A stretch of DNA of 55,906 nucleotides from an uncultured SAR86 cluster bacterium (GTDB taxonomy: Bacteria; Pseudomonadota; Gammaproteobacteria; Magnimaribacterales; D2472). Position 1 is the first letter of the stretch; every line of letters starts with the position of its first letter. The stretch lies in the NCBI GenBank assembly GCA_902513515.1, contig CABXNE010000006.1, forward strand, positions 1-55,906, written 5' to 3'. Made by a program: the position numbers and the translations under genes. Of this stretch, positions 1 to 55,906 are shown piece by piece. The notes under the pieces are model-generated. The model worked only from the letters and a program-made list of their open reading frames with translations. It was not told the DNA's origin and searched no databases.

Positions 1-273
1 ATCACTAGATGTCATGTTCATAATTCTGATGAGTATGATGAATACATCAAGTTAGCTGGACCTGCGATTAAAAAACATGGAGGCATATTCTTGGTTAGAG
101 GTGGAGAACAAATTGAGCTTGAAGGTGGCCCCTATGAAAGAACCGTGTTGGTTGAATTTAATTCAATGAATGAAGCAAAGCTTTGTTATGAGTCTAGTGA
201 ATATCAAGAGGCTTTAAGGTATTCTTCAAATTCTTCTAACCGCCATGTTGTTTTAGTTGAAGGAGTTAATTGA
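1..273 (+). CDS. DUF1330 family protein (5' partial)
   Basis: The frame is open from the first base of the window, so the gene starts upstream and only its C-terminal 90 residues are seen. The ORF track begins it too late, at an internal GTG/TTG-type codon. The visible protein has the DUF1330 pattern: a Y-x-x-Y-x-x-L-A-G-P-A-I stretch, then KHGG, LVRGG, an LEGG turn, RTVLVEF and a Y-E-S-S-E-Y-Q-E-A helix. DUF1330 proteins are small cytoplasmic ferredoxin-like (dimeric alpha/beta barrel) proteins of unknown role. Its TGA stop shares one base with the ATG of the downstream peptidase gene, suggesting translational coupling. The family call is firm; the function is unknown. Confidence 0.85.
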   Translation: MTRCHVHNSDEYDEYIKLAGPAIKKHGGIFLVRGGEQIELEGGPYERTVLVEFNSMNEAKLCYESSEYQEALRYSSNSSNRHVVLVEGVN

Positions 274-1634
274 TGTTCGTAAAAAAAATATTCTTGAGTT
301 TTATATTTATTTTCAATGTTTCAGTCACGGCTAAATCTCTTGATCCAATCAAACTCCTTTCAGATTTTGTGGGTGTGGATACCATTAATCCTCCAGGCAA
401 TGAATCTAGAGCCGTGGATTTTTATGCAAAAATTTTTGAAGAGGAGGGCATCGAATATTTCACTGGAGAAAGTGCACCTGGCAGAGGAAATATCTGGGCA
501 AGAATTAAAGGTGGAGATAAGCCTGCATTAATTCTTCTGCAACATACCGATGTTGTCCCTGCGTCAAAAGATTACTGGGAAACTGATCCTATGATTGCTG
601 AAATTAAAGATGGATATCTTTATGGCAGAGGCGTTATTGATATGAAAGGAGCTGGTATTTCTCATCTTATATCTTTTATCAGACTGCACAGAGAAAATAA
701 GAAATTAAATAGAGACTTGGTTTTTTTAGCAACCGCAGATGAGGAGGCTGGAGGTCTTTATGGGGCAGGCTGGATGATAGAAAATCATCCTGAGGTATTT
801 GAGGGCGCTGGTTATCTAATCAACGAGGGTGGTAGCGGTTTAAAAATTGGTGACGATACAGTTTTTTCCATTGAAGTTACTCAAAAAGTACCTGTTTGGC
901 TTAGATTAATAGCTACCGATGAACCCGGTCATGGCTCGTCACCAAGAGCAACCAGTTCGGTTTCTCGCATTGTCCATGCCTTGAATTTAATCAGAGAGAA
1001 CCCATTTCCTGCTAGAATTATTCCAGCTGTAGACACATATTTTAAAAGCCTTTCTTTAAATATGAATGGTCAAAATGCTGAGGCATTTGCGGACATCAAA
1101 AAAGCAATTAAGCAAGATGGCTTTCTTGAAAAGTTACAAGAATTCTCTCCCTCTTATCATGCATTAACAAGAGATACATGCTCACTCACAATGCTTCAGG
1201 GTTCTCAAAAAATTAATGTTGTGCCGCCAGTTGCGCAAGCTGAAGTTGATTGTAGAATGTTGCCTGACAGGAGCTCCGATGAATTTATTCAGGATTTTAA
1301 TAATTTAATCAAGCCTGCAGGCGTTGAAGTCGAGCTTATTCTTGCTTTTGCTCCCGCAGTCTCATCAACTGACTCCGAATTCTTTCAGCATATCGAATCT
1401 ATCACAGCTTCTATACATTCAGGATCAAGAGTAGCTCCGGCGGTTAGTACTGGCTTTACTGATAGTCATTTTACTCGTGAGTTGGGTATTGATAGCTATG
1501 GTTTTAATCCTATTATCTTTGATCCAAATGATTTTTCTGGCGTGCATGGAAACAATGAGAGAGTTAAAGTTAGTAGCTATCTTCAAGGCACTGAAGATCT
1601 TCATCAAATTGTCAGCCAGTTTGTTCTTGATTAA
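273..1634 (+). CDS. Secreted M20/M25/M40 family zinc metallopeptidase
   Basis: A 453-residue exopeptidase-type hydrolase. I start it at the ATG overlapping the previous stop (TGATG), not the TTG one codon earlier. Residues 1-20 are a signal peptide (hydrophobic core, then VTA-K). The M20 metal-binding signatures are present: HTD at about residue 91, GRGVIDMKG at about 119 containing the bridging Asp, and the catalytic/metal pair in TADEEAGG at about 155. A middle dimerisation-type insertion and a C-terminal His region follow, as in carboxypeptidase-like M20 members. It probably trims peptides or hydrolyses N-acylated amino acids in the periplasm. The next gene starts inside its last codons, so the two look co-transcribed. 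Substrate cannot be read from sequence. Confidence 0.88.
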   Translation: MFVKKIFLSFIFIFNVSVTAKSLDPIKLLSDFVGVDTINPPGNESRAVDFYAKIFEEEGIEYFTGESAPGRGNIWARIKGGDKPALILLQHTDVVPASKDYWETDPMIAEIKDGYLYGRGVIDMKGAGISHLISFIRLHRENKKLNRDLVFLATADEEAGGLYGAGWMIENHPEVFEGAGYLINEGGSGLKIGDDTVFSIEVTQKVPVWLRLIATDEPGHGSSPRATSSVSRIVHALNLIRENPFPARIIPAVDTYFKSLSLNMNGQNAEAFADIKKAIKQDGFLEKLQEFSPSYHALTRDTCSLTMLQGSQKINVVPPVAQAEVDCRMLPDRSSDEFIQDFNNLIKPAGVEVELILAFAPAVSSTDSEFFQHIESITASIHSGSRVAPAVSTGFTDSHFTRELGIDSYGFNPIIFDPNDFSGVHGNNERVKVSSYLQGTEDLHQIVSQFVLD

Positions 1635-3675
1635 TTTAATTCAAAAAAATATTTTTAGAGCCTTCATTGGTTTTTTAATAATTTTTACACTAAATTTATA
1701 TTCTGAAGATCAATCTGATGCAGATAGTTTCTTTGGAAGAGAAGCACCCATTTATCCTTTGCCAGATAATTTGATTGGCTGGATAGACTCAAGACAAATT
1801 TTGACCCTGAACGGTGAATGGAGTTACATAGTTGATCCAATGAACAACGGCTTACCTGAGTCATCATTTTTTGGTGGATTTCCTAAAAATAAAATTCAAA
1901 AAACAGGCATGGAGTTAATTGAATACAATTTTGAAACCGCATCAAAAATTCAAATTCCTGGAGCTTGGAATGCTGAAGATGAAAAGTTATTTTTTTACAG
2001 AGGCCCAGTTTGGCTTTACAAGAAATTTAATTATTTACCTAAACAAGATGCTTTAACTCATCTCTACATAGAGGGTAGTAATTTCACCACAAAAATTTTC
2101 CTTAATGGTTCTATTGTGGGAGAGTTTGAAGGTGGTTATGTTCCATTTAATTTCGATATTTCTAAGTATTTAAAAGAAGGCGAGAACATCTTACTAGTGC
2201 AAACAGACAACACTCTCAATGAGTCATCTGTTCCAACGCAAAAAACTGATTGGTGGCCATGGGGAGGTATTGTTGGTGATGTGTATATTGTTGAGACACC
2301 AAAGCAATTTATTCAAAATGCATATATACAACTTAATCCAGAAAATTTTTCTGAAGTTTTATTCAAGCTTGAGATAAATAAAAAATCTGTAGGGCATAAA
2401 ATAAAGCTTGAAATTCCCGAGCTTCAATTCAAAGCTGAATATCAAACAAATTCCCTAGGTTTAGTTAAAGAAAATATAGAAATTAACCCTCAACTCTGGT
2501 CACCTTCAAGCCCTAAGCTGTATGAGGTAATCATTTCTTCCAATGCTGAAACTATTTCTGATGAGATAGGGTTTCGTTCTATCAAAACACAAGGCCAAAA
2601 AATATATTTAAATGACCGTGAGATTAAATTTAAGGGAATTGCCATGCACTCTGAACCTATTGGAACTCCAGGACCAGCTTTTTCAAAGGAGCATTTTCAA
2701 GAATTACTATCAACCGCTAAAGATCTCAATATTAATTTTATAAGAGCGGCACATTATCCCTACACACGACATCTTGCTAAGGTTGCTGATCGATTTGGAT
2801 TAATGCTTTGGGAGGAGGTGCCTGTTTATTGGAATATTGATTGGAACAATTCTGATACATTGAATATAGCAAAGAACCAAATCGCTAGATTGGTTCAAAG
2901 AGATCAAAACAGAGCATCTGTGGTAGTTTGGTCCGTAGCAAATGAAACTCCGCTATCCTCGCCAAGAATGAAATTCTTAGATGCGCTTCTGTCTGAGATA
3001 GAAGCGCATGACTCATCACGCTTATCAACCGCTGCTCTTTTGTCTGGTAGTGAAGAGCAATTTAGATCGCTGGTTCTTGTTTTAGCATTACAGGGAGCTA
3101 AATCCCAATGGGTTAACCCAAAAGAAAAAGCTATTTTTCGATTAATTCTAGATCAAGCAAACATACCGATTAATACCGAATTAGCTTTCTCTCTTTCCAT
3201 TGATGACCCGCTTGGGGAGAGCGTTGATTTGATTTCTTATAATGAATACTTTGGCTGGTACTACGTAACATTTTTTACAGAGCAAATGATGATTTCTGAA
3301 GGCACTCTTAGGAAATTAATGTTTGAGATTATGCCTAAGATTAAAATTGCCTCTTCATTCAATAAGCCTATTCATATTTCTGAATTTGGTGCGGGCGCAA
3401 AATTTGGCAATCATTCTAATAAGATCTGGTCTGAGGAATACCAGGCTAAATTATATGCGCGTCAACTAGAAATGCTTTCAAATAACCCTCAAATTCAAGG
3501 AATTAGTCCCTGGGTCTTCAAAGATTTTAGAGCCATGTTAAGGCCATTGCCTGGAATTCAAGATTTTTATAACAGAAAAGGCTTGATAGATGAGGCTGGA
3601 AATAAAAAAATGGCTTTTGAAGTTTTAGCAGATTTTTATAAAAATAAATGGAATAAAGAAACTACCTCAAATTAG
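1627..3675 (+). CDS. Secreted glycoside hydrolase family 2 protein
   Basis: A GH2-type enzyme (beta-galactosidase/glucuronidase/mannosidase superfamily). The ORF track runs upstream into the peptidase gene. The plausible start is the TTG at 1627, giving about 682 residues with a hydrophobic leader (FRAFIGFLIIFTLNLYS) as signal peptide. The order is sugar-binding jelly roll (GAWN, RGPVWLYKKF), immunoglobulin-like domain (LWSPSSPKLYEV), then TIM barrel with AAHYPYTR, LMLWEEVPVYW, the acid/base Glu in WSVANETP and the nucleophile Glu in HISEFGAGA. Both catalytic residues are present, so it should be active. It overlaps the M20 peptidase gene by 8 bases. It likely degrades algal or dissolved polysaccharide in the periplasm; the exact glycoside is unknown. 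Confidence 0.85.
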   Translation: MINLIQKNIFRAFIGFLIIFTLNLYSEDQSDADSFFGREAPIYPLPDNLIGWIDSRQILTLNGEWSYIVDPMNNGLPESSFFGGFPKNKIQKTGMELIEYNFETASKIQIPGAWNAEDEKLFFYRGPVWLYKKFNYLPKQDALTHLYIEGSNFTTKIFLNGSIVGEFEGGYVPFNFDISKYLKEGENILLVQTDNTLNESSVPTQKTDWWPWGGIVGDVYIVETPKQFIQNAYIQLNPENFSEVLFKLEINKKSVGHKIKLEIPELQFKAEYQTNSLGLVKENIEINPQLWSPSSPKLYEVIISSNAETISDEIGFRSIKTQGQKIYLNDREIKFKGIAMHSEPIGTPGPAFSKEHFQELLSTAKDLNINFIRAAHYPYTRHLAKVADRFGLMLWEEVPVYWNIDWNNSDTLNIAKNQIARLVQRDQNRASVVVWSVANETPLSSPRMKFLDALLSEIEAHDSSRLSTAALLSGSEEQFRSLVLVLALQGAKSQWVNPKEKAIFRLILDQANIPINTELAFSLSIDDPLGESVDLISYNEYFGWYYVTFFTEQMMISEGTLRKLMFEIMPKIKIASSFNKPIHISEFGAGAKFGNHSNKIWSEEYQAKLYARQLEMLSNNPQIQGISPWVFKDFRAMLRPLPGIQDFYNRKGLIDEAGNKKMAFEVLADFYKNKWNKETTSN

Positions 3676-3695
3676 TTATATTTTTTTTAAAAAAA

Positions 3696-3951
3696 GTGTT
3701 GACTCTATTTCCCAAAGGCGTATATTTAATAGACCAACTCGGACCGACTTACAAACAACTGCAGACGGGAGTAAGAGAGAAAGAGAAGGAAGAGACGAAG
3801 GGCGAAAGCGATACTAAGAGTCGACGATAAAAAAGAGCTTAGTAACCCACCAAGAAGGAAAGAGAAAACCTTCAAGGAGCTAAAGAGATTCTCACTTTAG
3901 ACCCCTTCCAATCTCGAACTGAAAAGACAGAGCCTGGCTCTGTTTTTTTTT
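3696..3951 (+). repeat. 256-bp direct repeat, copy A (RNA gene unit)
   Basis: From GTGTTGACT to the terminator T-run this unit matches 5528-5783 base for base as far as I can read; the only difference is one extra T at the end of the run here. It includes promoter, transcribed region and terminator, so the repeat boundaries coincide with a complete transcription unit. Flanking sequence on both sides resembles the other copy only loosely (T8 upstream; an AAATT-containing stretch downstream). It is more GC- and purine-rich than its surroundings and has no transposase or terminal inverted repeats. Confidence 0.93.
3699..3726 (+). promoter_or_regulatory. Sigma-70 promoter of RNA copy A
   Basis: TTGACT is followed after 16 bases by TATATT. 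This is a near-consensus vegetative promoter predicting a transcription start at about 3733. It is identical in copy B. No operator is evident. Confidence 0.75.
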
Positions 3952-3952
3952 T
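3733..3952 (+). ncRNA. Structured non-coding RNA, copy A (unknown family)
   Basis: A transcript of about 220 nt bounded by a good promoter and an intrinsic terminator, without a credible ORF. I can draw several non-overlapping helices by eye. They are CUUAC 3748/GUAAG 3771; a closing stem GAGA-C-GAAGGG (3792-3802) with CCCUUC-CAA-UCUC (3903-3915); UACUAAG (3812) with CUUAGUA (3838), 7 bp; GAAGG (3854) with CCUUC (3869); CUAAAG (3880) with CUUUAG (3895); and the terminator hairpin. This gives a multi-branched fold. It also has several GGA motifs (CGGACC, CGGGAG, AAGGAAG, AAGGAAA, AAGGAGC), recalling CsrA-sequestering RNAs, although most are not clearly in hairpin loops. It does not match tmRNA, RNase P RNA, SRP RNA or 6S RNA as I know them. 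Role unknown: trans-acting sRNA or leader of marC. Confidence 0.75.
3925..3952 (+). terminator. Intrinsic terminator of RNA copy A
   Basis: ACAGAGC-CTG-GCTCTGT forms a 7-bp hairpin followed by ten T. marC begins only 18 bases downstream, so marC needs read-through, a hidden promoter, or regulated termination here. Confidence 0.9.
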
Positions 3953-3970
3953 GCCTTTAGAAAATTAAGC

Positions 3971-4597
3971 ATGTTAGATCAATTACTTGAAAATACGATT
4001 TTACTATTTGTTGCGGTTGATCCAATTGCGCTCGTTCCTATTTTTGCAAGCCTTACACAAGGTTTAAATAAAAATGATATTAAGAAAATCTATCTTCAAG
4101 CAACCATAGTTTCTTTTTTTATATTATCTTTATTTTATTTATTTGGAACTGCAATATTGGATGTCATGGGTATTTCAATGAGTTCATTTAAAATAATCGG
4201 TGGCTTATTTCTGGTTGCAATTGCATTTCAAATGGTTCTCGAGCAAAGACAAACTCGACGACAGAATACAGCTGAAGTGGCGCTAGATGATGAATCTATT
4301 CAATCTCTTGCAATTTTTCCATTAGCAATTCCTTTGATTGCAGGCCCTGGCGCAATGACTACCGCCTTACTTATAGCTGAATCGAATGCAAACGACCTAA
4401 CTGAGATACTAATAAACTTTACTCCGATTTTGATAATTATTATTTTAGTGGCTTTCGCAATGTGGCTTTCTGCCAGTCTCTCAAAAAAAGTTGGCCCTAC
4501 CATTATTATCGTTGTCCAAAAGATCTTTGGAATATTGCTTGGGGCTCTTGCTATAGAGTTTGTAGTTGCAGGCATTATTGAATCTTTTAAATTATAA
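3971..4597 (+). CDS. MarC family integral membrane protein
   Basis: 208 residues with about six hydrophobic segments. It carries the MarC/UPF0056 features: FVAVDPIALVPIFASLTQG in the first helix-loop and an IPLIAGPGAMTTALL loop at about residues 115-130. MarC proteins are inner-membrane proteins once linked to multiple antibiotic resistance, a link since withdrawn for E. coli; their substrate is unknown. The length is typical and the start ATG is the first in frame. It lies immediately after the terminator of RNA copy A, with no room for a normal separate promoter, and is followed after 36 bases by the patatin gene. Both genes sit between the two RNA repeats. Confidence 0.9.
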   Translation: MLDQLLENTILLFVAVDPIALVPIFASLTQGLNKNDIKKIYLQATIVSFFILSLFYLFGTAILDVMGISMSSFKIIGGLFLVAIAFQMVLEQRQTRRQNTAEVALDDESIQSLAIFPLAIPLIAGPGAMTTALLIAESNANDLTEILINFTPILIIIILVAFAMWLSASLSKKVGPTIIIVVQKIFGILLGALAIEFVVAGIIESFKL

Positions 4598-4633
4598 GGT
4601 TTCTATAATTTTATTACTTATAACTATTAATTT

Positions 4634-5476
4634 ATGCAAGAAAATACGAGAGCATTAATTGTTGAAGGCGGCGGAAGCAGGGGAGTCTTTTCGTTTGGAG
4701 TTATAGATTCATTTATTCAGGCATCGTATAACCCATTTGATATTCATTTAGGCGTATCTAACGGAGCAGTAGTTCAGCTTTGGTATTTATTAAAAGTGGC
4801 TGATTATAACTTAGACAAAATGTTATTTTCTGCATCCAAGAATTATGTTCGATACTCTAATATTTTTTTGAACAAAAGCATTATGGATTTTGAAAAATTA
4901 TATCAAGATGCTAATAAAGTTTTTCCTATAGATTTTGATCGTCTCCAAAATAACTTAAAGGGTAAAAATTTTTATGTTGTTGTTTCTGATGCAGCAACCG
5001 GCAATCCAGAATACATTGAATTATCTAAAAAGAATTATATAAATGAAATGCTTGCAACAGGGTCTTTACCTATTTTGATGAAAAATCCAATTTTATTAGA
5101 TGGCAGAAGAAAATATGACGGTGGAATAACTGACCCAATTCCAGTTCAAAAAGCTTACGAATTGGGTGCGCGAGAAATTGTGATTATAAGAACCTATGAG
5201 GAGTCATTTATTAGAAAAACTAAGTTAGAGAATCATATTGCTGCTTTTGCTACTAGGCACCATCCAAAGATTTCAAATGCATTAAAAACGAATACAGCCA
5301 CTTACAACTCTGCTCTCAAATTTATTAAAAACCCGCCGAAAGATTGTAAAATTACACAAATATGCCCTCCAAATAGATTAAGAGCCAGGAGAGCCACTAC
5401 AAACATCAATATTATGAAAGGAGATTATCAGGTAGGCCTAATTCAAGGCAAAGAATATCTAAATAATAATTCTTAA
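4634..5476 (+). CDS. Patatin-like phospholipase (YjjU-like)
   Basis: 280 residues with the full patatin catalytic layout: glycine-rich oxyanion loop VEGGGSRGVFSFG at about residue 9, nucleophile elbow G-V-S-N-G at about residue 42, and the catalytic Asp in the D-G-G motif (YDGGITDPIPV) at about residue 161. There is no signal peptide, so it is probably cytoplasmic or membrane-associated. It resembles E. coli YjjU more than the secreted RssA-type proteins. The expected activity is a Ser-Asp dyad lipid acyl hydrolase acting on phospholipids. It follows marC on the same strand, and RNA copy B begins about 50 bases after its stop. Confidence 0.88.
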   Translation: MQENTRALIVEGGGSRGVFSFGVIDSFIQASYNPFDIHLGVSNGAVVQLWYLLKVADYNLDKMLFSASKNYVRYSNIFLNKSIMDFEKLYQDANKVFPIDFDRLQNNLKGKNFYVVVSDAATGNPEYIELSKKNYINEMLATGSLPILMKNPILLDGRRKYDGGITDPIPVQKAYELGAREIVIIRTYEESFIRKTKLENHIAAFATRHHPKISNALKTNTATYNSALKFIKNPPKDCKITQICPPNRLRARRATTNINIMKGDYQVGLIQGKEYLNNNS

Positions 5477-5530
5477 AATACTGATTTGAGGTAATTTTTT
5501 TAATTAATATATTTTTTTTACACTTAGGTG

Positions 5531-5558
5531 TTGACTCTATTTCCCAAAGGCGTATATT
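5531..5558 (+). promoter_or_regulatory. Sigma-70 promoter of RNA copy B
   Basis: TTGACT, 16-base spacer, TATATT, identical to copy A. Predicted transcription start is about 5565. Confidence 0.75.
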
Positions 5559-5564
5559 TAATAG

Positions 5565-5783
5565 ACCAACTCGGACCGACTTACAAACAACTGCAGACGG
5601 GAGTAAGAGAGAAAGAGAAGGAAGAGACGAAGGGCGAAAGCGATACTAAGAGTCGACGATAAAAAAGAGCTTAGTAACCCACCAAGAAGGAAAGAGAAAA
5701 CCTTCAAGGAGCTAAAGAGATTCTCACTTTAGACCCCTTCCAATCTCGAACTGAAAAGACAGAGCCTGGCTCTGTTTTTTTTT
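5565..5783 (+). ncRNA. Structured non-coding RNA, copy B (unknown family)
   Basis: Same transcript as copy A, with the same helices shifted by 1832 bases. Because promoter, body and terminator are all preserved, both copies should be expressed and give the same RNA. The LacI-type HTH/glucokinase gene starts 78 bases after the T-run, so this copy too sits upstream of a same-strand gene. That leaves open a cis (leader) as well as a trans (sRNA) role. Confidence 0.75.
5757..5783 (+). terminator. Intrinsic terminator of RNA copy B
   Basis: Same ACAGAGC-CTG-GCTCTGT hairpin as copy A, followed by nine T. Confidence 0.9.
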
Positions 5784-5861
5784 GCCATGAGGAAATTCTA
5801 TTAAATATATTTAATGCAATCTAAGAACATATTAAGATACATTACTTATATTCAATAAATC

Positions 5862-6968
5862 ATGTCAGTCACCATAAAAGATGTTTCTAAAGATGCAGGA
5901 GTATCCATTAGAACTGTTTCACGAGTTATTAACAACGAACCAAATATTGCACACACTACAAAAAGTAAAGTTTTGATTTCAATAGAAAAGCTTGGTTTTA
6001 AACCCAACAAAAGTGCCCAGACTTTAAGGTTAAATAAATCCTATCTTGCTGGCAGAGTTTTACTGATTGATATTGGCGGAACAAACATTAGATCGGCTCA
6101 AGCTGATGTTGGTTCAAATGACTTACAAAATGTTAATAAACAGAAGCTAGATTCCTTGGATTCATTTGATGAGATCTTGTTAAATTTTCTAGATGCAGAC
6201 TCATCTATAAAACATATAGTTTTTTCTATAGCTGGTCCAAAATTTAATAATTCTATTTCAATGACAAATAGAAAATTTACAATAGACAAAGAAAAGATTT
6301 TAAAAAATTTTTCTATAGATTCATGCCATATCCTTAATGATTGGGAGTCGATAGGCCACAGCTTTTCTCTTTTTACAATAGATGAAATGAAGATAGTTAA
6401 TCCAGGAAAATCTTTTAATGATGCAGCATTAATTATTGGGCCAGGAACTGGCTTGGGCGCAGCTCAGGTCATTGGGGATGACATTGTTCTCCCAACTGAA
6501 ATTGGTAACAGCTCATTTAGAATCCCAAGCTTGTTAAGCGAATTAGGTATCTTAAATGATACAAGTTTTAATGTTATTGAGGATTTAATCTCTGGAAGAG
6601 GGCTATCAAAAATTTATTCATATTTTGCCAACGCTAAAAAGACTTCAGAACAGATAGTTGCAACCTACAATCAAGATCAATTTTCTCAAAAGAGTATAAA
6701 TATATTTTTAATAGCCTTCTCTCAAATTCTCTCTGAGCTTGCCTTGATATATATGCCAGGAAAGGGAATATATATTATGGGAAGTTTAATGCGTAATTTG
6801 CATAAATTTCTTGATACTGAAATTTTTATGAATAATTTTTTGATAAATAGAAAATCAATGCATGCAGATATCTTAGCTCAAATACCAATAGCATTAATTG
6901 AGAATGAAATGACTTGTTTGCATGGTAGCTTAAATTTCATCAACAAATTAAACCAAAACGTCAATTAG
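5862..6968 (+). CDS. LacI-type HTH fused to a glucokinase-like domain
   Basis: 368 residues. Residues 1-60 are a LacI-family DNA-binding head (VTIKDVSKDAGVS-RTVSRVIN, then KLGFKPN-A-LR hinge). The usual periplasmic-binding-type sensor is replaced by a Glk-family sugar kinase fold from about residue 66: phosphate loop LIDIGGTNIRSAQAD, catalytic base region HILNDWESIGHS (Asp160), adenosine loop IGPGTGLGAAQV and ISGRGLSKIY. The sugar-binding E-G-G-H of E. coli-type Glk reads E-I-G-N here (213-216), so a Gly and the His are replaced. The protein may therefore sense glucose rather than, or as well as, phosphorylate it. The downstream neighbour is pgl, which supports a role in glucose/6-phosphogluconate metabolism. 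Glk-RpiR and ROK-MarR-type fusions are known; I do not recall a LacI-Glk one. Confidence 0.8.
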   Translation: MSVTIKDVSKDAGVSIRTVSRVINNEPNIAHTTKSKVLISIEKLGFKPNKSAQTLRLNKSYLAGRVLLIDIGGTNIRSAQADVGSNDLQNVNKQKLDSLDSFDEILLNFLDADSSIKHIVFSIAGPKFNNSISMTNRKFTIDKEKILKNFSIDSCHILNDWESIGHSFSLFTIDEMKIVNPGKSFNDAALIIGPGTGLGAAQVIGDDIVLPTEIGNSSFRIPSLLSELGILNDTSFNVIEDLISGRGLSKIYSYFANAKKTSEQIVATYNQDQFSQKSINIFLIAFSQILSELALIYMPGKGIYIMGSLMRNLHKFLDTEIFMNNFLINRKSMHADILAQIPIALIENEMTCLHGSLNFINKLNQNVN

Positions 6969-6970
6969 CC

Positions 6971-7606
6971 TTGGAAGACTCTATTTTACAAAGCCTCTCT
7001 GAGTCTATAGCCAATTCATTAAAGAACGGTATTAAGATTAATGGTTCAGCATCATTTGTCGTTTGTGGTGGGAAAAGCCCATTACCGTTATACAAATGCT
7101 TGAGCAGGATAGAATTAGATTGGTCTAAAATTTCAATTTTTTTAGGTGATGATAGGGTGGTTTCTTCAGCGCATGAAGATTCAAATGTGAATCTAATTAA
7201 AAAAAATCTATTGATAAATAATGCTAGCAAAGCTTCATTTCATGAGCTTAATGTTAGTAATACCATGCAACAAATCAACCATCCTTTTGATGTCGTTTTA
7301 CTTGGGCTTGGTAGCGATGGCCACTTTGCATCTTTATTTCCAGCCCAACTTAATTTAAATAATGCATTTGATGTTAATGCTCCACCAGATTTAATACTAT
7401 CCGAGCAGCCTTTAGGCTCTCCAAGCTATCATCGTATTTCTATGAATCTTTCGCTATTGCTCAATACAAATCGTTGTATATTGTTGGTAACAAATTCAGA
7501 TAAAAGAAGAATTGTTGAACAAGCATATACAGACGACCAATTACCTTTGCATTTTTTACTAACCCAAGATAAATCAAAGATTGAATTTTCAGATCTTGAT
7601 TTTTAA
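6971..7606 (+). CDS. pgl: 6-phosphogluconolactonase
   Basis: 211 residues of the Pgl/glucosamine-6-phosphate isomerase fold: VVCGGKSPLPLYKCL near the N-terminus, FLGDDRVV at about residue 57, DVVLLGLGSDGHFASLFP at about residue 113 and a LLVTN-DKR strand near the C-terminus. It hydrolyses 6-phosphoglucono-lactone in the pentose phosphate and Entner-Doudoroff pathways, in the cytoplasm. The start is a TTG two bases after the upstream stop, so it is coupled to the HTH/glucokinase gene. No zwf or edd/eda is in the window. It is slightly shorter than typical Pgl (about 230 residues), but no core motif is missing. Confidence 0.88.
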   Translation: MEDSILQSLSESIANSLKNGIKINGSASFVVCGGKSPLPLYKCLSRIELDWSKISIFLGDDRVVSSAHEDSNVNLIKKNLLINNASKASFHELNVSNTMQQINHPFDVVLLGLGSDGHFASLFPAQLNLNNAFDVNAPPDLILSEQPLGSPSYHRISMNLSLLLNTNRCILLVTNSDKRRIVEQAYTDDQLPLHFLLTQDKSKIEFSDLDF

Positions 7607-7652
7607 ATAAGGAGATATACAAACTGTATAACTATTGCTTGCTAATTTAGAT

Positions 7653-9863
7653 TTAGTTATTTGGATTGTAAAAATATTGAAACTTTGCATATATCTGTGA
7701 AGTTTCGAGCCTTATATTATCACTGAAAGGATTGGGCTCTTCATAGAACTGTGTTCCACCTGCATAAAATATTGTGTATGGGTTAGGCTTCCATTGGATT
7801 AAAGCCTCAAGAAAGTAGTCGTCACTAAAATCATTTTTTTCAATAATAGTTCTTGTAGACAATGCACTAGTAAGCTGATAGTCAACTTCAAATCTATTAA
7901 TTTCACCAGCATAGAATTCTTCACCAGTAACTTTATTTTTTAACTCAGAGTACCTATGCCCCAGAGAAATCTTAAAGTTATCTGAAAATCTAAAGACATT
8001 GTAGAGATTGTATTCTGTTGAATCACCTATCTCGGGATTATCAATTCTCTTAGCTATGGCGTCTCCTTTTTCAAATTCAAAACTTGTAAAGAATTTTTCA
8101 CTTGGATGATAATTTCCTTTAATTTCATATTCTTTTTGCTCACCAAAATGCAAACCTTCAAATTTTTCACTTGGTTTCACTTTCCACTCAATTGTTCCAG
8201 TGAAGTTAAAGTTTGTTTCAAGATCAATTTTAAATTGATAAAACTCTAAAGTTTTTTGATCTTTGTAATTTAATTTGTTTCGATTAAACCAATTAAAAGA
8301 TATTCTTCTTAATGTGCCTTGAGATCTATAGGTTCTGCCATACCAATAGTTGCGACTTTTGTAATTATTTTTCTCTACAAAACCAACATGCGCTCTATAG
8401 GTAGGGGAAACGTCTTTAAATCTTATTCCTGCATGAGAGCTATCAACTATTCTTCTTAGACGAAAATTTTTAGCAGTTCCTGAGAAAGACTCTCCATCCA
8501 TTGCATAAGTTCTGCCTGCAAAAGTCTCATCAGTATCAATGTAATTTATGTTGCCTTCCTGGGTATCACTTCTAGCAAAATTTACATCTAACATATAATC
8601 ATCTAAAAAATTAATTAACCCATCAAATTCAACCAATGACCCTGAGCCACCAGTTTGATAATCTCTATTGGTTGCTATTAGGCCTAAATAAGATTTATTA
8701 CCTAGATTTCTTTTAAACCTTCCTATGGTTACATTGCTTTTACCAGCATTGCCTTTATAAGATCGGTACTGGCCTGCAGCCAAGTAGGGTGAGTCAGTAT
8801 CAGTGGCTTGCAATAGATAAGTTGAGTTTTTATCACCATGATTAATATATTTAAGCGCACCTAGAGGATTAGTAATTGATCTGGTGTAAACAGTTTGTGT
8901 ATCTGATTTAAGCAATTCAGAGCCTTCAAGAAAAAAAGTTCTTTTTTCAGGGTATGACATTGCAAATGTTTGGTTTGCCATGATCATTGGAACATCAGAC
9001 TCGACTTGCGAAAAATCAGGATTAATTGTGTATTCTATAGAGGACGATTTACTAAGGTCATAAAGGCCAGTGATGCCAACTTCATAGTCTGGATTTTGTA
9101 ATTTAAAATCTTTTACAGGTCTGTCACCATTTTGATTTAAAAAAATATAGGGATAAATATAGTTTCTATAAATTTTTTCTGGTGACCCTAGCAAAATTTC
9201 TTCATCTGCTTGGCATGCGTAACAAGTTTCAGCAGGTAAATTTTTAAAGGACCCAAACACGGTTTGGATGCCAGCTTGGTATGATTTTCTAATAAACCCT
9301 ATTTTCCACTTTTGTACTTCTTCATCAGGCAATTGAAGTTCAGAGAAGGGAATTATTAATTCAGCAGAATAACCATCATCTTGAAATGCAGTTGCTGATT
9401 GAAACAATATGCCCCAAGAATCATCTGGTTCAGCATTACTAATATGTTTTTCATCTAATTGAACACCCAGCGCATTAACACCAATTAATATTCCATATCT
9501 GCCGTCTCTGAATGGATCAGTCATAAGCGCAACATAATCCTCATTCCATGTTTCATCTCTATTTTTTAGAGTGGCTCTAATTTTTTTTGGATCTCCATAG
9601 GCTTTGATTCCAATGTACAAGAATTTTTCATCATACTTAACGTAGGCAGTTGTTTTTAATTCTGCAGGAGCATTACGAGCAGGCATTAATTCGTACTCTA
9701 AATCAAAGGTAATGGCTTTATCCCATTCACCCAATGAAAGAGATCCATCAAGCACGATGTCATTACTTAAAACTTCAGGGCCTAATAAGCCGAGAGCTAA
9801 AAGAATTAAAGACTTTGGCTTTACAAAATAGCTAAATTTAATAGACGCAAGTTTCATTAACAT
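7653..9863 (-). CDS. DUF5916 outer-membrane beta-barrel protein with CBM9-like domain
   Basis: 736 residues. An N-terminal signal peptide (SLILLALGLLGPEVLS) is followed by a CBM9-like domain (IVLDGSLSLGEWDKA, KTTAYVKYDEKFLYIGIKAY, then a DPFRDGRYG loop). A long C-terminal region has alternating aromatic/polar strands and ends in YAKFQYFYN, the pattern of a DUF5916 outer-membrane barrel. A C-A-C motif lies in the linker. The family is widespread in marine heterotrophs and often near peptidases or TonB receptors; its cargo is unknown. It is convergent with pgl, with only 46 bases between and no strong terminator that I can see. Confidence 0.85.
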   Translation of the reverse strand: MLMKLASIKFSYFVKPKSLILLALGLLGPEVLSNDIVLDGSLSLGEWDKAITFDLEYELMPARNAPAELKTTAYVKYDEKFLYIGIKAYGDPKKIRATLKNRDETWNEDYVALMTDPFRDGRYGILIGVNALGVQLDEKHISNAEPDDSWGILFQSATAFQDDGYSAELIIPFSELQLPDEEVQKWKIGFIRKSYQAGIQTVFGSFKNLPAETCYACQADEEILLGSPEKIYRNYIYPYIFLNQNGDRPVKDFKLQNPDYEVGITGLYDLSKSSSIEYTINPDFSQVESDVPMIMANQTFAMSYPEKRTFFLEGSELLKSDTQTVYTRSITNPLGALKYINHGDKNSTYLLQATDTDSPYLAAGQYRSYKGNAGKSNVTIGRFKRNLGNKSYLGLIATNRDYQTGGSGSLVEFDGLINFLDDYMLDVNFARSDTQEGNINYIDTDETFAGRTYAMDGESFSGTAKNFRLRRIVDSSHAGIRFKDVSPTYRAHVGFVEKNNYKSRNYWYGRTYRSQGTLRRISFNWFNRNKLNYKDQKTLEFYQFKIDLETNFNFTGTIEWKVKPSEKFEGLHFGEQKEYEIKGNYHPSEKFFTSFEFEKGDAIAKRIDNPEIGDSTEYNLYNVFRFSDNFKISLGHRYSELKNKVTGEEFYAGEINRFEVDYQLTSALSTRTIIEKNDFSDDYFLEALIQWKPNPYTIFYAGGTQFYEEPNPFSDNIRLETSQIYAKFQYFYNPNN

Positions 9864-9964
9864 TGAATTTTTTAAGAGCCCAATTTTAGGGCAAATAGCA
9901 CATTAATAAAATAGATATTTCACATGATTATTTACAAAATTCATGGGAAATTGTAATGATTTCG

Positions 9965-9970
9965 GTATAA
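9965..9970 (+). promoter_or_regulatory. -10 element (TATAAT) of the bL33 gene
   Basis: A perfect TATAAT lies 11 bases before the ATG at 9982. With normal spacing the start would fall only about 4-7 bases upstream of the start codon, leaving almost no leader. No clear -35 is seen at 17 bp. Confidence 0.45.
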
Positions 9971-9981
9971 TCACCATCATT

Positions 9982-10185
9982 ATGGCAGACAGCAAAAAAA
10001 AACAGACTAAGGTTTACTTAATTCCCGAGAGTGAATCAAGGGACAGCCACACTTATCATTACTTGGCTATTAAAACAAAGAAGCTTGTTATTGAAAACCA
10101 AAAGCTTAGATTAAAAAAATTTAATCCTGCCAAGCAAATCCACGAGTGGTTTGTTGAGGCTAAACTGCCACCTCACAGCAAGTAA
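9982..10185 (+). CDS. rpmG: Large-subunit ribosomal protein bL33
   Basis: 67 residues from the ATG at 9982; the track's upstream extension from 9943 would run across the TATAAT box. The C-terminal half has the bL33 signature (KLRLKKFNP-x-x-x-x-HEWFVEAKLP), and the N-terminal part matches its first strands (YHYLAIKTKKL). No cysteines are present, so it is the zinc-free form. Gammaproteobacterial rpmG usually follows rpmB; here it stands alone between divergent and convergent metabolic genes, so it may be an additional or relocated copy. Confidence 0.75.
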   Translation: MADSKKKQTKVYLIPESESRDSHTYHYLAIKTKKLVIENQKLRLKKFNPAKQIHEWFVEAKLPPHSK

Positions 10186-10190
10186 TCTCT

Positions 10191-11333
10191 TTATTTCTTC
10201 TGTTGCTCGGTTTCATCCCGATGCTTTTTTAGGTAGGTCATAAAAGGAGTCCCGCCAGTTCCCGTGATTGTAGAGCCACCTCTGCCAAAAGGGTTTTCAA
10301 TTTGAGATTGCTTATGAATGTAGGTCCCTGCATATTCAAGGTGCATTGCTCTGAATGCTCTGATTTCTTCAAGGCAGTCATTGTATTTATCAGTAAGTTT
10401 CTTTGAATCTTGCACAAGATTTTTAATCATTGAAGTTTTTTCAAGTGAGGCAATAAACTTGCGATGTTTAGGGGGCATATAATCCCTCATCTCATTTAAG
10501 TAATGCCTTAGATGATCTTTTGTATGTGAGATTTGCAATGCACCATCTAAAGATGGAATGATGCTGCTTTGAGCTCCTGTTTCCCCTCTAAAAAATTGGG
10601 GTTTATTATCAAACTGACCTTCATATACAAGGCCTTTTTTAAGATCAGGGTTATCTTTCGTACCAAAAATAAAAGGGCGCACACGATGATAGTAAATATA
10701 TGGATCGCATTTCTCAGGCATTCTTGCAAAAATTGAATTAACTTTTTGCATTGAATCTACTATTTGTTTGAATAATTTTAATATTTCTTTTTCAGATGAA
10801 TCTTTATCACATTGAGATATTTTTTTGCAGGCTTCTATGGCTCCTGAGGCAGCATCTTCTATACAAACATGAATTGTGACAAACCAATCCTCGTCAACTC
10901 CGCCTAAGAAGTTATTTATTAAACCAACATTTTCTAATGATATATCTTCATCTTTGTTAATTAAAAACCAGTTATCTAGGCAATAACTTGCATAACTTAA
11001 AATTGGAGGCCTGCCTTGATGATTTGCAACCTCAACCCATGGTTTTGCAAGAGCCTTAGGTAATTTGCCATGAGGTTTTATATCACCCCATATATATGCG
11101 TGAGCTATAAAGCTGAGTTGTGACATAGCAAGTTTCAGATCCTGTCCCATTTGATTTACCAAAAGTTGCTTAATGGATAAATCTTTCTTTGAAAGTTTAT
11201 CTATGGTTGACTGAACTTTTCCTGTTAATAATAATTTTGGAAGGTTATTGCATATTTCTTCTATTCTTGAGCATGAATGAGAGTCTACTGAGTATGATTG
11301 TGCCGGTGTATTTTTTGGCAAGAAACCTTTCAT
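10191..11333 (-). CDS. Indoleamine 2,3-dioxygenase (heme)
   Basis: 380 residues matching the indoleamine 2,3-dioxygenase family. An all-helical body contains RPPILSYASYCLDNW, the loop FRGETGAQSSIIPSLDGAL, HLRHYLNEMRDYMP and the proximal heme His region RAMHLEYAGTYI, followed by the GTGGTPFM loop. The enzyme opens the indole ring of tryptophan to N-formylkynurenine, the entry to the kynurenine route. It lies 61 bases downstream of, and on the same strand as, the CinA-like/nucleotidylyltransferase gene, which hints at NAD metabolism. No kynurenine formamidase, hydroxylase or kynureninase gene is in the window. IDO-like proteins also occur in bacteria as tryptophan-catabolic enzymes. Confidence 0.88.
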   Translation of the reverse strand: MKGFLPKNTPAQSYSVDSHSCSRIEEICNNLPKLLLTGKVQSTIDKLSKKDLSIKQLLVNQMGQDLKLAMSQLSFIAHAYIWGDIKPHGKLPKALAKPWVEVANHQGRPPILSYASYCLDNWFLINKDEDISLENVGLINNFLGGVDEDWFVTIHVCIEDAASGAIEACKKISQCDKDSSEKEILKLFKQIVDSMQKVNSIFARMPEKCDPYIYYHRVRPFIFGTKDNPDLKKGLVYEGQFDNKPQFFRGETGAQSSIIPSLDGALQISHTKDHLRHYLNEMRDYMPPKHRKFIASLEKTSMIKNLVQDSKKLTDKYNDCLEEIRAFRAMHLEYAGTYIHKQSQIENPFGRGGSTITGTGGTPFMTYLKKHRDETEQQKK

Positions 11334-11394
11334 AAAAACCCCCCCAGTTTTATAAAGAAGCTAACTAAAAACAGTATACCGATTTTTATAAAAT

Positions 11395-12501
11395 TTACTC
11401 TTGTTCTTTTCTGAGCAAGGTTGAAGAAATGTCATCTCTAAATATTTCCTCGCCAAATCCAGAAAATCTTTTAGCTATATGCTCAGGTATAGTGACAGAA
11501 TCAAGACCAATAAAGTTATTTTTTATTTTGCGTCCAAATACTAAGAAGTTAATGTTATGACTATTAAATAAATCTAATTGATTTAGCATATCCTGGCGAT
11601 TTAGATAAAACTTTTCATCTAGAATTCTTGTTAATGTATCAGCTCCAATAATAAATACAGAGTTTGGGAAGAGAGCAGCCTTATCGGTAAATTTTCCAGC
11701 TTTAGTTAATACCCATTCGTGCCCATAATCAAACTGATCAAGTATTTTTTCAATCTCATGATATGAAAGTGGAGGCTTGTCTGCATTCTGAATGCATATT
11801 TCATAAGCAAGACCTAATCCAGTTTGTTTCTCAGCTAATTCACTCATAGAGTTATGTCCTGAATGAAAGGGATTAAATGATCCAGGGAAAATTAGCTCAG
11901 GGATACGATTTGATGAAGATACGAAATCAATTTTATTATCAACTAATTTAACCCAATTTTTTTTAGCTTCAACAGTCTTAATTTCAAGAGAAGTGTTTTC
12001 AGAGGTCATACGATTTTGAACTTCGCATGATTGTGCAATCGCATTGATTATATGGTCAGTTACAATTTGCTCTTCTTCTTCTCGTGTTAGCTCACCCTTT
12101 ACAAATGAATAAGAGAAGCTAGAGGAATATTTGTAAGTTTGTATAGCGATAAAAAATTTATGCTCTCCTTTTTTTGAATAATTTGTTGCTAGCGAGGCAG
12201 TAACCGCGACGCCTAATAGATTTTTTGGATTTGTATTTGGATCAATTTTTTTAGCTGCACTATAAGCTTTTGCTGCCATGCTCAGAGTCGTATCTAGACT
12301 ACAGTAATGATCGGGTTGCTTAAGAAGATAATAATCTAAAGATTCCTTTGCATAGGGAACATATGCCTCTAATACCGATTTACTTGCTCCAGGAACTTTT
12401 AAGATTTCTGATATCGCATTTGTGCCACCACCACTTGATATTAAAACAAATCTAAATTGTGAAGAGTGTATCTTTTGAATGATTTCTAAATACTGAGACA
12501 T
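11395..12501 (-). CDS. Fused CinA/PncC-like and NadD-like nucleotidylyltransferase
   Basis: 368 residues in two domains. Residues 1-165 resemble the CinA C-terminal/PncC (NMN amidohydrolase) fold: SSGGGTNAISEILKVPGAS at about 22, then GVAVTASLAT at about 97. Residues 202-368 are a nucleotidylyltransferase of the NadD/NMNAT type, with the nucleotide-binding FPGSFNPFHSGH at 205-216, VFIIGADT and the C-terminal ISSTLLR motif (here DDISSTLLRK). If both are active the protein could deamidate NMN and adenylylate NaMN. A similar two-domain layout exists, as I recall, in plant proteins annotated only as nucleotidylyl transferases. It probably forms an operon with the downstream dioxygenase. Domain calls are good; the biochemistry is inferred. 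Confidence 0.75.
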   Translation of the reverse strand: MSQYLEIIQKIHSSQFRFVLISSGGGTNAISEILKVPGASKSVLEAYVPYAKESLDYYLLKQPDHYCSLDTTLSMAAKAYSAAKKIDPNTNPKNLLGVAVTASLATNYSKKGEHKFFIAIQTYKYSSSFSYSFVKGELTREEEEQIVTDHIINAIAQSCEVQNRMTSENTSLEIKTVEAKKNWVKLVDNKIDFVSSSNRIPELIFPGSFNPFHSGHNSMSELAEKQTGLGLAYEICIQNADKPPLSYHEIEKILDQFDYGHEWVLTKAGKFTDKAALFPNSVFIIGADTLTRILDEKFYLNRQDMLNQLDLFNSHNINFLVFGRKIKNNFIGLDSVTIPEHIAKRFSGFGEEIFRDDISSTLLRKEQE

Positions 12502-12553
12502 TTTAAATTTTCGCTATAAATCTGAATGTTTTTGAGTGCATAATTAAATCAAT

Positions 12554-14428
12554 GTGAATATTAGCAAGCAAACTCTAGAAAGGGCATTGGATTCAGCCAG
12601 TTTTCCTGTTGTCGCAGCATTATTAGTCCATTTTACAGGAGATATTTCAATTTTAGATAGATTACCTAGGCCTAATAAGGCTGTGCTGGGAGAAACACAA
12701 GGATTCCTATCCAACGAAGACAAGAAAATAATTAAACAAATAGCCCTCAACGAGATTGATAAGTTTTTTTCTAACTCTCAGATTGAAGATCTATACATTC
12801 CCAGCAATGAAGAACTTAATGAGATGATGGATTTTATAGTGGGCGAGAGAGTTACATCTGATTATATTCCCATGATGTTAAGAGATTTAAACATTAATTC
12901 TCAAGACTCAAAGTTAAATCTTAAAAATACAAAATCAAGCCTAGAGGTACTGATCATTGGTGCAGGGATGTCTGGAATTCTTGCCGCTATTAAATTAGCT
13001 GAAAGAGGCATTAAATTTAAAATTTATGAAAAGAATATTGACCTTGGTGGCACTTGGTATGAAAACAAATATCCAGGATCTCGAGTTGATATTGCAAATC
13101 ATTTTTATTCTTATTCATTTGAAGAAAACCACCAGTGGTCAGAACATTTCTCGCAACAACCAGAATTATTAAATTATTTTAGGAAATGTTTTGATAAATA
13201 TGATATTCAGCGGCATACGTATTTTGAAACCCAAGTAACAAACATGAAATTTGATGAATTAACTAAATCATGGGATGTGGAATCAATATGTAATGGGAAT
13301 ATAAATAAGGAAGTGGTAAATATCGTCATCTCTTGCGTAGGTCAGCTGAACCAACCTAAAGTTCCAGAAATTAAAGATTTAGATGAATTTCAAGGCGATA
13401 TGTTTCATTCTGCACAATGGCCAGAATATGATGTTATCTCTGGAAAAAAAGTTGCTGTAGTTGGAAGTGGCGCAAGCGCCTTTCAAATAGTTCCAAGCAT
13501 TGCAAATTCTTGTGAAGAATTAACAATTTTTCAACGATCGCCCCCCTGGATGTTTCCAAATCCCAAATATCATGAGGAGGTTGATGAGGGGAAAAAATGG
13601 TTGTTAGAAAATTTACCTTTCTATTCAAGATGGTACAGGTTCTTACTCTTCTATCCTGGTTCAGATCAGCTTCTTAACTCACTCTTTATTGATCCGGCTT
13701 GGAATGAAAGAGATGATTCTATTAATAAAGAAAATGATGCGATGAGAGAGCTGTTTACAGAAGCTATGCTAATGCAAATTTCTGATCAATCTCTTGTTGA
13801 AAAGGTTATTCCAAATTATCCCCCTTTTGGCAAGCGAATGTTGCAAGATAATGGCGCATGGTTAAGTGCACTGCATCTTCCAAACGTCACTTTGCTTCCA
13901 GAAGGAGTTGAATGTATGAGCACTAAAGGAATCGTTACTTCTAAAAAGGAACTTGAGTTTGATACGATAATTTTTGCTACTGGTTTCAAAGCACAAGATT
14001 TTTTTCATCCAATTAATATCGATGGGGGTTCAGGATGCTTTCATGAGATTTATGAAGATTCCCCCAAATCCTATTTAGGAATTACGTTTTCATCAATACC
14101 AAATTTTTTTTCTATGTATGGTCCAGGAACTAATCTTGCTCATGCAGGAAGTATAATCTTTAATTCTGAATGCCAAATTAATTATATTTGCTCAGCACTT
14201 GAGCATATGATTGAGCATAATCTAAAAAAAATTAGTGTTAAGCCTGAGATTGAAAATCAATATCAAAATAACTTTGAAGACAGACATAGTAAAATGGTTT
14301 GGCAACATCCAAAAGTCTCAAGTTGGTACCAAAATTCAAAAGGTAAAGTTGTCACCACATCTCCATGGAGATTGGTAGAATATTGGAATTGGACAAAAAA
14401 TTTTAATGGAGATGAGTATGATTTTTAA
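12554..14428 (+). CDS. Baeyer-Villiger flavin monooxygenase (HAPMO-like)
   Basis: 624 residues from a GTG. Residues 1-125 are a helical N-terminal extension like that of 4-hydroxyacetophenone monooxygenases. Then comes an FAD Rossmann motif (LIIGAGMSGILAA), the GTWYENKYPGSRVD block and the Baeyer-Villiger fingerprint F-x-G-x-x-x-H-x-x-x-W-P (FQGDMFHSAQWP). The NADPH Rossmann motif VAVVGSGASA, FQRSPPWMFPN and the late FATGFKAQDF complete it. It should insert oxygen next to a ketone carbonyl using NADPH and O2; substrate unknown. It is divergent from the nucleotidylyltransferase gene (52-base gap), and its last codons overlap the sulfatase start. Confidence 0.9.
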   Translation: MNISKQTLERALDSASFPVVAALLVHFTGDISILDRLPRPNKAVLGETQGFLSNEDKKIIKQIALNEIDKFFSNSQIEDLYIPSNEELNEMMDFIVGERVTSDYIPMMLRDLNINSQDSKLNLKNTKSSLEVLIIGAGMSGILAAIKLAERGIKFKIYEKNIDLGGTWYENKYPGSRVDIANHFYSYSFEENHQWSEHFSQQPELLNYFRKCFDKYDIQRHTYFETQVTNMKFDELTKSWDVESICNGNINKEVVNIVISCVGQLNQPKVPEIKDLDEFQGDMFHSAQWPEYDVISGKKVAVVGSGASAFQIVPSIANSCEELTIFQRSPPWMFPNPKYHEEVDEGKKWLLENLPFYSRWYRFLLFYPGSDQLLNSLFIDPAWNERDDSINKENDAMRELFTEAMLMQISDQSLVEKVIPNYPPFGKRMLQDNGAWLSALHLPNVTLLPEGVECMSTKGIVTSKKELEFDTIIFATGFKAQDFFHPINIDGGSGCFHEIYEDSPKSYLGITFSSIPNFFSMYGPGTNLAHAGSIIFNSECQINYICSALEHMIEHNLKKISVKPEIENQYQNNFEDRHSKMVWQHPKVSSWYQNSKGKVVTTSPWRLVEYWNWTKNFNGDEYDF

Positions 14429-16040
14429 AGTTTTTTTAATCTGGTTGATAACTTTTACTGCCATCATCAATGCAGAAGAAAATAGTCCAAATGTAATTAT
14501 ATTCTTAGTTGATGATTTAGGCTGGGCTGACATTTCAGCAAGAGGAGCTCCCATTGATACTCCAGCAATTGATTCTTTGTTTTCAGAAGGTTTAACTTTA
14601 GATAGATTTTATGCAACGCCAATATGCAGCCCAACTAGAGCAGCTTTGATGACAGGCCGCGATCCTTTAAGGCTGGGCATCTCATATTCTGTTGTCATGC
14701 CCTGGATGAATAATGGAGTTCATCCAGATGAGCATTTTATGCCAGAATCATTCAAAGCAGCAGGCTATCAAACTGCCATGGTCGGCAAATGGCATTTAGG
14801 CCACTCTCAAGAGATATTCCATCCTAATGCAAGAGGTTTTGAAAATTTTTATGGCCACATGCATACAGAGGTAGGATATTTCCCACCATTTGCAAATCAA
14901 GGAGGAATTGATTTTCAGCGTAATGGTGTAACTATTTCTGATGAAGGCTATGAAACATTTCTTTTAGCAGCTGAGGCTTCTAGATGGATCAAAGCCAGAG
15001 ACAAAGAAAAACCTTTTTTTCTATACATGCCATTTATTGCACCTCATACTCCTTTAGAGGCTCCGGATGATCTTGTCCAAAAATATAAAAATTTAGAAGA
15101 CACTAGAGAACTTACAAGAAGCGTTGCAATTGATCGTACCAGAACATTGGGTGGCTTTCTTCCTAGCGCAAGACCTATTTATGCTGCTGTTGTCGATGCT
15201 TTAGATCAGGCGATTGGTCAAGTATTAAATACCTTAGCAACTGAAGGCATTGAAGAGGAGACCTTAATATTATTTAGCAGCGATAACGGTGGAGCCGCAT
15301 ATGCTGGCGGAGGAGCTAATAACTTTCCATTACGCGGAGGTAAAGGAGATACATATGAAGGAGGAATCAGAGTTATAGCCGCCATGAAGTGGAAAGGAAA
15401 GCTAGATGAAGGAAAAAACTTTGAGTCAATAATGACCGTAATGGATGTTTTTCCAACCCTTGCAAGTGCTTCTGGAATACCGATGTTGAATACAAAAGAA
15501 GTTTGGGGAAGAGATATGTGGCCCGCAATCAAAAATGGAAAAGATGTAAAGCTTAATAAAGAAGTTTTTTTTGCCTCAGAGACTCCTAATTATGGAGAAT
15601 TTCACACAACAGTTTTTAATGATAAATGGAAGTTAGTTCAAGTTATAACAAGTTCATTACTAGAGATTAATGTAGAAAATAAATTATTTGATATCAACGT
15701 TGATCCAAATGAATATAATAATTTAGCAGATGAGTATCCAAAGTTAGTTGAAATTATGGCTAACAAGATTAGAGAGTGGCGCGCTCTGCATCCTATTTCA
15801 GGTGTTAGAGCTCAATTAGTTCCTCCTCCAGGATGGAGGGCCCCAAAAGATTGGACCAGTTACACTATACCCATTGAAGAGCTCCAAGAAGATGCATCAT
15901 TGGGTTTTGGCGCTCACGCTCACCAGATATTAGATTATTTAATCAAAGATCATGGAAGAATAGTTTATGATTGTAAGCCTGGGGATTGGGAACGTGGAAA
16001 ATGCAAAGCTCCAGAAAAACCTGAAACTCATCCACATTAA
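14418..16040 (+). CDS. Secreted S1-family sulfatase
   Basis: I take the third in-frame ATG (14418), which gives a clean signal peptide (MIFKVFLIWLITFTAIINA) and 540 residues; the track starts at 14406. The S1 sulfatase features are: metal-binding VDDLGWAD at 31-38, the formylglycine site C-S-P-T-R at 70-74 within TPICSPTRAALMTGRDP, KWHLGH and the FSSDNGG metal motif. The Cys-type site needs a formylglycine-generating or anSME enzyme, neither of which is in the window. It removes sulfate esters from sugars or small molecules in the periplasm, consistent with algal polysaccharide use. It overlaps the monooxygenase gene upstream and the hydrolase gene downstream by one base. Confidence 0.92.
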   Translation: MIFKVFLIWLITFTAIINAEENSPNVIIFLVDDLGWADISARGAPIDTPAIDSLFSEGLTLDRFYATPICSPTRAALMTGRDPLRLGISYSVVMPWMNNGVHPDEHFMPESFKAAGYQTAMVGKWHLGHSQEIFHPNARGFENFYGHMHTEVGYFPPFANQGGIDFQRNGVTISDEGYETFLLAAEASRWIKARDKEKPFFLYMPFIAPHTPLEAPDDLVQKYKNLEDTRELTRSVAIDRTRTLGGFLPSARPIYAAVVDALDQAIGQVLNTLATEGIEEETLILFSSDNGGAAYAGGGANNFPLRGGKGDTYEGGIRVIAAMKWKGKLDEGKNFESIMTVMDVFPTLASASGIPMLNTKEVWGRDMWPAIKNGKDVKLNKEVFFASETPNYGEFHTTVFNDKWKLVQVITSSLLEINVENKLFDINVDPNEYNNLADEYPKLVEIMANKIREWRALHPISGVRAQLVPPPGWRAPKDWTSYTIPIEELQEDASLGFGAHAHQILDYLIKDHGRIVYDCKPGDWERGKCKAPEKPETHPH

Positions 16041-16882
16041 TGAAACAATTTTTTCTATTTTTCTTAATTCTCTTTACCTGTGAGTTATTTGCTCGGCAAA
16101 TAGAAGAAACTACTTTTTCGTATTGGGACAAACCTGATGCAAAGATTTTTTATTCAATACCAGATTCTATAAATGCTAATACAAAGATTATTTTTATTAT
16201 GCATGGCGCTTCAAGAAGGGCTAAAAAATATTTAAATGATTGGCTGCCAATGGTAAATAACAGGAATGTGGTTCTAATTGCTCCAGAATTTTCTGAAGAA
16301 TTTTATCCTGAGTACATTTACTTAATGATGAGCACGCAAAAAGGTAAGCTGCTAAAAGATGAATCACTTTACTTAACTGATTCTCTAGGACTGCTTTTTG
16401 ATTATTTTAAAGCCAAATTAAAAATCTCAACTACATCTTTCAGGTTATACGGTCACTCTGGAGGATCTCAATTTGTTCATAGGTATCTTTTACTAAGTGA
16501 TGAAACAAGAGTTGAAAAAGCAGCTATGGCAAATGCAGGATTTTATACTTTTGCAGATGATCGAATTTCTTATCCATTTGGTATTAAAAATTTGAATATT
16601 TCCAATGAAAGACTTGAGTGGTTTCTTCGGTTAAAAGGAGGAATCTTTTTAGGCGATGCTGATAATGATCCAAAGCATCATTCACTGCCTTTGATGAGAA
16701 AAGCAAGAAAACAAGGAAAGCATAGATTTGAACGGGGAACAAATTTCTTTAATAATTTAATTAAGCTGGGAGTAGAAAAGAATTTACCATTTAGATGGAG
16801 ATATCAGAGCGTTCCTGGTATTGCTCATGATAATGATGGTATGAGTTTGGCTGCATCCGAGTTCTTGTTAGAGGATCTTTAA
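16040..16882 (+). CDS. Secreted alpha/beta hydrolase
   Basis: 280 residues with a signal peptide (FFLFFLILFTCELFA). An alpha/beta hydrolase fold shows an oxyanion-type IMHGASRRAKKY at about residue 53, nucleophile elbow G-H-S-G-G at about residue 139 and a late acid/His region (IAHDNDGM). It resembles esterase/PHB-depolymerase-like secreted hydrolases. TAATG overlaps the sulfatase stop, so it is translationally coupled and may act on the same substrate, for example as a deacetylase or esterase. It converges on the photolyase gene, overlapping by 4 bases. Confidence 0.75.
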   Translation: MKQFFLFFLILFTCELFARQIEETTFSYWDKPDAKIFYSIPDSINANTKIIFIMHGASRRAKKYLNDWLPMVNNRNVVLIAPEFSEEFYPEYIYLMMSTQKGKLLKDESLYLTDSLGLLFDYFKAKLKISTTSFRLYGHSGGSQFVHRYLLLSDETRVEKAAMANAGFYTFADDRISYPFGIKNLNISNERLEWFLRLKGGIFLGDADNDPKHHSLPLMRKARKQGKHRFERGTNFFNNLIKLGVEKNLPFRWRYQSVPGIAHDNDGMSLAASEFLLEDL

Positions 16883-18378
16883 GCAGTATTTCTGTCAATA
16901 AACTCGTCAGCTGCGTTAAAAATCTTAATTTTTCTATCTTCATTCATTTTATCAAGTGACTTTAACATTAATCCGAGCCTAGGATTTGTAGCAAAAAACT
17001 CTCTATTATTTTCTATAAATCTCCAATAGAGACCATCCACTACATTACACCATTCTCCTTTTTTGTAATTTGACATTCTGAGCATGTAACTTGATCCACA
17101 AATATAAGGTTTAGTAGAAAATATCCCCCCATCAGAATAGGTGCCCATTCCAAATACATTTGGTACCATGACCCAGTCAGCAGAGTCTACATACATTTCC
17201 ATAAACCATTTATAAATTTCATTTGGTCTGATATTTGATAGATTCATTAAATTAGAAATAATCATCAGCCTATTAATGTGATGAGTGTAGCCAGTAGTCA
17301 CAGATTCTTTAATTGCATCATCAAGTAGGGGAATTCCCGTTTCTCCTGAATACCAATTCTCATTTAAGCTATTGTTGTGCGACCAAAAATTCATTTCTTT
17401 ATACTGAGGCATGTTTTCCCAATACACACCTCTGATAAATTCTCTCCACCCTAAAATTTGTCTAACAAAACCCTCTAATGCATTAATTGGAATCCTATGC
17501 TCTGTTTGATTAAAATAACTTATAGCATCTACGATGCATTCCATGGGATCTAACAAACCAGAATTTATATATGGGGATAGAAGAGAGTGAAATAAGGTTG
17601 AATTTTTCTTATCTATCGCGTCTTGAAAATCTCCAAAGGATCTAAAATAACTGTTTAAAAAATTCTTCAATTGTTCTCTTGCCTCAGTATGAGTTACTGC
17701 CCAATTAAAATTTTCTAAATTTCCTGCTGAATCTGGAAAGCAATACTCAACATCAACCATTGTTGATATTGTTAACTCATCTGATTTAAGTTTCCTCCTC
17801 GGCTCTGGCGGCTCTTTTAACTGCAAGATGGTTTTTTGATTTTCTTTATCAAAATTCCATTTACCACCTAGCGGTTTATTTCCCTCCATGAGGATGCTGT
17901 ATTTTTTCCTTAACCAGCGATAATAGTATTCTTGAACAAGAGATTTTTTATCTTTAGACCATTCAGAAAAACCTTCAATCGAATCAATGAACTTCGTATC
18001 TGGATGAATCTTAATTTCAATATTATGCTTGGATCCAAAAAACATAAGTTGAGTCAAGATGCCGTGATCACTTGGTTGAGTGACATGCAGTAAATTAAAA
18101 TCAATTTTTTTATGTAAAGTTTCTAACTCATGCATCAGATCGATATTTCTATCTTTAGTAATTTTTATATGGATAATGTTTTTAAAATCTTTTTCTAAAT
18201 ATTTTTTCCGGTGTCGTAAAGCTGATAAAAGAAAGACTAACTTATGCTTGTGATGTTTAAGTTGATAAAAAGTATCGCAGGGCTCATATAGCAGCAATGG
18301 ATCTGAGTCATTGATAATTGAGAGAACTTTATTATTAGTTGATAAATCGTCTGGGAATATTAATCCAATTTGCTTCAT
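16879..18378 (-). CDS. Cryptochrome/photolyase family protein (FeS-BCP/PhrB-related)
   Basis: 499 residues of the prokaryotic (6-4) photolyase-like group: a Rossmann-like antenna domain (residues 1-130), then the helical FAD domain with EGFVRQILGWREFIRGVYW, HHINRLMIISNLMNL and WVMVPNVFGMGTYSDGGIFSTKPY. It should repair UV photoproducts using light, or act as a photoreceptor. One cluster-type Cys remains (PMECIVDA), but the usual Y-C-x-x-C pair and the A-C-P-F-N cysteine are replaced by YKKGEWCNVVDGLYW. A canonical 4Fe-4S site therefore looks incomplete. I recall this variant C-terminus from other marine bacteria, so it is probably a subclass rather than a broken gene. Confidence 0.87.
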   Translation of the reverse strand: MKQIGLIFPDDLSTNNKVLSIINDSDPLLLYEPCDTFYQLKHHKHKLVFLLSALRHRKKYLEKDFKNIIHIKITKDRNIDLMHELETLHKKIDFNLLHVTQPSDHGILTQLMFFGSKHNIEIKIHPDTKFIDSIEGFSEWSKDKKSLVQEYYYRWLRKKYSILMEGNKPLGGKWNFDKENQKTILQLKEPPEPRRKLKSDELTISTMVDVEYCFPDSAGNLENFNWAVTHTEAREQLKNFLNSYFRSFGDFQDAIDKKNSTLFHSLLSPYINSGLLDPMECIVDAISYFNQTEHRIPINALEGFVRQILGWREFIRGVYWENMPQYKEMNFWSHNNSLNENWYSGETGIPLLDDAIKESVTTGYTHHINRLMIISNLMNLSNIRPNEIYKWFMEMYVDSADWVMVPNVFGMGTYSDGGIFSTKPYICGSSYMLRMSNYKKGEWCNVVDGLYWRFIENNREFFATNPRLGLMLKSLDKMNEDRKIKIFNAADEFIDRNTA

Positions 18379-18424
18379 GTCATACCAGGTTCCAAGATAA
18401 TAATCTTAGACCTATTAATCATTC

Positions 18425-19711
18425 TTAAGAGCTTTGCTTATAGATGACCCCATCTTTCATTACAAAGCTTACATTCTCAACTGTTGATATATCCTTGATA
18501 GGATTATTTTGTACAGCTATTATATCTGCAAGCATCCCTGGTTTTATTTGTCCCAACTTATCTTCGACCTTAAGGAGTTTTGCGGTTTCAATTGTTGCAC
18601 TTTTTAAAGCATCTTTATTGGACATCCCAGCATTTGTCATGAGAATAAATTCTTGCCAATTATCTCCATGTGCAGAAACACCCGAATCAGTACCAAAGGC
18701 TATTTTTACACCAGCTTTATATGCTTCAGCAAAGGTTGATTGGATTTGAGGCCCAATTTTTTCTGCCTTGGGTTTAACAAGCGCTGGAAAGAAATTAGGG
18801 ATCTTAGCTTTTTCAGCCACCCAATCACCAGCCATAATAGTAGGCACATAGTAGGTACCTCTGGCTTTCATTAAATCCATAACCTCTTGATCCATATAGG
18901 TTCCATGCTCTATTGAGTTGATGCCTGCTATAACAGCTCTTTTCATACCTTCTTTTCCATGGGCGTGAGCCGCTGTCCATAGACCGTAATCATTGGCTGT
19001 GGTTACAATAGCAACGAGCTCTGCATCCGTGAATTGTGGATTTTCACCAGATTTAGCAACGCTCAAGACACCTCCAGTAGCAGTAATTTTTATTCCATCT
19101 GTTCCATCCTTGTATCTCTGTCTTACAGCTTTTATAGCTTCTTCTGGACTATCGATAACACCTTCTTCGGGAGTAGGAGGTGCGTAGTTATCTTTTGGCA
19201 TTCCATTAGTTGGATCTCCATGGCCACCAGTAGTAGCGATAGTTTTACCTGATGTAAAAATTCTTGGACCAATCGCTAAACCTTGCTTGATTGCCTCTCT
19301 AAGTGAAATAGTTTCCATACCACCATCACCAAGATTTCTTACCGATGTAAACCCAGCCATTAAAGTTTTTGTTGCTGCATTTGCAGCAAATAGTGCTCTA
19401 TATTCAGGCTCAATTTTTGATTGCCTTTCTGCTTTTGGAACATATTCTTGAGCCAAATGTACATGCATATCCATAAACCCTGGTAAAACATAGGATTGCT
19501 TTAAGTTAACAACCTCATCATCCTTTTTTGGTGTTGCATAACCCTTAGTAACTTCAGATATTTTATTGCCTGCAATTCTAATGGTTACAGCTTTACTAAT
19601 CTCCCCATGATTCGTGTCCAGCAAGTTTCCAACATGCAGTAGAGTATCTGCATTGGTAAGGCCAGAGATTAACAGAACGAACAATAAATCAATTTTTTTC
19701 ATATTTTTCAT
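18425..19711 (-). CDS. Secreted metal-dependent amidohydrolase
   Basis: 428 residues with a signal peptide (IDLLFVLLISGLTNA). Amidohydrolase superfamily, imidazolonepropionase/Xaa-Pro-dipeptidase-like branch (COG1228): LPGFMDMHVHL with the H-x-H pair at about residue 83, the Lys in DGIKITATGGV, His in TAAHAHG and SIEHGTYM, and the metal Asp in AFGTDSGVSAHG. It is a likely periplasmic dipeptidase or cyclic amide hydrolase. It sits between the photolyase and PhoD-like genes on the same strand with 46- and 74-base gaps. Confidence 0.87.
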   Translation of the reverse strand: MKNMKKIDLLFVLLISGLTNADTLLHVGNLLDTNHGEISKAVTIRIAGNKISEVTKGYATPKKDDEVVNLKQSYVLPGFMDMHVHLAQEYVPKAERQSKIEPEYRALFAANAATKTLMAGFTSVRNLGDGGMETISLREAIKQGLAIGPRIFTSGKTIATTGGHGDPTNGMPKDNYAPPTPEEGVIDSPEEAIKAVRQRYKDGTDGIKITATGGVLSVAKSGENPQFTDAELVAIVTTANDYGLWTAAHAHGKEGMKRAVIAGINSIEHGTYMDQEVMDLMKARGTYYVPTIMAGDWVAEKAKIPNFFPALVKPKAEKIGPQIQSTFAEAYKAGVKIAFGTDSGVSAHGDNWQEFILMTNAGMSNKDALKSATIETAKLLKVEDKLGQIKPGMLADIIAVQNNPIKDISTVENVSFVMKDGVIYKQSS

Positions 19712-19785
19712 TTTTTATATTTTGTTGATATTTAACAATACTATCTTTTAAAAGAACTTAAAAGATTATCAAAAATAACCATTTA

Positions 19786-20769
19786 TTAATGGATATCAAT
19801 TATTTTTGAATTTAGCTCCAGCCCATTTTTATCATGAATTGAGACAGTAATTTTATTTTTACTAGGTTCAATGTTTAGAACCCCAAAATTTTTAACAGGA
19901 TATATTTTATCTATTAACAAAGGATCGGTTTCTTTATTCTTTGATCCAGGTTTATTTAATGATGAAGCCGTAATTTCAACAAAATCTTTATTTTGATAAA
20001 TTCCTGATTTATGTCTGTCACCAGTGATTGCAATAACTATCCTTTTTTTTGCAGCGTTAGCCATTAATTTCAGCAATCTGTTTCGCTCTAAAGGAAAATT
20101 ATTCCATTTTTCATATGGGTGATTGGTAGCTAAAATTTGAATGGAAGAAAGAATAACAATGATATCCGCAGTAGAGTTAGATATTGATGATTCCAACCAA
20201 ATCCATTGATCTTGACCAAGAATAGTTGCTTCATAATCCTTGTTTTGTTTATAAGCATTTTTTTTACCCTTTAGCTTTGATCTAAAGTATCTCGTATCTA
20301 AGCCAATTATCTCCATCTCAACCCCTCCGATATGTTTGGATTTTTTGAAATAAATACCGTCTCTAACTCTTCTTGGATCTGAATTAGGGATATTCCAGAA
20401 ATTCAAAAACATTTTTTCAGCTTCTTTTTTTAAAGAATAATCTCCACCTCCATCATTTAAACCAAAATCATGATCGTCCCATATTGCTAATATCTCTTTC
20501 TCATTCATCAGCCATTTAGGCAATCTAGTTTTTTGAATTTTATAAGCTTTCCCCATTTTTGATAGTTTTCCACTTGGCATATCTCCATAGACGTTATCTC
20601 CTAGAAATATAAATCCATCCAGATCCTCTTTTTCAATAGATGACCAAATACTCTGTTCCCGATCTTGATCAAGGCATGAGCCTAGCCCATATTTATATGC
20701 ATAAACCTTTGTGGGGATAATTAACAAAAGGAACAAAGATATAACTGGTATGCATATATAATTTTTCAT
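19786..20769 (-). CDS. PhoD-like alkaline phosphatase family protein
   Basis: 327 residues with a hydrophobic leader ending in VYA. Matches the PhoD/metallophosphatase group: KYGLGSCLDQD, FLGDNVYGD, the metal motif IWDDHDFGLNDGG, DTRYFRS, LGQDQWIWLE and ITGDRHKSG. It is a compact form of the family, lacking the N-terminal Ig-like domain. It probably cleaves phosphate esters or diesters outside the cytoplasm, useful in phosphate-poor seawater. Its start is 39 bases from the divergent lipoprotein gene. Confidence 0.88.
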   Translation of the reverse strand: MKNYICIPVISLFLLLIIPTKVYAYKYGLGSCLDQDREQSIWSSIEKEDLDGFIFLGDNVYGDMPSGKLSKMGKAYKIQKTRLPKWLMNEKEILAIWDDHDFGLNDGGGDYSLKKEAEKMFLNFWNIPNSDPRRVRDGIYFKKSKHIGGVEMEIIGLDTRYFRSKLKGKKNAYKQNKDYEATILGQDQWIWLESSISNSTADIIVILSSIQILATNHPYEKWNNFPLERNRLLKLMANAAKKRIVIAITGDRHKSGIYQNKDFVEITASSLNKPGSKNKETDPLLIDKIYPVKNFGVLNIEPSKNKITVSIHDKNGLELNSKIIDIH

Positions 20770-20808
20770 AATATTATTATCTCATTATTTAAATATTTTA
20801 AATCTAAA

Positions 20809-21543
20809 TTGAAACGCTATATTAAACTTTTTTCCATTGTTCTTCTTGCAAGCTGCGGGGGAGATTCTAAAAACTCTAATTTAGAATTAAGTAATTTTAT
20901 TAAACCAGAATATTCATTCAAAGAATCATCGTTTAATTGCAAGTTAGTTGCAGATAAAACCCTTAATTCCGTAGAAAGATTTATTCCAAAATTTGTTGAT
21001 AGTTTTTTAAAGATGGGACGAGATGCCGAGGAATTATATTTCTTATTTCCAGTCACAGAAGATAAAACAGAAACTCAATCCTTTGACATTTTGTTGAAAC
21101 ATAATGAAGTTGATGCCTTGGATAGATTTAACCTTACCCTTACAGCATTAAGTTTTGATGATATAGCTACTTGCGAAAGTTCTAAAGTTTTAAATAGTTC
21201 TTTTAGGCTAACCAATAAAGTCATTGATAATTCTCCTGTAATTTCAGAAGTATTGCAGTGCAAATATACAGATGGATTTAATTACGCAACAACTAAACTG
21301 GTGCTTGAACAATTTATCAATGCATTGACAAAAAATAATTCACCTGTAGAAATACTTTATTCTGACGAAGAGGGATCTAGTAATAGTTTTCAATGGACAA
21401 ATATATTTTCATCTCTCGAGTCTCGAAAAGATTTTGTTGAATCTTGGCAAACATTAGAGATTAGCAAAGAGATCCAAGAATTATTACTTGAACAATCTAC
21501 TTGTCAGTCATCTTCAACCTATTATCAATACAAAGTTTTATAA
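20809..21543 (+). CDS. Hypothetical lipoprotein
   Basis: 244 residues from a TTG (MKRYIKLFSIVLLASCGG). The lipobox L-A-S-C places the mature N-terminal Cys at about residue 16, so this is a lipid-anchored periplasmic or outer-membrane protein. The mature part is acidic with a few cysteines (FNCKLVAD, ATCESS, LQCKY, STCQSS) that could form disulfides. I do not recognise the family. The next gene (DUF6356) is convergent, with 1 base between. Confidence 0.7.
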   Translation: MKRYIKLFSIVLLASCGGDSKNSNLELSNFIKPEYSFKESSFNCKLVADKTLNSVERFIPKFVDSFLKMGRDAEELYFLFPVTEDKTETQSFDILLKHNEVDALDRFNLTLTALSFDDIATCESSKVLNSSFRLTNKVIDNSPVISEVLQCKYTDGFNYATTKLVLEQFINALTKNNSPVEILYSDEEGSSNSFQWTNIFSSLESRKDFVESWQTLEISKEIQELLLEQSTCQSSSTYYQYKVL

Positions 21544-21544
21544 T

Positions 21545-21739
21545 TTAAAAGTGCGACATCTCGTCAGCAATCTTTTTAACTCCATTGCTAACAGTCTCAA
21601 CAAAAGCAAAAGGGAAAAGGCCATGAATAATTCCTATAACCCCAAGCGCAATTAGAACAATTGAAACCTTAATCACTCTTACTCCATGAGAAAGGTAATT
21701 GATATTAGCTTTTTTTAGATGATGAAGATCAAATATCAT
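21545..21739 (-). CDS. DUF6356-like small membrane protein
   Basis: 64 residues. One or two hydrophobic segments (VIKVSIVLIALGVIGIIHGLFPFAF) are preceded by the short H-L-x-x-A-N-I-N-Y-x-x-H stretch and followed by FVETVSNGVKKIADEM. This is the layout of DUF6356, a small inner-membrane protein of unknown role with an I-H-G-L-F-P-F-x-F-V motif. It is short but reads as a real gene because of the motif match. Confidence 0.65.
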   Translation of the reverse strand: MIFDLHHLKKANINYLSHGVRVIKVSIVLIALGVIGIIHGLFPFAFVETVSNGVKKIADEMSHF

Positions 21740-21846
21740 GATTAATCTTAAACTAATTCAATAAAAATGTTTATGAAAATCTAAATGAGCATTTAATTCT
21801 CTTAAGATTAATATAAAGATGGTGTAATATACGATCTCTTTATGAA

Positions 21847-21921
21847 GCGGCATTAGTATAATGGCTAGTATATCTGCCTTCCAAGCAGATGGTCCGAGTT
21901 CGAATCTCGGATGCCGCACCA
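21847..21921 (+). tRNA. tRNA-Gly (UCC)
   Basis: Cloverleaf with acceptor GCGGCAT/ATGCCGC, D-arm with AATGGCTAGT, anticodon stem CTGC/GCAG around loop CTTCCAA (anticodon TCC), T-arm GTTCGAATC, discriminator A and encoded CCA. 75 nt. A TATA-like stretch lies just upstream (gtgtaatatacg). Confidence 0.97.
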
Positions 21922-21988
21922 ATTTACAATTATTAAATTAACTCCCTCCAATGTGTTAGTCTGTTAGATATAAATATGGAGGATATAT

Positions 21989-22747
21989 ATGAGATATTTA
22001 ATTTTAATACCTTTGCTAATTTTTGCTTCATCATCTTTTGCTACATCTGAGCAATATGTTGTTAGAACCGAAGCAACGTTTTGTAAGTATAAACCTGGAA
22101 AAGGTTATGACGATGTAATTAAGCACGCAAAGAAATATGAAAAATTTTTAAGAGCTAACGGCCTTCAATACTCTAAAACAATTTTTACCCCTGTCATTGC
22201 AGGGCTTACCAGTGATCATGATTATGTTTTATGGGGCACTTGGCCTAATGGAGAGGAGATGTACAAAGAGTATGGGGCATTTTTAAATGATTACGATGCG
22301 AAGGGTTCTCAGAATCCTGGTATATGTGACCGCAATGTTGCTTTTTTTAATACAGCCGCGTTGCATATGAGAATCCCTCTTGATGAGCGAGATAAAATTC
22401 AGATGGTTGATTTTAGATCATGCAAATTCACTGAGAATGCGTCTTGGGAAAAAATTCTGAAGCTTGCTGTTGATAATGAAGAAGCAAATATTAAACTTGG
22501 CAGGGATGGTTTTGGGGTTCATTATCTGAGACCATACCGTGGATTCGCAGATGGCAATCCTTTTGATATGATGACAATGACTCATTATTATCATCGAGAC
22601 AAAAGAGCGGAAGCAACAAAAACTTATCCAGCAATTCGAGACTATAGAAGGGACAATGGTTTTGGGGAGAGATGGAGAGAAAATATTGAATCATGCTCGC
22701 CAAATAATCTTTATGCTATGGAATGGATTTACGATACAAGTAATTAA
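21989..22747 (+). CDS. Secreted protein of unknown function with two repeated halves
   Basis: 252 residues with a signal peptide (MRYLILIPLLIFASSSFA). A good ribosome site (GGAGG) precedes the ATG. The mature protein seems to be an internal duplication: TFCKYKPGKGYDDVIKHAKKYE in the first half parallels SCKFTENASWEKILKLAVDNE in the second, each followed by a strand-rich stretch and a C-terminal helix. This suggests two ferredoxin-like (dimeric alpha/beta barrel type) domains. I do not recognise a named family. It ends just before a strong terminator. Confidence 0.75.
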   Translation: MRYLILIPLLIFASSSFATSEQYVVRTEATFCKYKPGKGYDDVIKHAKKYEKFLRANGLQYSKTIFTPVIAGLTSDHDYVLWGTWPNGEEMYKEYGAFLNDYDAKGSQNPGICDRNVAFFNTAALHMRIPLDERDKIQMVDFRSCKFTENASWEKILKLAVDNEEANIKLGRDGFGVHYLRPYRGFADGNPFDMMTMTHYYHRDKRAEATKTYPAIRDYRRDNGFGERWRENIESCSPNNLYAMEWIYDTSN

Positions 22748-22761
22748 AAAAAGAGTACTTC

Positions 22762-22793
22762 AAAAAAAAGAGAGGCTAGCCTCTCTTTTTTTT
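22762..22793. terminator. Bidirectional intrinsic terminator
   Basis: A8-GAGAGGCTAGCCTCTC-T8, a perfect palindrome with a GC-containing stem. It separates the secreted-protein gene from ogt. Confidence 0.9.
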
Positions 22794-22835
22794 AATATAA
22801 GATTTTTTATCGAACTCAAATGCTAAAATATACCA

Positions 22836-23276
22836 ATGTTTATTAAAAGCGTTTCATCGCCCATTGGCTTCTTCGATGCTTTTTATAGCAACAAAGGGCT
22901 TAGAAAATTATCCTTTCTCGGTCGGAATCGATCTAGGCATCCAAGTGATCTAAAATTACAAAAAAGTATAAATGGTTTTTTTTCTTTAAAGGGTCTGAAA
23001 TCTCTGCCGCCAATTGATCTTCAGGGTACAGATTTTCAATTATTAGTTTGGGATGCTTTATGCTCTATACCACGAGGAAGAACAACGTCATATTTAGCGA
23101 TTGCAAAAAAAATTGGTTCGCCAAATGCTTCAAGAGCAGTAGGTACCGCATGCAAGTTGAACCCAATCCCTCTGTTTGTTCCATGTCATAGAGTGATCAA
23201 GCAAGATCAATCTGTTGGGCAATTTGCATTAGGTATTCATAACAAAAAATACTTGCTGAATATGGAGGGTGTCTAA
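22836..23276 (+). CDS. ogt: Methylated-DNA--protein-cysteine methyltransferase
   Basis: 146 residues. The active-site motif P-C-H-R-V lies in IPLFVPCHRVIK at about residue 112. The helix-turn-helix wing (YLAIAKKIGSPNASRAVGTA) precedes it, and the GxHxKKYLLNMEG tail follows. It transfers alkyl groups from O6-alkylguanine to its own Cys. It is a single domain without the Ada N-terminal sensor. The bolA gene follows at once, with a GGAGG ribosome site inside the last codons of ogt. Confidence 0.93.
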   Translation: MFIKSVSSPIGFFDAFYSNKGLRKLSFLGRNRSRHPSDLKLQKSINGFFSLKGLKSLPPIDLQGTDFQLLVWDALCSIPRGRTTSYLAIAKKIGSPNASRAVGTACKLNPIPLFVPCHRVIKQDQSVGQFALGIHNKKYLLNMEGV

Positions 23277-23277
23277 T

Positions 23278-23577
23278 ATGATTATCTATGAGACTATTAT
23301 TGAATGCCTAAATAGAGAATTTGCTGTCGAGCATTTATTCTTAGAGAATGAGAGTTCTATGCATAATGTTCCTCCTGATTCTGAATCTCACTTTAAACTA
23401 GTTATTATTTCAAACAATTTTAATGACATGTCAAATGTTCAGAGGCATCAAGCTGTATACTCCGCACTCAATAATGTAATGAATAAAATTCATGCTTTAT
23501 CAATCCAAGCATTTACAATCGATGAATTTAAAAATAATCCAGTGATATTAGAATCACCAGATTGTTCTAAAAAATAA
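23278..23577 (+). CDS. bolA: BolA family protein
   Basis: 99 residues from the ATG at 23278, spaced 9 bases from GGAGG; the GTG at 23269 used by the track sits too close to it. The BolA core is clear: ENESSMHNVPPDSESHFKLVIISNNF, then RHQAVYSALNN and IHALSIQAFT. BolA proteins pair with monothiol glutaredoxins through Fe-S clusters and affect morphology and iron handling. The Cys/His ligand region (S-M-H, R-H, I-H-A) is present. No glutaredoxin is nearby. Confidence 0.9.
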   Translation: MIIYETIIECLNREFAVEHLFLENESSMHNVPPDSESHFKLVIISNNFNDMSNVQRHQAVYSALNNVMNKIHALSIQAFTIDEFKNNPVILESPDCSKK

Positions 23578-23584
23578 TTTTAGT

Positions 23585-26044
23585 ATGAAGAAAATTTTCC
23601 AATTTATCTTAAAAAAACCACTGGTTGTAATGGTTTTTATAGTTGCTATTTTCTTCTCAGCTGCAATCGGTCTTAAGAACTTCAAGCTTGATGCATCTTC
23701 TGATGCTTTGGTTATAGAAGGGGATGAAGCCTTCAAAATTTATAGAGAAACAGGTGAAATATTTGGCAACTCAGATTTCTTAATTATTACCTTTACTCCA
23801 GAATCTGATTTATTTTCATTTGAATCTTTAGAAACTATAAAAAATCTTGGTACTGCGCTTGAAAAACTTCCCACCGTTGATTCTGTTTTAACCATTCTGG
23901 ATGCTCCAATCTTTTTTCAGCCAAAAGTCCCGCTTGCTGATTTGATGGATAATCTAAAAACTCTAGAAACTGAGGATATCGATCTTAATTCTGCCAAAGA
24001 AGAAATCTTAAATAACCCAGTTTACTCAGAACTTATTGTTAGCCGCTCTGGCAATACAACTGCAATACAGATCACTTTGCGCGAAAACCCTTTGTATAGA
24101 GATTTAATTAATAAAAGATACGACTTGCTAAATTTAAATGGCCTTTCATCCGCACAGAATTCAGATCTTCGTGAAATTAATCAACAGATTTCTCAGATCA
24201 ATGATGAAGAAGCAATTCAACGAGCAGATCTAATCGCTAAAGTTAGACAGCTTTTAAAAGCAAATAGTGATAAAGGAACTTTATTTTTAGGAGGTGCATC
24301 CATGATAGCCACTGACATGATGAGTTTTATTAAATCAGATTTAGCAGTTTTTGGTGGAGGTGTTGCGATAGTTTTCTGTTTAATGCTGTTTATATTTTTT
24401 CAAAATATTTGGTTTGTAATTCTCCCATTAGGCAATGCATTTGTTACAACAGCTTTTACAGCCAGTGTACTTGGGTTAATGAATTGGAAAATAAGTGTTA
24501 TTTCCTCTAATTTTATTGCTCTTTTATTGATTCTAACTATTTCATTAACTGTTCATATACTAGTTAGGTTTACTGAGATCTCACGTGATACAGATTCTGT
24601 CGATGAAGCTATTTATAAGACGTTAAATCAGATGCTTATGCCTTGTTTATTAGCAGCATTAACTACTGCGATAGCTTTTCTTTCATTGATTATGGGTGAC
24701 ATAAAACCTGTTATTGAATTTGGCAAGATGATGTCAGTTGGAATGTTTTTTGCGTTTATTTTTACATTTACCTTTTTACCAAGTGCCATGAAACTTGCAA
24801 TTAAATCAACAACCACACATTCACAAGAATTCATAAATAAAATACCTATAAGATTAGGTACGTTTACCATAAATAAGGGAAAGCAGACCATTGTCTTTTT
24901 TCTTATTGTTACCGTCTCTATGATTTATGGAATTTCAAAACTTGAGGTTGAAAACAGATTCATAGATTATTTTTCTCCTGAAACCGAAATATATCAGGGT
25001 ATGTTGTTGCTGGATCAAGAATTAGGTGGCACCGCAACATTAGATATTATGATTGACCAACCGCCTGAAGAAATTTTTGATGAATCAGAATTTGATGGAG
25101 ACGACTTTTTTGAGGATGACTTATTCGAAGATGAATCAAGCGATGCATCTGGTTATTGGTGGAACTCATCATCTCTAGGTAAGCTCGAAGAGATTCATGA
25201 CTACCTGAATGATATTCCTGAAATGGGAAAGGTTTTGAGCGTGGCTAGCGGAATAAAATTAGCTAGAATGATTAACGATGATAATGACTTAAATGATCTA
25301 GAGTTAGCCTTATTGCGATCAGTATTACCAGAAGACATTAAAGAAACCTTACTCTATTCTTATATAAATCAAGATGATTCAAAAGTAAGGATTTCTGCTA
25401 GAGTTCTTGAATCTGCCGAAACGTTAAATAGAAATGAGTTACTTAAAAAAATTAACTATGATCTAGTTAATAAATTTAATTTAGAAAAAGATCAATTTCA
25501 GGTAACCGGCTTAGCTGTTTTATATAACAATATGCTCCAATCTTTATTTTCATCACAAATTAAATCTTTGGGATTGGTTTTCGCTGCGATTGGTTTAATG
25601 TTGTTGATGATCTTTAGATCAATAAAAATAACATTAATTGCACTAACTCCAAATTTAATAACAGCAGGTTCTGTGTTGGGCTTATTAGGAATTTTAAGCA
25701 TTCCATTAGATATCATGACAATTACTGTAGCTGCAATAAGTGTTGGCATGGCAGTAGATAATACAATTCATTATCTTTACAGGTATAAAACTGAGGTTGA
25801 AAACAAAGATATAACCAACGATCAAAGAGTCTTAAACTCCCATGACTCAGTAGGAAGAGCAGTTTTTTATACAGCAACAACCATAGCTGCGGGATTTTCT
25901 ATTTTTGCTCTTTCAAATTTCACGCCGACCGTTCTCTTTGGCCTATTTACAGCTTTTGCCTTGATCGTTTCTTTTTTTGCATCATTAACTTTGTTACCAT
26001 TTCTATTGAAATTTTTTAATGCTTTTTCAACACAGGAGTTATAA
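23585..26044 (+). CDS. RND superfamily (MMPL-type) exporter
   Basis: 819 residues with the two-fold RND layout: TM1 at 13-32, a large periplasmic loop, TM2-6 at about 255-405, TM7 near 435, a second loop, and TM8-12 at about 655-805. VGMAVDNTIHYLYRY in TM10 matches the proton-relay region of the COG1033/hopanoid-transporter-like group. Probably it exports lipids or other hydrophobic compounds. The second loop carries a strikingly acidic tract (DESEFDGDDFFEDDLFEDE). The CoA-transferase family gene starts directly at its stop codon, hinting at linked lipid chemistry. Confidence 0.88.
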   Translation: MKKIFQFILKKPLVVMVFIVAIFFSAAIGLKNFKLDASSDALVIEGDEAFKIYRETGEIFGNSDFLIITFTPESDLFSFESLETIKNLGTALEKLPTVDSVLTILDAPIFFQPKVPLADLMDNLKTLETEDIDLNSAKEEILNNPVYSELIVSRSGNTTAIQITLRENPLYRDLINKRYDLLNLNGLSSAQNSDLREINQQISQINDEEAIQRADLIAKVRQLLKANSDKGTLFLGGASMIATDMMSFIKSDLAVFGGGVAIVFCLMLFIFFQNIWFVILPLGNAFVTTAFTASVLGLMNWKISVISSNFIALLLILTISLTVHILVRFTEISRDTDSVDEAIYKTLNQMLMPCLLAALTTAIAFLSLIMGDIKPVIEFGKMMSVGMFFAFIFTFTFLPSAMKLAIKSTTTHSQEFINKIPIRLGTFTINKGKQTIVFFLIVTVSMIYGISKLEVENRFIDYFSPETEIYQGMLLLDQELGGTATLDIMIDQPPEEIFDESEFDGDDFFEDDLFEDESSDASGYWWNSSSLGKLEEIHDYLNDIPEMGKVLSVASGIKLARMINDDNDLNDLELALLRSVLPEDIKETLLYSYINQDDSKVRISARVLESAETLNRNELLKKINYDLVNKFNLEKDQFQVTGLAVLYNNMLQSLFSSQIKSLGLVFAAIGLMLLMIFRSIKITLIALTPNLITAGSVLGLLGILSIPLDIMTITVAAISVGMAVDNTIHYLYRYKTEVENKDITNDQRVLNSHDSVGRAVFYTATTIAAGFSIFALSNFTPTVLFGLFTAFALIVSFFASLTLLPFLLKFFNAFSTQEL

Positions 26045-27151
26045 ATGGCCGGACCTTTAAATGGAATCACTCTTGTAGAATTTGCTGGCATAGGTCCCGG
26101 ACCATTCTGTGGAATGATCCTGGCTGATTTAGGAGCAGAAGTTATAAGAATTGATAGATCTTCTCAACATGGTCATGGCAACACAATTGATTTTCAGCAT
26201 AGGTCTAAATCATCATTGACTGCAGATTTAAAAAATACAGAAACTATTGATGAGATTAAAAAGCTTCTACAAAGCGTAGATGGATTGATTGAAGGTTTTA
26301 GGCCAGGTGTTATGGAGCGTTTAGGGTTGGGTCCTGATGAATGTTTAAAGATAAATCCAAATCTAGTTTATGGCAGGATGACAGGGTGGGGGCAAGATGG
26401 CCCATTAGCTAAAACTGCTGGCCATGATATAAATTACATTGCATTGACTGGTGCTCTTGAGTCAATGGGAAGAAAGGGGCAAACTCCACCACCTCCCTTG
26501 AATTTGGTTGGAGACTTTGGCGGCGGCGGCATGTTTCTAGCCTTGGGAATTGTTTCTGCTTTGCTTAATATTAAACAAGGTGGAAAAGGACAAGTTGTTG
26601 ACGCTGCAATGGTAGACGGGGCTTCAGTTCTAATGTCAATGTTTTATGCATTTAAAGCTTCTGGTTTTTGGTTAGAGGAGCGAGAGTCTAATTTGCTTGA
26701 CGGAGCTGCACATTTTTATGATACCTATGAATGTGCTGATCAAAAATTTCTTGCAGTTGGCTCAATTGAACCACAATTTTATTCAGCTCTTTTAGAAAAA
26801 CTAGAAATCTCAGATCCAAAATTTCAAGATCAGCATAATAAAGAATTATGGCCAGAGCTAAAAGCTATCATCGGAGACAAGATAAAGGAAAAGACTCGTG
26901 ATGAATGGGCAGATATTTTTGATGGATCTGATGCATGCGTTGCACCAGTACTAAGCTTGTCTGAGGCGCCGGAGCATCATCACATGAAAGCTAGAAATTC
27001 ATTTATCGAAGTAGATGGAGTCATTCAACCAGCTCCCGCACCTAGATTCTCAGATACAAACCCGCAGATCAAACATTCTTCTGTTAAAGCGGGAGCAAAT
27101 AATGAAGAGATCTGCACTAAATATAATCTAGATAGGTCTTGCTTTAGCTAA
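26045..27151 (+). CDS. CoA-transferase family III, alpha-methylacyl-CoA racemase-like
   Basis: 368 residues. [29 protein letters not shown] at the N-terminus, [46 protein letters not shown] and [14 protein letters not shown] match alpha-methylacyl-CoA racemases (AMACR/Mcr) closely. The His and Asp of GHDINYIA fit the racemase catalytic pair. It epimerises 2-methyl-branched acyl-CoAs, needed to degrade branched lipids. It directly abuts the RND gene and overlaps convergent tatD by 8 bases. Confidence 0.9.
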   Translation: [368 protein letters not shown]

Positions 27152-27929
27152 AAAATTTAATGGCATTATTGTGTGTTGCCAATTTTAATTCTTCCATTTC
27201 AATACCCATAAGCCCAGCTATCTCATTAGCAATATGAGGAAGGTATTTAGGCTCATTGATATTTTTTTTTGGTTTATTGGGGAGGTTTTTAGGAATAAGA
27301 TATGGGCAGTCAGTTTCTATCATAATTCTATCAATAGGAATATTTTTGATCGATTTACGTAGTTCAATGTTTCTCTTTGCATCACAGATCCATCCAGTCA
27401 GACCTATATAAGCGCCTAAATCTAAATAATCATCTAATTCTTGTTGAGTGCCGGTAAAGCAGTGCACTACGAACTTAGGAAAGTTATTTATTTTTTCTTT
27501 AATGATATGTATAAAATCTTTATGTGAGTCCCTTTGATGAAGATAGAGAGGCAGGTTGAGTTCCTTTGCAATTTCTATGTGCATTTTGAAGGATTTTCTT
27601 TGAGTATCAGGTGGAGAGATGTTTCTAAAGTAATCCAATCCAGTCTCTCCAATAGCATTTGGGTTGATAGAATAAAGTTTAGCAAGGAGATCATCATAAC
27701 TAACTTCAAGGATTTCCGTTGCATGGTGTGGATGAATACCTGCAGAGACAAAATATTTTTCAGGCGATTGATTTTGTATCATTTTTATAGGTTCTAGATC
27801 AGCTAAACTTGCGCAAAGTAAAACAAATTTTTTAACACCCTCAAATTCTGCATTATCTATAACTTCCTTTAAATTATCTTTAAAAGATTTATGAGTAAAA
27901 TTACATGCAATGTCTATAAATCCGGCCAT
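27144..27929 (-). CDS. tatD: TatD family metal-dependent nuclease
   Basis: 261 residues. The N-terminus (FIDIACNFTHKSF) lacks the usual D-x-H-x-H of YcfH-type proteins but matches genuine E. coli TatD (DIGVNLTSSQF type). Others are AGIHPHHA, GETGLDYFRN, LYLHQRDSH, VVHCFTGT, IGLTGWICD--R and ETDCPYLIP. TatD is a 3'-5' exonuclease linked to DNA repair after oxidative damage. The gene is convergent with the racemase-like gene, overlapping by 8 bases. Confidence 0.92.
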   Translation of the reverse strand: MAGFIDIACNFTHKSFKDNLKEVIDNAEFEGVKKFVLLCASLADLEPIKMIQNQSPEKYFVSAGIHPHHATEILEVSYDDLLAKLYSINPNAIGETGLDYFRNISPPDTQRKSFKMHIEIAKELNLPLYLHQRDSHKDFIHIIKEKINNFPKFVVHCFTGTQQELDDYLDLGAYIGLTGWICDAKRNIELRKSIKNIPIDRIMIETDCPYLIPKNLPNKPKKNINEPKYLPHIANEIAGLMGIEMEELKLATHNNAIKFFS

Positions 27930-27974
27930 TTTTATTTTCTATCAATTACAATAATGATGTAATTATCTATCAAT

Positions 27975-28817
27975 ATGAACCAATTTGAACAATTTCAAGC
28001 AGCTTTAGATCTAACAAAAGTTTCAGACAGTGTTTTTTCCTTCACGCCTGATCCAAAATATTTTGTTGGCAATACTCCTCATGGAGGATATCTCTTGGCA
28101 TTAATGAATAAAGCCATGACATCGGTTCTCCCTCATCCGAGTGCAATTAATTCAAATATATATTATTTAGATAGAACTGAACCTGAGCAAGCTGAGTTAC
28201 ATGTTGAAGTGTTTAGAACCTCAAGAGGATCTTCAATGGGTCAAGTTAAATTGGTTCAGAATAAAAAATTAACATGCTTGTACTCTGCATTATGTTCTGA
28301 TTTTGAATACATGAAAGGCCATTCTGGACTTTTAACACCATTGCCTGAAATAATGCATTCAGTTCCAAAAGAAGATTTTAAAGTTATGAATTATGAAAAT
28401 TTTAAAAAAGGCTCAACCCCCTCGTTTATTCAACAATTAGATATGTCTGTTCATCCAGATCATGCATGGTGGGATAGAGATATTTCTAGTGATACTGCCG
28501 AAGCTAGATGTTCTGCTTATTTAGAATTGCAAGGAGGGGTTGCTGACACATTCGTTCTCTCATATCTAGCAGATATTTTGCCCCCAGTTGTTCAAAATAA
28601 ATATGGCCCATTAGGCTGGGTGCCTACACTTGCACTAACTTGCAATATTCGCCAACTTCCCCAAACAAATCGATTATTTATTGACGGTCTTGCAAAAGAT
28701 ATAACTAATGGATATTTTGAGCAAGATTGTTACATATGGGATATGGATGGAAACTTAGTTGCCACTAGCAGACAGCTCACAAAAATCTTAAAATCAGAAG
28801 AAAAAATTTCTTCATAA
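27975..28817 (+). CDS. Acyl-CoA thioesterase (double hotdog, TesB-like)
   Basis: 280 residues. NTPHGGYLLALMNKAM at about residues 34-49 is the substrate-binding stretch of 4HBT_3/TesB-like thioesterases. A second hotdog half follows, with ARCSAYLELQGGVADTFVLSYLADILPP. It hydrolyses acyl-CoA to free acid and CoA in the cytoplasm. Divergent from tatD with a 45-base gap; 17 bases before the MoxR gene on the same strand. Confidence 0.85.
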   Translation: MNQFEQFQAALDLTKVSDSVFSFTPDPKYFVGNTPHGGYLLALMNKAMTSVLPHPSAINSNIYYLDRTEPEQAELHVEVFRTSRGSSMGQVKLVQNKKLTCLYSALCSDFEYMKGHSGLLTPLPEIMHSVPKEDFKVMNYENFKKGSTPSFIQQLDMSVHPDHAWWDRDISSDTAEARCSAYLELQGGVADTFVLSYLADILPPVVQNKYGPLGWVPTLALTCNIRQLPQTNRLFIDGLAKDITNGYFEQDCYIWDMDGNLVATSRQLTKILKSEEKISS

Positions 28818-28834
28818 TTAAATAAGGAAATCAA

Positions 28835-29683
28835 ATGAAATTTACTGGTACAAAAAATTATGTGTCTACTGAAGACCTCAGCATGGCTGTTAACGCAACT
28901 ATAGCATTGGAGAGACCTTTAATTATTAAAGGAGAGCCAGGAACTGGAAAAACATTGCTGGCAATTGAGGTGGCTGAGTCACTTGGAATGGACTTAATTG
29001 AATGGCATATAAAGTCAACCACGAAAGCTTCTCAGGGACTATATGAATACGATGCTGTCACCAGGCTTAGAGATTCTCAGCTAGGTGATGAGAGAGTGAA
29101 AGATATTAAAAATTACATAAAAAAAGGCAAGTTATGGGAAGCTTTTGAATCAGATAAGCAAGTGGTATTACTTATTGATGAAGTAGATAAAGCAGATATT
29201 GAATTTCCAAATGATTTATTGCAAGAGCTCGATCGTATGGAGTTTTACTGCTATGAAACTGGAGAGACCATTAAAGCTAAAAAAAGACCTTTAATTATTA
29301 TTACTTCTAATAATGAAAAAGAATTACCAGATGCTTTTTTAAGAAGGTGTTTTTTTCATTATATTCAATTTCCAGATCGCCCGACTATGGAGGGAATTGT
29401 TAAAGTACATTATCCTAAGATTAAGAAGGCTCTAGTAAAAGAGGCTTTAGATTTATTTTTTGATGTTAGAAAAATTCCAGGTATGAAGAAAAAACCTTCA
29501 ACCTCTGAATTAATTGACTGGCTAAAACTACTCATGTCTGATGAGCTACCAGATGAAATCTTAAAGAACGCTGATACATCAAAGGCAATACCACCTTTAT
29601 ATGGTGCATTGCTTAAAAATGAACAGGATGTTCAACTTCTTGAAAGGCTTGCATTCATGTCTAGGAGAGATCAAGCCAAATAA
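28835..29683 (+). CDS. MoxR-family AAA+ ATPase (CoxD-like)
   Basis: 282 residues. Walker A GEPGTGKTLLA at about residue 34, Walker B VVLLIDEVDKAD at about residue 111, sensor-1 ITSNNEKELPDAFLRRC at about residue 154 and the arginine finger in LRRC. MoxR ATPases work with VWA proteins as chaperones for maturing metallo-enzymes or membrane complexes. The very next gene is a CoxE-like VWA protein starting one base after this stop. No CO dehydrogenase genes are in the window, so the client is unknown. Confidence 0.93.
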   Translation: MKFTGTKNYVSTEDLSMAVNATIALERPLIIKGEPGTGKTLLAIEVAESLGMDLIEWHIKSTTKASQGLYEYDAVTRLRDSQLGDERVKDIKNYIKKGKLWEAFESDKQVVLLIDEVDKADIEFPNDLLQELDRMEFYCYETGETIKAKKRPLIIITSNNEKELPDAFLRRCFFHYIQFPDRPTMEGIVKVHYPKIKKALVKEALDLFFDVRKIPGMKKKPSTSELIDWLKLLMSDELPDEILKNADTSKAIPPLYGALLKNEQDVQLLERLAFMSRRDQAK

Positions 29684-30859
29684 ATGTTAATCAATCTCTT
29701 TCATACAGTTCGATCTTCAGGAGTTCCCTGTACATTAAGAGAATTACTTGATTTATTGGGCGCACTTGAAAAGAATCTTGCTTTTGCTGATATGGAAGAT
29801 TTTTATTTCCTTTCAAGAACGACCCTTGTAAAGGATGAAAAAAATTATGACAAGTTTGATAGAGCCTTTGAGATTTATTTTAAAGGTATAGAAACTTTAG
29901 AGGATATATTTGAAGCGCTAATCCCTGAAGATTGGTTACGCAAAGCATTCGAAAAAGAATTAGATCCTGAAGAATTAAAAAAAATTCAATCCTTGGGTGG
30001 CTTAGAAAAACTTCTAGAAGAATTTAAAAAAAGACTTGAAGAGCAAAAAGAGAGACACGAGGGTGGAAATAAGTGGATTGGCACTAATGGCACTTCTCCA
30101 TTTGGCAATAATGGCCAAAACCCCGAGGGTGTAAGAGTAGGCGGTGAAGGCGGTCAAAAAAAAGCTGTCAAAGTTTGGGAGCAAAGACAGTTTCAAAATT
30201 TAGATGATTCAGTTGAGATAGGAACCAGAAATATTAAAGTTGCTCTAAGAAGATTGAGAAAGTTTGCGCGTCAAAGCACAGATTATGAACTAGACATGGA
30301 TGGCACAATCAAATCTACTGCTAGAAATGCAGGAATTCTAGATATCAACATGATTCCTGAAAGAACAAATCACGTGAAGGTTTTAATCTTTTTTGATGTT
30401 GGGGGGTCAATGGATCCTTATATTAAATTGTGTGAAGAGCTTTTTTCAGCTCTTAAGACTGAATTTAAACATTTAAAATATTTCTATTTTCATAATTGTG
30501 TATACGAGTCCGTATGGGAAGATAATAGAAGGAGAACCCAAGAAAGGTTTTTAGTACAAGACATCATCAACAAATACAGCGCAGACTATAAAGTTATCTT
30601 TGTGGGCGATGCCACTATGGCTCCATATGAAATTACTAACGCTGGAGGAAGCATCGAGCATTGGAATGAAGAGCCTGGCGGAGCAACCATTAAACGATTA
30701 TGCGAACATTTTGATAGAGTGGCCTGGTTGAACCCTGTTCCTGATGATCATTGGGACTATACCTCTTCTTTATGTATTATTAGAGAGCTGATGGACAACA
30801 GAATGTTTCCATTAACTTTAAAAGGACTAGAAGAGGGAATGTCAGTACTATCAAAATGA
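29684..30859 (+). CDS. VWA-domain protein (CoxE-like)
   Basis: 391 residues. N-terminal helical region; a charged, Gly-rich linker at about residues 105-165 (KERHEGGNKWIG, FGNNGQNPEG); then a von Willebrand A domain with the MIDAS-type FFDVGGSMDPYIKLCEELFSAL at about residue 236, FHNCVYESVW and a late WLNPVP. It is the partner of the MoxR ATPase upstream. The DVGGS form of the MIDAS is usual in this branch. It overlaps the next (membrane) gene by 4 bases, so the three genes probably form one translational unit. Confidence 0.88.
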   Translation: MLINLFHTVRSSGVPCTLRELLDLLGALEKNLAFADMEDFYFLSRTTLVKDEKNYDKFDRAFEIYFKGIETLEDIFEALIPEDWLRKAFEKELDPEELKKIQSLGGLEKLLEEFKKRLEEQKERHEGGNKWIGTNGTSPFGNNGQNPEGVRVGGEGGQKKAVKVWEQRQFQNLDDSVEIGTRNIKVALRRLRKFARQSTDYELDMDGTIKSTARNAGILDINMIPERTNHVKVLIFFDVGGSMDPYIKLCEELFSALKTEFKHLKYFYFHNCVYESVWEDNRRRTQERFLVQDIINKYSADYKVIFVGDATMAPYEITNAGGSIEHWNEEPGGATIKRLCEHFDRVAWLNPVPDDHWDYTSSLCIIRELMDNRMFPLTLKGLEEGMSVLSK

Positions 30860-32241
30860 ATACAATTATTACTTCACAAAGCAACGGGATTAAATGGGGT
30901 CCATTCACCCTAAGAATCCCTTTCATTCATATTAAATTTAGAGCTCCAGAATTTCTTCAGGGCCTTGTCATTTCTGGTGCCACAGCTTTTGCTGCAGCTC
31001 CTTTAGCTATGAAGCTTGGTTTAAGCTTTGAAGAAGCGGTTGCTTTAAGTATGGTTGCAGGAACTTTCATCTCAGCTGGACCATTAATTTTTGGTGAGCC
31101 AATGGCACCTGGTTGGGTTACACCTGCAGTCCCTATTGTGATGGGTGCCCTTGCAACTGCGGGCTATTATGGAGTCCCCACAGAGGGTTCAGATGTTTGT
31201 GTTGATGGGGTATGTCGATACAACCCTGAAGCCTTTCAGTTTATGGCTGCAATGTGTTTTGAATTTACAGCTTTAATTCTTATTTTGGGTTTAACCGGAT
31301 GGGGTAAATTGTTAGTTGAAAAGATTCCTAATGGTTTAAAAGCTGGAATTATTTTGGGAGCTGCTTTAGCTGCTTTTTATCAGGTTTTTTATGAAGATTT
31401 CGATGCTTATCTTAAGCAGCCTGTTTCAATGACGGTGGCAATAATTTTATGCGTTATTACAACTTTTTCTAACCCTTTTAAAAAAATTGCTGCCAGTAAT
31501 AAGTTTTTTGAGGTCATTGGCTCCCTTGGATTATTGCCGGGATTTTTGATTGCTGGTTTTATAGCTTTTTTCTTGGGTGAATTGACTTTCAATATTGAGT
31601 GGGGATTTAAAATTCCTGCAATCATGAGTTTAGTTGAAAAGACATCTCCTCTTTATATTGGATTGCCTAGCTTGCAGATGTACATTGATGCTTTACCTCT
31701 TGTGATTATCGGTTACATGCTACTTTTTGGAGATTTGGTGACTGCAACAGAAGTTCTAAAGGATGCGCAAAAACATCGAGATGATGAGCAGTTACCAATT
31801 GATCTTAATAGATCACATCTTTCTGTTGGAATCAGAAACCTATTGGCTTCATTGATTAATCCATTTTTCCCTACTCAAGGTGCCTTGTGGACAGGCGTCC
31901 ATGTTGTTGTTGCTGAGCAATGGAAGAAGGGGCATAAACATATGCCATCGATTTTTGATGGTATAGGATCTTATTACTTGATGGGCATCCCATTTCTATA
32001 TTTTACCCTTCCATTTGTTACCCTCATGCAGCCCTTAATGGTGATGGCTCTTACTCTGACATTAATTCTTACTGGTTTTGCATGTGCTTATGTTGCTATG
32101 GGAATACCAAAAAAGAATTCAGAAATGGCAACAGCTCTACTTATAGCATTCTTTATTACTTTTTATAGTGCTTGGATCGGTCTCCTCATAGGCTTATTGT
32201 TGGCTGTCTTTGTTGATGGTTTTGAAGAAGAGGGTGTATGA
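30856..32241 (+). CDS. Polytopic membrane protein, possible permease
   Basis: 461 residues with about ten to twelve hydrophobic segments and a short cytoplasmic N-terminus. Visible features are a re-entrant-like GEPMAPGWVTPAVPIVMGALATAGYYG stretch, a small loop with two cysteines (SDVCVDGVCRYN), a soluble loop rich in charged residues (EVLKDAQKHRDDEQLPIDLNRSH) and FPTQGALWTGVHVVVAEQWKKG. The pattern faintly recalls nucleobase/anion permeases (NCS2/SulP), but I do not recognise the family. Overlaps of 4 bases with the VWA gene and 4 bases with the ABC ATPase gene place it in a run of coupled genes. Confidence 0.75.
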   Translation: MNTIITSQSNGIKWGPFTLRIPFIHIKFRAPEFLQGLVISGATAFAAAPLAMKLGLSFEEAVALSMVAGTFISAGPLIFGEPMAPGWVTPAVPIVMGALATAGYYGVPTEGSDVCVDGVCRYNPEAFQFMAAMCFEFTALILILGLTGWGKLLVEKIPNGLKAGIILGAALAAFYQVFYEDFDAYLKQPVSMTVAIILCVITTFSNPFKKIAASNKFFEVIGSLGLLPGFLIAGFIAFFLGELTFNIEWGFKIPAIMSLVEKTSPLYIGLPSLQMYIDALPLVIIGYMLLFGDLVTATEVLKDAQKHRDDEQLPIDLNRSHLSVGIRNLLASLINPFFPTQGALWTGVHVVVAEQWKKGHKHMPSIFDGIGSYYLMGIPFLYFTLPFVTLMQPLMVMALTLTLILTGFACAYVAMGIPKKNSEMATALLIAFFITFYSAWIGLLIGLLLAVFVDGFEEEGV

Positions 32242-33155
32242 GTGAATTTGCGCTTGAGATTACCAATCTAAAAAAAACATATGACTCAGATGTTGTTGCC
32301 TTAAAGGGCATTAATCTTTCTGTAAAAGTGGGTGACTTTTTTGCCTTGCTTGGACCAAATGGAGCTGGAAAATCTTCGACAATCGGAATTATTGCTTCAT
32401 TAGTAACTAAGAGTGATGGCAAAGTTAAGATCTTTGATATTGATACTGATAAAGATTTTCCTAAAGCAAAGCGTTTGCTAGGAGTTGTTTCACAAGAGAT
32501 AAATTTTAATAACTTTGAAAAGGTTATTGATATTGTTACAACTCAAGCAGGTTTTTACGGTATACCGTTAAAAGATTCAAAGCTAAAAACTGAAATGACT
32601 CTTAAGCGTCTTGGTCTTTGGGAAAAGCGTAATGAGCAAGCACGGTCATTATCAGGTGGATTTAAAAGAAGGCTAATGATTGCCAAGGCTTTAATCCATG
32701 AACCAAAACTTTTAATACTTGATGAGCCAACAGCGGGAGTAGATATTGAGCTTAGAAGAGAGATGTGGGAGTTTTTAAAAGAGATTAATGCTCAAGGCAC
32801 TACTATTATTTTAACCACTCATTATCTTGAAGAAGCAGAACAATTATGTAAAAACATTGCCATTATTGATCATGGTGAATTAATAGAAAATACCTCAATG
32901 AAGGATCTTTTAAGTCGACTTGATGTTCAGGGATTTGTTTTGGATATCGATAATCCTCTAGATGAGCCACCCTCTATCCCTAATTTTCCAGTGACTCTTG
33001 AAGATTCAACAACCCTGAATGTTGTAATTAAAAAAGAGCAATCTATTAACTTTCTTTTTGATCAATTAACAGCTCAAGGTATTAATGTTTTGTCAATGCG
33101 AAATAAATCAAACAGGTTAGAAGAAATGTTTATTGAAATGGTTAATAAGAATTAA
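32238..33155 (+). CDS. ABC-2 type transporter ATP-binding protein (YadG-like)
   Basis: 305 residues. Walker A GPNGAGKSS at about residue 38, Q-loop VVSQEINF, signature LSGGFKRR at about residue 139, Walker B LLILDEPTAGVD, H-loop TTHYLEEAE. The C-terminal extension is typical of the YadG/NodI branch. With the next gene it forms an exporter pair; cargo unknown. Confidence 0.93.
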   Translation: MSEFALEITNLKKTYDSDVVALKGINLSVKVGDFFALLGPNGAGKSSTIGIIASLVTKSDGKVKIFDIDTDKDFPKAKRLLGVVSQEINFNNFEKVIDIVTTQAGFYGIPLKDSKLKTEMTLKRLGLWEKRNEQARSLSGGFKRRLMIAKALIHEPKLLILDEPTAGVDIELRREMWEFLKEINAQGTTIILTTHYLEEAEQLCKNIAIIDHGELIENTSMKDLLSRLDVQGFVLDIDNPLDEPPSIPNFPVTLEDSTTLNVVIKKEQSINFLFDQLTAQGINVLSMRNKSNRLEEMFIEMVNKN

Positions 33156-33157
33156 TT

Positions 33158-33937
33158 ATGAATAGAAGAAGTGAAATCCTAGTTTCTTTAATCACCCTTA
33201 TTAGAAAAGAAATCAAGCGTTATTTAAGAATTTGGGTTCAAACATTAGTACCGCCAGCAGTAACTATGTCCTTATATTTTGTAATTTTTGGATCCTTGAT
33301 TGGTCCAAGAATTGGAACCATGGATGGCCTTGATTATATTCAGTTCATGATACCTGGGTTAATTATGATGTCTGTGATCACTAATTCATATGCAAATGTT
33401 GTTTCTTCTTTTTATTCAGTTAAATTTCAAAAATCTATTGAAGAGCTTCTTGTATCACCAATGCCAAATTGGGCCATATTGGTTGGTTTTGTTATGGGTG
33501 GAGTTTCTCGTGGTGTTTTAATAGGATGTATAGTTTTTTGTGTAAGTCTCTTCTTTTACCCATCTTTCACTATTGTCAATCCATTGCTAACGATCACCGT
33601 GTTATTTTTAACAGCTATATTGTTCTCCTTAATGGGTTTTATAAATGCAATTTTTGCTGATAGCTTTGATGATATCTCCATCATTCCAACTTTTGTTCTG
33701 ACTCCTTTAATTTATTTAGGTGGTGTATTTTATTCTATCAATATCCTTCCTGATATTTGGAGAAATATCTCTATGGCCAATCCAATGCTTTACGTTGTTA
33801 ATACTTTTAGGGAAGGAATGTTGGGGGTGAGTGATGTATCTATTCCATTCGCATTAGCTATGATCATTTTTTTTATAGTTACCCTGGCTTCTACATGCTT
33901 ATTTCTCCTTCATAGAGGGGTTGGAACCCGTCAGTGA
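33158..33937 (+). CDS. ABC-2 type transporter permease (YadH-like)
   Basis: 259 residues with six hydrophobic segments and the ABC-2 signatures PPAVTMSLYFVIFGSLIG, FMIPGLIMMSVITNSYANV, SPMPNWAILVGFVMGG and the late GGVFYSINILPDIWRNIS-NPMLYVVN. Partner of the ATPase two bases upstream. It overlaps queF by 4 bases. Confidence 0.93.
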   Translation: MNRRSEILVSLITLIRKEIKRYLRIWVQTLVPPAVTMSLYFVIFGSLIGPRIGTMDGLDYIQFMIPGLIMMSVITNSYANVVSSFYSVKFQKSIEELLVSPMPNWAILVGFVMGGVSRGVLIGCIVFCVSLFFYPSFTIVNPLLTITVLFLTAILFSLMGFINAIFADSFDDISIIPTFVLTPLIYLGGVFYSINILPDIWRNISMANPMLYVVNTFREGMLGVSDVSIPFALAMIIFFIVTLASTCLFLLHRGVGTRQ

Positions 33938-34665
33938 AAGTTAAATATTTAGGTCAACAATCTACACCAAAGCTTTCTTCTTACTCTCCTGATTTCTTAG
34001 ATTCTATTCCACGGAATAACCAGCACTTAGGTAAGTTTTTTGGCTTGGATTATTGGAATGCCTATGAGTTTTCATATATAAATTCCAATAATTTTCCAGT
34101 AATAGAAACTTTAGAAATTAAAATCTCTATGCACTCAGCGCTTACAGTTGAATCTAAATCTTTAAAACTTTATTTGGCATCTTTTTACAATAAAAAATTT
34201 AATAATCCCTCAAGAGCATATGATTTAATAGCAAAAGATTTGAGTAAATTAATAAATTCACCTGTATCTGTAAGAAAATTAACTAAATTTGATACAGTTC
34301 CCAGATCAACTGCTATTTCTAAATTTAAACATAAAGTCCCAAAAAATAAACTTATTCACTTTAAAGGCTTTAGGTCTATATGCCCTGTGACCTCCCAACC
34401 TGATTGGGCTAATATTTATATTCATTCCACGTCTACCCCCATTGATTCAAAAAAACTAGTAAAATTTTTGAAATCATATAGAGACAAGGACGATTTTCAT
34501 GAATCATGCACTGAATCAATCTTTATAGCGTTACTTGATGATTTTGCAATGGAAGATTTAACTGTTTATGGAAAATTTCTAAGAAGAGGCGGCATAGATA
34601 TTAATCCAATAAGATCAACATCAAAAAAGCTTTTGTTTAAAAATTTTAGAGATTTTGGTCAGTAA
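33934..34665 (+). CDS. queF: NADPH-dependent 7-cyano-7-deazaguanine reductase
   Basis: 243 residues from a GTG overlapping the permease stop (GTGA). It has the QueF features: substrate-binding ESKSLKLYLASFYNKKF at about residue 73, the catalytic Cys in ICPVTSQPDWANI and the FHESCTESIF block. It reduces preQ0 to preQ1 in queuosine biosynthesis. It is the two-fold type (both halves present) but about 40 residues shorter than E. coli QueF, mainly in linkers. No other que genes are in the window. tRNA-Ser follows. Confidence 0.9.
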   Translation: MKVKYLGQQSTPKLSSYSPDFLDSIPRNNQHLGKFFGLDYWNAYEFSYINSNNFPVIETLEIKISMHSALTVESKSLKLYLASFYNKKFNNPSRAYDLIAKDLSKLINSPVSVRKLTKFDTVPRSTAISKFKHKVPKNKLIHFKGFRSICPVTSQPDWANIYIHSTSTPIDSKKLVKFLKSYRDKDDFHESCTESIFIALLDDFAMEDLTVYGKFLRRGGIDINPIRSTSKKLLFKNFRDFGQ

Positions 34666-34740
34666 TTAATTTTATGTTTCTGTACAAAAATTTTGTGCTC
34701 TTAGAATCAACTTAAAGTACAATTCCCATTCTTATCAGCA

Positions 34741-34830
34741 GGAGAGATGGCAGAGTGGTCGATTGCGCTACCTTGGAAAGGTAGTAACCGGGCAACTGGT
34801 TCCGGGGTTCGAATCCCCGTCTCTCCGCCA
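34741..34830 (+). tRNA. tRNA-Ser (GGA)
   Basis: Class II tRNA, 90 nt: acceptor GGAGAGA/TCTCTCC, anticodon stem CTACC/GGTAG with loop TTGGAAA (anticodon GGA), long variable arm, T-arm GTTCGAATC, and encoded CCA. Confidence 0.97.
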
Positions 34831-34917
34831 ATAATTAAGATTTTTTCTCTTTTAAAACTTTCATCTTAGTTATGATTTTTGGTAACATGTAAAAGGTTTT
34901 AAAGTTACCACAATAAT

Positions 34918-35214
34918 ATGAATGAATTTTATAAAAATATTAGTGATGCCCTGATTATGCTCGATGGTTTTCAAAAGGATTTAAATATAAGGCACTTTAC
35001 ACCTAACGAGATTAAGGTCTTCCACACTATTATTATCCAATCTAACAGCAATAATGAAAGCTCAAGCATTTCAGATATTGTTAAAAATTCAGGAATGTCT
35101 CGATCTACTGTTTATAAAACTCTTAAGAAATTATCTACAGAAGGAATTATTGGTATGCATCAATCACAAGATGATGGTCGTGAATCGTTGGTTACTTTAA
35201 ATAACTTTTCTTGA
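34918..35214 (+). CDS. MarR-like winged-helix regulator
   Basis: 98 residues. A winged helix-turn-helix with FTPNEIKVFHTIII, SISDIVKNSGMSRSTVYKTLKKLSTEGIIG and a wing (QSQDDGRESLVTL) as in MarR/HTH_27 proteins. It is short, lacking most dimerisation helices, so it may be a minimal regulator. The neighbour downstream is a membrane protein 27 bases away that it may control. Confidence 0.75.
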   Translation: MNEFYKNISDALIMLDGFQKDLNIRHFTPNEIKVFHTIIIQSNSNNESSSISDIVKNSGMSRSTVYKTLKKLSTEGIIGMHQSQDDGRESLVTLNNFS

Positions 35215-35241
35215 ATCTCCTCGTAAAGTAAAGATCATTTA

Positions 35242-35808
35242 ATGAAACATTTTATTTTAAGTTCATTAACTGCTTTTATCTTTTCATCAGTTCTATGGAT
35301 AATTTGGTCTTTTTTTACCGTTCAATCTGGAATAGTTCCTAATTGGGTGGGCAGTCTTTTATATCTACCCCATGCTGCTAGGGTGCTAATGGTCGTATAT
35401 TTTGGTTGGAGATCTATTCCTGGCCTATATTTAGCAGAGCTATGGGGGCCACTTTATTTAGCACAAGATGCATATAATTTTGCTATATGGATACCATCGG
35501 CTATAAGCGTTTTATCTGTTTCAGCTGCTTTATATGTACTCAGACTTTTTGGTTTCCCGCTTGGAGGAACTATTGAAAGCCCATTAAATAAAAGTAATTA
35601 TAAGCACATAGGATTAATAACTATGATATCTGCTTTTTTTAACGCATTAATGGTAAATGTGTACTTGTCACAAATACATGCAAATTTTGAGCCTATAGAT
35701 GCAGACATAATTCAGGTACTTAGATTTTTTGTTGGAGATATGCTGGGAGTTCTTCTTGTATTTATATTTTTAGCGATTTTTCTTAAACCAGTTTTAGATA
35801 AACCTTAA
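35242..35808 (+). CDS. MASE1-like integral membrane protein
   Basis: 188 residues with about five hydrophobic segments. LPHAARVLMVVYFGWRSIPGLYLAELWG resembles the MASE1 sensor signature, but no output domain (GGDEF, kinase) is attached. It ends at the C-terminal hydrophobic helix (MLGVLLVFIFLAIFLKP). It overlaps convergent DUF885 by 4 bases. The family link is by pattern only. Confidence 0.6.
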   Translation: MKHFILSSLTAFIFSSVLWIIWSFFTVQSGIVPNWVGSLLYLPHAARVLMVVYFGWRSIPGLYLAELWGPLYLAQDAYNFAIWIPSAISVLSVSAALYVLRLFGFPLGGTIESPLNKSNYKHIGLITMISAFFNALMVNVYLSQIHANFEPIDADIIQVLRFFVGDMLGVLLVFIFLAIFLKPVLDKP

Positions 35809-37622
35809 TTAGATTCAATCCACTCATCAATAATATCTTCTAATATAAATAAAGGAACAATTCCTTGATCAAGCACTATTGTATGAAATTTTCTTATATC
35901 AAATTTCTTGCCTAAAGCATCTTGTGCTTTTTGTCTTAATTCTAGGATCTTTAACATGCCCATTTTGTAGCTTGTTGCTTGACCAGGCCATACAATATAA
36001 CGCTCAATTTCAACCCTTACCTCTGTATCTGACATACCAGTAGTTTTTTTCATATAATCCATAGCTTCTTCTCTGGTCCATCTTTTATAGTGCATGCCTG
36101 TATCTACAACCAATCTATTGGCTCTAAACATTTCACTTTGTAATACTCCTAGCTCATCATAAAGGTTCTTTGTCATTCCAACCTCTACAGCTAATTGTTC
36201 TGAGTACAATGCCCAGCCCTCAGTAAATGCAGAGGTCCTGTAACCCATTTTTCTATAAAGTGTTAGGCCTTCATTTTCTTGATTAAGTGCTATTTGAAAA
36301 TGATGACCTGGAACAGCCTCATGAAATGTGAGAGTTCTCATGCCGAATGTTGGTGTTTGCTTGATATCATATAAATTTGCATAAAATACACCAGGACGCG
36401 ATCCGTCTAAGCTTGGTGCTTGGTAATAGCCTCCAGCAGCAGTTTTTTCTGAATATTCAGGAACAGCTCTGACTTCTACAGGGCTGATAGGAAATCTTTC
36501 AAAGTACGGTCTAACATCTTCTTCTGCCTCTTTAACCATTTGATTGTAGTCAGCAATAACAATTTCTTTTCTGTCTGGAGTATCTGCATAAAGGAAATCT
36601 GGATTCTCATTTAGGTCATTCATCATTTCACCAACAGGTTTCTTGACTTCATAGCCTAATAAAATGAAGATTTCTTTCATTCGATTACCAATTCTTTCAA
36701 CCTCTGATAATCCAATCTGATGAATCTCCTCAGCCGTGTAATCTGTTGTCGTGTAAGACCTTAATCGAGATGCATAAAATGCATCACCATTAGGTAATGA
36801 CCAAACACCATGATTTTTATTTGCGTTGTTATAATTAACCTCCATGTATTGAAGAATTGACTGGTAGCCGGGCTTTACATCAGATTGAATTACATTACTT
36901 AATTCATTAAACAGAGCTTCTTTTTTATCAGTTGTAATGTCTAACTCATTCACCTTTCTTATAAATACTTGCATCAATGGATTCTCATCATCTTTATACG
37001 CAATTAATTCTTTGAGCTGTCTTATTACATGATCAAATACAAATTGAGGGGCAAAGATTCCCAATTTTTTTTGTTCTTCCAGCCAAATCAAATCAGAATT
37101 CATAGAATCATCAAAAAGCTTAACCCTTTTTATATAATCTGTAGCTTCTCTGTAATCTCTAATCGGATGAGTGTCTGTCATAAACTCAACACCATTTAGG
37201 TGATTGCCACTAATTTGGTTGAATGGATAAGAATGAAATCTAAAGTTTTCAAATCTATCAATACCATTTTCAGTATCAAAAATAGCTATTTTTTGTGTAA
37301 CCTTTTGGATGTCTGTTAAGCCATTGGGGTTATATTTTTTAAGCATTTGAAGATGCTCTAAGGTTTCTTTGTAGTCATCTTCGCCATCATCTAGAGTATC
37401 AATGCTCAGTCTCTGATTGTGTTTTAAAATTGCGTTGAAGGGATCAAAAATTCCTATGTATGTCATAAATTCAGGTGAATCCAATAGACTTAAGGTTAAC
37501 TCTTTAGCTAAATAGTGATCAATTGAATATGGCTTCATGAAAAACAAATTTGCTAAATATAGTGATACAAGGGCTAAGCCGCTTAGAACAAGATACCCAG
37601 CATATTTAAATATTTTTTTCAT
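35805..37622 (-). CDS. DUF885 family putative metallopeptidase
   Basis: 605 residues from the ATG at 37622, which has a GGA ribosome site; the track's start 13 codons earlier lacks one. An N-terminal membrane anchor or signal (YLVLSGLALVSLYLANLFF) is followed by the DUF885 body with the zinc motif TFHEAVPGHHFQ (H-E-x-x-x-G-H type), TEGWALYSEQLA and the WPGQATSYKMGMLKILELR tail. DUF885 proteins are secreted or lipid-anchored peptidase-like enzymes of unknown substrate. Good length for the family. Confidence 0.9.
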   Translation of the reverse strand: MKKIFKYAGYLVLSGLALVSLYLANLFFMKPYSIDHYLAKELTLSLLDSPEFMTYIGIFDPFNAILKHNQRLSIDTLDDGEDDYKETLEHLQMLKKYNPNGLTDIQKVTQKIAIFDTENGIDRFENFRFHSYPFNQISGNHLNGVEFMTDTHPIRDYREATDYIKRVKLFDDSMNSDLIWLEEQKKLGIFAPQFVFDHVIRQLKELIAYKDDENPLMQVFIRKVNELDITTDKKEALFNELSNVIQSDVKPGYQSILQYMEVNYNNANKNHGVWSLPNGDAFYASRLRSYTTTDYTAEEIHQIGLSEVERIGNRMKEIFILLGYEVKKPVGEMMNDLNENPDFLYADTPDRKEIVIADYNQMVKEAEEDVRPYFERFPISPVEVRAVPEYSEKTAAGGYYQAPSLDGSRPGVFYANLYDIKQTPTFGMRTLTFHEAVPGHHFQIALNQENEGLTLYRKMGYRTSAFTEGWALYSEQLAVEVGMTKNLYDELGVLQSEMFRANRLVVDTGMHYKRWTREEAMDYMKKTTGMSDTEVRVEIERYIVWPGQATSYKMGMLKILELRQKAQDALGKKFDIRKFHTIVLDQGIVPLFILEDIIDEWIESN

Positions 37623-37680
37623 AATAATCCTTTGCCTAATGTAGTATATTAATTTTAGCATTTAACCAACCTAATTAGGC

Positions 37681-38094
37681 ATGAAGAATCCATTTCACTT
37701 AGCCATCCCAGTTAATAATTTAAGTAAAGCATCAGATTTTTATCAAAATATACTTGAGTGTCAAAGAGGTAGAGAAAGCGATTCTTGGATTGACTTTAAT
37801 TTATTTGGACATCAACTAGTATGTCATTATGTAGAAGATGCTCAGAAAGAAAATACAAATCCAGTTGATGGAGATGCAGTGCCTGTTCCTCATTTTGGGG
37901 TCATCCTTAGCTTTGATCAGTTTGACGCTCTTGCTAAAAAATTAATGGACAAAAATCAGACTTTTATTATTGAGCCTAAAACACGTTTTGCTGGTCAACC
38001 CGGAGAGCAGAGGACGATGTTTCTTAAAGATCCTAGTGGAAATGCATTGGAATTTAAAGCGTTTAAAAGTTTAAAAACTCTTTTTCAATTCTAG
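37681..38094 (+). CDS. VOC (glyoxalase/bleomycin resistance) family protein
   Basis: 137 residues. FHLAIPVNNLSKASDFYQNIL at the N-terminus and the C-terminal FLKDPSGNALEFKAF are the two beta-alpha-beta-beta-beta modules of a vicinal oxygen chelate fold. A metal-binding His (FHLAIP) and Glu (LEFK) are present. Function may be dioxygenase-like or lyase-like. Divergent from DUF885, and overlapping the convergent NTF2-like gene by 24 bases. Confidence 0.85.
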   Translation: MKNPFHLAIPVNNLSKASDFYQNILECQRGRESDSWIDFNLFGHQLVCHYVEDAQKENTNPVDGDAVPVPHFGVILSFDQFDALAKKLMDKNQTFIIEPKTRFAGQPGEQRTMFLKDPSGNALEFKAFKSLKTLFQF

Positions 38095-38583
38095 ACTTCT
38101 TTCAATCCTAGGTTTTGAAGAATACCCAGAAGATAGAGACCTGTACATGCTGGACGTTTTTATAAAAACTGTCTTCTTTATCAACCAATTGCCTCCTTTT
38201 TGTCTTGTATACATATCTTCGTATGTGCCATTTATGTTTAAGCAAAGTTTTTTCTTTGTATCAATCAAACTGTATGAGAGAGACCAAAATCCATTCGCTT
38301 CATTGTTTGATAGTAAATTAATAACTGGATTCTTGCCTGAATGCTGCTCAAGTAGATGTTGATGACATGAATTTAACTTGAATTTATTCACCATGTCTTG
38401 GGCGCAAGAGAAGATACCAAAATCTTCAAAATCTATATGAACTTTATTGGAGCAGAAACACTCAAGGATTTCATTTGGTTTTTTTGAATCACAGGCATTC
38501 CAATATTTAAATTTTAATTTTTTAATCTCATTAAACGACTCTAGTAATTCAATTCTTTTGATGATATTTACTTTGCTTATCAT
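38071..38583 (-). CDS. NTF2/SnoaL-like protein
   Basis: 170 residues. An N-terminal helix (IELLESFNEIKKLKFKYWNACD), then a cone-like beta fold ending in GGNWLIKKTVFIK, typical of SnoaL-like/NTF2 proteins (helix, FCSNKVHIDF, G-F-W-S-L-S-Y). The catalytic role is not predictable. Its 5' end faces the LexA-box gene, so the SOS box lies in the shared divergent region about 70 bases upstream of this start. Confidence 0.7.
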   Translation of the reverse strand: MISKVNIIKRIELLESFNEIKKLKFKYWNACDSKKPNEILECFCSNKVHIDFEDFGIFSCAQDMVNKFKLNSCHQHLLEQHSGKNPVINLLSNNEANGFWSLSYSLIDTKKKLCLNINGTYEDMYTRQKGGNWLIKKTVFIKTSSMYRSLSSGYSSKPRIERSLELKKSF

Positions 38584-38651
38584 TAATTAGTATTTTGATT
38601 TATATATAACCTAAATCCAATAGTTGACTTATTATTAATAATGTTATTAAA

Positions 38652-38671
38652 TACTGTATATATATACAGTA
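38652..38671. promoter_or_regulatory. LexA (SOS) box
   Basis: TACTGTATATATATACAGTA is a perfect 20-base palindrome equal to the E. coli LexA consensus (CTGT-N8-ACAG). It lies 12 bases before the ATG at 38684 and downstream of a TTGACT (38624) -35-like hexamer, so bound LexA would cover the transcription start and leader. Confidence 0.9.
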
Positions 38672-38683
38672 TAGGTAAAAATT

Positions 38684-38917
38684 ATGAATAATCTAATACA
38701 TTTAAACCCTTTAGATCCAATCTTTAATGAGTATGAAGCATTTGTAGATAAAGGAGCTGGATTGAAGACAATTGCATTTAAATATTTTGGTGCAGATATA
38801 CAAAAAGCTCTTAAATATCTAGATATTAATAATAAAGAAGAGTCCCTCCACGATGAATTCCCTAGCTTTAATTTAATTGATAGCAAGGAATATTATCAAC
38901 CTGAATTACTGCATTAA
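38684..38917 (+). CDS. Predicted SOS-regulated small protein of unknown family
   Basis: 77 residues, predicted soluble and acidic, with a central stretch AFVDKGAGLKTIAFKYFGADIQKALKYLDI that looks helical. There is no signal peptide, membrane segment or cysteine. The start has a weak AGG site eight bases upstream. I do not recognise the family. Its placement directly behind a consensus LexA box strongly suggests DNA-damage induction, as for small cell-division inhibitors or repair modulators, but nothing in the sequence identifies it as SulA or any other named SOS protein. Confidence 0.7.
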   Translation: MNNLIHLNPLDPIFNEYEAFVDKGAGLKTIAFKYFGADIQKALKYLDINNKEESLHDEFPSFNLIDSKEYYQPELLH

Positions 38918-39018
38918 AGATTCCAGTTTTTTCAATTAATTCAATCTTTTATTCTAGAGTTTTCTATATATAATTTTAATTAGAAGTCGCATACATAAAT
39001 TACTAAGGGGATTTATTT

Positions 39019-39051
39019 ATGCTTGTTTTAATGCCCTTGCGCAGGAGGTGA
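39019..39051 (+). CDS. Ten-codon minigene (possible leader peptide)
   Basis: ATG...TGA encodes MLVLMPLRRR. AAGGGG lies eight bases before the ATG. The last codons (CGC AGG AGG) and the stop form part of AGGAGGTGATC (39043-39053), a perfect 11-base match to the anti-Shine-Dalgarno end of 16S rRNA. A ribosome finishing this peptide would sit on an extreme SD-like sequence with rare Arg codons, an arrangement suited to pausing. The coding claim is inference from the start site and context. Confidence 0.35.
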   Translation: MLVLMPLRRR

Positions 39052-39152
39052 TCTTATTAGTATTTATATTACATTAGGAAACGGAGGGTTCGCCTTTTGA
39101 CAAGAGGTGAGTCACTGAATTCGCCTATCAGACTTATCTAACTCTGATAGTT

Positions 39153-39181
39153 AGAAGCCTCTTTCGAGAGGCTTCTTTTTT
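39153..39181 (+). terminator. Intrinsic terminator
   Basis: AGAAGCCTCT-TTCG-AGAGGCTTCT, a 10-bp stem with a UUCG tetraloop followed by a T-run. It ends the structured transcript 80 bases before the DMT transporter gene. Confidence 0.93.
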
Positions 39182-39261
39182 AGTAATTTATATTTAAATT
39201 ATTCCCCTAAAATTTTTCTATTAGTTTAAAATTCACAAACTTTTTAACTCTAAATTTGATT

Positions 39262-40113
39262 ATGGAATTCAAAGATTGGATCTTGCTTATTGCCTTGGCA
39301 GCAATTTGGGGGAGCGCCTTTATGTTTATTAAAATCTCAGCCGTAGATTTTGGGCCTATTTTATTAGTCACTTTAAGATTACTTATAGCAGGTTTGGTAT
39401 TCATGCCGCTTTTATTAAGGCATAAATATAGATTATTGTTTAAATCTCATTTACCTGGAATTTTTATTATTGCAATAATTAGTAATGCTTTGCCATTTAC
39501 GCTTTTTGCGTTTGCTTCTCTTGGCGCAACATCTAATATGCTTGGCATATTGAATGGGACCACTGCATTCATTACAACTGTCATTGCGTATTTTTGGTTA
39601 AATGAATCTATTTCAACAAAGCAGGTTATTGGTCTAGGTCTTGGATTTATCGGTATATTAATATTAGTTAATCCCGCCAATGGATCAACGACGATTCTTG
39701 CAAGCATATGTGCCTTAATTGGTTCTATCTGTTATGCCTTTAATGCAACTTATCTACAAAAATATCACTCTAACTCAAATAAAAAAGTTCTAATCGGTTG
39801 GTCTATGCTTTTTGGTGGTTTGATGATGACGCCAATTGCTGCCTTTAATTTACCCAATGCTCTACCAAGTATAAATTCTTTTTTAGCTTTACTTTGGCTT
39901 GCAGTTGTTTCAACCGGCATTGGCTATTTAGTTTTTGTACGATTGATTGATAAAATTGGTGCTGTAAAAACGGCAACTCTGACATATTTATTACCAGTGT
40001 TTAGTATTATATGGGGAGCTATTTTTCTAGAAGAACAAATAACTTTAATTATTTTTGGCGGTTTTATTTTTGTTATGATGGGAATGTACTTTGCCAACAC
40101 TGTAAAGAAATAA
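39262..40113 (+). CDS. DMT superfamily (EamA) transporter
   Basis: 283 residues from the ATG at 39262; the track's TTG two codons earlier is less likely. About ten hydrophobic segments in two EamA halves: LIALAAIWGSAFMFIKIS at the N-terminus and ALIGSICYAFNATYLQKY at the start of the second half, ending in LTYLLPVFSIIWGAIFLEEQI. Such proteins move amino acids or other metabolites, mostly outward. Rhodanese follows 16 bases downstream. Confidence 0.9.
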   Translation: MEFKDWILLIALAAIWGSAFMFIKISAVDFGPILLVTLRLLIAGLVFMPLLLRHKYRLLFKSHLPGIFIIAIISNALPFTLFAFASLGATSNMLGILNGTTAFITTVIAYFWLNESISTKQVIGLGLGFIGILILVNPANGSTTILASICALIGSICYAFNATYLQKYHSNSNKKVLIGWSMLFGGLMMTPIAAFNLPNALPSINSFLALLWLAVVSTGIGYLVFVRLIDKIGAVKTATLTYLLPVFSIIWGAIFLEEQITLIIFGGFIFVMMGMYFANTVKK

Positions 40114-40129
40114 TAATCTTAGAAAGCCT

Positions 40130-40489
40130 ATGACTTATACAGAAGAATTACTTGCTAAAGCAGATGAAATTATTCCAAGGGTAACATTAGATGATTTTAA
40201 TAATGATTCTAATGCAAAAGTAATGATAGATGTAAGGCAGCATGAAGAGTTACAAGCATCTGGGTCCGTAATGGGTTCAATGCATGTCCCAAAGGGGGTC
40301 ATAGAATTTAGGTTAAATAATAATAACGATATAACTTTTGATACCTCAGTTTATGTTTTTTGTGCTGTAGGCATAAGATCAGCAATAGCAGGATATAACT
40401 TAAAAAAAGCTGGGTATAAAAGAGTTTTCAATTTAGTTGGGTTTCAAGATATTCTAGATCAAGGAGCTGAAAAGCAACTTTTAACTTAA
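40130..40489 (+). CDS. Rhodanese-like domain protein
   Basis: 119 residues. MIDVRQHEELQASGSVMGSMHVPKGVIEF, then the active-site loop C-A-V-G-I-R-S in VFCAVGIRSAIAGYNLKKAGYKRVFNLVGF. The catalytic Cys is present, so it can carry a persulfide. It is a single-domain cytoplasmic protein between the DMT and VOC genes, with 16-base spacers on each side. Confidence 0.9.
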   Translation: MTYTEELLAKADEIIPRVTLDDFNNDSNAKVMIDVRQHEELQASGSVMGSMHVPKGVIEFRLNNNNDITFDTSVYVFCAVGIRSAIAGYNLKKAGYKRVFNLVGFQDILDQGAEKQLLT

Positions 40490-40505
40490 TTCAGGAGTAG
40501 GGCAT

Positions 40506-40907
40506 ATGTTTAGTCATATTATGGTTGGGGCAAATGATATTGAGGCATCAAAAGTTTTCTATGATGCGGTTTTAGGCACCCTTGGATGCAAGCCAGGAAT
40601 CTTATCTGTTAATCCAACAGGCCAAACAAGATATTTATATATTCATGAAAGCAATATGTTTATTGTCTCTGAGCCTATTGACGGTGAACCATCATCAATA
40701 GGTAATGGTAGCACTATAGGTTTCTTAGTTCCTGACGAAGATACAGGGAATGCATGGCATCAGGCAGGAATAGAAAATGGCGGGGAAACATGTGAAGGCC
40801 CTCCAGGTATTAGAGATGTTAAAAAATTAATGGGAACTAATATGTATTTAGCGTATCTCAGAGATCCTTCAGGAAATAAAATCTGTGCTCTTAAAAGAAT
40901 GAACTAG
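40506..40907 (+). CDS. VOC family protein
   Basis: 133 residues. FSHIMVGANDIEASKVFYDAVLGTLGC at the N-terminus and YLAYLRDPSGNKICAL at the C-terminus give the two VOC modules. The first metal ligand His is in FSHIMVG; the C-terminal ligand position is Lys/Cys-like instead of the usual Glu, so metal binding may differ. Related proteins are annotated as lactoylglutathione-lyase-like. A ribosome site (AGGAG) lies upstream of the ATG. Confidence 0.85.
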   Translation: MFSHIMVGANDIEASKVFYDAVLGTLGCKPGILSVNPTGQTRYLYIHESNMFIVSEPIDGEPSSIGNGSTIGFLVPDEDTGNAWHQAGIENGGETCEGPPGIRDVKKLMGTNMYLAYLRDPSGNKICALKRMN

Positions 40908-40916
40908 AATTTTTAC

Positions 40917-40993
40917 TGGCACGCCCGGAGAGATTCGAACTCCCGACCCCTTGGTTCGAAGCCAAGTACTCTATCCAGCTGAGCTACGGGCGC
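40917..40993 (-). tRNA. tRNA-Arg (UCG)
   Basis: On the minus strand: acceptor GCGCCCG/CGGGCGT (a terminal G-U pair), D-arm AGCTCAGCTGGATAGAG, anticodon stem CTTGG/CCAAG around CTTCGAA (anticodon TCG), T-loop GTTCGAATC, and encoded CCA. Confidence 0.96.
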
Positions 40994-41115
40994 ATTAGTT
41001 TCAAGATTATAAAATGATAACCTGAAGACAATCATAGAGCCATGAATTTATAGGGTTGTACAATTTACATTACCCAAACATAATATATTTGAGATATGCA
41101 TTATAAGGAGAAGGC

Positions 41116-43119
41116 ATGTATAGAAATGTAAGTTTGATTTTTATTTTTATATTTTTTTCTAGTTGCTCTGAACCTATTGAAGAGATTGAGGCTGATAGCT
41201 TTCTTAATATTGCAGGTGCTAGAGTTGGTCTTGCTAGTCAGCAACCAATAGATTGGGACTTTCAGGCAGTGGATCCATATTTAAACATTGATCCAAAAAT
41301 GAGCTCTTCAAGAGTGCCGTTGTTTGGTGATTTGCACGTGCATACTACCTATTCTTTTGATGCTTATATATTTGGAACCTTAGCAACACCAGATGATGCT
41401 TATGAGTTCGCTAAGGGAAAGTCAATTAAGCATCCTGCTGGATTTGATGTAAGTTTAGATAGGCCTTTAGATTTTTATGGCGTTACTGATCACGGAACGT
41501 TTTTAGGTCAAGTTGCTGAGGCTGCAACTCCAGGCACACCTTATTATGATGCCCCATCTAGCGTGCAAGTTAATGATATTAATAGCCCAGAAAATTTAAA
41601 TATATCAACTATCCCAAGAAGAACTGAAGCTTTTGGAGGATTTTTAGTTAATACAATAACGGCTTTAAGAGAGAGAAAGCTTGATATCCAATATTTAGAC
41701 AGTGTAAGCAGAAGAGCTTGGGCTGATACAGTGGCAGCTGCAGAACGACACAATGACCCCGGAAATTTTACAACCTTTATAGCCTATGAATACACTGCTT
41801 CAACTGCAGATATGGGTAATCTTCATAGAAATGTAATCTTTAAAGGTAATGGCAATCGTATACCTTCAGTTCCTTACAGCAGAGCTAACTCTAATGACCC
41901 TGAGGGATTATGGAAATGGATGGATAGAATAAGAGAGGATGGTATTGAAAGCTTGGCCATACCTCATAATTCAAATGGATCAGATGGTTTTATGTTTGCT
42001 TTAAAAGACTCATACGGAAATCCATTAACTAAAGAATATGCTGAACTTAGAATGCGTAATGAACCTATAGTTGAGATTACACAGGTTAAGGGCACTTCTG
42101 ATACTCATCCAGCTCTTTCTACCAACGATGAATGGGCGGACTTTGAGATCATGCCATTTAAAGTTGCAACACAAAGCTACTCTGAGCCTAAAGGAAGTTA
42201 TGTGAGAGATGCTTTGTTGGAAGGGATTAAAATGGAAGAAAAAGAGGGTTTTAACCCATATAAATTTGGCTTTATTGGTTCAAGTGATACGCACACAGCG
42301 GCATCCTCTCAAGAAGAAGATAATTTTTTTGCAAAAATAGGTTTATTGGATTCAAGCGCTGCTTTGCGTGGATCTATTCCAATGACTGATCCTGCTATTT
42401 TGGAGACTGATCAATCATTGACTGAGGTTGATGGAAAAAAATATATGAATTCATCGGCAATTACCTGGGGCGCATCTGGACTTGCGGGAGTATGGGCTGA
42501 AACAAATACTAGAGACAGCATTTATGATGCTTTTAGACGCAAGGAATCCTTTGCAACGTCAGGCCCTAGAATGACCATACGTTTTTTTGCTGGTTTTAAC
42601 TTAGATCAAAGCAAGATCAATGATGCTGATTTGATTGAGTACCTTTACGCAAATGCAAAAACTATGGGCGCTGATTTAGATGGCATAGGGCAACAAACAC
42701 CTAGCTTCTTTGTTTGGGCTGTGCGAGATGCCTATACAGCACCGCTACAAAGGGTTCAAATTATAAAGGGTTATGTTGATGCCAGTGGTCAACCTCATGA
42801 ACAAGTCTTTGATGTTGCTTGTTCAGATGGAGGTGTGCCTGATCTTAATAGTTTTAGATGCCCAGATAACAATGCGAAAGTTGATATTTCAAGTTGTGCA
42901 TTTTCTCAAGATGTTGGAGCGGTTGAATTAAAAACCTTTTGGAGCGATCCGACTTTTGAAGTTGATCAAAGAGCTTTTTATTATGTTAGAGCGCTTGAAA
43001 ATCCAACTTGTCGATGGAGCACCTGGGATGCAGTGAGAAATAATGTTGAGCCAAGACCTGATATGCCTAAAACGATTCAAGAGCGTGTTTGGTCATCACC
43101 CATTCACTATATTCCATAA
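41116..43119 (+). CDS. DUF3604 lipoprotein
   Basis: 667 residues. Lipobox F-S-S-C with Cys at about residue 17. The DUF3604 signature is complete: LFGDLHVHTTYSFDAYIFG near the N-terminus, DFYGVTDHGTFLG, FIAYEYTAS, FIGSSDTHTAA, WGASGLAGVWAE and RESFATSGPRM (here RKESFATSGPRM). The H-x-H and further His/Asp residues suggest a PHP-like metal site. A large envelope-anchored hydrolase of unknown substrate, common in marine gammaproteobacteria. A ribosome site (AAGGAGAA) precedes the ATG. Confidence 0.92.
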   Translation: MYRNVSLIFIFIFFSSCSEPIEEIEADSFLNIAGARVGLASQQPIDWDFQAVDPYLNIDPKMSSSRVPLFGDLHVHTTYSFDAYIFGTLATPDDAYEFAKGKSIKHPAGFDVSLDRPLDFYGVTDHGTFLGQVAEAATPGTPYYDAPSSVQVNDINSPENLNISTIPRRTEAFGGFLVNTITALRERKLDIQYLDSVSRRAWADTVAAAERHNDPGNFTTFIAYEYTASTADMGNLHRNVIFKGNGNRIPSVPYSRANSNDPEGLWKWMDRIREDGIESLAIPHNSNGSDGFMFALKDSYGNPLTKEYAELRMRNEPIVEITQVKGTSDTHPALSTNDEWADFEIMPFKVATQSYSEPKGSYVRDALLEGIKMEEKEGFNPYKFGFIGSSDTHTAASSQEEDNFFAKIGLLDSSAALRGSIPMTDPAILETDQSLTEVDGKKYMNSSAITWGASGLAGVWAETNTRDSIYDAFRRKESFATSGPRMTIRFFAGFNLDQSKINDADLIEYLYANAKTMGADLDGIGQQTPSFFVWAVRDAYTAPLQRVQIIKGYVDASGQPHEQVFDVACSDGGVPDLNSFRCPDNNAKVDISSCAFSQDVGAVELKTFWSDPTFEVDQRAFYYVRALENPTCRWSTWDAVRNNVEPRPDMPKTIQERVWSSPIHYIP

Positions 43120-43132
43120 AGCTTAATTACTC

Positions 43133-44119
43133 ATGAAGAATCTATTGGTGTTTTTCGCTATATCTTTCTTGTTTTCAAGTCTTATATATGCAGAAAACTT
43201 CAAAAATACTGATGAGCAACTCAATGAAAAAACTTTTGGCCAATTTATGTCCTGGGTCTTTGATGGTAAAGAAAGCCCAGAGAGAGCAATCATTGAGACT
43301 TCCAATGAGTGGCAACAGCTAACAGTCAATCAAAGCAACTATGCAGTTTGGATAGGGCATGCAACATATCTCATTAACAATGGTGATATAAATATTCTTA
43401 CTGATCCTATCTTTTCAGAGCGCGCTTCACCAATTGGTTTTACTGGGCCAAAAAGGATGATTCCTCCAGCTATGAATCTAGAAGATTTACCAAAGATAGA
43501 TGCTGTGGTTGTTAGTCATAATCATTATGATCACTTTGACATCTGGTCACTTAAAAAATTACATAAGCTTAATCCAGAAACTATTTTTATGGTTCCTGCC
43601 GGAGATAAAAAAAGATTAATTAAAGCAGGTCTTACGCATGTCTTTGAGATGGACTGGTGGGATACAAAACAAATAAGTAAAACAAATTTTCACTTTACAC
43701 CTGTTCAACATTGGTCAAAGCGAGGTTTTTTTGATCGCAATAAGAGTCTGTGGGGTGGTTGGTTTATGAAGACAGAAGATTTATCTTTATATCATGCAGG
43801 TGATACAGGATACTCAAGTGATTTTAAAACAACTTATGAGCGTCTTGGTGCGCCGGATTACTCATTTATACCCATTGGAGCCTATGATCCTCGGTGGTTT
43901 ATGAAGGATTCTCATGTTAATCCAGAGGAAGCAGTACAAATTGCACTGGATCTAAAAACACCGCATTCATTTGGCATGCACTGGGGTACATTTATTCTGA
44001 CAGATGAGCCTGTTACTGAGCCTCCTATCAGATTACAACAAGCTCTCAAAGAACAAAATTTAGCATCAGATTTCTTTAGATCTCCAAAGCCTGGAGAGAT
44101 TCTCCAACTTACTAAATAA
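43133..44119 (+). CDS. Secreted MBL-fold metallohydrolase (NAPE-PLD/UlaG-like)
   Basis: 328 residues with a signal peptide (LLVFFAISFLFSSLIYA). Metallo-beta-lactamase fold with VVSHNHYDHFD (H-x-H-x-D-H) at about residue 125, HWSKRG, LYHAGDTGYS and the late FGMHWGTFILTDEP. It resembles the phospholipase-D-like/YtnP group. Probably a periplasmic phosphoesterase or lactonase. It follows the DUF3604 gene by 13 bases. Confidence 0.9.
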   Translation: MKNLLVFFAISFLFSSLIYAENFKNTDEQLNEKTFGQFMSWVFDGKESPERAIIETSNEWQQLTVNQSNYAVWIGHATYLINNGDINILTDPIFSERASPIGFTGPKRMIPPAMNLEDLPKIDAVVVSHNHYDHFDIWSLKKLHKLNPETIFMVPAGDKKRLIKAGLTHVFEMDWWDTKQISKTNFHFTPVQHWSKRGFFDRNKSLWGGWFMKTEDLSLYHAGDTGYSSDFKTTYERLGAPDYSFIPIGAYDPRWFMKDSHVNPEEAVQIALDLKTPHSFGMHWGTFILTDEPVTEPPIRLQQALKEQNLASDFFRSPKPGEILQLTK

Positions 44120-44135
44120 GTCTTATAATTAATCT

Positions 44136-44504
44136 ATGAGTCAATTAAATGTTTTTGGTGAACCATTACCAATCTGCTGTGAAGATCCTATGACAGGGTT
44201 CACCCGTTCAGGCTCTTGTGAAACCATGGACCAAGATCATGGCATACACACAGTTTGTGCTCATATGACTGATGACTTTCTAGCTTTTTCCAAAGCTCAG
44301 GGCAATGATCTATCTACTCCAATACCTGAGTATGGCTTTCCTGGTTTAAAGGAGGGGGATGACTGGTGTCTATGTGCACCAAGATGGGTAGAGGCTTATG
44401 AAGCTAATTGTGCTCCTAAAATTTATTTAACAAAATCTCATATAAAAACATTAGAATTAGTTCCTCTAAAAATTCTTAGAGAATACGCATTAGATATTAA
44501 CTAG
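44136..44504 (+). CDS. DUF2237 family protein
   Basis: 122 residues, an almost textbook DUF2237: NVFGEPLPICCEDPMTGFTRSGSC, HTVCAHMTDDFLAFSKAQGNDLSTP, FPGLKEGDDWCLCAPRWVEA and LELVPLKILREYA. The several conserved cysteines (CC, C, C, C-L-C) suggest metal or redox binding. Function unknown. It is the last conserved housekeeping-type gene before the defence-like locus; the methyltransferase starts three bases after its stop. Confidence 0.9.
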   Translation: MSQLNVFGEPLPICCEDPMTGFTRSGSCETMDQDHGIHTVCAHMTDDFLAFSKAQGNDLSTPIPEYGFPGLKEGDDWCLCAPRWVEAYEANCAPKIYLTKSHIKTLELVPLKILREYALDIN

Positions 44505-44507
44505 TAT

Positions 44508-45422
44508 ATGAGCATCACATTTAAAACAAAAAACGGAAAGATTGTTCATGATGATTCATTAAAGTATCTAAAAAGATTAAAAGATAATTCTGTTGACCTT
44601 ATTATAACTAGTCCACCATTTGCTCTTACAAGAGAAAAAGCATATGGAAATAAAAAAGGTGATGAGTATATGGATTGGTTAAAAGATTTTGGTCAAATTT
44701 TTTATAAAAAACTTAAAGATGAGGGAAGTCTTGTTATAGATTTTGGTGGATCTTGGGTGCCTGGAATACCAGCAAGAAATCTCCATCAATTTAAAATTCC
44801 TCTTTTGTTTTGTGAGGATTTAAATTTTTATTTAGCGCAAGAATTTTTTTGGTGGAATACTTCAAAAATGCCATCACCAGCTTCATGGGTAACGCGATCT
44901 CGAGAACGCATCACTGATTCAGTAAATTATATATTCTGGTTTTCAAAATCTCCAAATCCGAAAGCAGATAATCGAAAAATTTTAAAGCCTTATTCTGAAA
45001 AGATGCTAAACATGATTAAAAATCAAAAATATAATATGAGAAACAGACCAAGCGGACATAATGTTTCAAAGACATGGGCAAAAGATAATGGAGGTGCAAT
45101 ACCGCAAAATTTTTTTCCATATGGTAATTCAGCTAATGACCCATACTTTCAATATTGTGATGAAAAGAAAATTAAAAAACATCCAGCAAGATTTGGAAAA
45201 TTTATTCCAGAGTTCTTTATTAGATTTTTAACAGATGAGAAAGACTTGGTTGTCGATCCATTTGCAGGAAGTTGTACAACAGGAGCTATTGCTGACGCTT
45301 TGAATAGGAAATGGATTTGTATAGACACTGATAAAGACTACCTGAGGGGTGGAGAGGGACGATTTCAAGACCCATACAAATTTAAAATTGATCCCGAAGA
45401 GAATATGGAGTTTAATTTTTAG
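44508..45422 (+). CDS. Site-specific DNA methyltransferase (beta type, probably N4-cytosine)
   Basis: 304 residues. Motif IV T-S-P-P-F at about residue 36, within SPPFALTREKAYGNKKGDEY, precedes motif I DPFAGSCTTG at about residue 256, the permuted beta order. SPPF and the following ALTR-KAYGN resemble PvuII/SmaI-type m4C enzymes more than adenine DPPY enzymes. No endonuclease is directly adjacent on this strand; instead the gene converges (11-base overlap) on the GHKL ATPase of the helicase operon. Recognition sequence unknown. It probably protects host DNA for the defence locus. Confidence 0.9.
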   Translation: MSITFKTKNGKIVHDDSLKYLKRLKDNSVDLIITSPPFALTREKAYGNKKGDEYMDWLKDFGQIFYKKLKDEGSLVIDFGGSWVPGIPARNLHQFKIPLLFCEDLNFYLAQEFFWWNTSKMPSPASWVTRSRERITDSVNYIFWFSKSPNPKADNRKILKPYSEKMLNMIKNQKYNMRNRPSGHNVSKTWAKDNGGAIPQNFFPYGNSANDPYFQYCDEKKIKKHPARFGKFIPEFFIRFLTDEKDLVVDPFAGSCTTGAIADALNRKWICIDTDKDYLRGGEGRFQDPYKFKIDPEENMEFNF

Positions 45423-46914
45423 AAATCTTAAATCTCATCAATGCATCTTTTACTTCAAAATAATCATCCATAGTTAACCTTTCATCTCTCTCAATTTTGA
45501 AACGAGTAGACATCTCCAAGATTATATATATGTAGTAATCAGTAAGGTTTACAAAATCATTTTGAGTGAGATAGGGGTGATCAAGGTTTACAATAATGTG
45601 AAATTCAATATGGTTAATAGCCTTATAAGCTGCATATGGTTTATCTTCGCCATTATGAGTTGGGTACATTTTTACAATATAATTTTTAAGGTTAAAAACT
45701 ATTTCTTGATCTTTTGGAATTGCACTAAATGTTCCATCAATTCTTTTTTTAATAATGTCCATTTCAGGAATAGGTTTTCTAGAAATTTCGCCTAAGTCCG
45801 TATCAGGTATAATATCTTCTAAATCACCCCTCGCAGTTTCCTCTTCGTCTAAAGTAGTTGCTTGTTTTTCTTGAATAGACTTTGCAATCGAAGTAATTTT
45901 ATTATCTTTGAAAAATTGATCTAAGTAAGTCTCCATTATCTCTAGATCATCATTTGAGATACTTGATTTTGTATGAGAGACTGTTCCATCATTAAATACC
46001 AATTCTCCAACGACCCTCTGGTTTAGAGTGCTTCCAGCTCCTGATGCAAATATTTTTTTTGGCCGCCAAGCTTCAGGATACCCTTGAATCATTCTTCCTC
46101 TTCGCATTATGCTGATTCCAGCATTTTCTCTTGAAGCTCCTCTTCCATAGCCGTCCTCACCAGCTTTCATTCCAACCCTCAAGACTCCAATCCAACCAGT
46201 TACCTCTCGATTTTTATCTTCACCGATATATCCAGGACCGACAGTCCATTTGTAATCTCTTCCAGTTGAAGGATGGGGGTGCAGTTTGAATGGTTCCCAC
46301 TCTAATGTTTCTCCATTGAAAATAATCGTTACACTTTTATTAAGCCAGTTTCTATATGTGGAAGCTAAAAACCTCTTCGCCTTGTTAATCGCAGTAACAT
46401 TAAATGAATGCTTTAAACCTTCAAAGTTTAATTTCGTATATCCATTTGTACCCTCAACATCTTTAGTATCTTCCTCTAATTCATCTTCGTTATTGAAAAT
46501 TCTCTCATTTTCAATAATTACAGAGGTTTGAATATTTTCATCAAATCGCTTGGTCTCAACTGTCCATATTGTCGATAGCCAGATTGCAGCTGATTTCAAG
46601 CCCACATTGAACTCACTTAAGCTATTTTCTGAATCTTTTCTTTTTCGTTCGCCGCCTACATCAAATGCTTCTGTCAAAACTTTTTTTGAAATGCCAGATG
46701 AATTGTCTGTAACCTTCAAGGAAGATGCATCTCTGTCATAAACGATATTAATTGTTAAATTTTCTTTTCTTTTTTTATAAACTTTATCTAGGCTTTTTCG
46801 TTCATCGAAATATGCTTGTATAGAGTTATCACATAATTCTGCAAGGCATTGCCATAGAGAGTAATCTATCCTTTCATAATTTTTTAACGATGCTACGCCA
46901 ACTTTAATTTTCAT
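45412..46914 (-). CDS. MORC/MutL-like GHKL ATPase
   Basis: 500 residues. A Bergerat-fold ATPase with N-box E-L-C-D-N-S-I-Q-A at about residue 26, G1 box TDNSSGISK at about residue 74 and G2 box FNVGLKSAAIWL at about residue 104. The body (VGMKAGEDGYGRGASRENAGISIMRRGRMIQGYPEAW) resembles MORC-type S5 domains (I-x-x-x-R-R-x-R). A basic C-terminal region follows. MORC-like ATPases occur in bacterial restriction-type operons, where they may act as DNA clamps. It is the third gene of the helicase-nuclease-ATPase operon, eight bases after the nuclease. Confidence 0.87.
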   Translation of the reverse strand: MKIKVGVASLKNYERIDYSLWQCLAELCDNSIQAYFDERKSLDKVYKKRKENLTINIVYDRDASSLKVTDNSSGISKKVLTEAFDVGGERKRKDSENSLSEFNVGLKSAAIWLSTIWTVETKRFDENIQTSVIIENERIFNNEDELEEDTKDVEGTNGYTKLNFEGLKHSFNVTAINKAKRFLASTYRNWLNKSVTIIFNGETLEWEPFKLHPHPSTGRDYKWTVGPGYIGEDKNREVTGWIGVLRVGMKAGEDGYGRGASRENAGISIMRRGRMIQGYPEAWRPKKIFASGAGSTLNQRVVGELVFNDGTVSHTKSSISNDDLEIMETYLDQFFKDNKITSIAKSIQEKQATTLDEEETARGDLEDIIPDTDLGEISRKPIPEMDIIKKRIDGTFSAIPKDQEIVFNLKNYIVKMYPTHNGEDKPYAAYKAINHIEFHIIVNLDHPYLTQNDFVNLTDYYIYIILEMSTRFKIERDERLTMDDYFEVKDALMRFKISKN

Positions 46915-46922
46915 ATCGTTTC

Positions 46923-47741
46923 CTATGTTAATTCGAACATTTTATCTTTACATATAATAGATTTAATTTCTAATAGTTCACTTATTTCAACCTCAGTCGT
47001 AATATTTTTGGATCCAAGAGGGGATAAGTAAATTCCGTCAACCTCTCTATCTACATGAAAGAGATATTCAAAATCTTTGTATGTGATAGAAATATTTGCT
47101 CCATTTTCAAAATATTTATTTCCAATTTCTTGAAATTTAAAAAAATAATTAATCCATGAAATTTCATATCTATCAATTTTATTGATTACTTTGCAATCAT
47201 GAATCAAATATGAAAATTCATTCATATCATTTATATGAGTAGACATAGTAATGTACCTAGCTTTGAAATCTGCCAATCGGGCCTCCCAGCTATGAAGATA
47301 CTTTTCAGCAACAATCATGTACTCAGGATCAACACCATCGAGCATTTTTAGAAATCTTTCTCTTTCAATTTTAGGATTAGAATTTGTATTACATATATTT
47401 TGAAATATTTTCTCCTTTTGATTAGAATAATCAGCATTCACCAGGCATTTTACTTGCCTTGATACATGACTTTCCCAGTCATGGTGACTTAGCTCAACCT
47501 CGATAATTGAGTAATAGCTATAATCTTCTGAGAAAGCTATTAAATCTGGCATAGCATTACCAAAATCTGATAGAAATTTATGATTACATTTATATATCTG
47601 TATTATTTTCTTTTGATCTCTTTCCAAATAAATTGGTAATTGCTGCATAACAACGTTTTGAAAAGAAATTTCATTAGTTGCAAATAAAGAATCATTATTT
47701 GAAAACAGATCTTTGTTGATTAGTATTTGTTGAGATTTCAT
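46923..47741 (-). CDS. PD-(D/E)XK nuclease-like protein
   Basis: 272 residues. The core GNAMPDLIAFSEDYSYYSIIEVELSHHDWESHVSRQVKCLVNA gives P-D followed by E-V-E, an EXE variant of the PD-(D/E)XK catalytic signature, then a helix with Q. The N-terminal 45 residues and the C-terminal half are not recognisable to me. It overlaps the helicase gene by 4 bases and precedes the ATPase, so it is likely the DNA-cleaving partner. The family call rests on the motif only. Confidence 0.65.
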   Translation of the reverse strand: MKSQQILINKDLFSNNDSLFATNEISFQNVVMQQLPIYLERDQKKIIQIYKCNHKFLSDFGNAMPDLIAFSEDYSYYSIIEVELSHHDWESHVSRQVKCLVNADYSNQKEKIFQNICNTNSNPKIERERFLKMLDGVDPEYMIVAEKYLHSWEARLADFKARYITMSTHINDMNEFSYLIHDCKVINKIDRYEISWINYFFKFQEIGNKYFENGANISITYKDFEYLFHVDREVDGIYLSPLGSKNITTEVEISELLEIKSIICKDKMFELT

Positions 47742-48910
47742 TTTTTAAAAATTAGAGAGGTCCAATTGACAGCAATTCCTTCTTCGATAAATCTCTTTGA
47801 TTCTAACGTAAGTCGATCAAATTCTGAATCAGAAGAATAAATTGAAATAATCATGGCATTTTTTTCTGCTTTAGTAGTTCGCAAGACTCTTCCCATGCGC
47901 TGAATTCTTTGGCGAGTTGTGGTTGATGCACTTAAAATTAATGCAGCATTAATTTCCGGGTAATCAAAACCCTCATCTAATGCCTTGCAGGTAACTAATA
48001 TATCAAGCATATCATTTTTAAATTCATATAAATTTGCTTGCCTAGACACCAAGTTAATATCTGTATTGTAAATTGCTGATCTAAAACCATTCTTATTTAG
48101 TAATTTATTAAAATGAGATGCTTGCTTTTTTGTCTCAGAAAAAACTAGCCATTTAGAGTTTTTAAATTTTTTTAAAAGTTTTATGCCTAGTGGAATTCTA
48201 TTGATAGCATTATTAATAACTCTAGCTCTTTTAAAAAATAATATTTTCAATACTTCATCAGATTTATCAAAACCTCCTTGGATAGCGATTCTTCGAGATA
48301 TTTTATAAGTTAAATCTTTGTATTCTAAATCCTCATCTTCAAGCATAGGAGCGTAGGCATTGAGTAACTCAAATTTAGAAATTACATTATCTTTCTTTGC
48401 CTCTAAATAATCGTACTCAAAAACAATAGGGCCTAGAATAGGAGATATAATTTTTTCAAAATAATCATCAAAATCTCTTTCGGGAGTTGCTGAAAGTCCC
48501 ATTGTTGCAGCCCACTTTCCTGAGAGCATTTTTCCCTTAGTTGGAGTTCCAAGTTTGTGACATTCATCAACAATCAAGAATGTAGAATGATCTCTAAATT
48601 TTTTGTATATATTCTTTAATGAGCCAATGGTTGTTATATTTATTTGCTTAATTTGATTTAGTCTTGTTCCCCCACCATTAATTGCAATCGAATACTCTAA
48701 ATGCTCTTTTAATTCTATTGACCATTGATCAAGCAATGGTATTGAGGGCACTACTATCAAAACTTTTCTCTCTGGATGCTCCATTAAAAATTTTTTGATG
48801 CAATGGAGTGCAAAAAAAGTTTTGCCCCCACCAGTAACTACTTTTAAGATGCCAGATTTATTTTTCCACCAAATCGGAAAAGCTTTTTTTTGCCATTTAC
48901 GAAGTTTCAT
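47738..48910 (-). CDS. Superfamily 2 DEAD/DEAH-type helicase
   Basis: 390 residues, a minimal two-RecA-domain motor: Q-like MKLRKWQKKAF at the N-terminus, motif I VVTGGGKTFFAL at about residue 25, motif II V-D-E-C-H-K-L (DECH), motif III MGLSATPERD, motif V LVTCKALDEGFDYPEI and motif VI RQRIQRMGRVLRTTK. It resembles ResIII/type III restriction helicases with no extra domain. First gene of the minus-strand operon and divergent from the HEPN gene (37-base shared promoter region). Confidence 0.92.
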   Translation of the reverse strand: MKLRKWQKKAFPIWWKNKSGILKVVTGGGKTFFALHCIKKFLMEHPERKVLIVVPSIPLLDQWSIELKEHLEYSIAINGGGTRLNQIKQINITTIGSLKNIYKKFRDHSTFLIVDECHKLGTPTKGKMLSGKWAATMGLSATPERDFDDYFEKIISPILGPIVFEYDYLEAKKDNVISKFELLNAYAPMLEDEDLEYKDLTYKISRRIAIQGGFDKSDEVLKILFFKRARVINNAINRIPLGIKLLKKFKNSKWLVFSETKKQASHFNKLLNKNGFRSAIYNTDINLVSRQANLYEFKNDMLDILVTCKALDEGFDYPEINAALILSASTTTRQRIQRMGRVLRTTKAEKNAMIISIYSSDSEFDRLTLESKRFIEEGIAVNWTSLIFKK

Positions 48911-48947
48911 GATTTATTTTGATACATATATATATTACATTAACTCA

Positions 48948-50303
48948 ATGGCTGAATATAAAACAATTGCTAGCATGGTTTTTACTGATAAAGGCCCAGC
49001 AATTAAAGATATATTTGCAACTTTATTTCTTGATATCTATCAACTTATTAAAAATGGAGTAGAGATAAGCGATGAAGCCGCTATTGAGGAGTTGAAGGGA
49101 TTTCCAGAGCAATTAGATCTTAACTCAACCCTTTTAAGATTTAACTATAATCATTTTGGCATGGATTCAATCGGTAGATTAAAAAATAATTTTAATTTTC
49201 GATTCTCTCTTGGAAATATTTCAGAATTATTAGCTTCGCCTAAGTTAAAAAATAATCCACAAATAAAAAAATCAGTTATTCAAGTTTTTGAAAAAAAACC
49301 GTATTCAATTTCTCAATACTCTACATATGGAGCCATTGCCGAAGAAATTGTTAGATGGAGAAATTATTGGGCTCACAATGATGGCTTTAAGAATGCGTCA
49401 GAAGCTCTTGTCCTTCAGTCCAATATTGCACTCATTTTAAAAATTTATCCAGATCATCTTCAAGAAAAAATAAATGGTTTTGATGATTATGCAGAATTTA
49501 TTAATTCTAAATTTCTTGAATCTATTTTAGAAATTTTAGGAGTTGGACCAAATCAGAATATTGATGATGAAATAAAGGCGTATTTACAAGCAGAAAATTC
49601 CCACAATCAACCAAATCAAGAGAGTTCTATTGCCGATGATGTTGATCTTCAATTATCTGGAATATCATATGATACGCTAGAAATAATTGAAAAAGTCGAT
49701 CAGTTAAATTCTAATTTTAATAAGATTGAGGATAGAATAGATTCTCTTAGCGTTCAAATTTCAACCATAAGCAACCACCCCCAGTTTTCTAAGATAAGTA
49801 ATCCTGAATTAGTTGAGGAAATGAGATCTCGATCTGAGTCTGGCATGGGTGATATTGATGATCTCCATGAGGAGTTATTGCAATCTGAACCTAGTGAAGC
49901 ATTAGATATAAATAATGGTAAAATTGAATCTTCCTCAGAAGTTTCTGAATACGAGATTACCTACCTTACCAATGCAGAAGTATTAGATAACTTAATGGAA
50001 TTAAGACAAAAAATTAAATCTGAAATGAAAAAGAAATATGCTGATTTTCAAAATTGGCATAACATTTTGATGCAGCCATTATCTAAACAACTGATTTATT
50101 TTGAAATTGATTCAGCAAAATCATTTAAAGATGATGAGATTTTTCAATATTACTACACATCATCTCAAATTCCAGTCAATCTTTTAGACCAACCTAATCT
50201 TGATGAAAAGAAAGAAATAGCAAAAAATTATATGGATGAACAGCTGGAAATTTATTGGGAGCTCATTAAAGAGCTATTAGATAAAAGAGCTCCGTTAAAC
50301 TAA
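48948..50303 (+). CDS. HEPN (Swt1-like) coiled-coil protein
   Basis: 451 residues from the ATG at 48948; the track's longer start lies inside the helicase gene. Around residue 138 the sequence EEIVRWRNYWAHNDGF carries R-N-x-x-x-H (RX4H), the catalytic signature of HEPN ribonucleases of the Swt1/Swt1-HEPN type. Residues 220-275 (TLEIIEKVDQLNSNFNKIEDRIDSL) look like a coiled coil, followed by an acidic linker and a helical C-terminal domain. HEPN proteins in defence loci often act as toxins against RNA. It leads the plus-strand arm with the RecB-like, zinc-ribbon and HTH genes. Confidence 0.65.
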   Translation: MAEYKTIASMVFTDKGPAIKDIFATLFLDIYQLIKNGVEISDEAAIEELKGFPEQLDLNSTLLRFNYNHFGMDSIGRLKNNFNFRFSLGNISELLASPKLKNNPQIKKSVIQVFEKKPYSISQYSTYGAIAEEIVRWRNYWAHNDGFKNASEALVLQSNIALILKIYPDHLQEKINGFDDYAEFINSKFLESILEILGVGPNQNIDDEIKAYLQAENSHNQPNQESSIADDVDLQLSGISYDTLEIIEKVDQLNSNFNKIEDRIDSLSVQISTISNHPQFSKISNPELVEEMRSRSESGMGDIDDLHEELLQSEPSEALDINNGKIESSSEVSEYEITYLTNAEVLDNLMELRQKIKSEMKKKYADFQNWHNILMQPLSKQLIYFEIDSAKSFKDDEIFQYYYTSSQIPVNLLDQPNLDEKKEIAKNYMDEQLEIYWELIKELLDKRAPLN

Positions 50304-50304
50304 A

Positions 50305-51120
50305 ATGGCTCGACATAGAGGTACCTATAAGCCTGAGCATCCAGAGCCCTATGAAGTAAGCAGGTCTCAGATTCAATCTTTTCTTAATTGCCCAGCTTGT
50401 TTTTGGATGAATCGAGTGAAGGGTATCAAATTTCCAGGCATACCAGGTTTTTTACTTAATACAGCAACAGATACGCTGCTAAAAAAAGACTTTGATGTTT
50501 ATCGAGAGTTGCAAGAGCCACATCCTTTTATGGAACGCCATGGATTAGGTCATTTAGTACCGTTTAAACATGATGATTTTGAGCTATGGACAAAATCACT
50601 GCAATTGGGGCTAAGAGTAAACTTCGAGCCTGCTGACTTTATTATTGGCGGGGGTTTGGATGATGTCTGGCATAACAGAGAAACAGACGAAATCCACATT
50701 GTTGACTACAAAAGTACTGCAGGAAGAAAGAATGAGGAGGGTACAGCGCTACATCCTATCTCTTTGGTTGGAGCATACAAAGAAGCTTATAAAAACCAGA
50801 TGGATATTTATCAATGGATACTAAAGCAGCAAGGATTTAATGTAAGCAATATGGGATATTTTGTTTATGTAAATGGAGATCAGCATTTTCAGGGTGGAAT
50901 GCTTGCACAAGATGTAGATGAAGCAAATATGAAGTTCGAAGTTCAGCTTATAGAGTATGAAGGTAATTCAGATTGGATTGAGCAAGCCATTCTTGATGTT
51001 AAGGCTTGTCTAGATAGTCCCGAGTGCCCAGACCACGCAGAAACTGGTTTTGGGCCTAAAGGCGATAAGCAATGCGAGTATGCTCAGCTTTTTAAGCAAA
51101 TGCAGGAATTTAATTTATAA
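50305..51120 (+). CDS. PD-(D/E)XK (RecB/Cas4-like) nuclease
   Basis: 271 residues. SRSQIQSFLNCPACFWMNRVKG at the N-terminus is the RecB-family entry motif; IIGGGLDDVW supplies the Asp, HIVDYKST the D-x-K, and YKNQMDIYQWILK the QxxxY-type helix. There is a C-x-x-C at the N-terminus and further cysteines at the C-terminus (KACLDSPECPDH, KQCEYA), which could hold a Cas4/AddB-like Fe-S cluster. It starts one base after the HEPN stop, so it is probably translated with it. It may be a second nuclease of the system or a repair exonuclease; no cas genes or CRISPR array are present. Confidence 0.8.
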   Translation: MARHRGTYKPEHPEPYEVSRSQIQSFLNCPACFWMNRVKGIKFPGIPGFLLNTATDTLLKKDFDVYRELQEPHPFMERHGLGHLVPFKHDDFELWTKSLQLGLRVNFEPADFIIGGGLDDVWHNRETDEIHIVDYKSTAGRKNEEGTALHPISLVGAYKEAYKNQMDIYQWILKQQGFNVSNMGYFVYVNGDQHFQGGMLAQDVDEANMKFEVQLIEYEGNSDWIEQAILDVKACLDSPECPDHAETGFGPKGDKQCEYAQLFKQMQEFNL

Positions 51121-51129
51121 AATAGATTA

Positions 51130-51576
51130 ATGAGTCACAGGAAGGGAGAAGATACATACTACATTACTTGCGATACTTGTCAGCGTGAGGTGAATTTCAT
51201 ATCTAAAGATCCAATCAAAGAACCTTCTTTTTACGAAAGACTGATTTGTGGAGACTGCAATTCAAGAAACCCGTTAGTGGAGTTTCTATCTGAGGCCCGA
51301 GTTCGCTGGCTTCAAGAGGAGCAAGAACAAGCAAAGAGAGATGAAGAATGGGAAAAATTGATCGAGGATGAAGAGCAAGAGGCGATACAGCGAGCTGCTC
51401 GATGGGACCCATATACAAATTATTATACTAAGCCAGATGATAGTTTGTACGATGGTACATATCCTGAATCTTCTACATTAACACTTTATCGAAAGCTTGC
51501 TGATGATAATTATAATTGGGATAGTGAAGAAAGCGAATGGACAAGTGATAACGGTGATTATGGAAAACATGAGTGA
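51130..51576 (+). CDS. Zinc-ribbon hypothetical protein
   Basis: 148 residues. C-D-T-C at about residues 14-17 and C-G-D-C at about residues 40-43 make a four-cysteine zinc ribbon. A long charged helix follows (RWLQEEQEQAKRDEEWEKLIEDEEQEA), then an acidic, aromatic C-terminus (NYNWDSEESEW). I do not recognise the family. It sits in the same plus-strand run and overlaps the following HTH gene by 17 bases. Confidence 0.65.
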   Translation: MSHRKGEDTYYITCDTCQREVNFISKDPIKEPSFYERLICGDCNSRNPLVEFLSEARVRWLQEEQEQAKRDEEWEKLIEDEEQEAIQRAARWDPYTNYYTKPDDSLYDGTYPESSTLTLYRKLADDNYNWDSEESEWTSDNGDYGKHE

Positions 51577-51850
51577 GATAGAGGAGATGCTAAAAGCAAT
51601 TCTAAAAAAAATTGATGCTATAGAAAAACATTTAGATATAAAACCTAAATCTCTTTTTGATAATCTTCAGCCAACAGTTACAGTTGGGGATGCTGCAAAA
51701 CTTATGGGCTGCACTCAGCCAAAGATAAGGCAATATATCAAATGGAATATACTTGAGACTTTTAAGGTTGGCGGTCGAAGGATGATTGTCTCTAGCTCAT
51801 TAGTAGACCTAATTAAATCAAATGCTAATGCTCAAAATAGAGATTTTTAA
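51560..51850 (+). CDS. MerR/excisionase-type helix-turn-helix protein
   Basis: 96 residues from the ATG at 51560 (an ATG three codons later is also possible). The N-terminal helix EMLKAILKKIDAIEKHL may be a coiled coil. Then TVTVGDAAKLMGCTQPKIRQYIKWNILETFKVGGRRMIVSSSLVDLI is a helix-turn-helix of the HTH_17/MerR-like type seen in excisionases and small regulators. It may regulate the plus-strand arm of the defence locus. Confidence 0.65.
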   Translation: MENMSEIEEMLKAILKKIDAIEKHLDIKPKSLFDNLQPTVTVGDAAKLMGCTQPKIRQYIKWNILETFKVGGRRMIVSSSLVDLIKSNANAQNRDF

Positions 51851-51898
51851 ATCTGCAACGAACTAACCATTTATCTGTTACAAAATATATTAAGTTTA

Positions 51899-51929
51899 TT
51901 TGCAATTTAACTCTTCCCTTGCTGTCTAA
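51899..51929 (+). promoter_or_regulatory. Candidate ECF-sigma promoter upstream of the sigma gene
   Basis: TTTGCAAT, 17 bases, GTCTAA. The same two-part pattern with identical spacing (TTTGTAAC, 17 bases, GTTTAA) lies upstream of the gene at 54769. GTCTAA resembles the -10 of RpoE-type promoters. It would give a leader of about 20 bases and autoregulation of the sigma factor. Confidence 0.4.
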
Positions 51930-51954
51930 AAAATAGGTAGTATTAATTAAGGAC

Positions 51955-52515
51955 ATGGAAGCAACGAATTCAATCAATATTTTCACGCCAACACAGACTC
52001 GTGTTGGTGAAGTCTCTACTCTACCCAAACTCAACCCACCATCACTCAAAGAAGCTTTACATATTGTCAGTCCAAAACTTTTACCTTTTGCTTTGAGTCT
52101 TAGTGGCAACATTGCTGATGCTGAAGATTTATGTCAGGCAACCATACTAAAACTTATAGAGAACAAAGATAAATTTCTTTCTGCTGAATATCCTCTTGCC
52201 TATGCAAAGACAATTTTACGCAATGGTTTTATTGATAAATGCAGGAAAGATTCCAAAGTTGATTCATTGGATGAACTTAATCTCGAACCAGTGATTGATG
52301 AAAATAAATTTAAATCTTATGAGCATCAAGAACTGATGAATTGTCTCAAGCAACAAAATGAGACTGATAGAACTATCCTTGCAATGAAAGGGGCAGGACA
52401 TGACTATGATGTAATTCAAAAGTTCATCGGTAATATCTCCAAGGGCAACCTAAGAACCAAAGCTAAAAGAGCCAGAGCTTTGCTAGCTGATTGTTTAGGG
52501 AGGAAGCAGAAATGA
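51955..52515 (+). CDS. ECF-type RNA polymerase sigma factor
   Basis: 186 residues. Region 2 in LLPFALSLSGNIADAEDLCQATILKLIENKDKF and AYAKTILRNGFIDKCRK; region 4 in QNETDRTILAMKGAGHDYDVIQKFI-NISKGNLRTKAKRARALL. An N-terminal extension of about 40 residues is unusual. The next gene overlaps it by ATGA and encodes a membrane anti-sigma-like protein, the usual arrangement for extracytoplasmic-function sigmas. It is likely released by an envelope signal. Confidence 0.88.
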   Translation: MEATNSINIFTPTQTRVGEVSTLPKLNPPSLKEALHIVSPKLLPFALSLSGNIADAEDLCQATILKLIENKDKFLSAEYPLAYAKTILRNGFIDKCRKDSKVDSLDELNLEPVIDENKFKSYEHQELMNCLKQQNETDRTILAMKGAGHDYDVIQKFIGNISKGNLRTKAKRARALLADCLGRKQK

Positions 52516-53135
52516 ATCAACGCCTTAAACTCCAATTAGCAGGATACCTGGATGATGGTATGGATTACGCCAATTCAGCTGAAGTAAGAAGCATTGTTGA
52601 TGCATCAGATGTAGCCAGAGAGTTCTATGCGAGATTGCTCTTTGCCAATAAACGTCTTGAGAGTTTCTTTCAATCCAAAGAGATGCACAAGACCAACAAA
52701 AAGCTACACAAGTTTATTGATGAGACTCTAGAACCAAAAGATACTTTCTGGACTCGTTGGGTCCCTGCATCAGGCTTGATAATGGCAGCTGTTGCCATGC
52801 TGATTACCTTTGGTCCTTTTATAACTCCAGTGACTGAAGCACCTGCCATGTCTAACATTCAAGTTAATATCCCAGCCTCTATTCCTCAGCCTCAAACCAT
52901 TAAGAGCTATCAAGTGAATACTGCTTGGTCGCTGGCTTCATCCATGACCGATGAAATGGATGCAACAATTTATCAGGTGATGTACGGAGTTTTTGCAGCT
53001 AACACCAATGCCTTTATTGGCGGTGACTTAACCTCTATAAGAGCTGACAAGGACTTTGTAAAACCTGATAAAGCTCTTGTCCAAATGATAGACCCAGCAA
53101 CTGCTCAGCAGATGGTTGAAAGTTATTTAAACTAA
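52512..53135 (+). CDS. Anti-sigma factor with FimV-like periplasmic domain
   Basis: 207 residues from the ATG at 52512 (ATGA overlap with the sigma stop). Residues 1-80 are cytoplasmic and helical, with an anti-sigma-like start (LAGYLDDGMDYANSAEVR). One membrane helix (SGLIMAAVAMLITFGPF) at about residue 95 follows. The periplasmic part has YQVNTAWSLASSMTDEM--TIYQVMYGVFAANTNAFIGGDLTSIRADKDF, closely resembling the FimV N-terminal LysM-like motif (W-x-I-A ... Q-M-x-A-L-x-x-N-P-x-A-F). This suggests sensing of peptidoglycan or the cell envelope. I do not recall this fusion. Confidence 0.75.
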   Translation: MNQRLKLQLAGYLDDGMDYANSAEVRSIVDASDVAREFYARLLFANKRLESFFQSKEMHKTNKKLHKFIDETLEPKDTFWTRWVPASGLIMAAVAMLITFGPFITPVTEAPAMSNIQVNIPASIPQPQTIKSYQVNTAWSLASSMTDEMDATIYQVMYGVFAANTNAFIGGDLTSIRADKDFVKPDKALVQMIDPATAQQMVESYLN

Positions 53136-53179
53136 CTAGCTAACATTGAGCGCCGAATATTTATGTGTAATTATGGTTA

Positions 53180-53791
53180 ATGGATTTATTTTCATCTAAT
53201 CAAGAAACTTTTCAGATTGATGGCTGCGAAATAGAGCTAGATAGATCATTTTTAAGTCACGAAACAGCAAAATCATATTTTGAGACTCTTCATAATGAGA
53301 CTCCATGGCAGCAAGAGCATATTAACTTTATGGGCAAGGTGAGCCCAATCCCAAGGCTGACCTATTGGTACTCAAAAGAGAATAAAGAATACATTTATGC
53401 TGGCATTAAAGTTAAGCCAGTGCCATACACTGAACTGATTTCTAAATTAAATACGCTTATTCAAGAAAAAACAGGGTATGAATTTAATAGCGTTCTTTTG
53501 AATCTTTACAGAGATGGTAATGATACTGTGGCTTGGCATGCAGATGATGAGAAGGGCTTAGGTGAATATGTAAACATTGCATCTTTAAGTCTTGGTGCTG
53601 AGAGAGTTTTCCAGGTAAGACCGAAAGATAAAGATAGTTTAGGAGAATCTCCAATCACTAACATAGAATTAAATTCTGGCAGCATGGTAGTCATGCATCA
53701 TCCCACTCAACAAAAAACACTGCATCAAATCCCAAGGCGCAAAAACATTGATCATCCAAGAATAAACTTAACCTTTAGATTCATCCCTTAG
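53180..53791 (+). CDS. AlkB-like 2-oxoglutarate/Fe(II) dioxygenase
   Basis: 203 residues. VLLNLYRDGNDTVAWHADDEKGLGE holds the H-x-D; NIASLSLGAERVFQVRPK follows; and the distal HQIPRRKNIDHPRINLTFRFI supplies the third His and the two Arg (R-x-N-L-T-F-R). It should remove alkyl groups from DNA or RNA bases. It resembles the ALKBH2/3-like branch, not E. coli AlkB itself. The 44-base gap after the anti-sigma gene has no clear promoter. Confidence 0.9.
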   Translation: MDLFSSNQETFQIDGCEIELDRSFLSHETAKSYFETLHNETPWQQEHINFMGKVSPIPRLTYWYSKENKEYIYAGIKVKPVPYTELISKLNTLIQEKTGYEFNSVLLNLYRDGNDTVAWHADDEKGLGEYVNIASLSLGAERVFQVRPKDKDSLGESPITNIELNSGSMVVMHHPTQQKTLHQIPRRKNIDHPRINLTFRFIP

Positions 53792-53792
53792 A

Positions 53793-54689
53793 GTGAAGAT
53801 TTTTCAGGAGAATCTCTATGAGCAGCTAATCGAAGACCTCTCTTTATATTTAAAACTTGAAGGTAGTAATGTATCAATAGAAGAGTTCCTCATATCATTA
53901 CAAAGCACTCAAAGAGATTTATGGCATTCATTACAACCAAGTTCAGTTTCAGTAGATTATTCTGAATTTAAAACTCAACTCTGTTATCTATTTAGATATC
54001 TTATTATTTATTGGGAGAATATTTACTCAGGTTTATCTAAAATAGATGAACATAGAAAAGATAATTTATTTAGCAAGACTGCTAAAAATCTAAGAATAGG
54101 GCTTTTCTTTTGCGGTCCTGCACCTGAAATTATCGGAATCATAAATTATATGGAGGAAAGAAATTTATTAGTTAACAATCAATCCATAGAAATTGATATG
54201 TATGACCAATATATTAATCAGTGGAGGTTAGTAAGGAATAATTTTATTATCAATTCACCGCGATTAAAGAGGCTAAGCGCTTTAGGGTTTAATTTTAATT
54301 CTCGAAAAATAGACTTTTCCTCACCTATTACTCTAGCTAATCCATCAAAATATAGTATTTGCTGCTTTCAAAATTGTATTAATGAATTTTGGGATAGGAA
54401 TAGTCGCATCATTGCTTCTAATTTAAGAAAAGTAGCCTCAGAGATAGACATAGGTGGATACATAATCTTGACTGACAGACATTATCTTCAGGCGAAAGGA
54501 AAAGAAATCATCGCAATACTTTTAGAACAAAATTTTAATCTTTTATATTTTGATGTTGATGAAATTGATTGCTCAAGAAAATCTCGAATTCCAGGCATTT
54601 TATCCCAGAACTTATTTATTGGTTCAGATGGCCTTAAAGCTACAAAGTTCAATCGTCGTTTTCTTTGCATCCTAGAAAAAGATGCTTAA
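53793..54689 (+). CDS. Unknown protein with a possible Rossmann/methyltransferase-like core
   Basis: 298 residues from a GTG one base after the alkB stop. The N-terminal 100 residues are helical. LRIGLFFCGPAPEIIGIINYM, then IEIDMYDQYINQW, looks like the glycine loop and acidic second strand of a SAM-binding Rossmann fold. GGYIILTDRHYL and the late NRRFLCILEKD look like strands 4-7. I do not recognise a family. Tight coupling to the AlkB-like gene suggests a shared role in nucleic acid repair or modification. Confidence 0.7.
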   Translation: MKIFQENLYEQLIEDLSLYLKLEGSNVSIEEFLISLQSTQRDLWHSLQPSSVSVDYSEFKTQLCYLFRYLIIYWENIYSGLSKIDEHRKDNLFSKTAKNLRIGLFFCGPAPEIIGIINYMEERNLLVNNQSIEIDMYDQYINQWRLVRNNFIINSPRLKRLSALGFNFNSRKIDFSSPITLANPSKYSICCFQNCINEFWDRNSRIIASNLRKVASEIDIGGYIILTDRHYLQAKGKEIIAILLEQNFNLLYFDVDEIDCSRKSRIPGILSQNLFIGSDGLKATKFNRRFLCILEKDA

Positions 54690-54698
54690 TTTTTATTT

Positions 54699-54729
54699 TT
54701 TGTAACAATTTACCACTTCCTCCGTTTAA
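54699..54729 (+). promoter_or_regulatory. Candidate ECF-sigma promoter upstream of the 228-aa protein gene
   Basis: TTTGTAAC, 17 bases, GTTTAA. Same layout as the candidate promoter at 51899-51929, about 40 bases before the ATG at 54769, where a strong AAGGAGG site follows. No other copies were recognised in the window by eye. Confidence 0.4.
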
Positions 54730-54768
54730 GTATTAAGACCACTTAATAACTATCCTAAGGAGGGATTA

Positions 54769-55455
54769 ATGATTGAGATACTCACAGCATCAGTAATATG
54801 GCTATTTGCCTTAACGATATATTTGTTTGTTAGAAAGCTTAGAAAACCAAAACCAGTGGATGAAATTAAGCTCCAGAAAATCCATGTCATGCGTTTGGGG
54901 CCCTTTTCTGGGCAAAGTAATTCGTTTAAAGGTAAGTCAGTTGTATTTTTGATGTTGTTGAGTACCTTGTCATATGCTGAGGTCAACATCATAACCCTTG
55001 ATAATTTTTGGATTGATGATCTAAGTGAAAATGAGTTATCCGTAGCCAAGAAAGCAGAAGATATAAATAATGGAACTCAATTGGGCTTTCACATTGAACG
55101 ACCACACTGCATACCAAACTATCCGTATTTAATGGCAGAGGTACCAGATGAAATGGACCAAGGTACCAATGTCTATGCCAAGATGATTGTGGATAAGAAA
55201 AAAACAAGGAAAGCAAAACTTATTCTTGAGTTCGTGATGGATTCACCAAAGGGTGCAAGGATTGGTTGGTTTGCTCTCAAAGACTTCCCTTCCTTTTACA
55301 ATGCTTCCAAAGTGGATATGAAGTTTCAGCCTACCTCTGGTATGAAGAATCAAACTTATGTTTTAGAGGGTTTAAAAGAATCTACTTACCAAGCTCAACA
55401 AATATGTAATTCAGGTCATATGCTCAGAGCTGCAAATAAACAAGTTAAGATTTGA
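54769..55455 (+). CDS. Membrane or secreted protein of unknown function
   Basis: 228 residues with a strong ribosome site (AAGGAGG). Two hydrophobic segments: EILTASVIWLFALTIYLFV at the N-terminus and SVVFLMLLSTLSYA at about residue 57, the second looking like a signal peptide with an A-E cleavage site. The actual start could therefore be the internal ATG before RLGPFSG. The mature part is strand-rich and ends basic. I do not recognise the family. The upstream motif shared with the sigma gene suggests it belongs to that regulon. Confidence 0.65.
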   Translation: MIEILTASVIWLFALTIYLFVRKLRKPKPVDEIKLQKIHVMRLGPFSGQSNSFKGKSVVFLMLLSTLSYAEVNIITLDNFWIDDLSENELSVAKKAEDINNGTQLGFHIERPHCIPNYPYLMAEVPDEMDQGTNVYAKMIVDKKKTRKAKLILEFVMDSPKGARIGWFALKDFPSFYNASKVDMKFQPTSGMKNQTYVLEGLKESTYQAQQICNSGHMLRAANKQVKI

Positions 55456-55592
55456 AAAAATTACTAGTACATATTTTTTATATTGGATTAATTATAGGCC
55501 TACAATTAGTAAATTTTCATGCTGTTGGATTCACTAAGCATAAATCAGATTGGTGTGATGGCTTTTACGAACAATTTACGAAGGGTTTGTAA
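55452..55592 (+). CDS. 46-residue small membrane/secreted peptide
   Basis: Not in the ORF track. TTG start overlapping the previous stop (TTGA). MKKLLVHIFYIGLIIGLQLVNFHA is a signal peptide or membrane anchor; the remaining 22 residues include a Cys (DWCDGFYEQF). Translational coupling and the leader make it plausible as a real gene. Confidence 0.5.
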   Translation: MKKLLVHIFYIGLIIGLQLVNFHAVGFTKHKSDWCDGFYEQFTKGL

Positions 55593-55652
55593 TCTAATAA
55601 GTCTATCTGTTCAATAATTAACTGTTTTTTTGTATTTTGGGGTTTAAATTAA

Positions 55653-55672
55653 CACTGTATATATATATACTA
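55653..55672. promoter_or_regulatory. Degenerate LexA-like sequence
   Basis: CACTGTATATATATATACTA matches the LexA 20-mer at 17 positions, including one perfect CTGT half, but the second half is ATAC instead of ACAG. It lies about 25 bases upstream of the last gene. It may only be an AT-rich promoter region. Confidence 0.25.
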
Positions 55673-55695
55673 TTTTGCTGACCGAGAGAAATATA

Positions 55696-55906
55696 TTGTT
55701 TACAGAACCGCCGACAAACCTTAATAATTACCTAGTTTCAAACGCTTACTTAGAATACTCAGCATTCCTTTTATCTGATATTGAGTACTTTCTACTCTAT
55801 ACAGATATTCCAACCAAAGCTTCAAAATTTTCTCAAGTAGAAAAGAGATTTCAAGATATTCAAGAGTTAATTCTAAAAAGCAGAAATCATTATCTCTCTA
55901 GCAATA
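55696..55906 (+). CDS. Partial unknown protein (runs off window)
   Basis: Open frame from a TTG (MFTEPPTNLNNYLVSNAYLEYSAF...) with no stop before the window ends. A GAGAG ribosome-like site lies about ten bases upstream. The visible 70 residues are helical with aromatic residues (DIEYFLLYTDIP, RFQDIQELIL). No signal peptide. Family not recognised. Confidence 0.5.
   Translation, partial: MFTEPPTNLNNYLVSNAYLEYSAFLLSDIEYFLLYTDIPTKASKFSQVEKRFQDIQELILKSRNHYLSSN

Follow-up and report, generated by a model that had tools for sequence, protein, structure and literature searches.

Sugar-kinase folds that carry their own DNA-binding domain are known from the ROK repressors, such as Mlc, NagC and Lmo0178, in which a helix-turn-helix (HTH) stands ahead of the fold, and from the Glk-RpiR regulator/glucokinase (PRK14101 / NF010701), which likewise holds a glucokinase and an HTH regulator in a single chain. 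In Caulobacter, GluR has a predicted regulon of zwf-pgl-edd-glk together with pykA (PMC4052901).

Here we describe a gene from an uncultured SAR86 cluster bacterium in which the DNA-binding head of a LacI repressor precedes a glucokinase (Glk). It lies within a contig stretch of 55,906 nucleotides, referred to throughout as the window. The combination of LacI and Glk is a new domain pairing of narrow distribution, and a literature search, with subscription papers outside its reach, found no description of a LacI-glucokinase fusion. Through comparison with related genomes we arrive at the view that the protein is probably a SAR86-specific fusion left behind by the collapse of a glucose-utilisation operon, that is, a sugar kinase with a dispensable LacI head.

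Results

Structure of the fusion gene

The gene, its domains and its downstream neighbour are as follows:

5862-6968, plus strand: LacI head-Glk fusion open reading frame, 368 aa
5862-6008, plus strand: LacI-type HTH, residues 1-49, identified by PF00356, by the relatives' lacI heads and by the headpiece fold
6009-6047, plus strand: LacI hinge segment KSAQTLRLNKSYL, residues 50-62, retained
6045-6056, plus strand: fusion joint L-A-G-R, residues 62-65, placed by the limits of similarity
6057-6965, plus strand: glucokinase domain, residues 66-368, identified by PF02685 and by fold match
6971-7606, plus strand: pgl, 6-phosphogluconolactonase, with a TTG start (TIGR01198, 134 bits; cut-off 124)

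In Pfam, residues 4-49 match LacI (PF00356, E 9e-15, 54.6 bits against a cut-off of 27) and residues 67-359 match Glucokinase (PF02685, E 6e-44, 150.8 bits against 22.1), the latter almost over its full length (profile positions 1-310 of 314). There is no Peripla_BP match in the fusion protein, the LacI effector core being replaced by Glk, and the ROK domain (PF00480) falls below its cut-off (E 0.057, 13.4 bits against 22.9). LacI similarity stops at about residue 62 and Glk similarity starts at residues 60-66; the initial annotation was right to begin the kinase at residue 66. The recognition helix of the head reads SIRTVSRVINN (residues 15-25), and the pgl start codon lies 2 bp beyond the fusion stop codon.

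AlphaFold models agree with this architecture. Modelled alone, the head matches the LacI-family headpieces of CcpA, RbsR, Lac and PurR, with a hinge region that is predicted to be helical; the kinase half, also modelled alone, matches the fold of E. coli Glk (1sz2/1q18, best 1sz2), and its fold matches include Mlc (1z6r) and Lmo0178 (5f7q), in which the sugar-kinase fold comes with an HTH. A model of the whole chain left the head unresolved (pLDDT about 31) and is uninformative on how it packs against the kinase. Pfam, the models and TIGR01198 thus bear out the original description of a LacI head on a glucokinase fold, paired with pgl.

Distribution and authenticity

We searched 26 SAR86 genomes of the same genus, and the fusion is present in four: intact in the window genome (G000), in G019 (96% identical to the window fusion) and in G012 (77%), and with a decayed head in G006. 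The remaining kinase-bearing genomes have an unfused enzyme, which matches from residues 54-64 onward only. The four fusion genomes form one clade of the kinase tree with support of 100/100, resolved as (G000, G019) and (G012, G006). They are 64-82% complete, and hence their missing parts could hold operators and genes; that the four are concordant and their loci contiguous offsets this incompleteness in part.

A chimera of single-cell amplification, or an assembly join at the identical IMES-1 repeats described below, might be suspected from the 256-bp exact repeat that adjoins the fusion locus and from the G019 contig, which stops 33 bp before the start codon. However, the fusion is intact and collinear in three separate assemblies, with an identical in-frame joint at 96% and 77% identity, and is therefore no assembly error; its flanks are present in G012 (L032) and a decayed version exists in G006 (L033). 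An artefact is refuted for the head-kinase joint, and we consider the chance of one to be negligible.

Outside the genus, where another fusion was defined by one match spanning both halves, samples of 369 Gammaproteobacteria and 399 Pseudomonadota yielded none, nor did plasmids or phages, within the limited reach of the query. A single high-coverage plasmid match was rejected because it spans 2 kb for a 1.1-kb query and so looks like two neighbouring genes. The earlier impression that the LacI-Glk combination is new accordingly stands, with no further case among some 750 genomes or plasmids sampled from Pseudomonadota.

Origin from an ancestral operon

Relatives with the full locus have lacI (335 aa) on the minus strand and then, on the plus strand, an SSS sodium:solute symporter gene, glk, pgl (in some) and GH3. 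Identity between the fusion head and that of this divergent lacI is 67-77%, and the fusion kinase, an orthologue of stand-alone Glk, is 55-67% identical to the operon glk within the genus. In SAR86E, for example, the orthologous kinase (L035:7947-8930; 67% identical) has the same active-site motifs as the fusion but no LacI head, and its operon is complete, with an operator and a divergently oriented full-length lacI. The full-length LacI of this locus (L035:5327-6334) represents the source of the fusion head; it has a periplasmic-binding-protein sensor core where the fusion has Glk. At the fusion-clade locus the LacI core, symporter and GH3 are all gone, as is pgl in G012 and G006, and neither a full-length LacI of the parent type nor an SSS symporter was found in the four fusion-clade genomes, which are 64-82% complete.

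These comparisons suggest an ancestor with a full-length LacI repressor divergent from a symporter-glk-pgl-GH3 operon. They show that, in the ancestor of the four genomes, a rearrangement took away the sensor core of LacI together with the symporter and GH3, and joined lacI at about codon 62 in frame to glk at about codon 13. Since the relatives' lacI lies on the opposite strand from glk, an inversion is needed besides the deletion, and we infer that the event combined the two.

The locus varies in other ways across the genus. A second clade (G004, G007, G011, G017, G021; L038, L041-L044) has lost lacI and kept symporter-glk-pgl-GH3, and the operator before the symporter was lost together with lacI. 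In L036 (6874-6942) pgl is cut to a C-terminal fragment, residues 189-211. Both pgl and zwf are patchy, several genomes having pgl without a detectable zwf. The window also encodes an indoleamine 2,3-dioxygenase family protein (10191-11333, minus strand; PF01231, E 7e-88) that is conserved at this position across the genus.

The region upstream of the fusion holds a pair of IMES-1 RNA genes:

3738-3927, plus strand: IMES-1 RNA (RF02034) copy 1, identical to copy 2
5570-5759, plus strand: IMES-1 RNA (RF02034) copy 2, 196.3 bits, directly upstream of the fusion gene

The identical block of the two units is 256 bp long (3696-3951 and 5528-5783) and takes in sequence resembling a promoter and a terminator. 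L032 (G012) and L040 likewise have identical pairs, and L041 and L042 near-identical ones, an indication that IMES-1 RNA undergoes concerted evolution or gene conversion in SAR86. Lying beside the rearranged segment, here and in G012, the repeats may have helped the rearrangement; being direct repeats, they leave the inversion unexplained. Our literature search found no paper on the function of IMES-1 RNA.

The predicted parental regulon and its probable loss

A conserved palindrome, TTGACAACGATATCAA, in the relatives' lacI-symporter intergenic region is the predicted ancestral operator. In LacI-bearing genomes, genome scans recover it at just this site, and variant copies lie between pyk and gap-zwf and ahead of a conserved gene of 80 aa. 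The product of the latter (MKKEELVEIF...) belongs to no known Pfam family, and the gene is probably part of the parental regulon because a LacI operator precedes it in five genomes (L064-L067; L062, site 1501). From these predicted operators, the parent LacI probably repressed glucose uptake and central sugar metabolism. In regulon content it would resemble Caulobacter GluR, having predicted sites at glk-pgl and pyk/gap-zwf.

The fusion genomes contain 0-2 two-mismatch matches to TTGACAACGATATCAA each, the level of the reversed-pattern control, and those inspected in G000 and G012 lie within coding genes; the scans found none upstream of the fusion gene. No zwf (glucose-6-phosphate dehydrogenase, G6PD) was found in any of the four fusion-clade genomes, at 64-82% completeness, and in the genus it was found in only six of the 26 genomes. 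The proposal of the initial annotation that the protein regulates 6-phosphogluconate metabolism is therefore unsupported, with operators at control level and absent beside the fusion gene, no G6PD found, and pgl itself lost in two of four members. Absent operators and lost target genes together lead us to infer that the LacI head has dropped its ancestral regulon.

A candidate for a new operator lies ahead of the fusion gene:

5800-5815, strand not applicable: palindrome ATTAAATATATTTAAT, perfect and consisting of A and T only, 46 bp ahead of the start codon

It is partly kept in G012 and G006, and exact in G012 by a degenerate pattern. Two readings of the upstream sequence were rejected. The palindrome ATTAAATRTATTTAAT, considered as a genome-wide operator, is present at the fusion promoter and hardly elsewhere, with counts at control level. 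The shared upstream word AAGAACATA had hinted that the fusion gene inherited the lacI promoter, but local alignments are no better than dinucleotide shuffles (z no more than 1.6, against 7.7-15.3 for controls).

Kinase active site and selection

The principal active-site features are:

6069-6086, plus strand: phosphate-1 loop DIGGTN, residues 70-75, kept
6336-6341, plus strand: N159-D160, equivalent to E. coli Glk N99-D100, D160 being the catalytic Asp
6498-6509, plus strand: E-I-G-N, residues 213-216, where E-G-G-H is expected
6579-6581, plus strand: E240, equivalent to E. coli Glk E187, kept

In line with the earlier observation on nucleotide loops and catalytic Asp, the fusion kinase retains its phosphate loops, N159, D160, E213 and E240. 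Four of the five sugar contacts of E. coli Glk (N99, D100, E157, H160 and E187) are conserved, the equivalent of H160 being Asn. Within E-I-G-N, only this H-to-N change, which is clade-wide, costs a contact to glucose. The motif is present as first reported, but it does not set the fusion apart: outside one outgroup family (f2), x-G-N stands at this position in nearly all glucokinases of SAR86, unfused enzymes included, and E-I-G-N is hence a SAR86 family trait. G-S in the adenosine loop was likewise dismissed as a fusion-specific change, being present in unfused SAR86 enzymes. Kinase omega is 0.07-0.25 in the fusion clade, indicating purifying selection at or slightly above the 0.06-0.21 of relatives.

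Judged by its retained active-site residues and by purifying selection, the fusion product most likely behaves as an ordinary kinase that uses ATP to phosphorylate a sugar, presumably glucose. That the domain instead acts as a sensor or phosphorylates a different sugar, with H-to-N marking the switch, might be read from the Asn itself and from a score far below the cut-off of the glucokinase equivalog TIGR00749 (98.7 against 225). We regard this as improbable, given the same Asn in nearly all SAR86 glucokinases outside f2, the four glucose contacts, phosphate loops and catalytic Asp that persist under purifying selection, and operons whose symporter, GH3 beta-glucosidase-like enzyme and pgl point to glucose.

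Constraint and decay of the LacI head

In G006 the HTH has been disrupted by a one-base deletion (frameshift), a stop, and Pro and Asn replacements at invariant columns, while the kinase open reading frame remains open (312 aa, read from a later ATG); the head is therefore dispensable. Between G012 and G006, omega is 0.72-0.86 for the head and 0.25 for the kinase. Between G000 and G012, head omega is 0.19 (interval 0.07-0.38), equal to that of the kinase, and the fusion head is looser than the parent LacI (0.02-0.06). The heads of the three HTH-bearing genomes have 15 amino-acid differences over 63 positions, compared with about 46 in a neutral simulation in which 94% of runs had a stop. DNA-contact residues, taken from Lac repressor on the assumption that the list transfers to this head, are the same in G019 as in G012 (P 0.02 when 60 residues are considered, 0.09 when 50 are). 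Such constraint suggests function, or at least the need for a folded head, in the window species, G019 and G012, where the protein may still bind DNA weakly or regulate its own gene.

Each fusion head is nevertheless altered at 3-6 columns that do not vary across the LacI heads of 16 relatives, most of them hinge columns or residue 31; the hinge has 2-3 such changes, and its core, NKSAQ-LR, is kept. These observations bear on an alternative in which the protein is a working regulator-kinase: Glk, which is a homodimer in E. coli, would dimerise two LacI heads on an operator, perhaps at 5800-5815, and binding of glucose and/or ATP would alter DNA affinity, giving glucose-responsive autoregulation of the fusion and pgl, akin to Mlc/NagC (ROK fold plus HTH) by convergence. 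The constrained head with its DNA contacts, the intact hinge core, the palindrome that recurs exactly in G012 under a degenerate pattern, and Mlc and Lmo0178 among the fold matches all accord with this. Against it, the recognition helix is unchanged but ancestral operators are not detectable; ATTAAATATATTTAAT is without the CG found at the centre of LacI-family operators, is not repeated elsewhere in the genome and, where overall GC is 34%, consists of A and T only; LacI-invariant hinge columns have changed; and G006 has lost the head with its kinase reading frame undamaged. We think a working regulator-kinase unlikely, if worth serious consideration.

Discussion

The fusion looks like a lineage-specific evolutionary by-product of operon collapse, in which the kinase was kept and the head left without its old targets, and not like an established new kind of regulator. 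After such a collapse the kinase would be the part that matters, and residual autoregulation would be possible. A more speculative idea, which we hold to be rather unlikely, is that of a recently born one-protein glucose switch, in which a competent glucokinase serves as dimeriser and sensor and the gene is autoregulated through a new AT-rich operator. If true, this would be an independent origin of the regulator-kinase design of ROK repressors, in a lineage where both the genes it came from and a decayed sister can still be seen.

Within one genus it is possible to see the intact operon, an operon lacking repressor and operator, the fusion, and a version of it whose head has decayed. This offers a natural test of how one-protein regulator-kinases originate, and of whether such fusions turn into switches or are transient by-products of genome reduction. 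A further lesson is that a domain fusion should not be taken as a regulatory circuit without checking relatives.

Compared with the systems already described, the SAR86 protein differs from Glk-RpiR, whose HTH is of the RpiR type (with a SIS domain) in a chain of about 638 aa; the fusion protein matches the Glk part of NF010701 only, at 72 bits against a cut-off of 920. The ROK repressors share with it the order of HTH and sugar-kinase fold, but their kinase domain is of the ROK and not the Glk family, and their HTH is different from that of the fusion.
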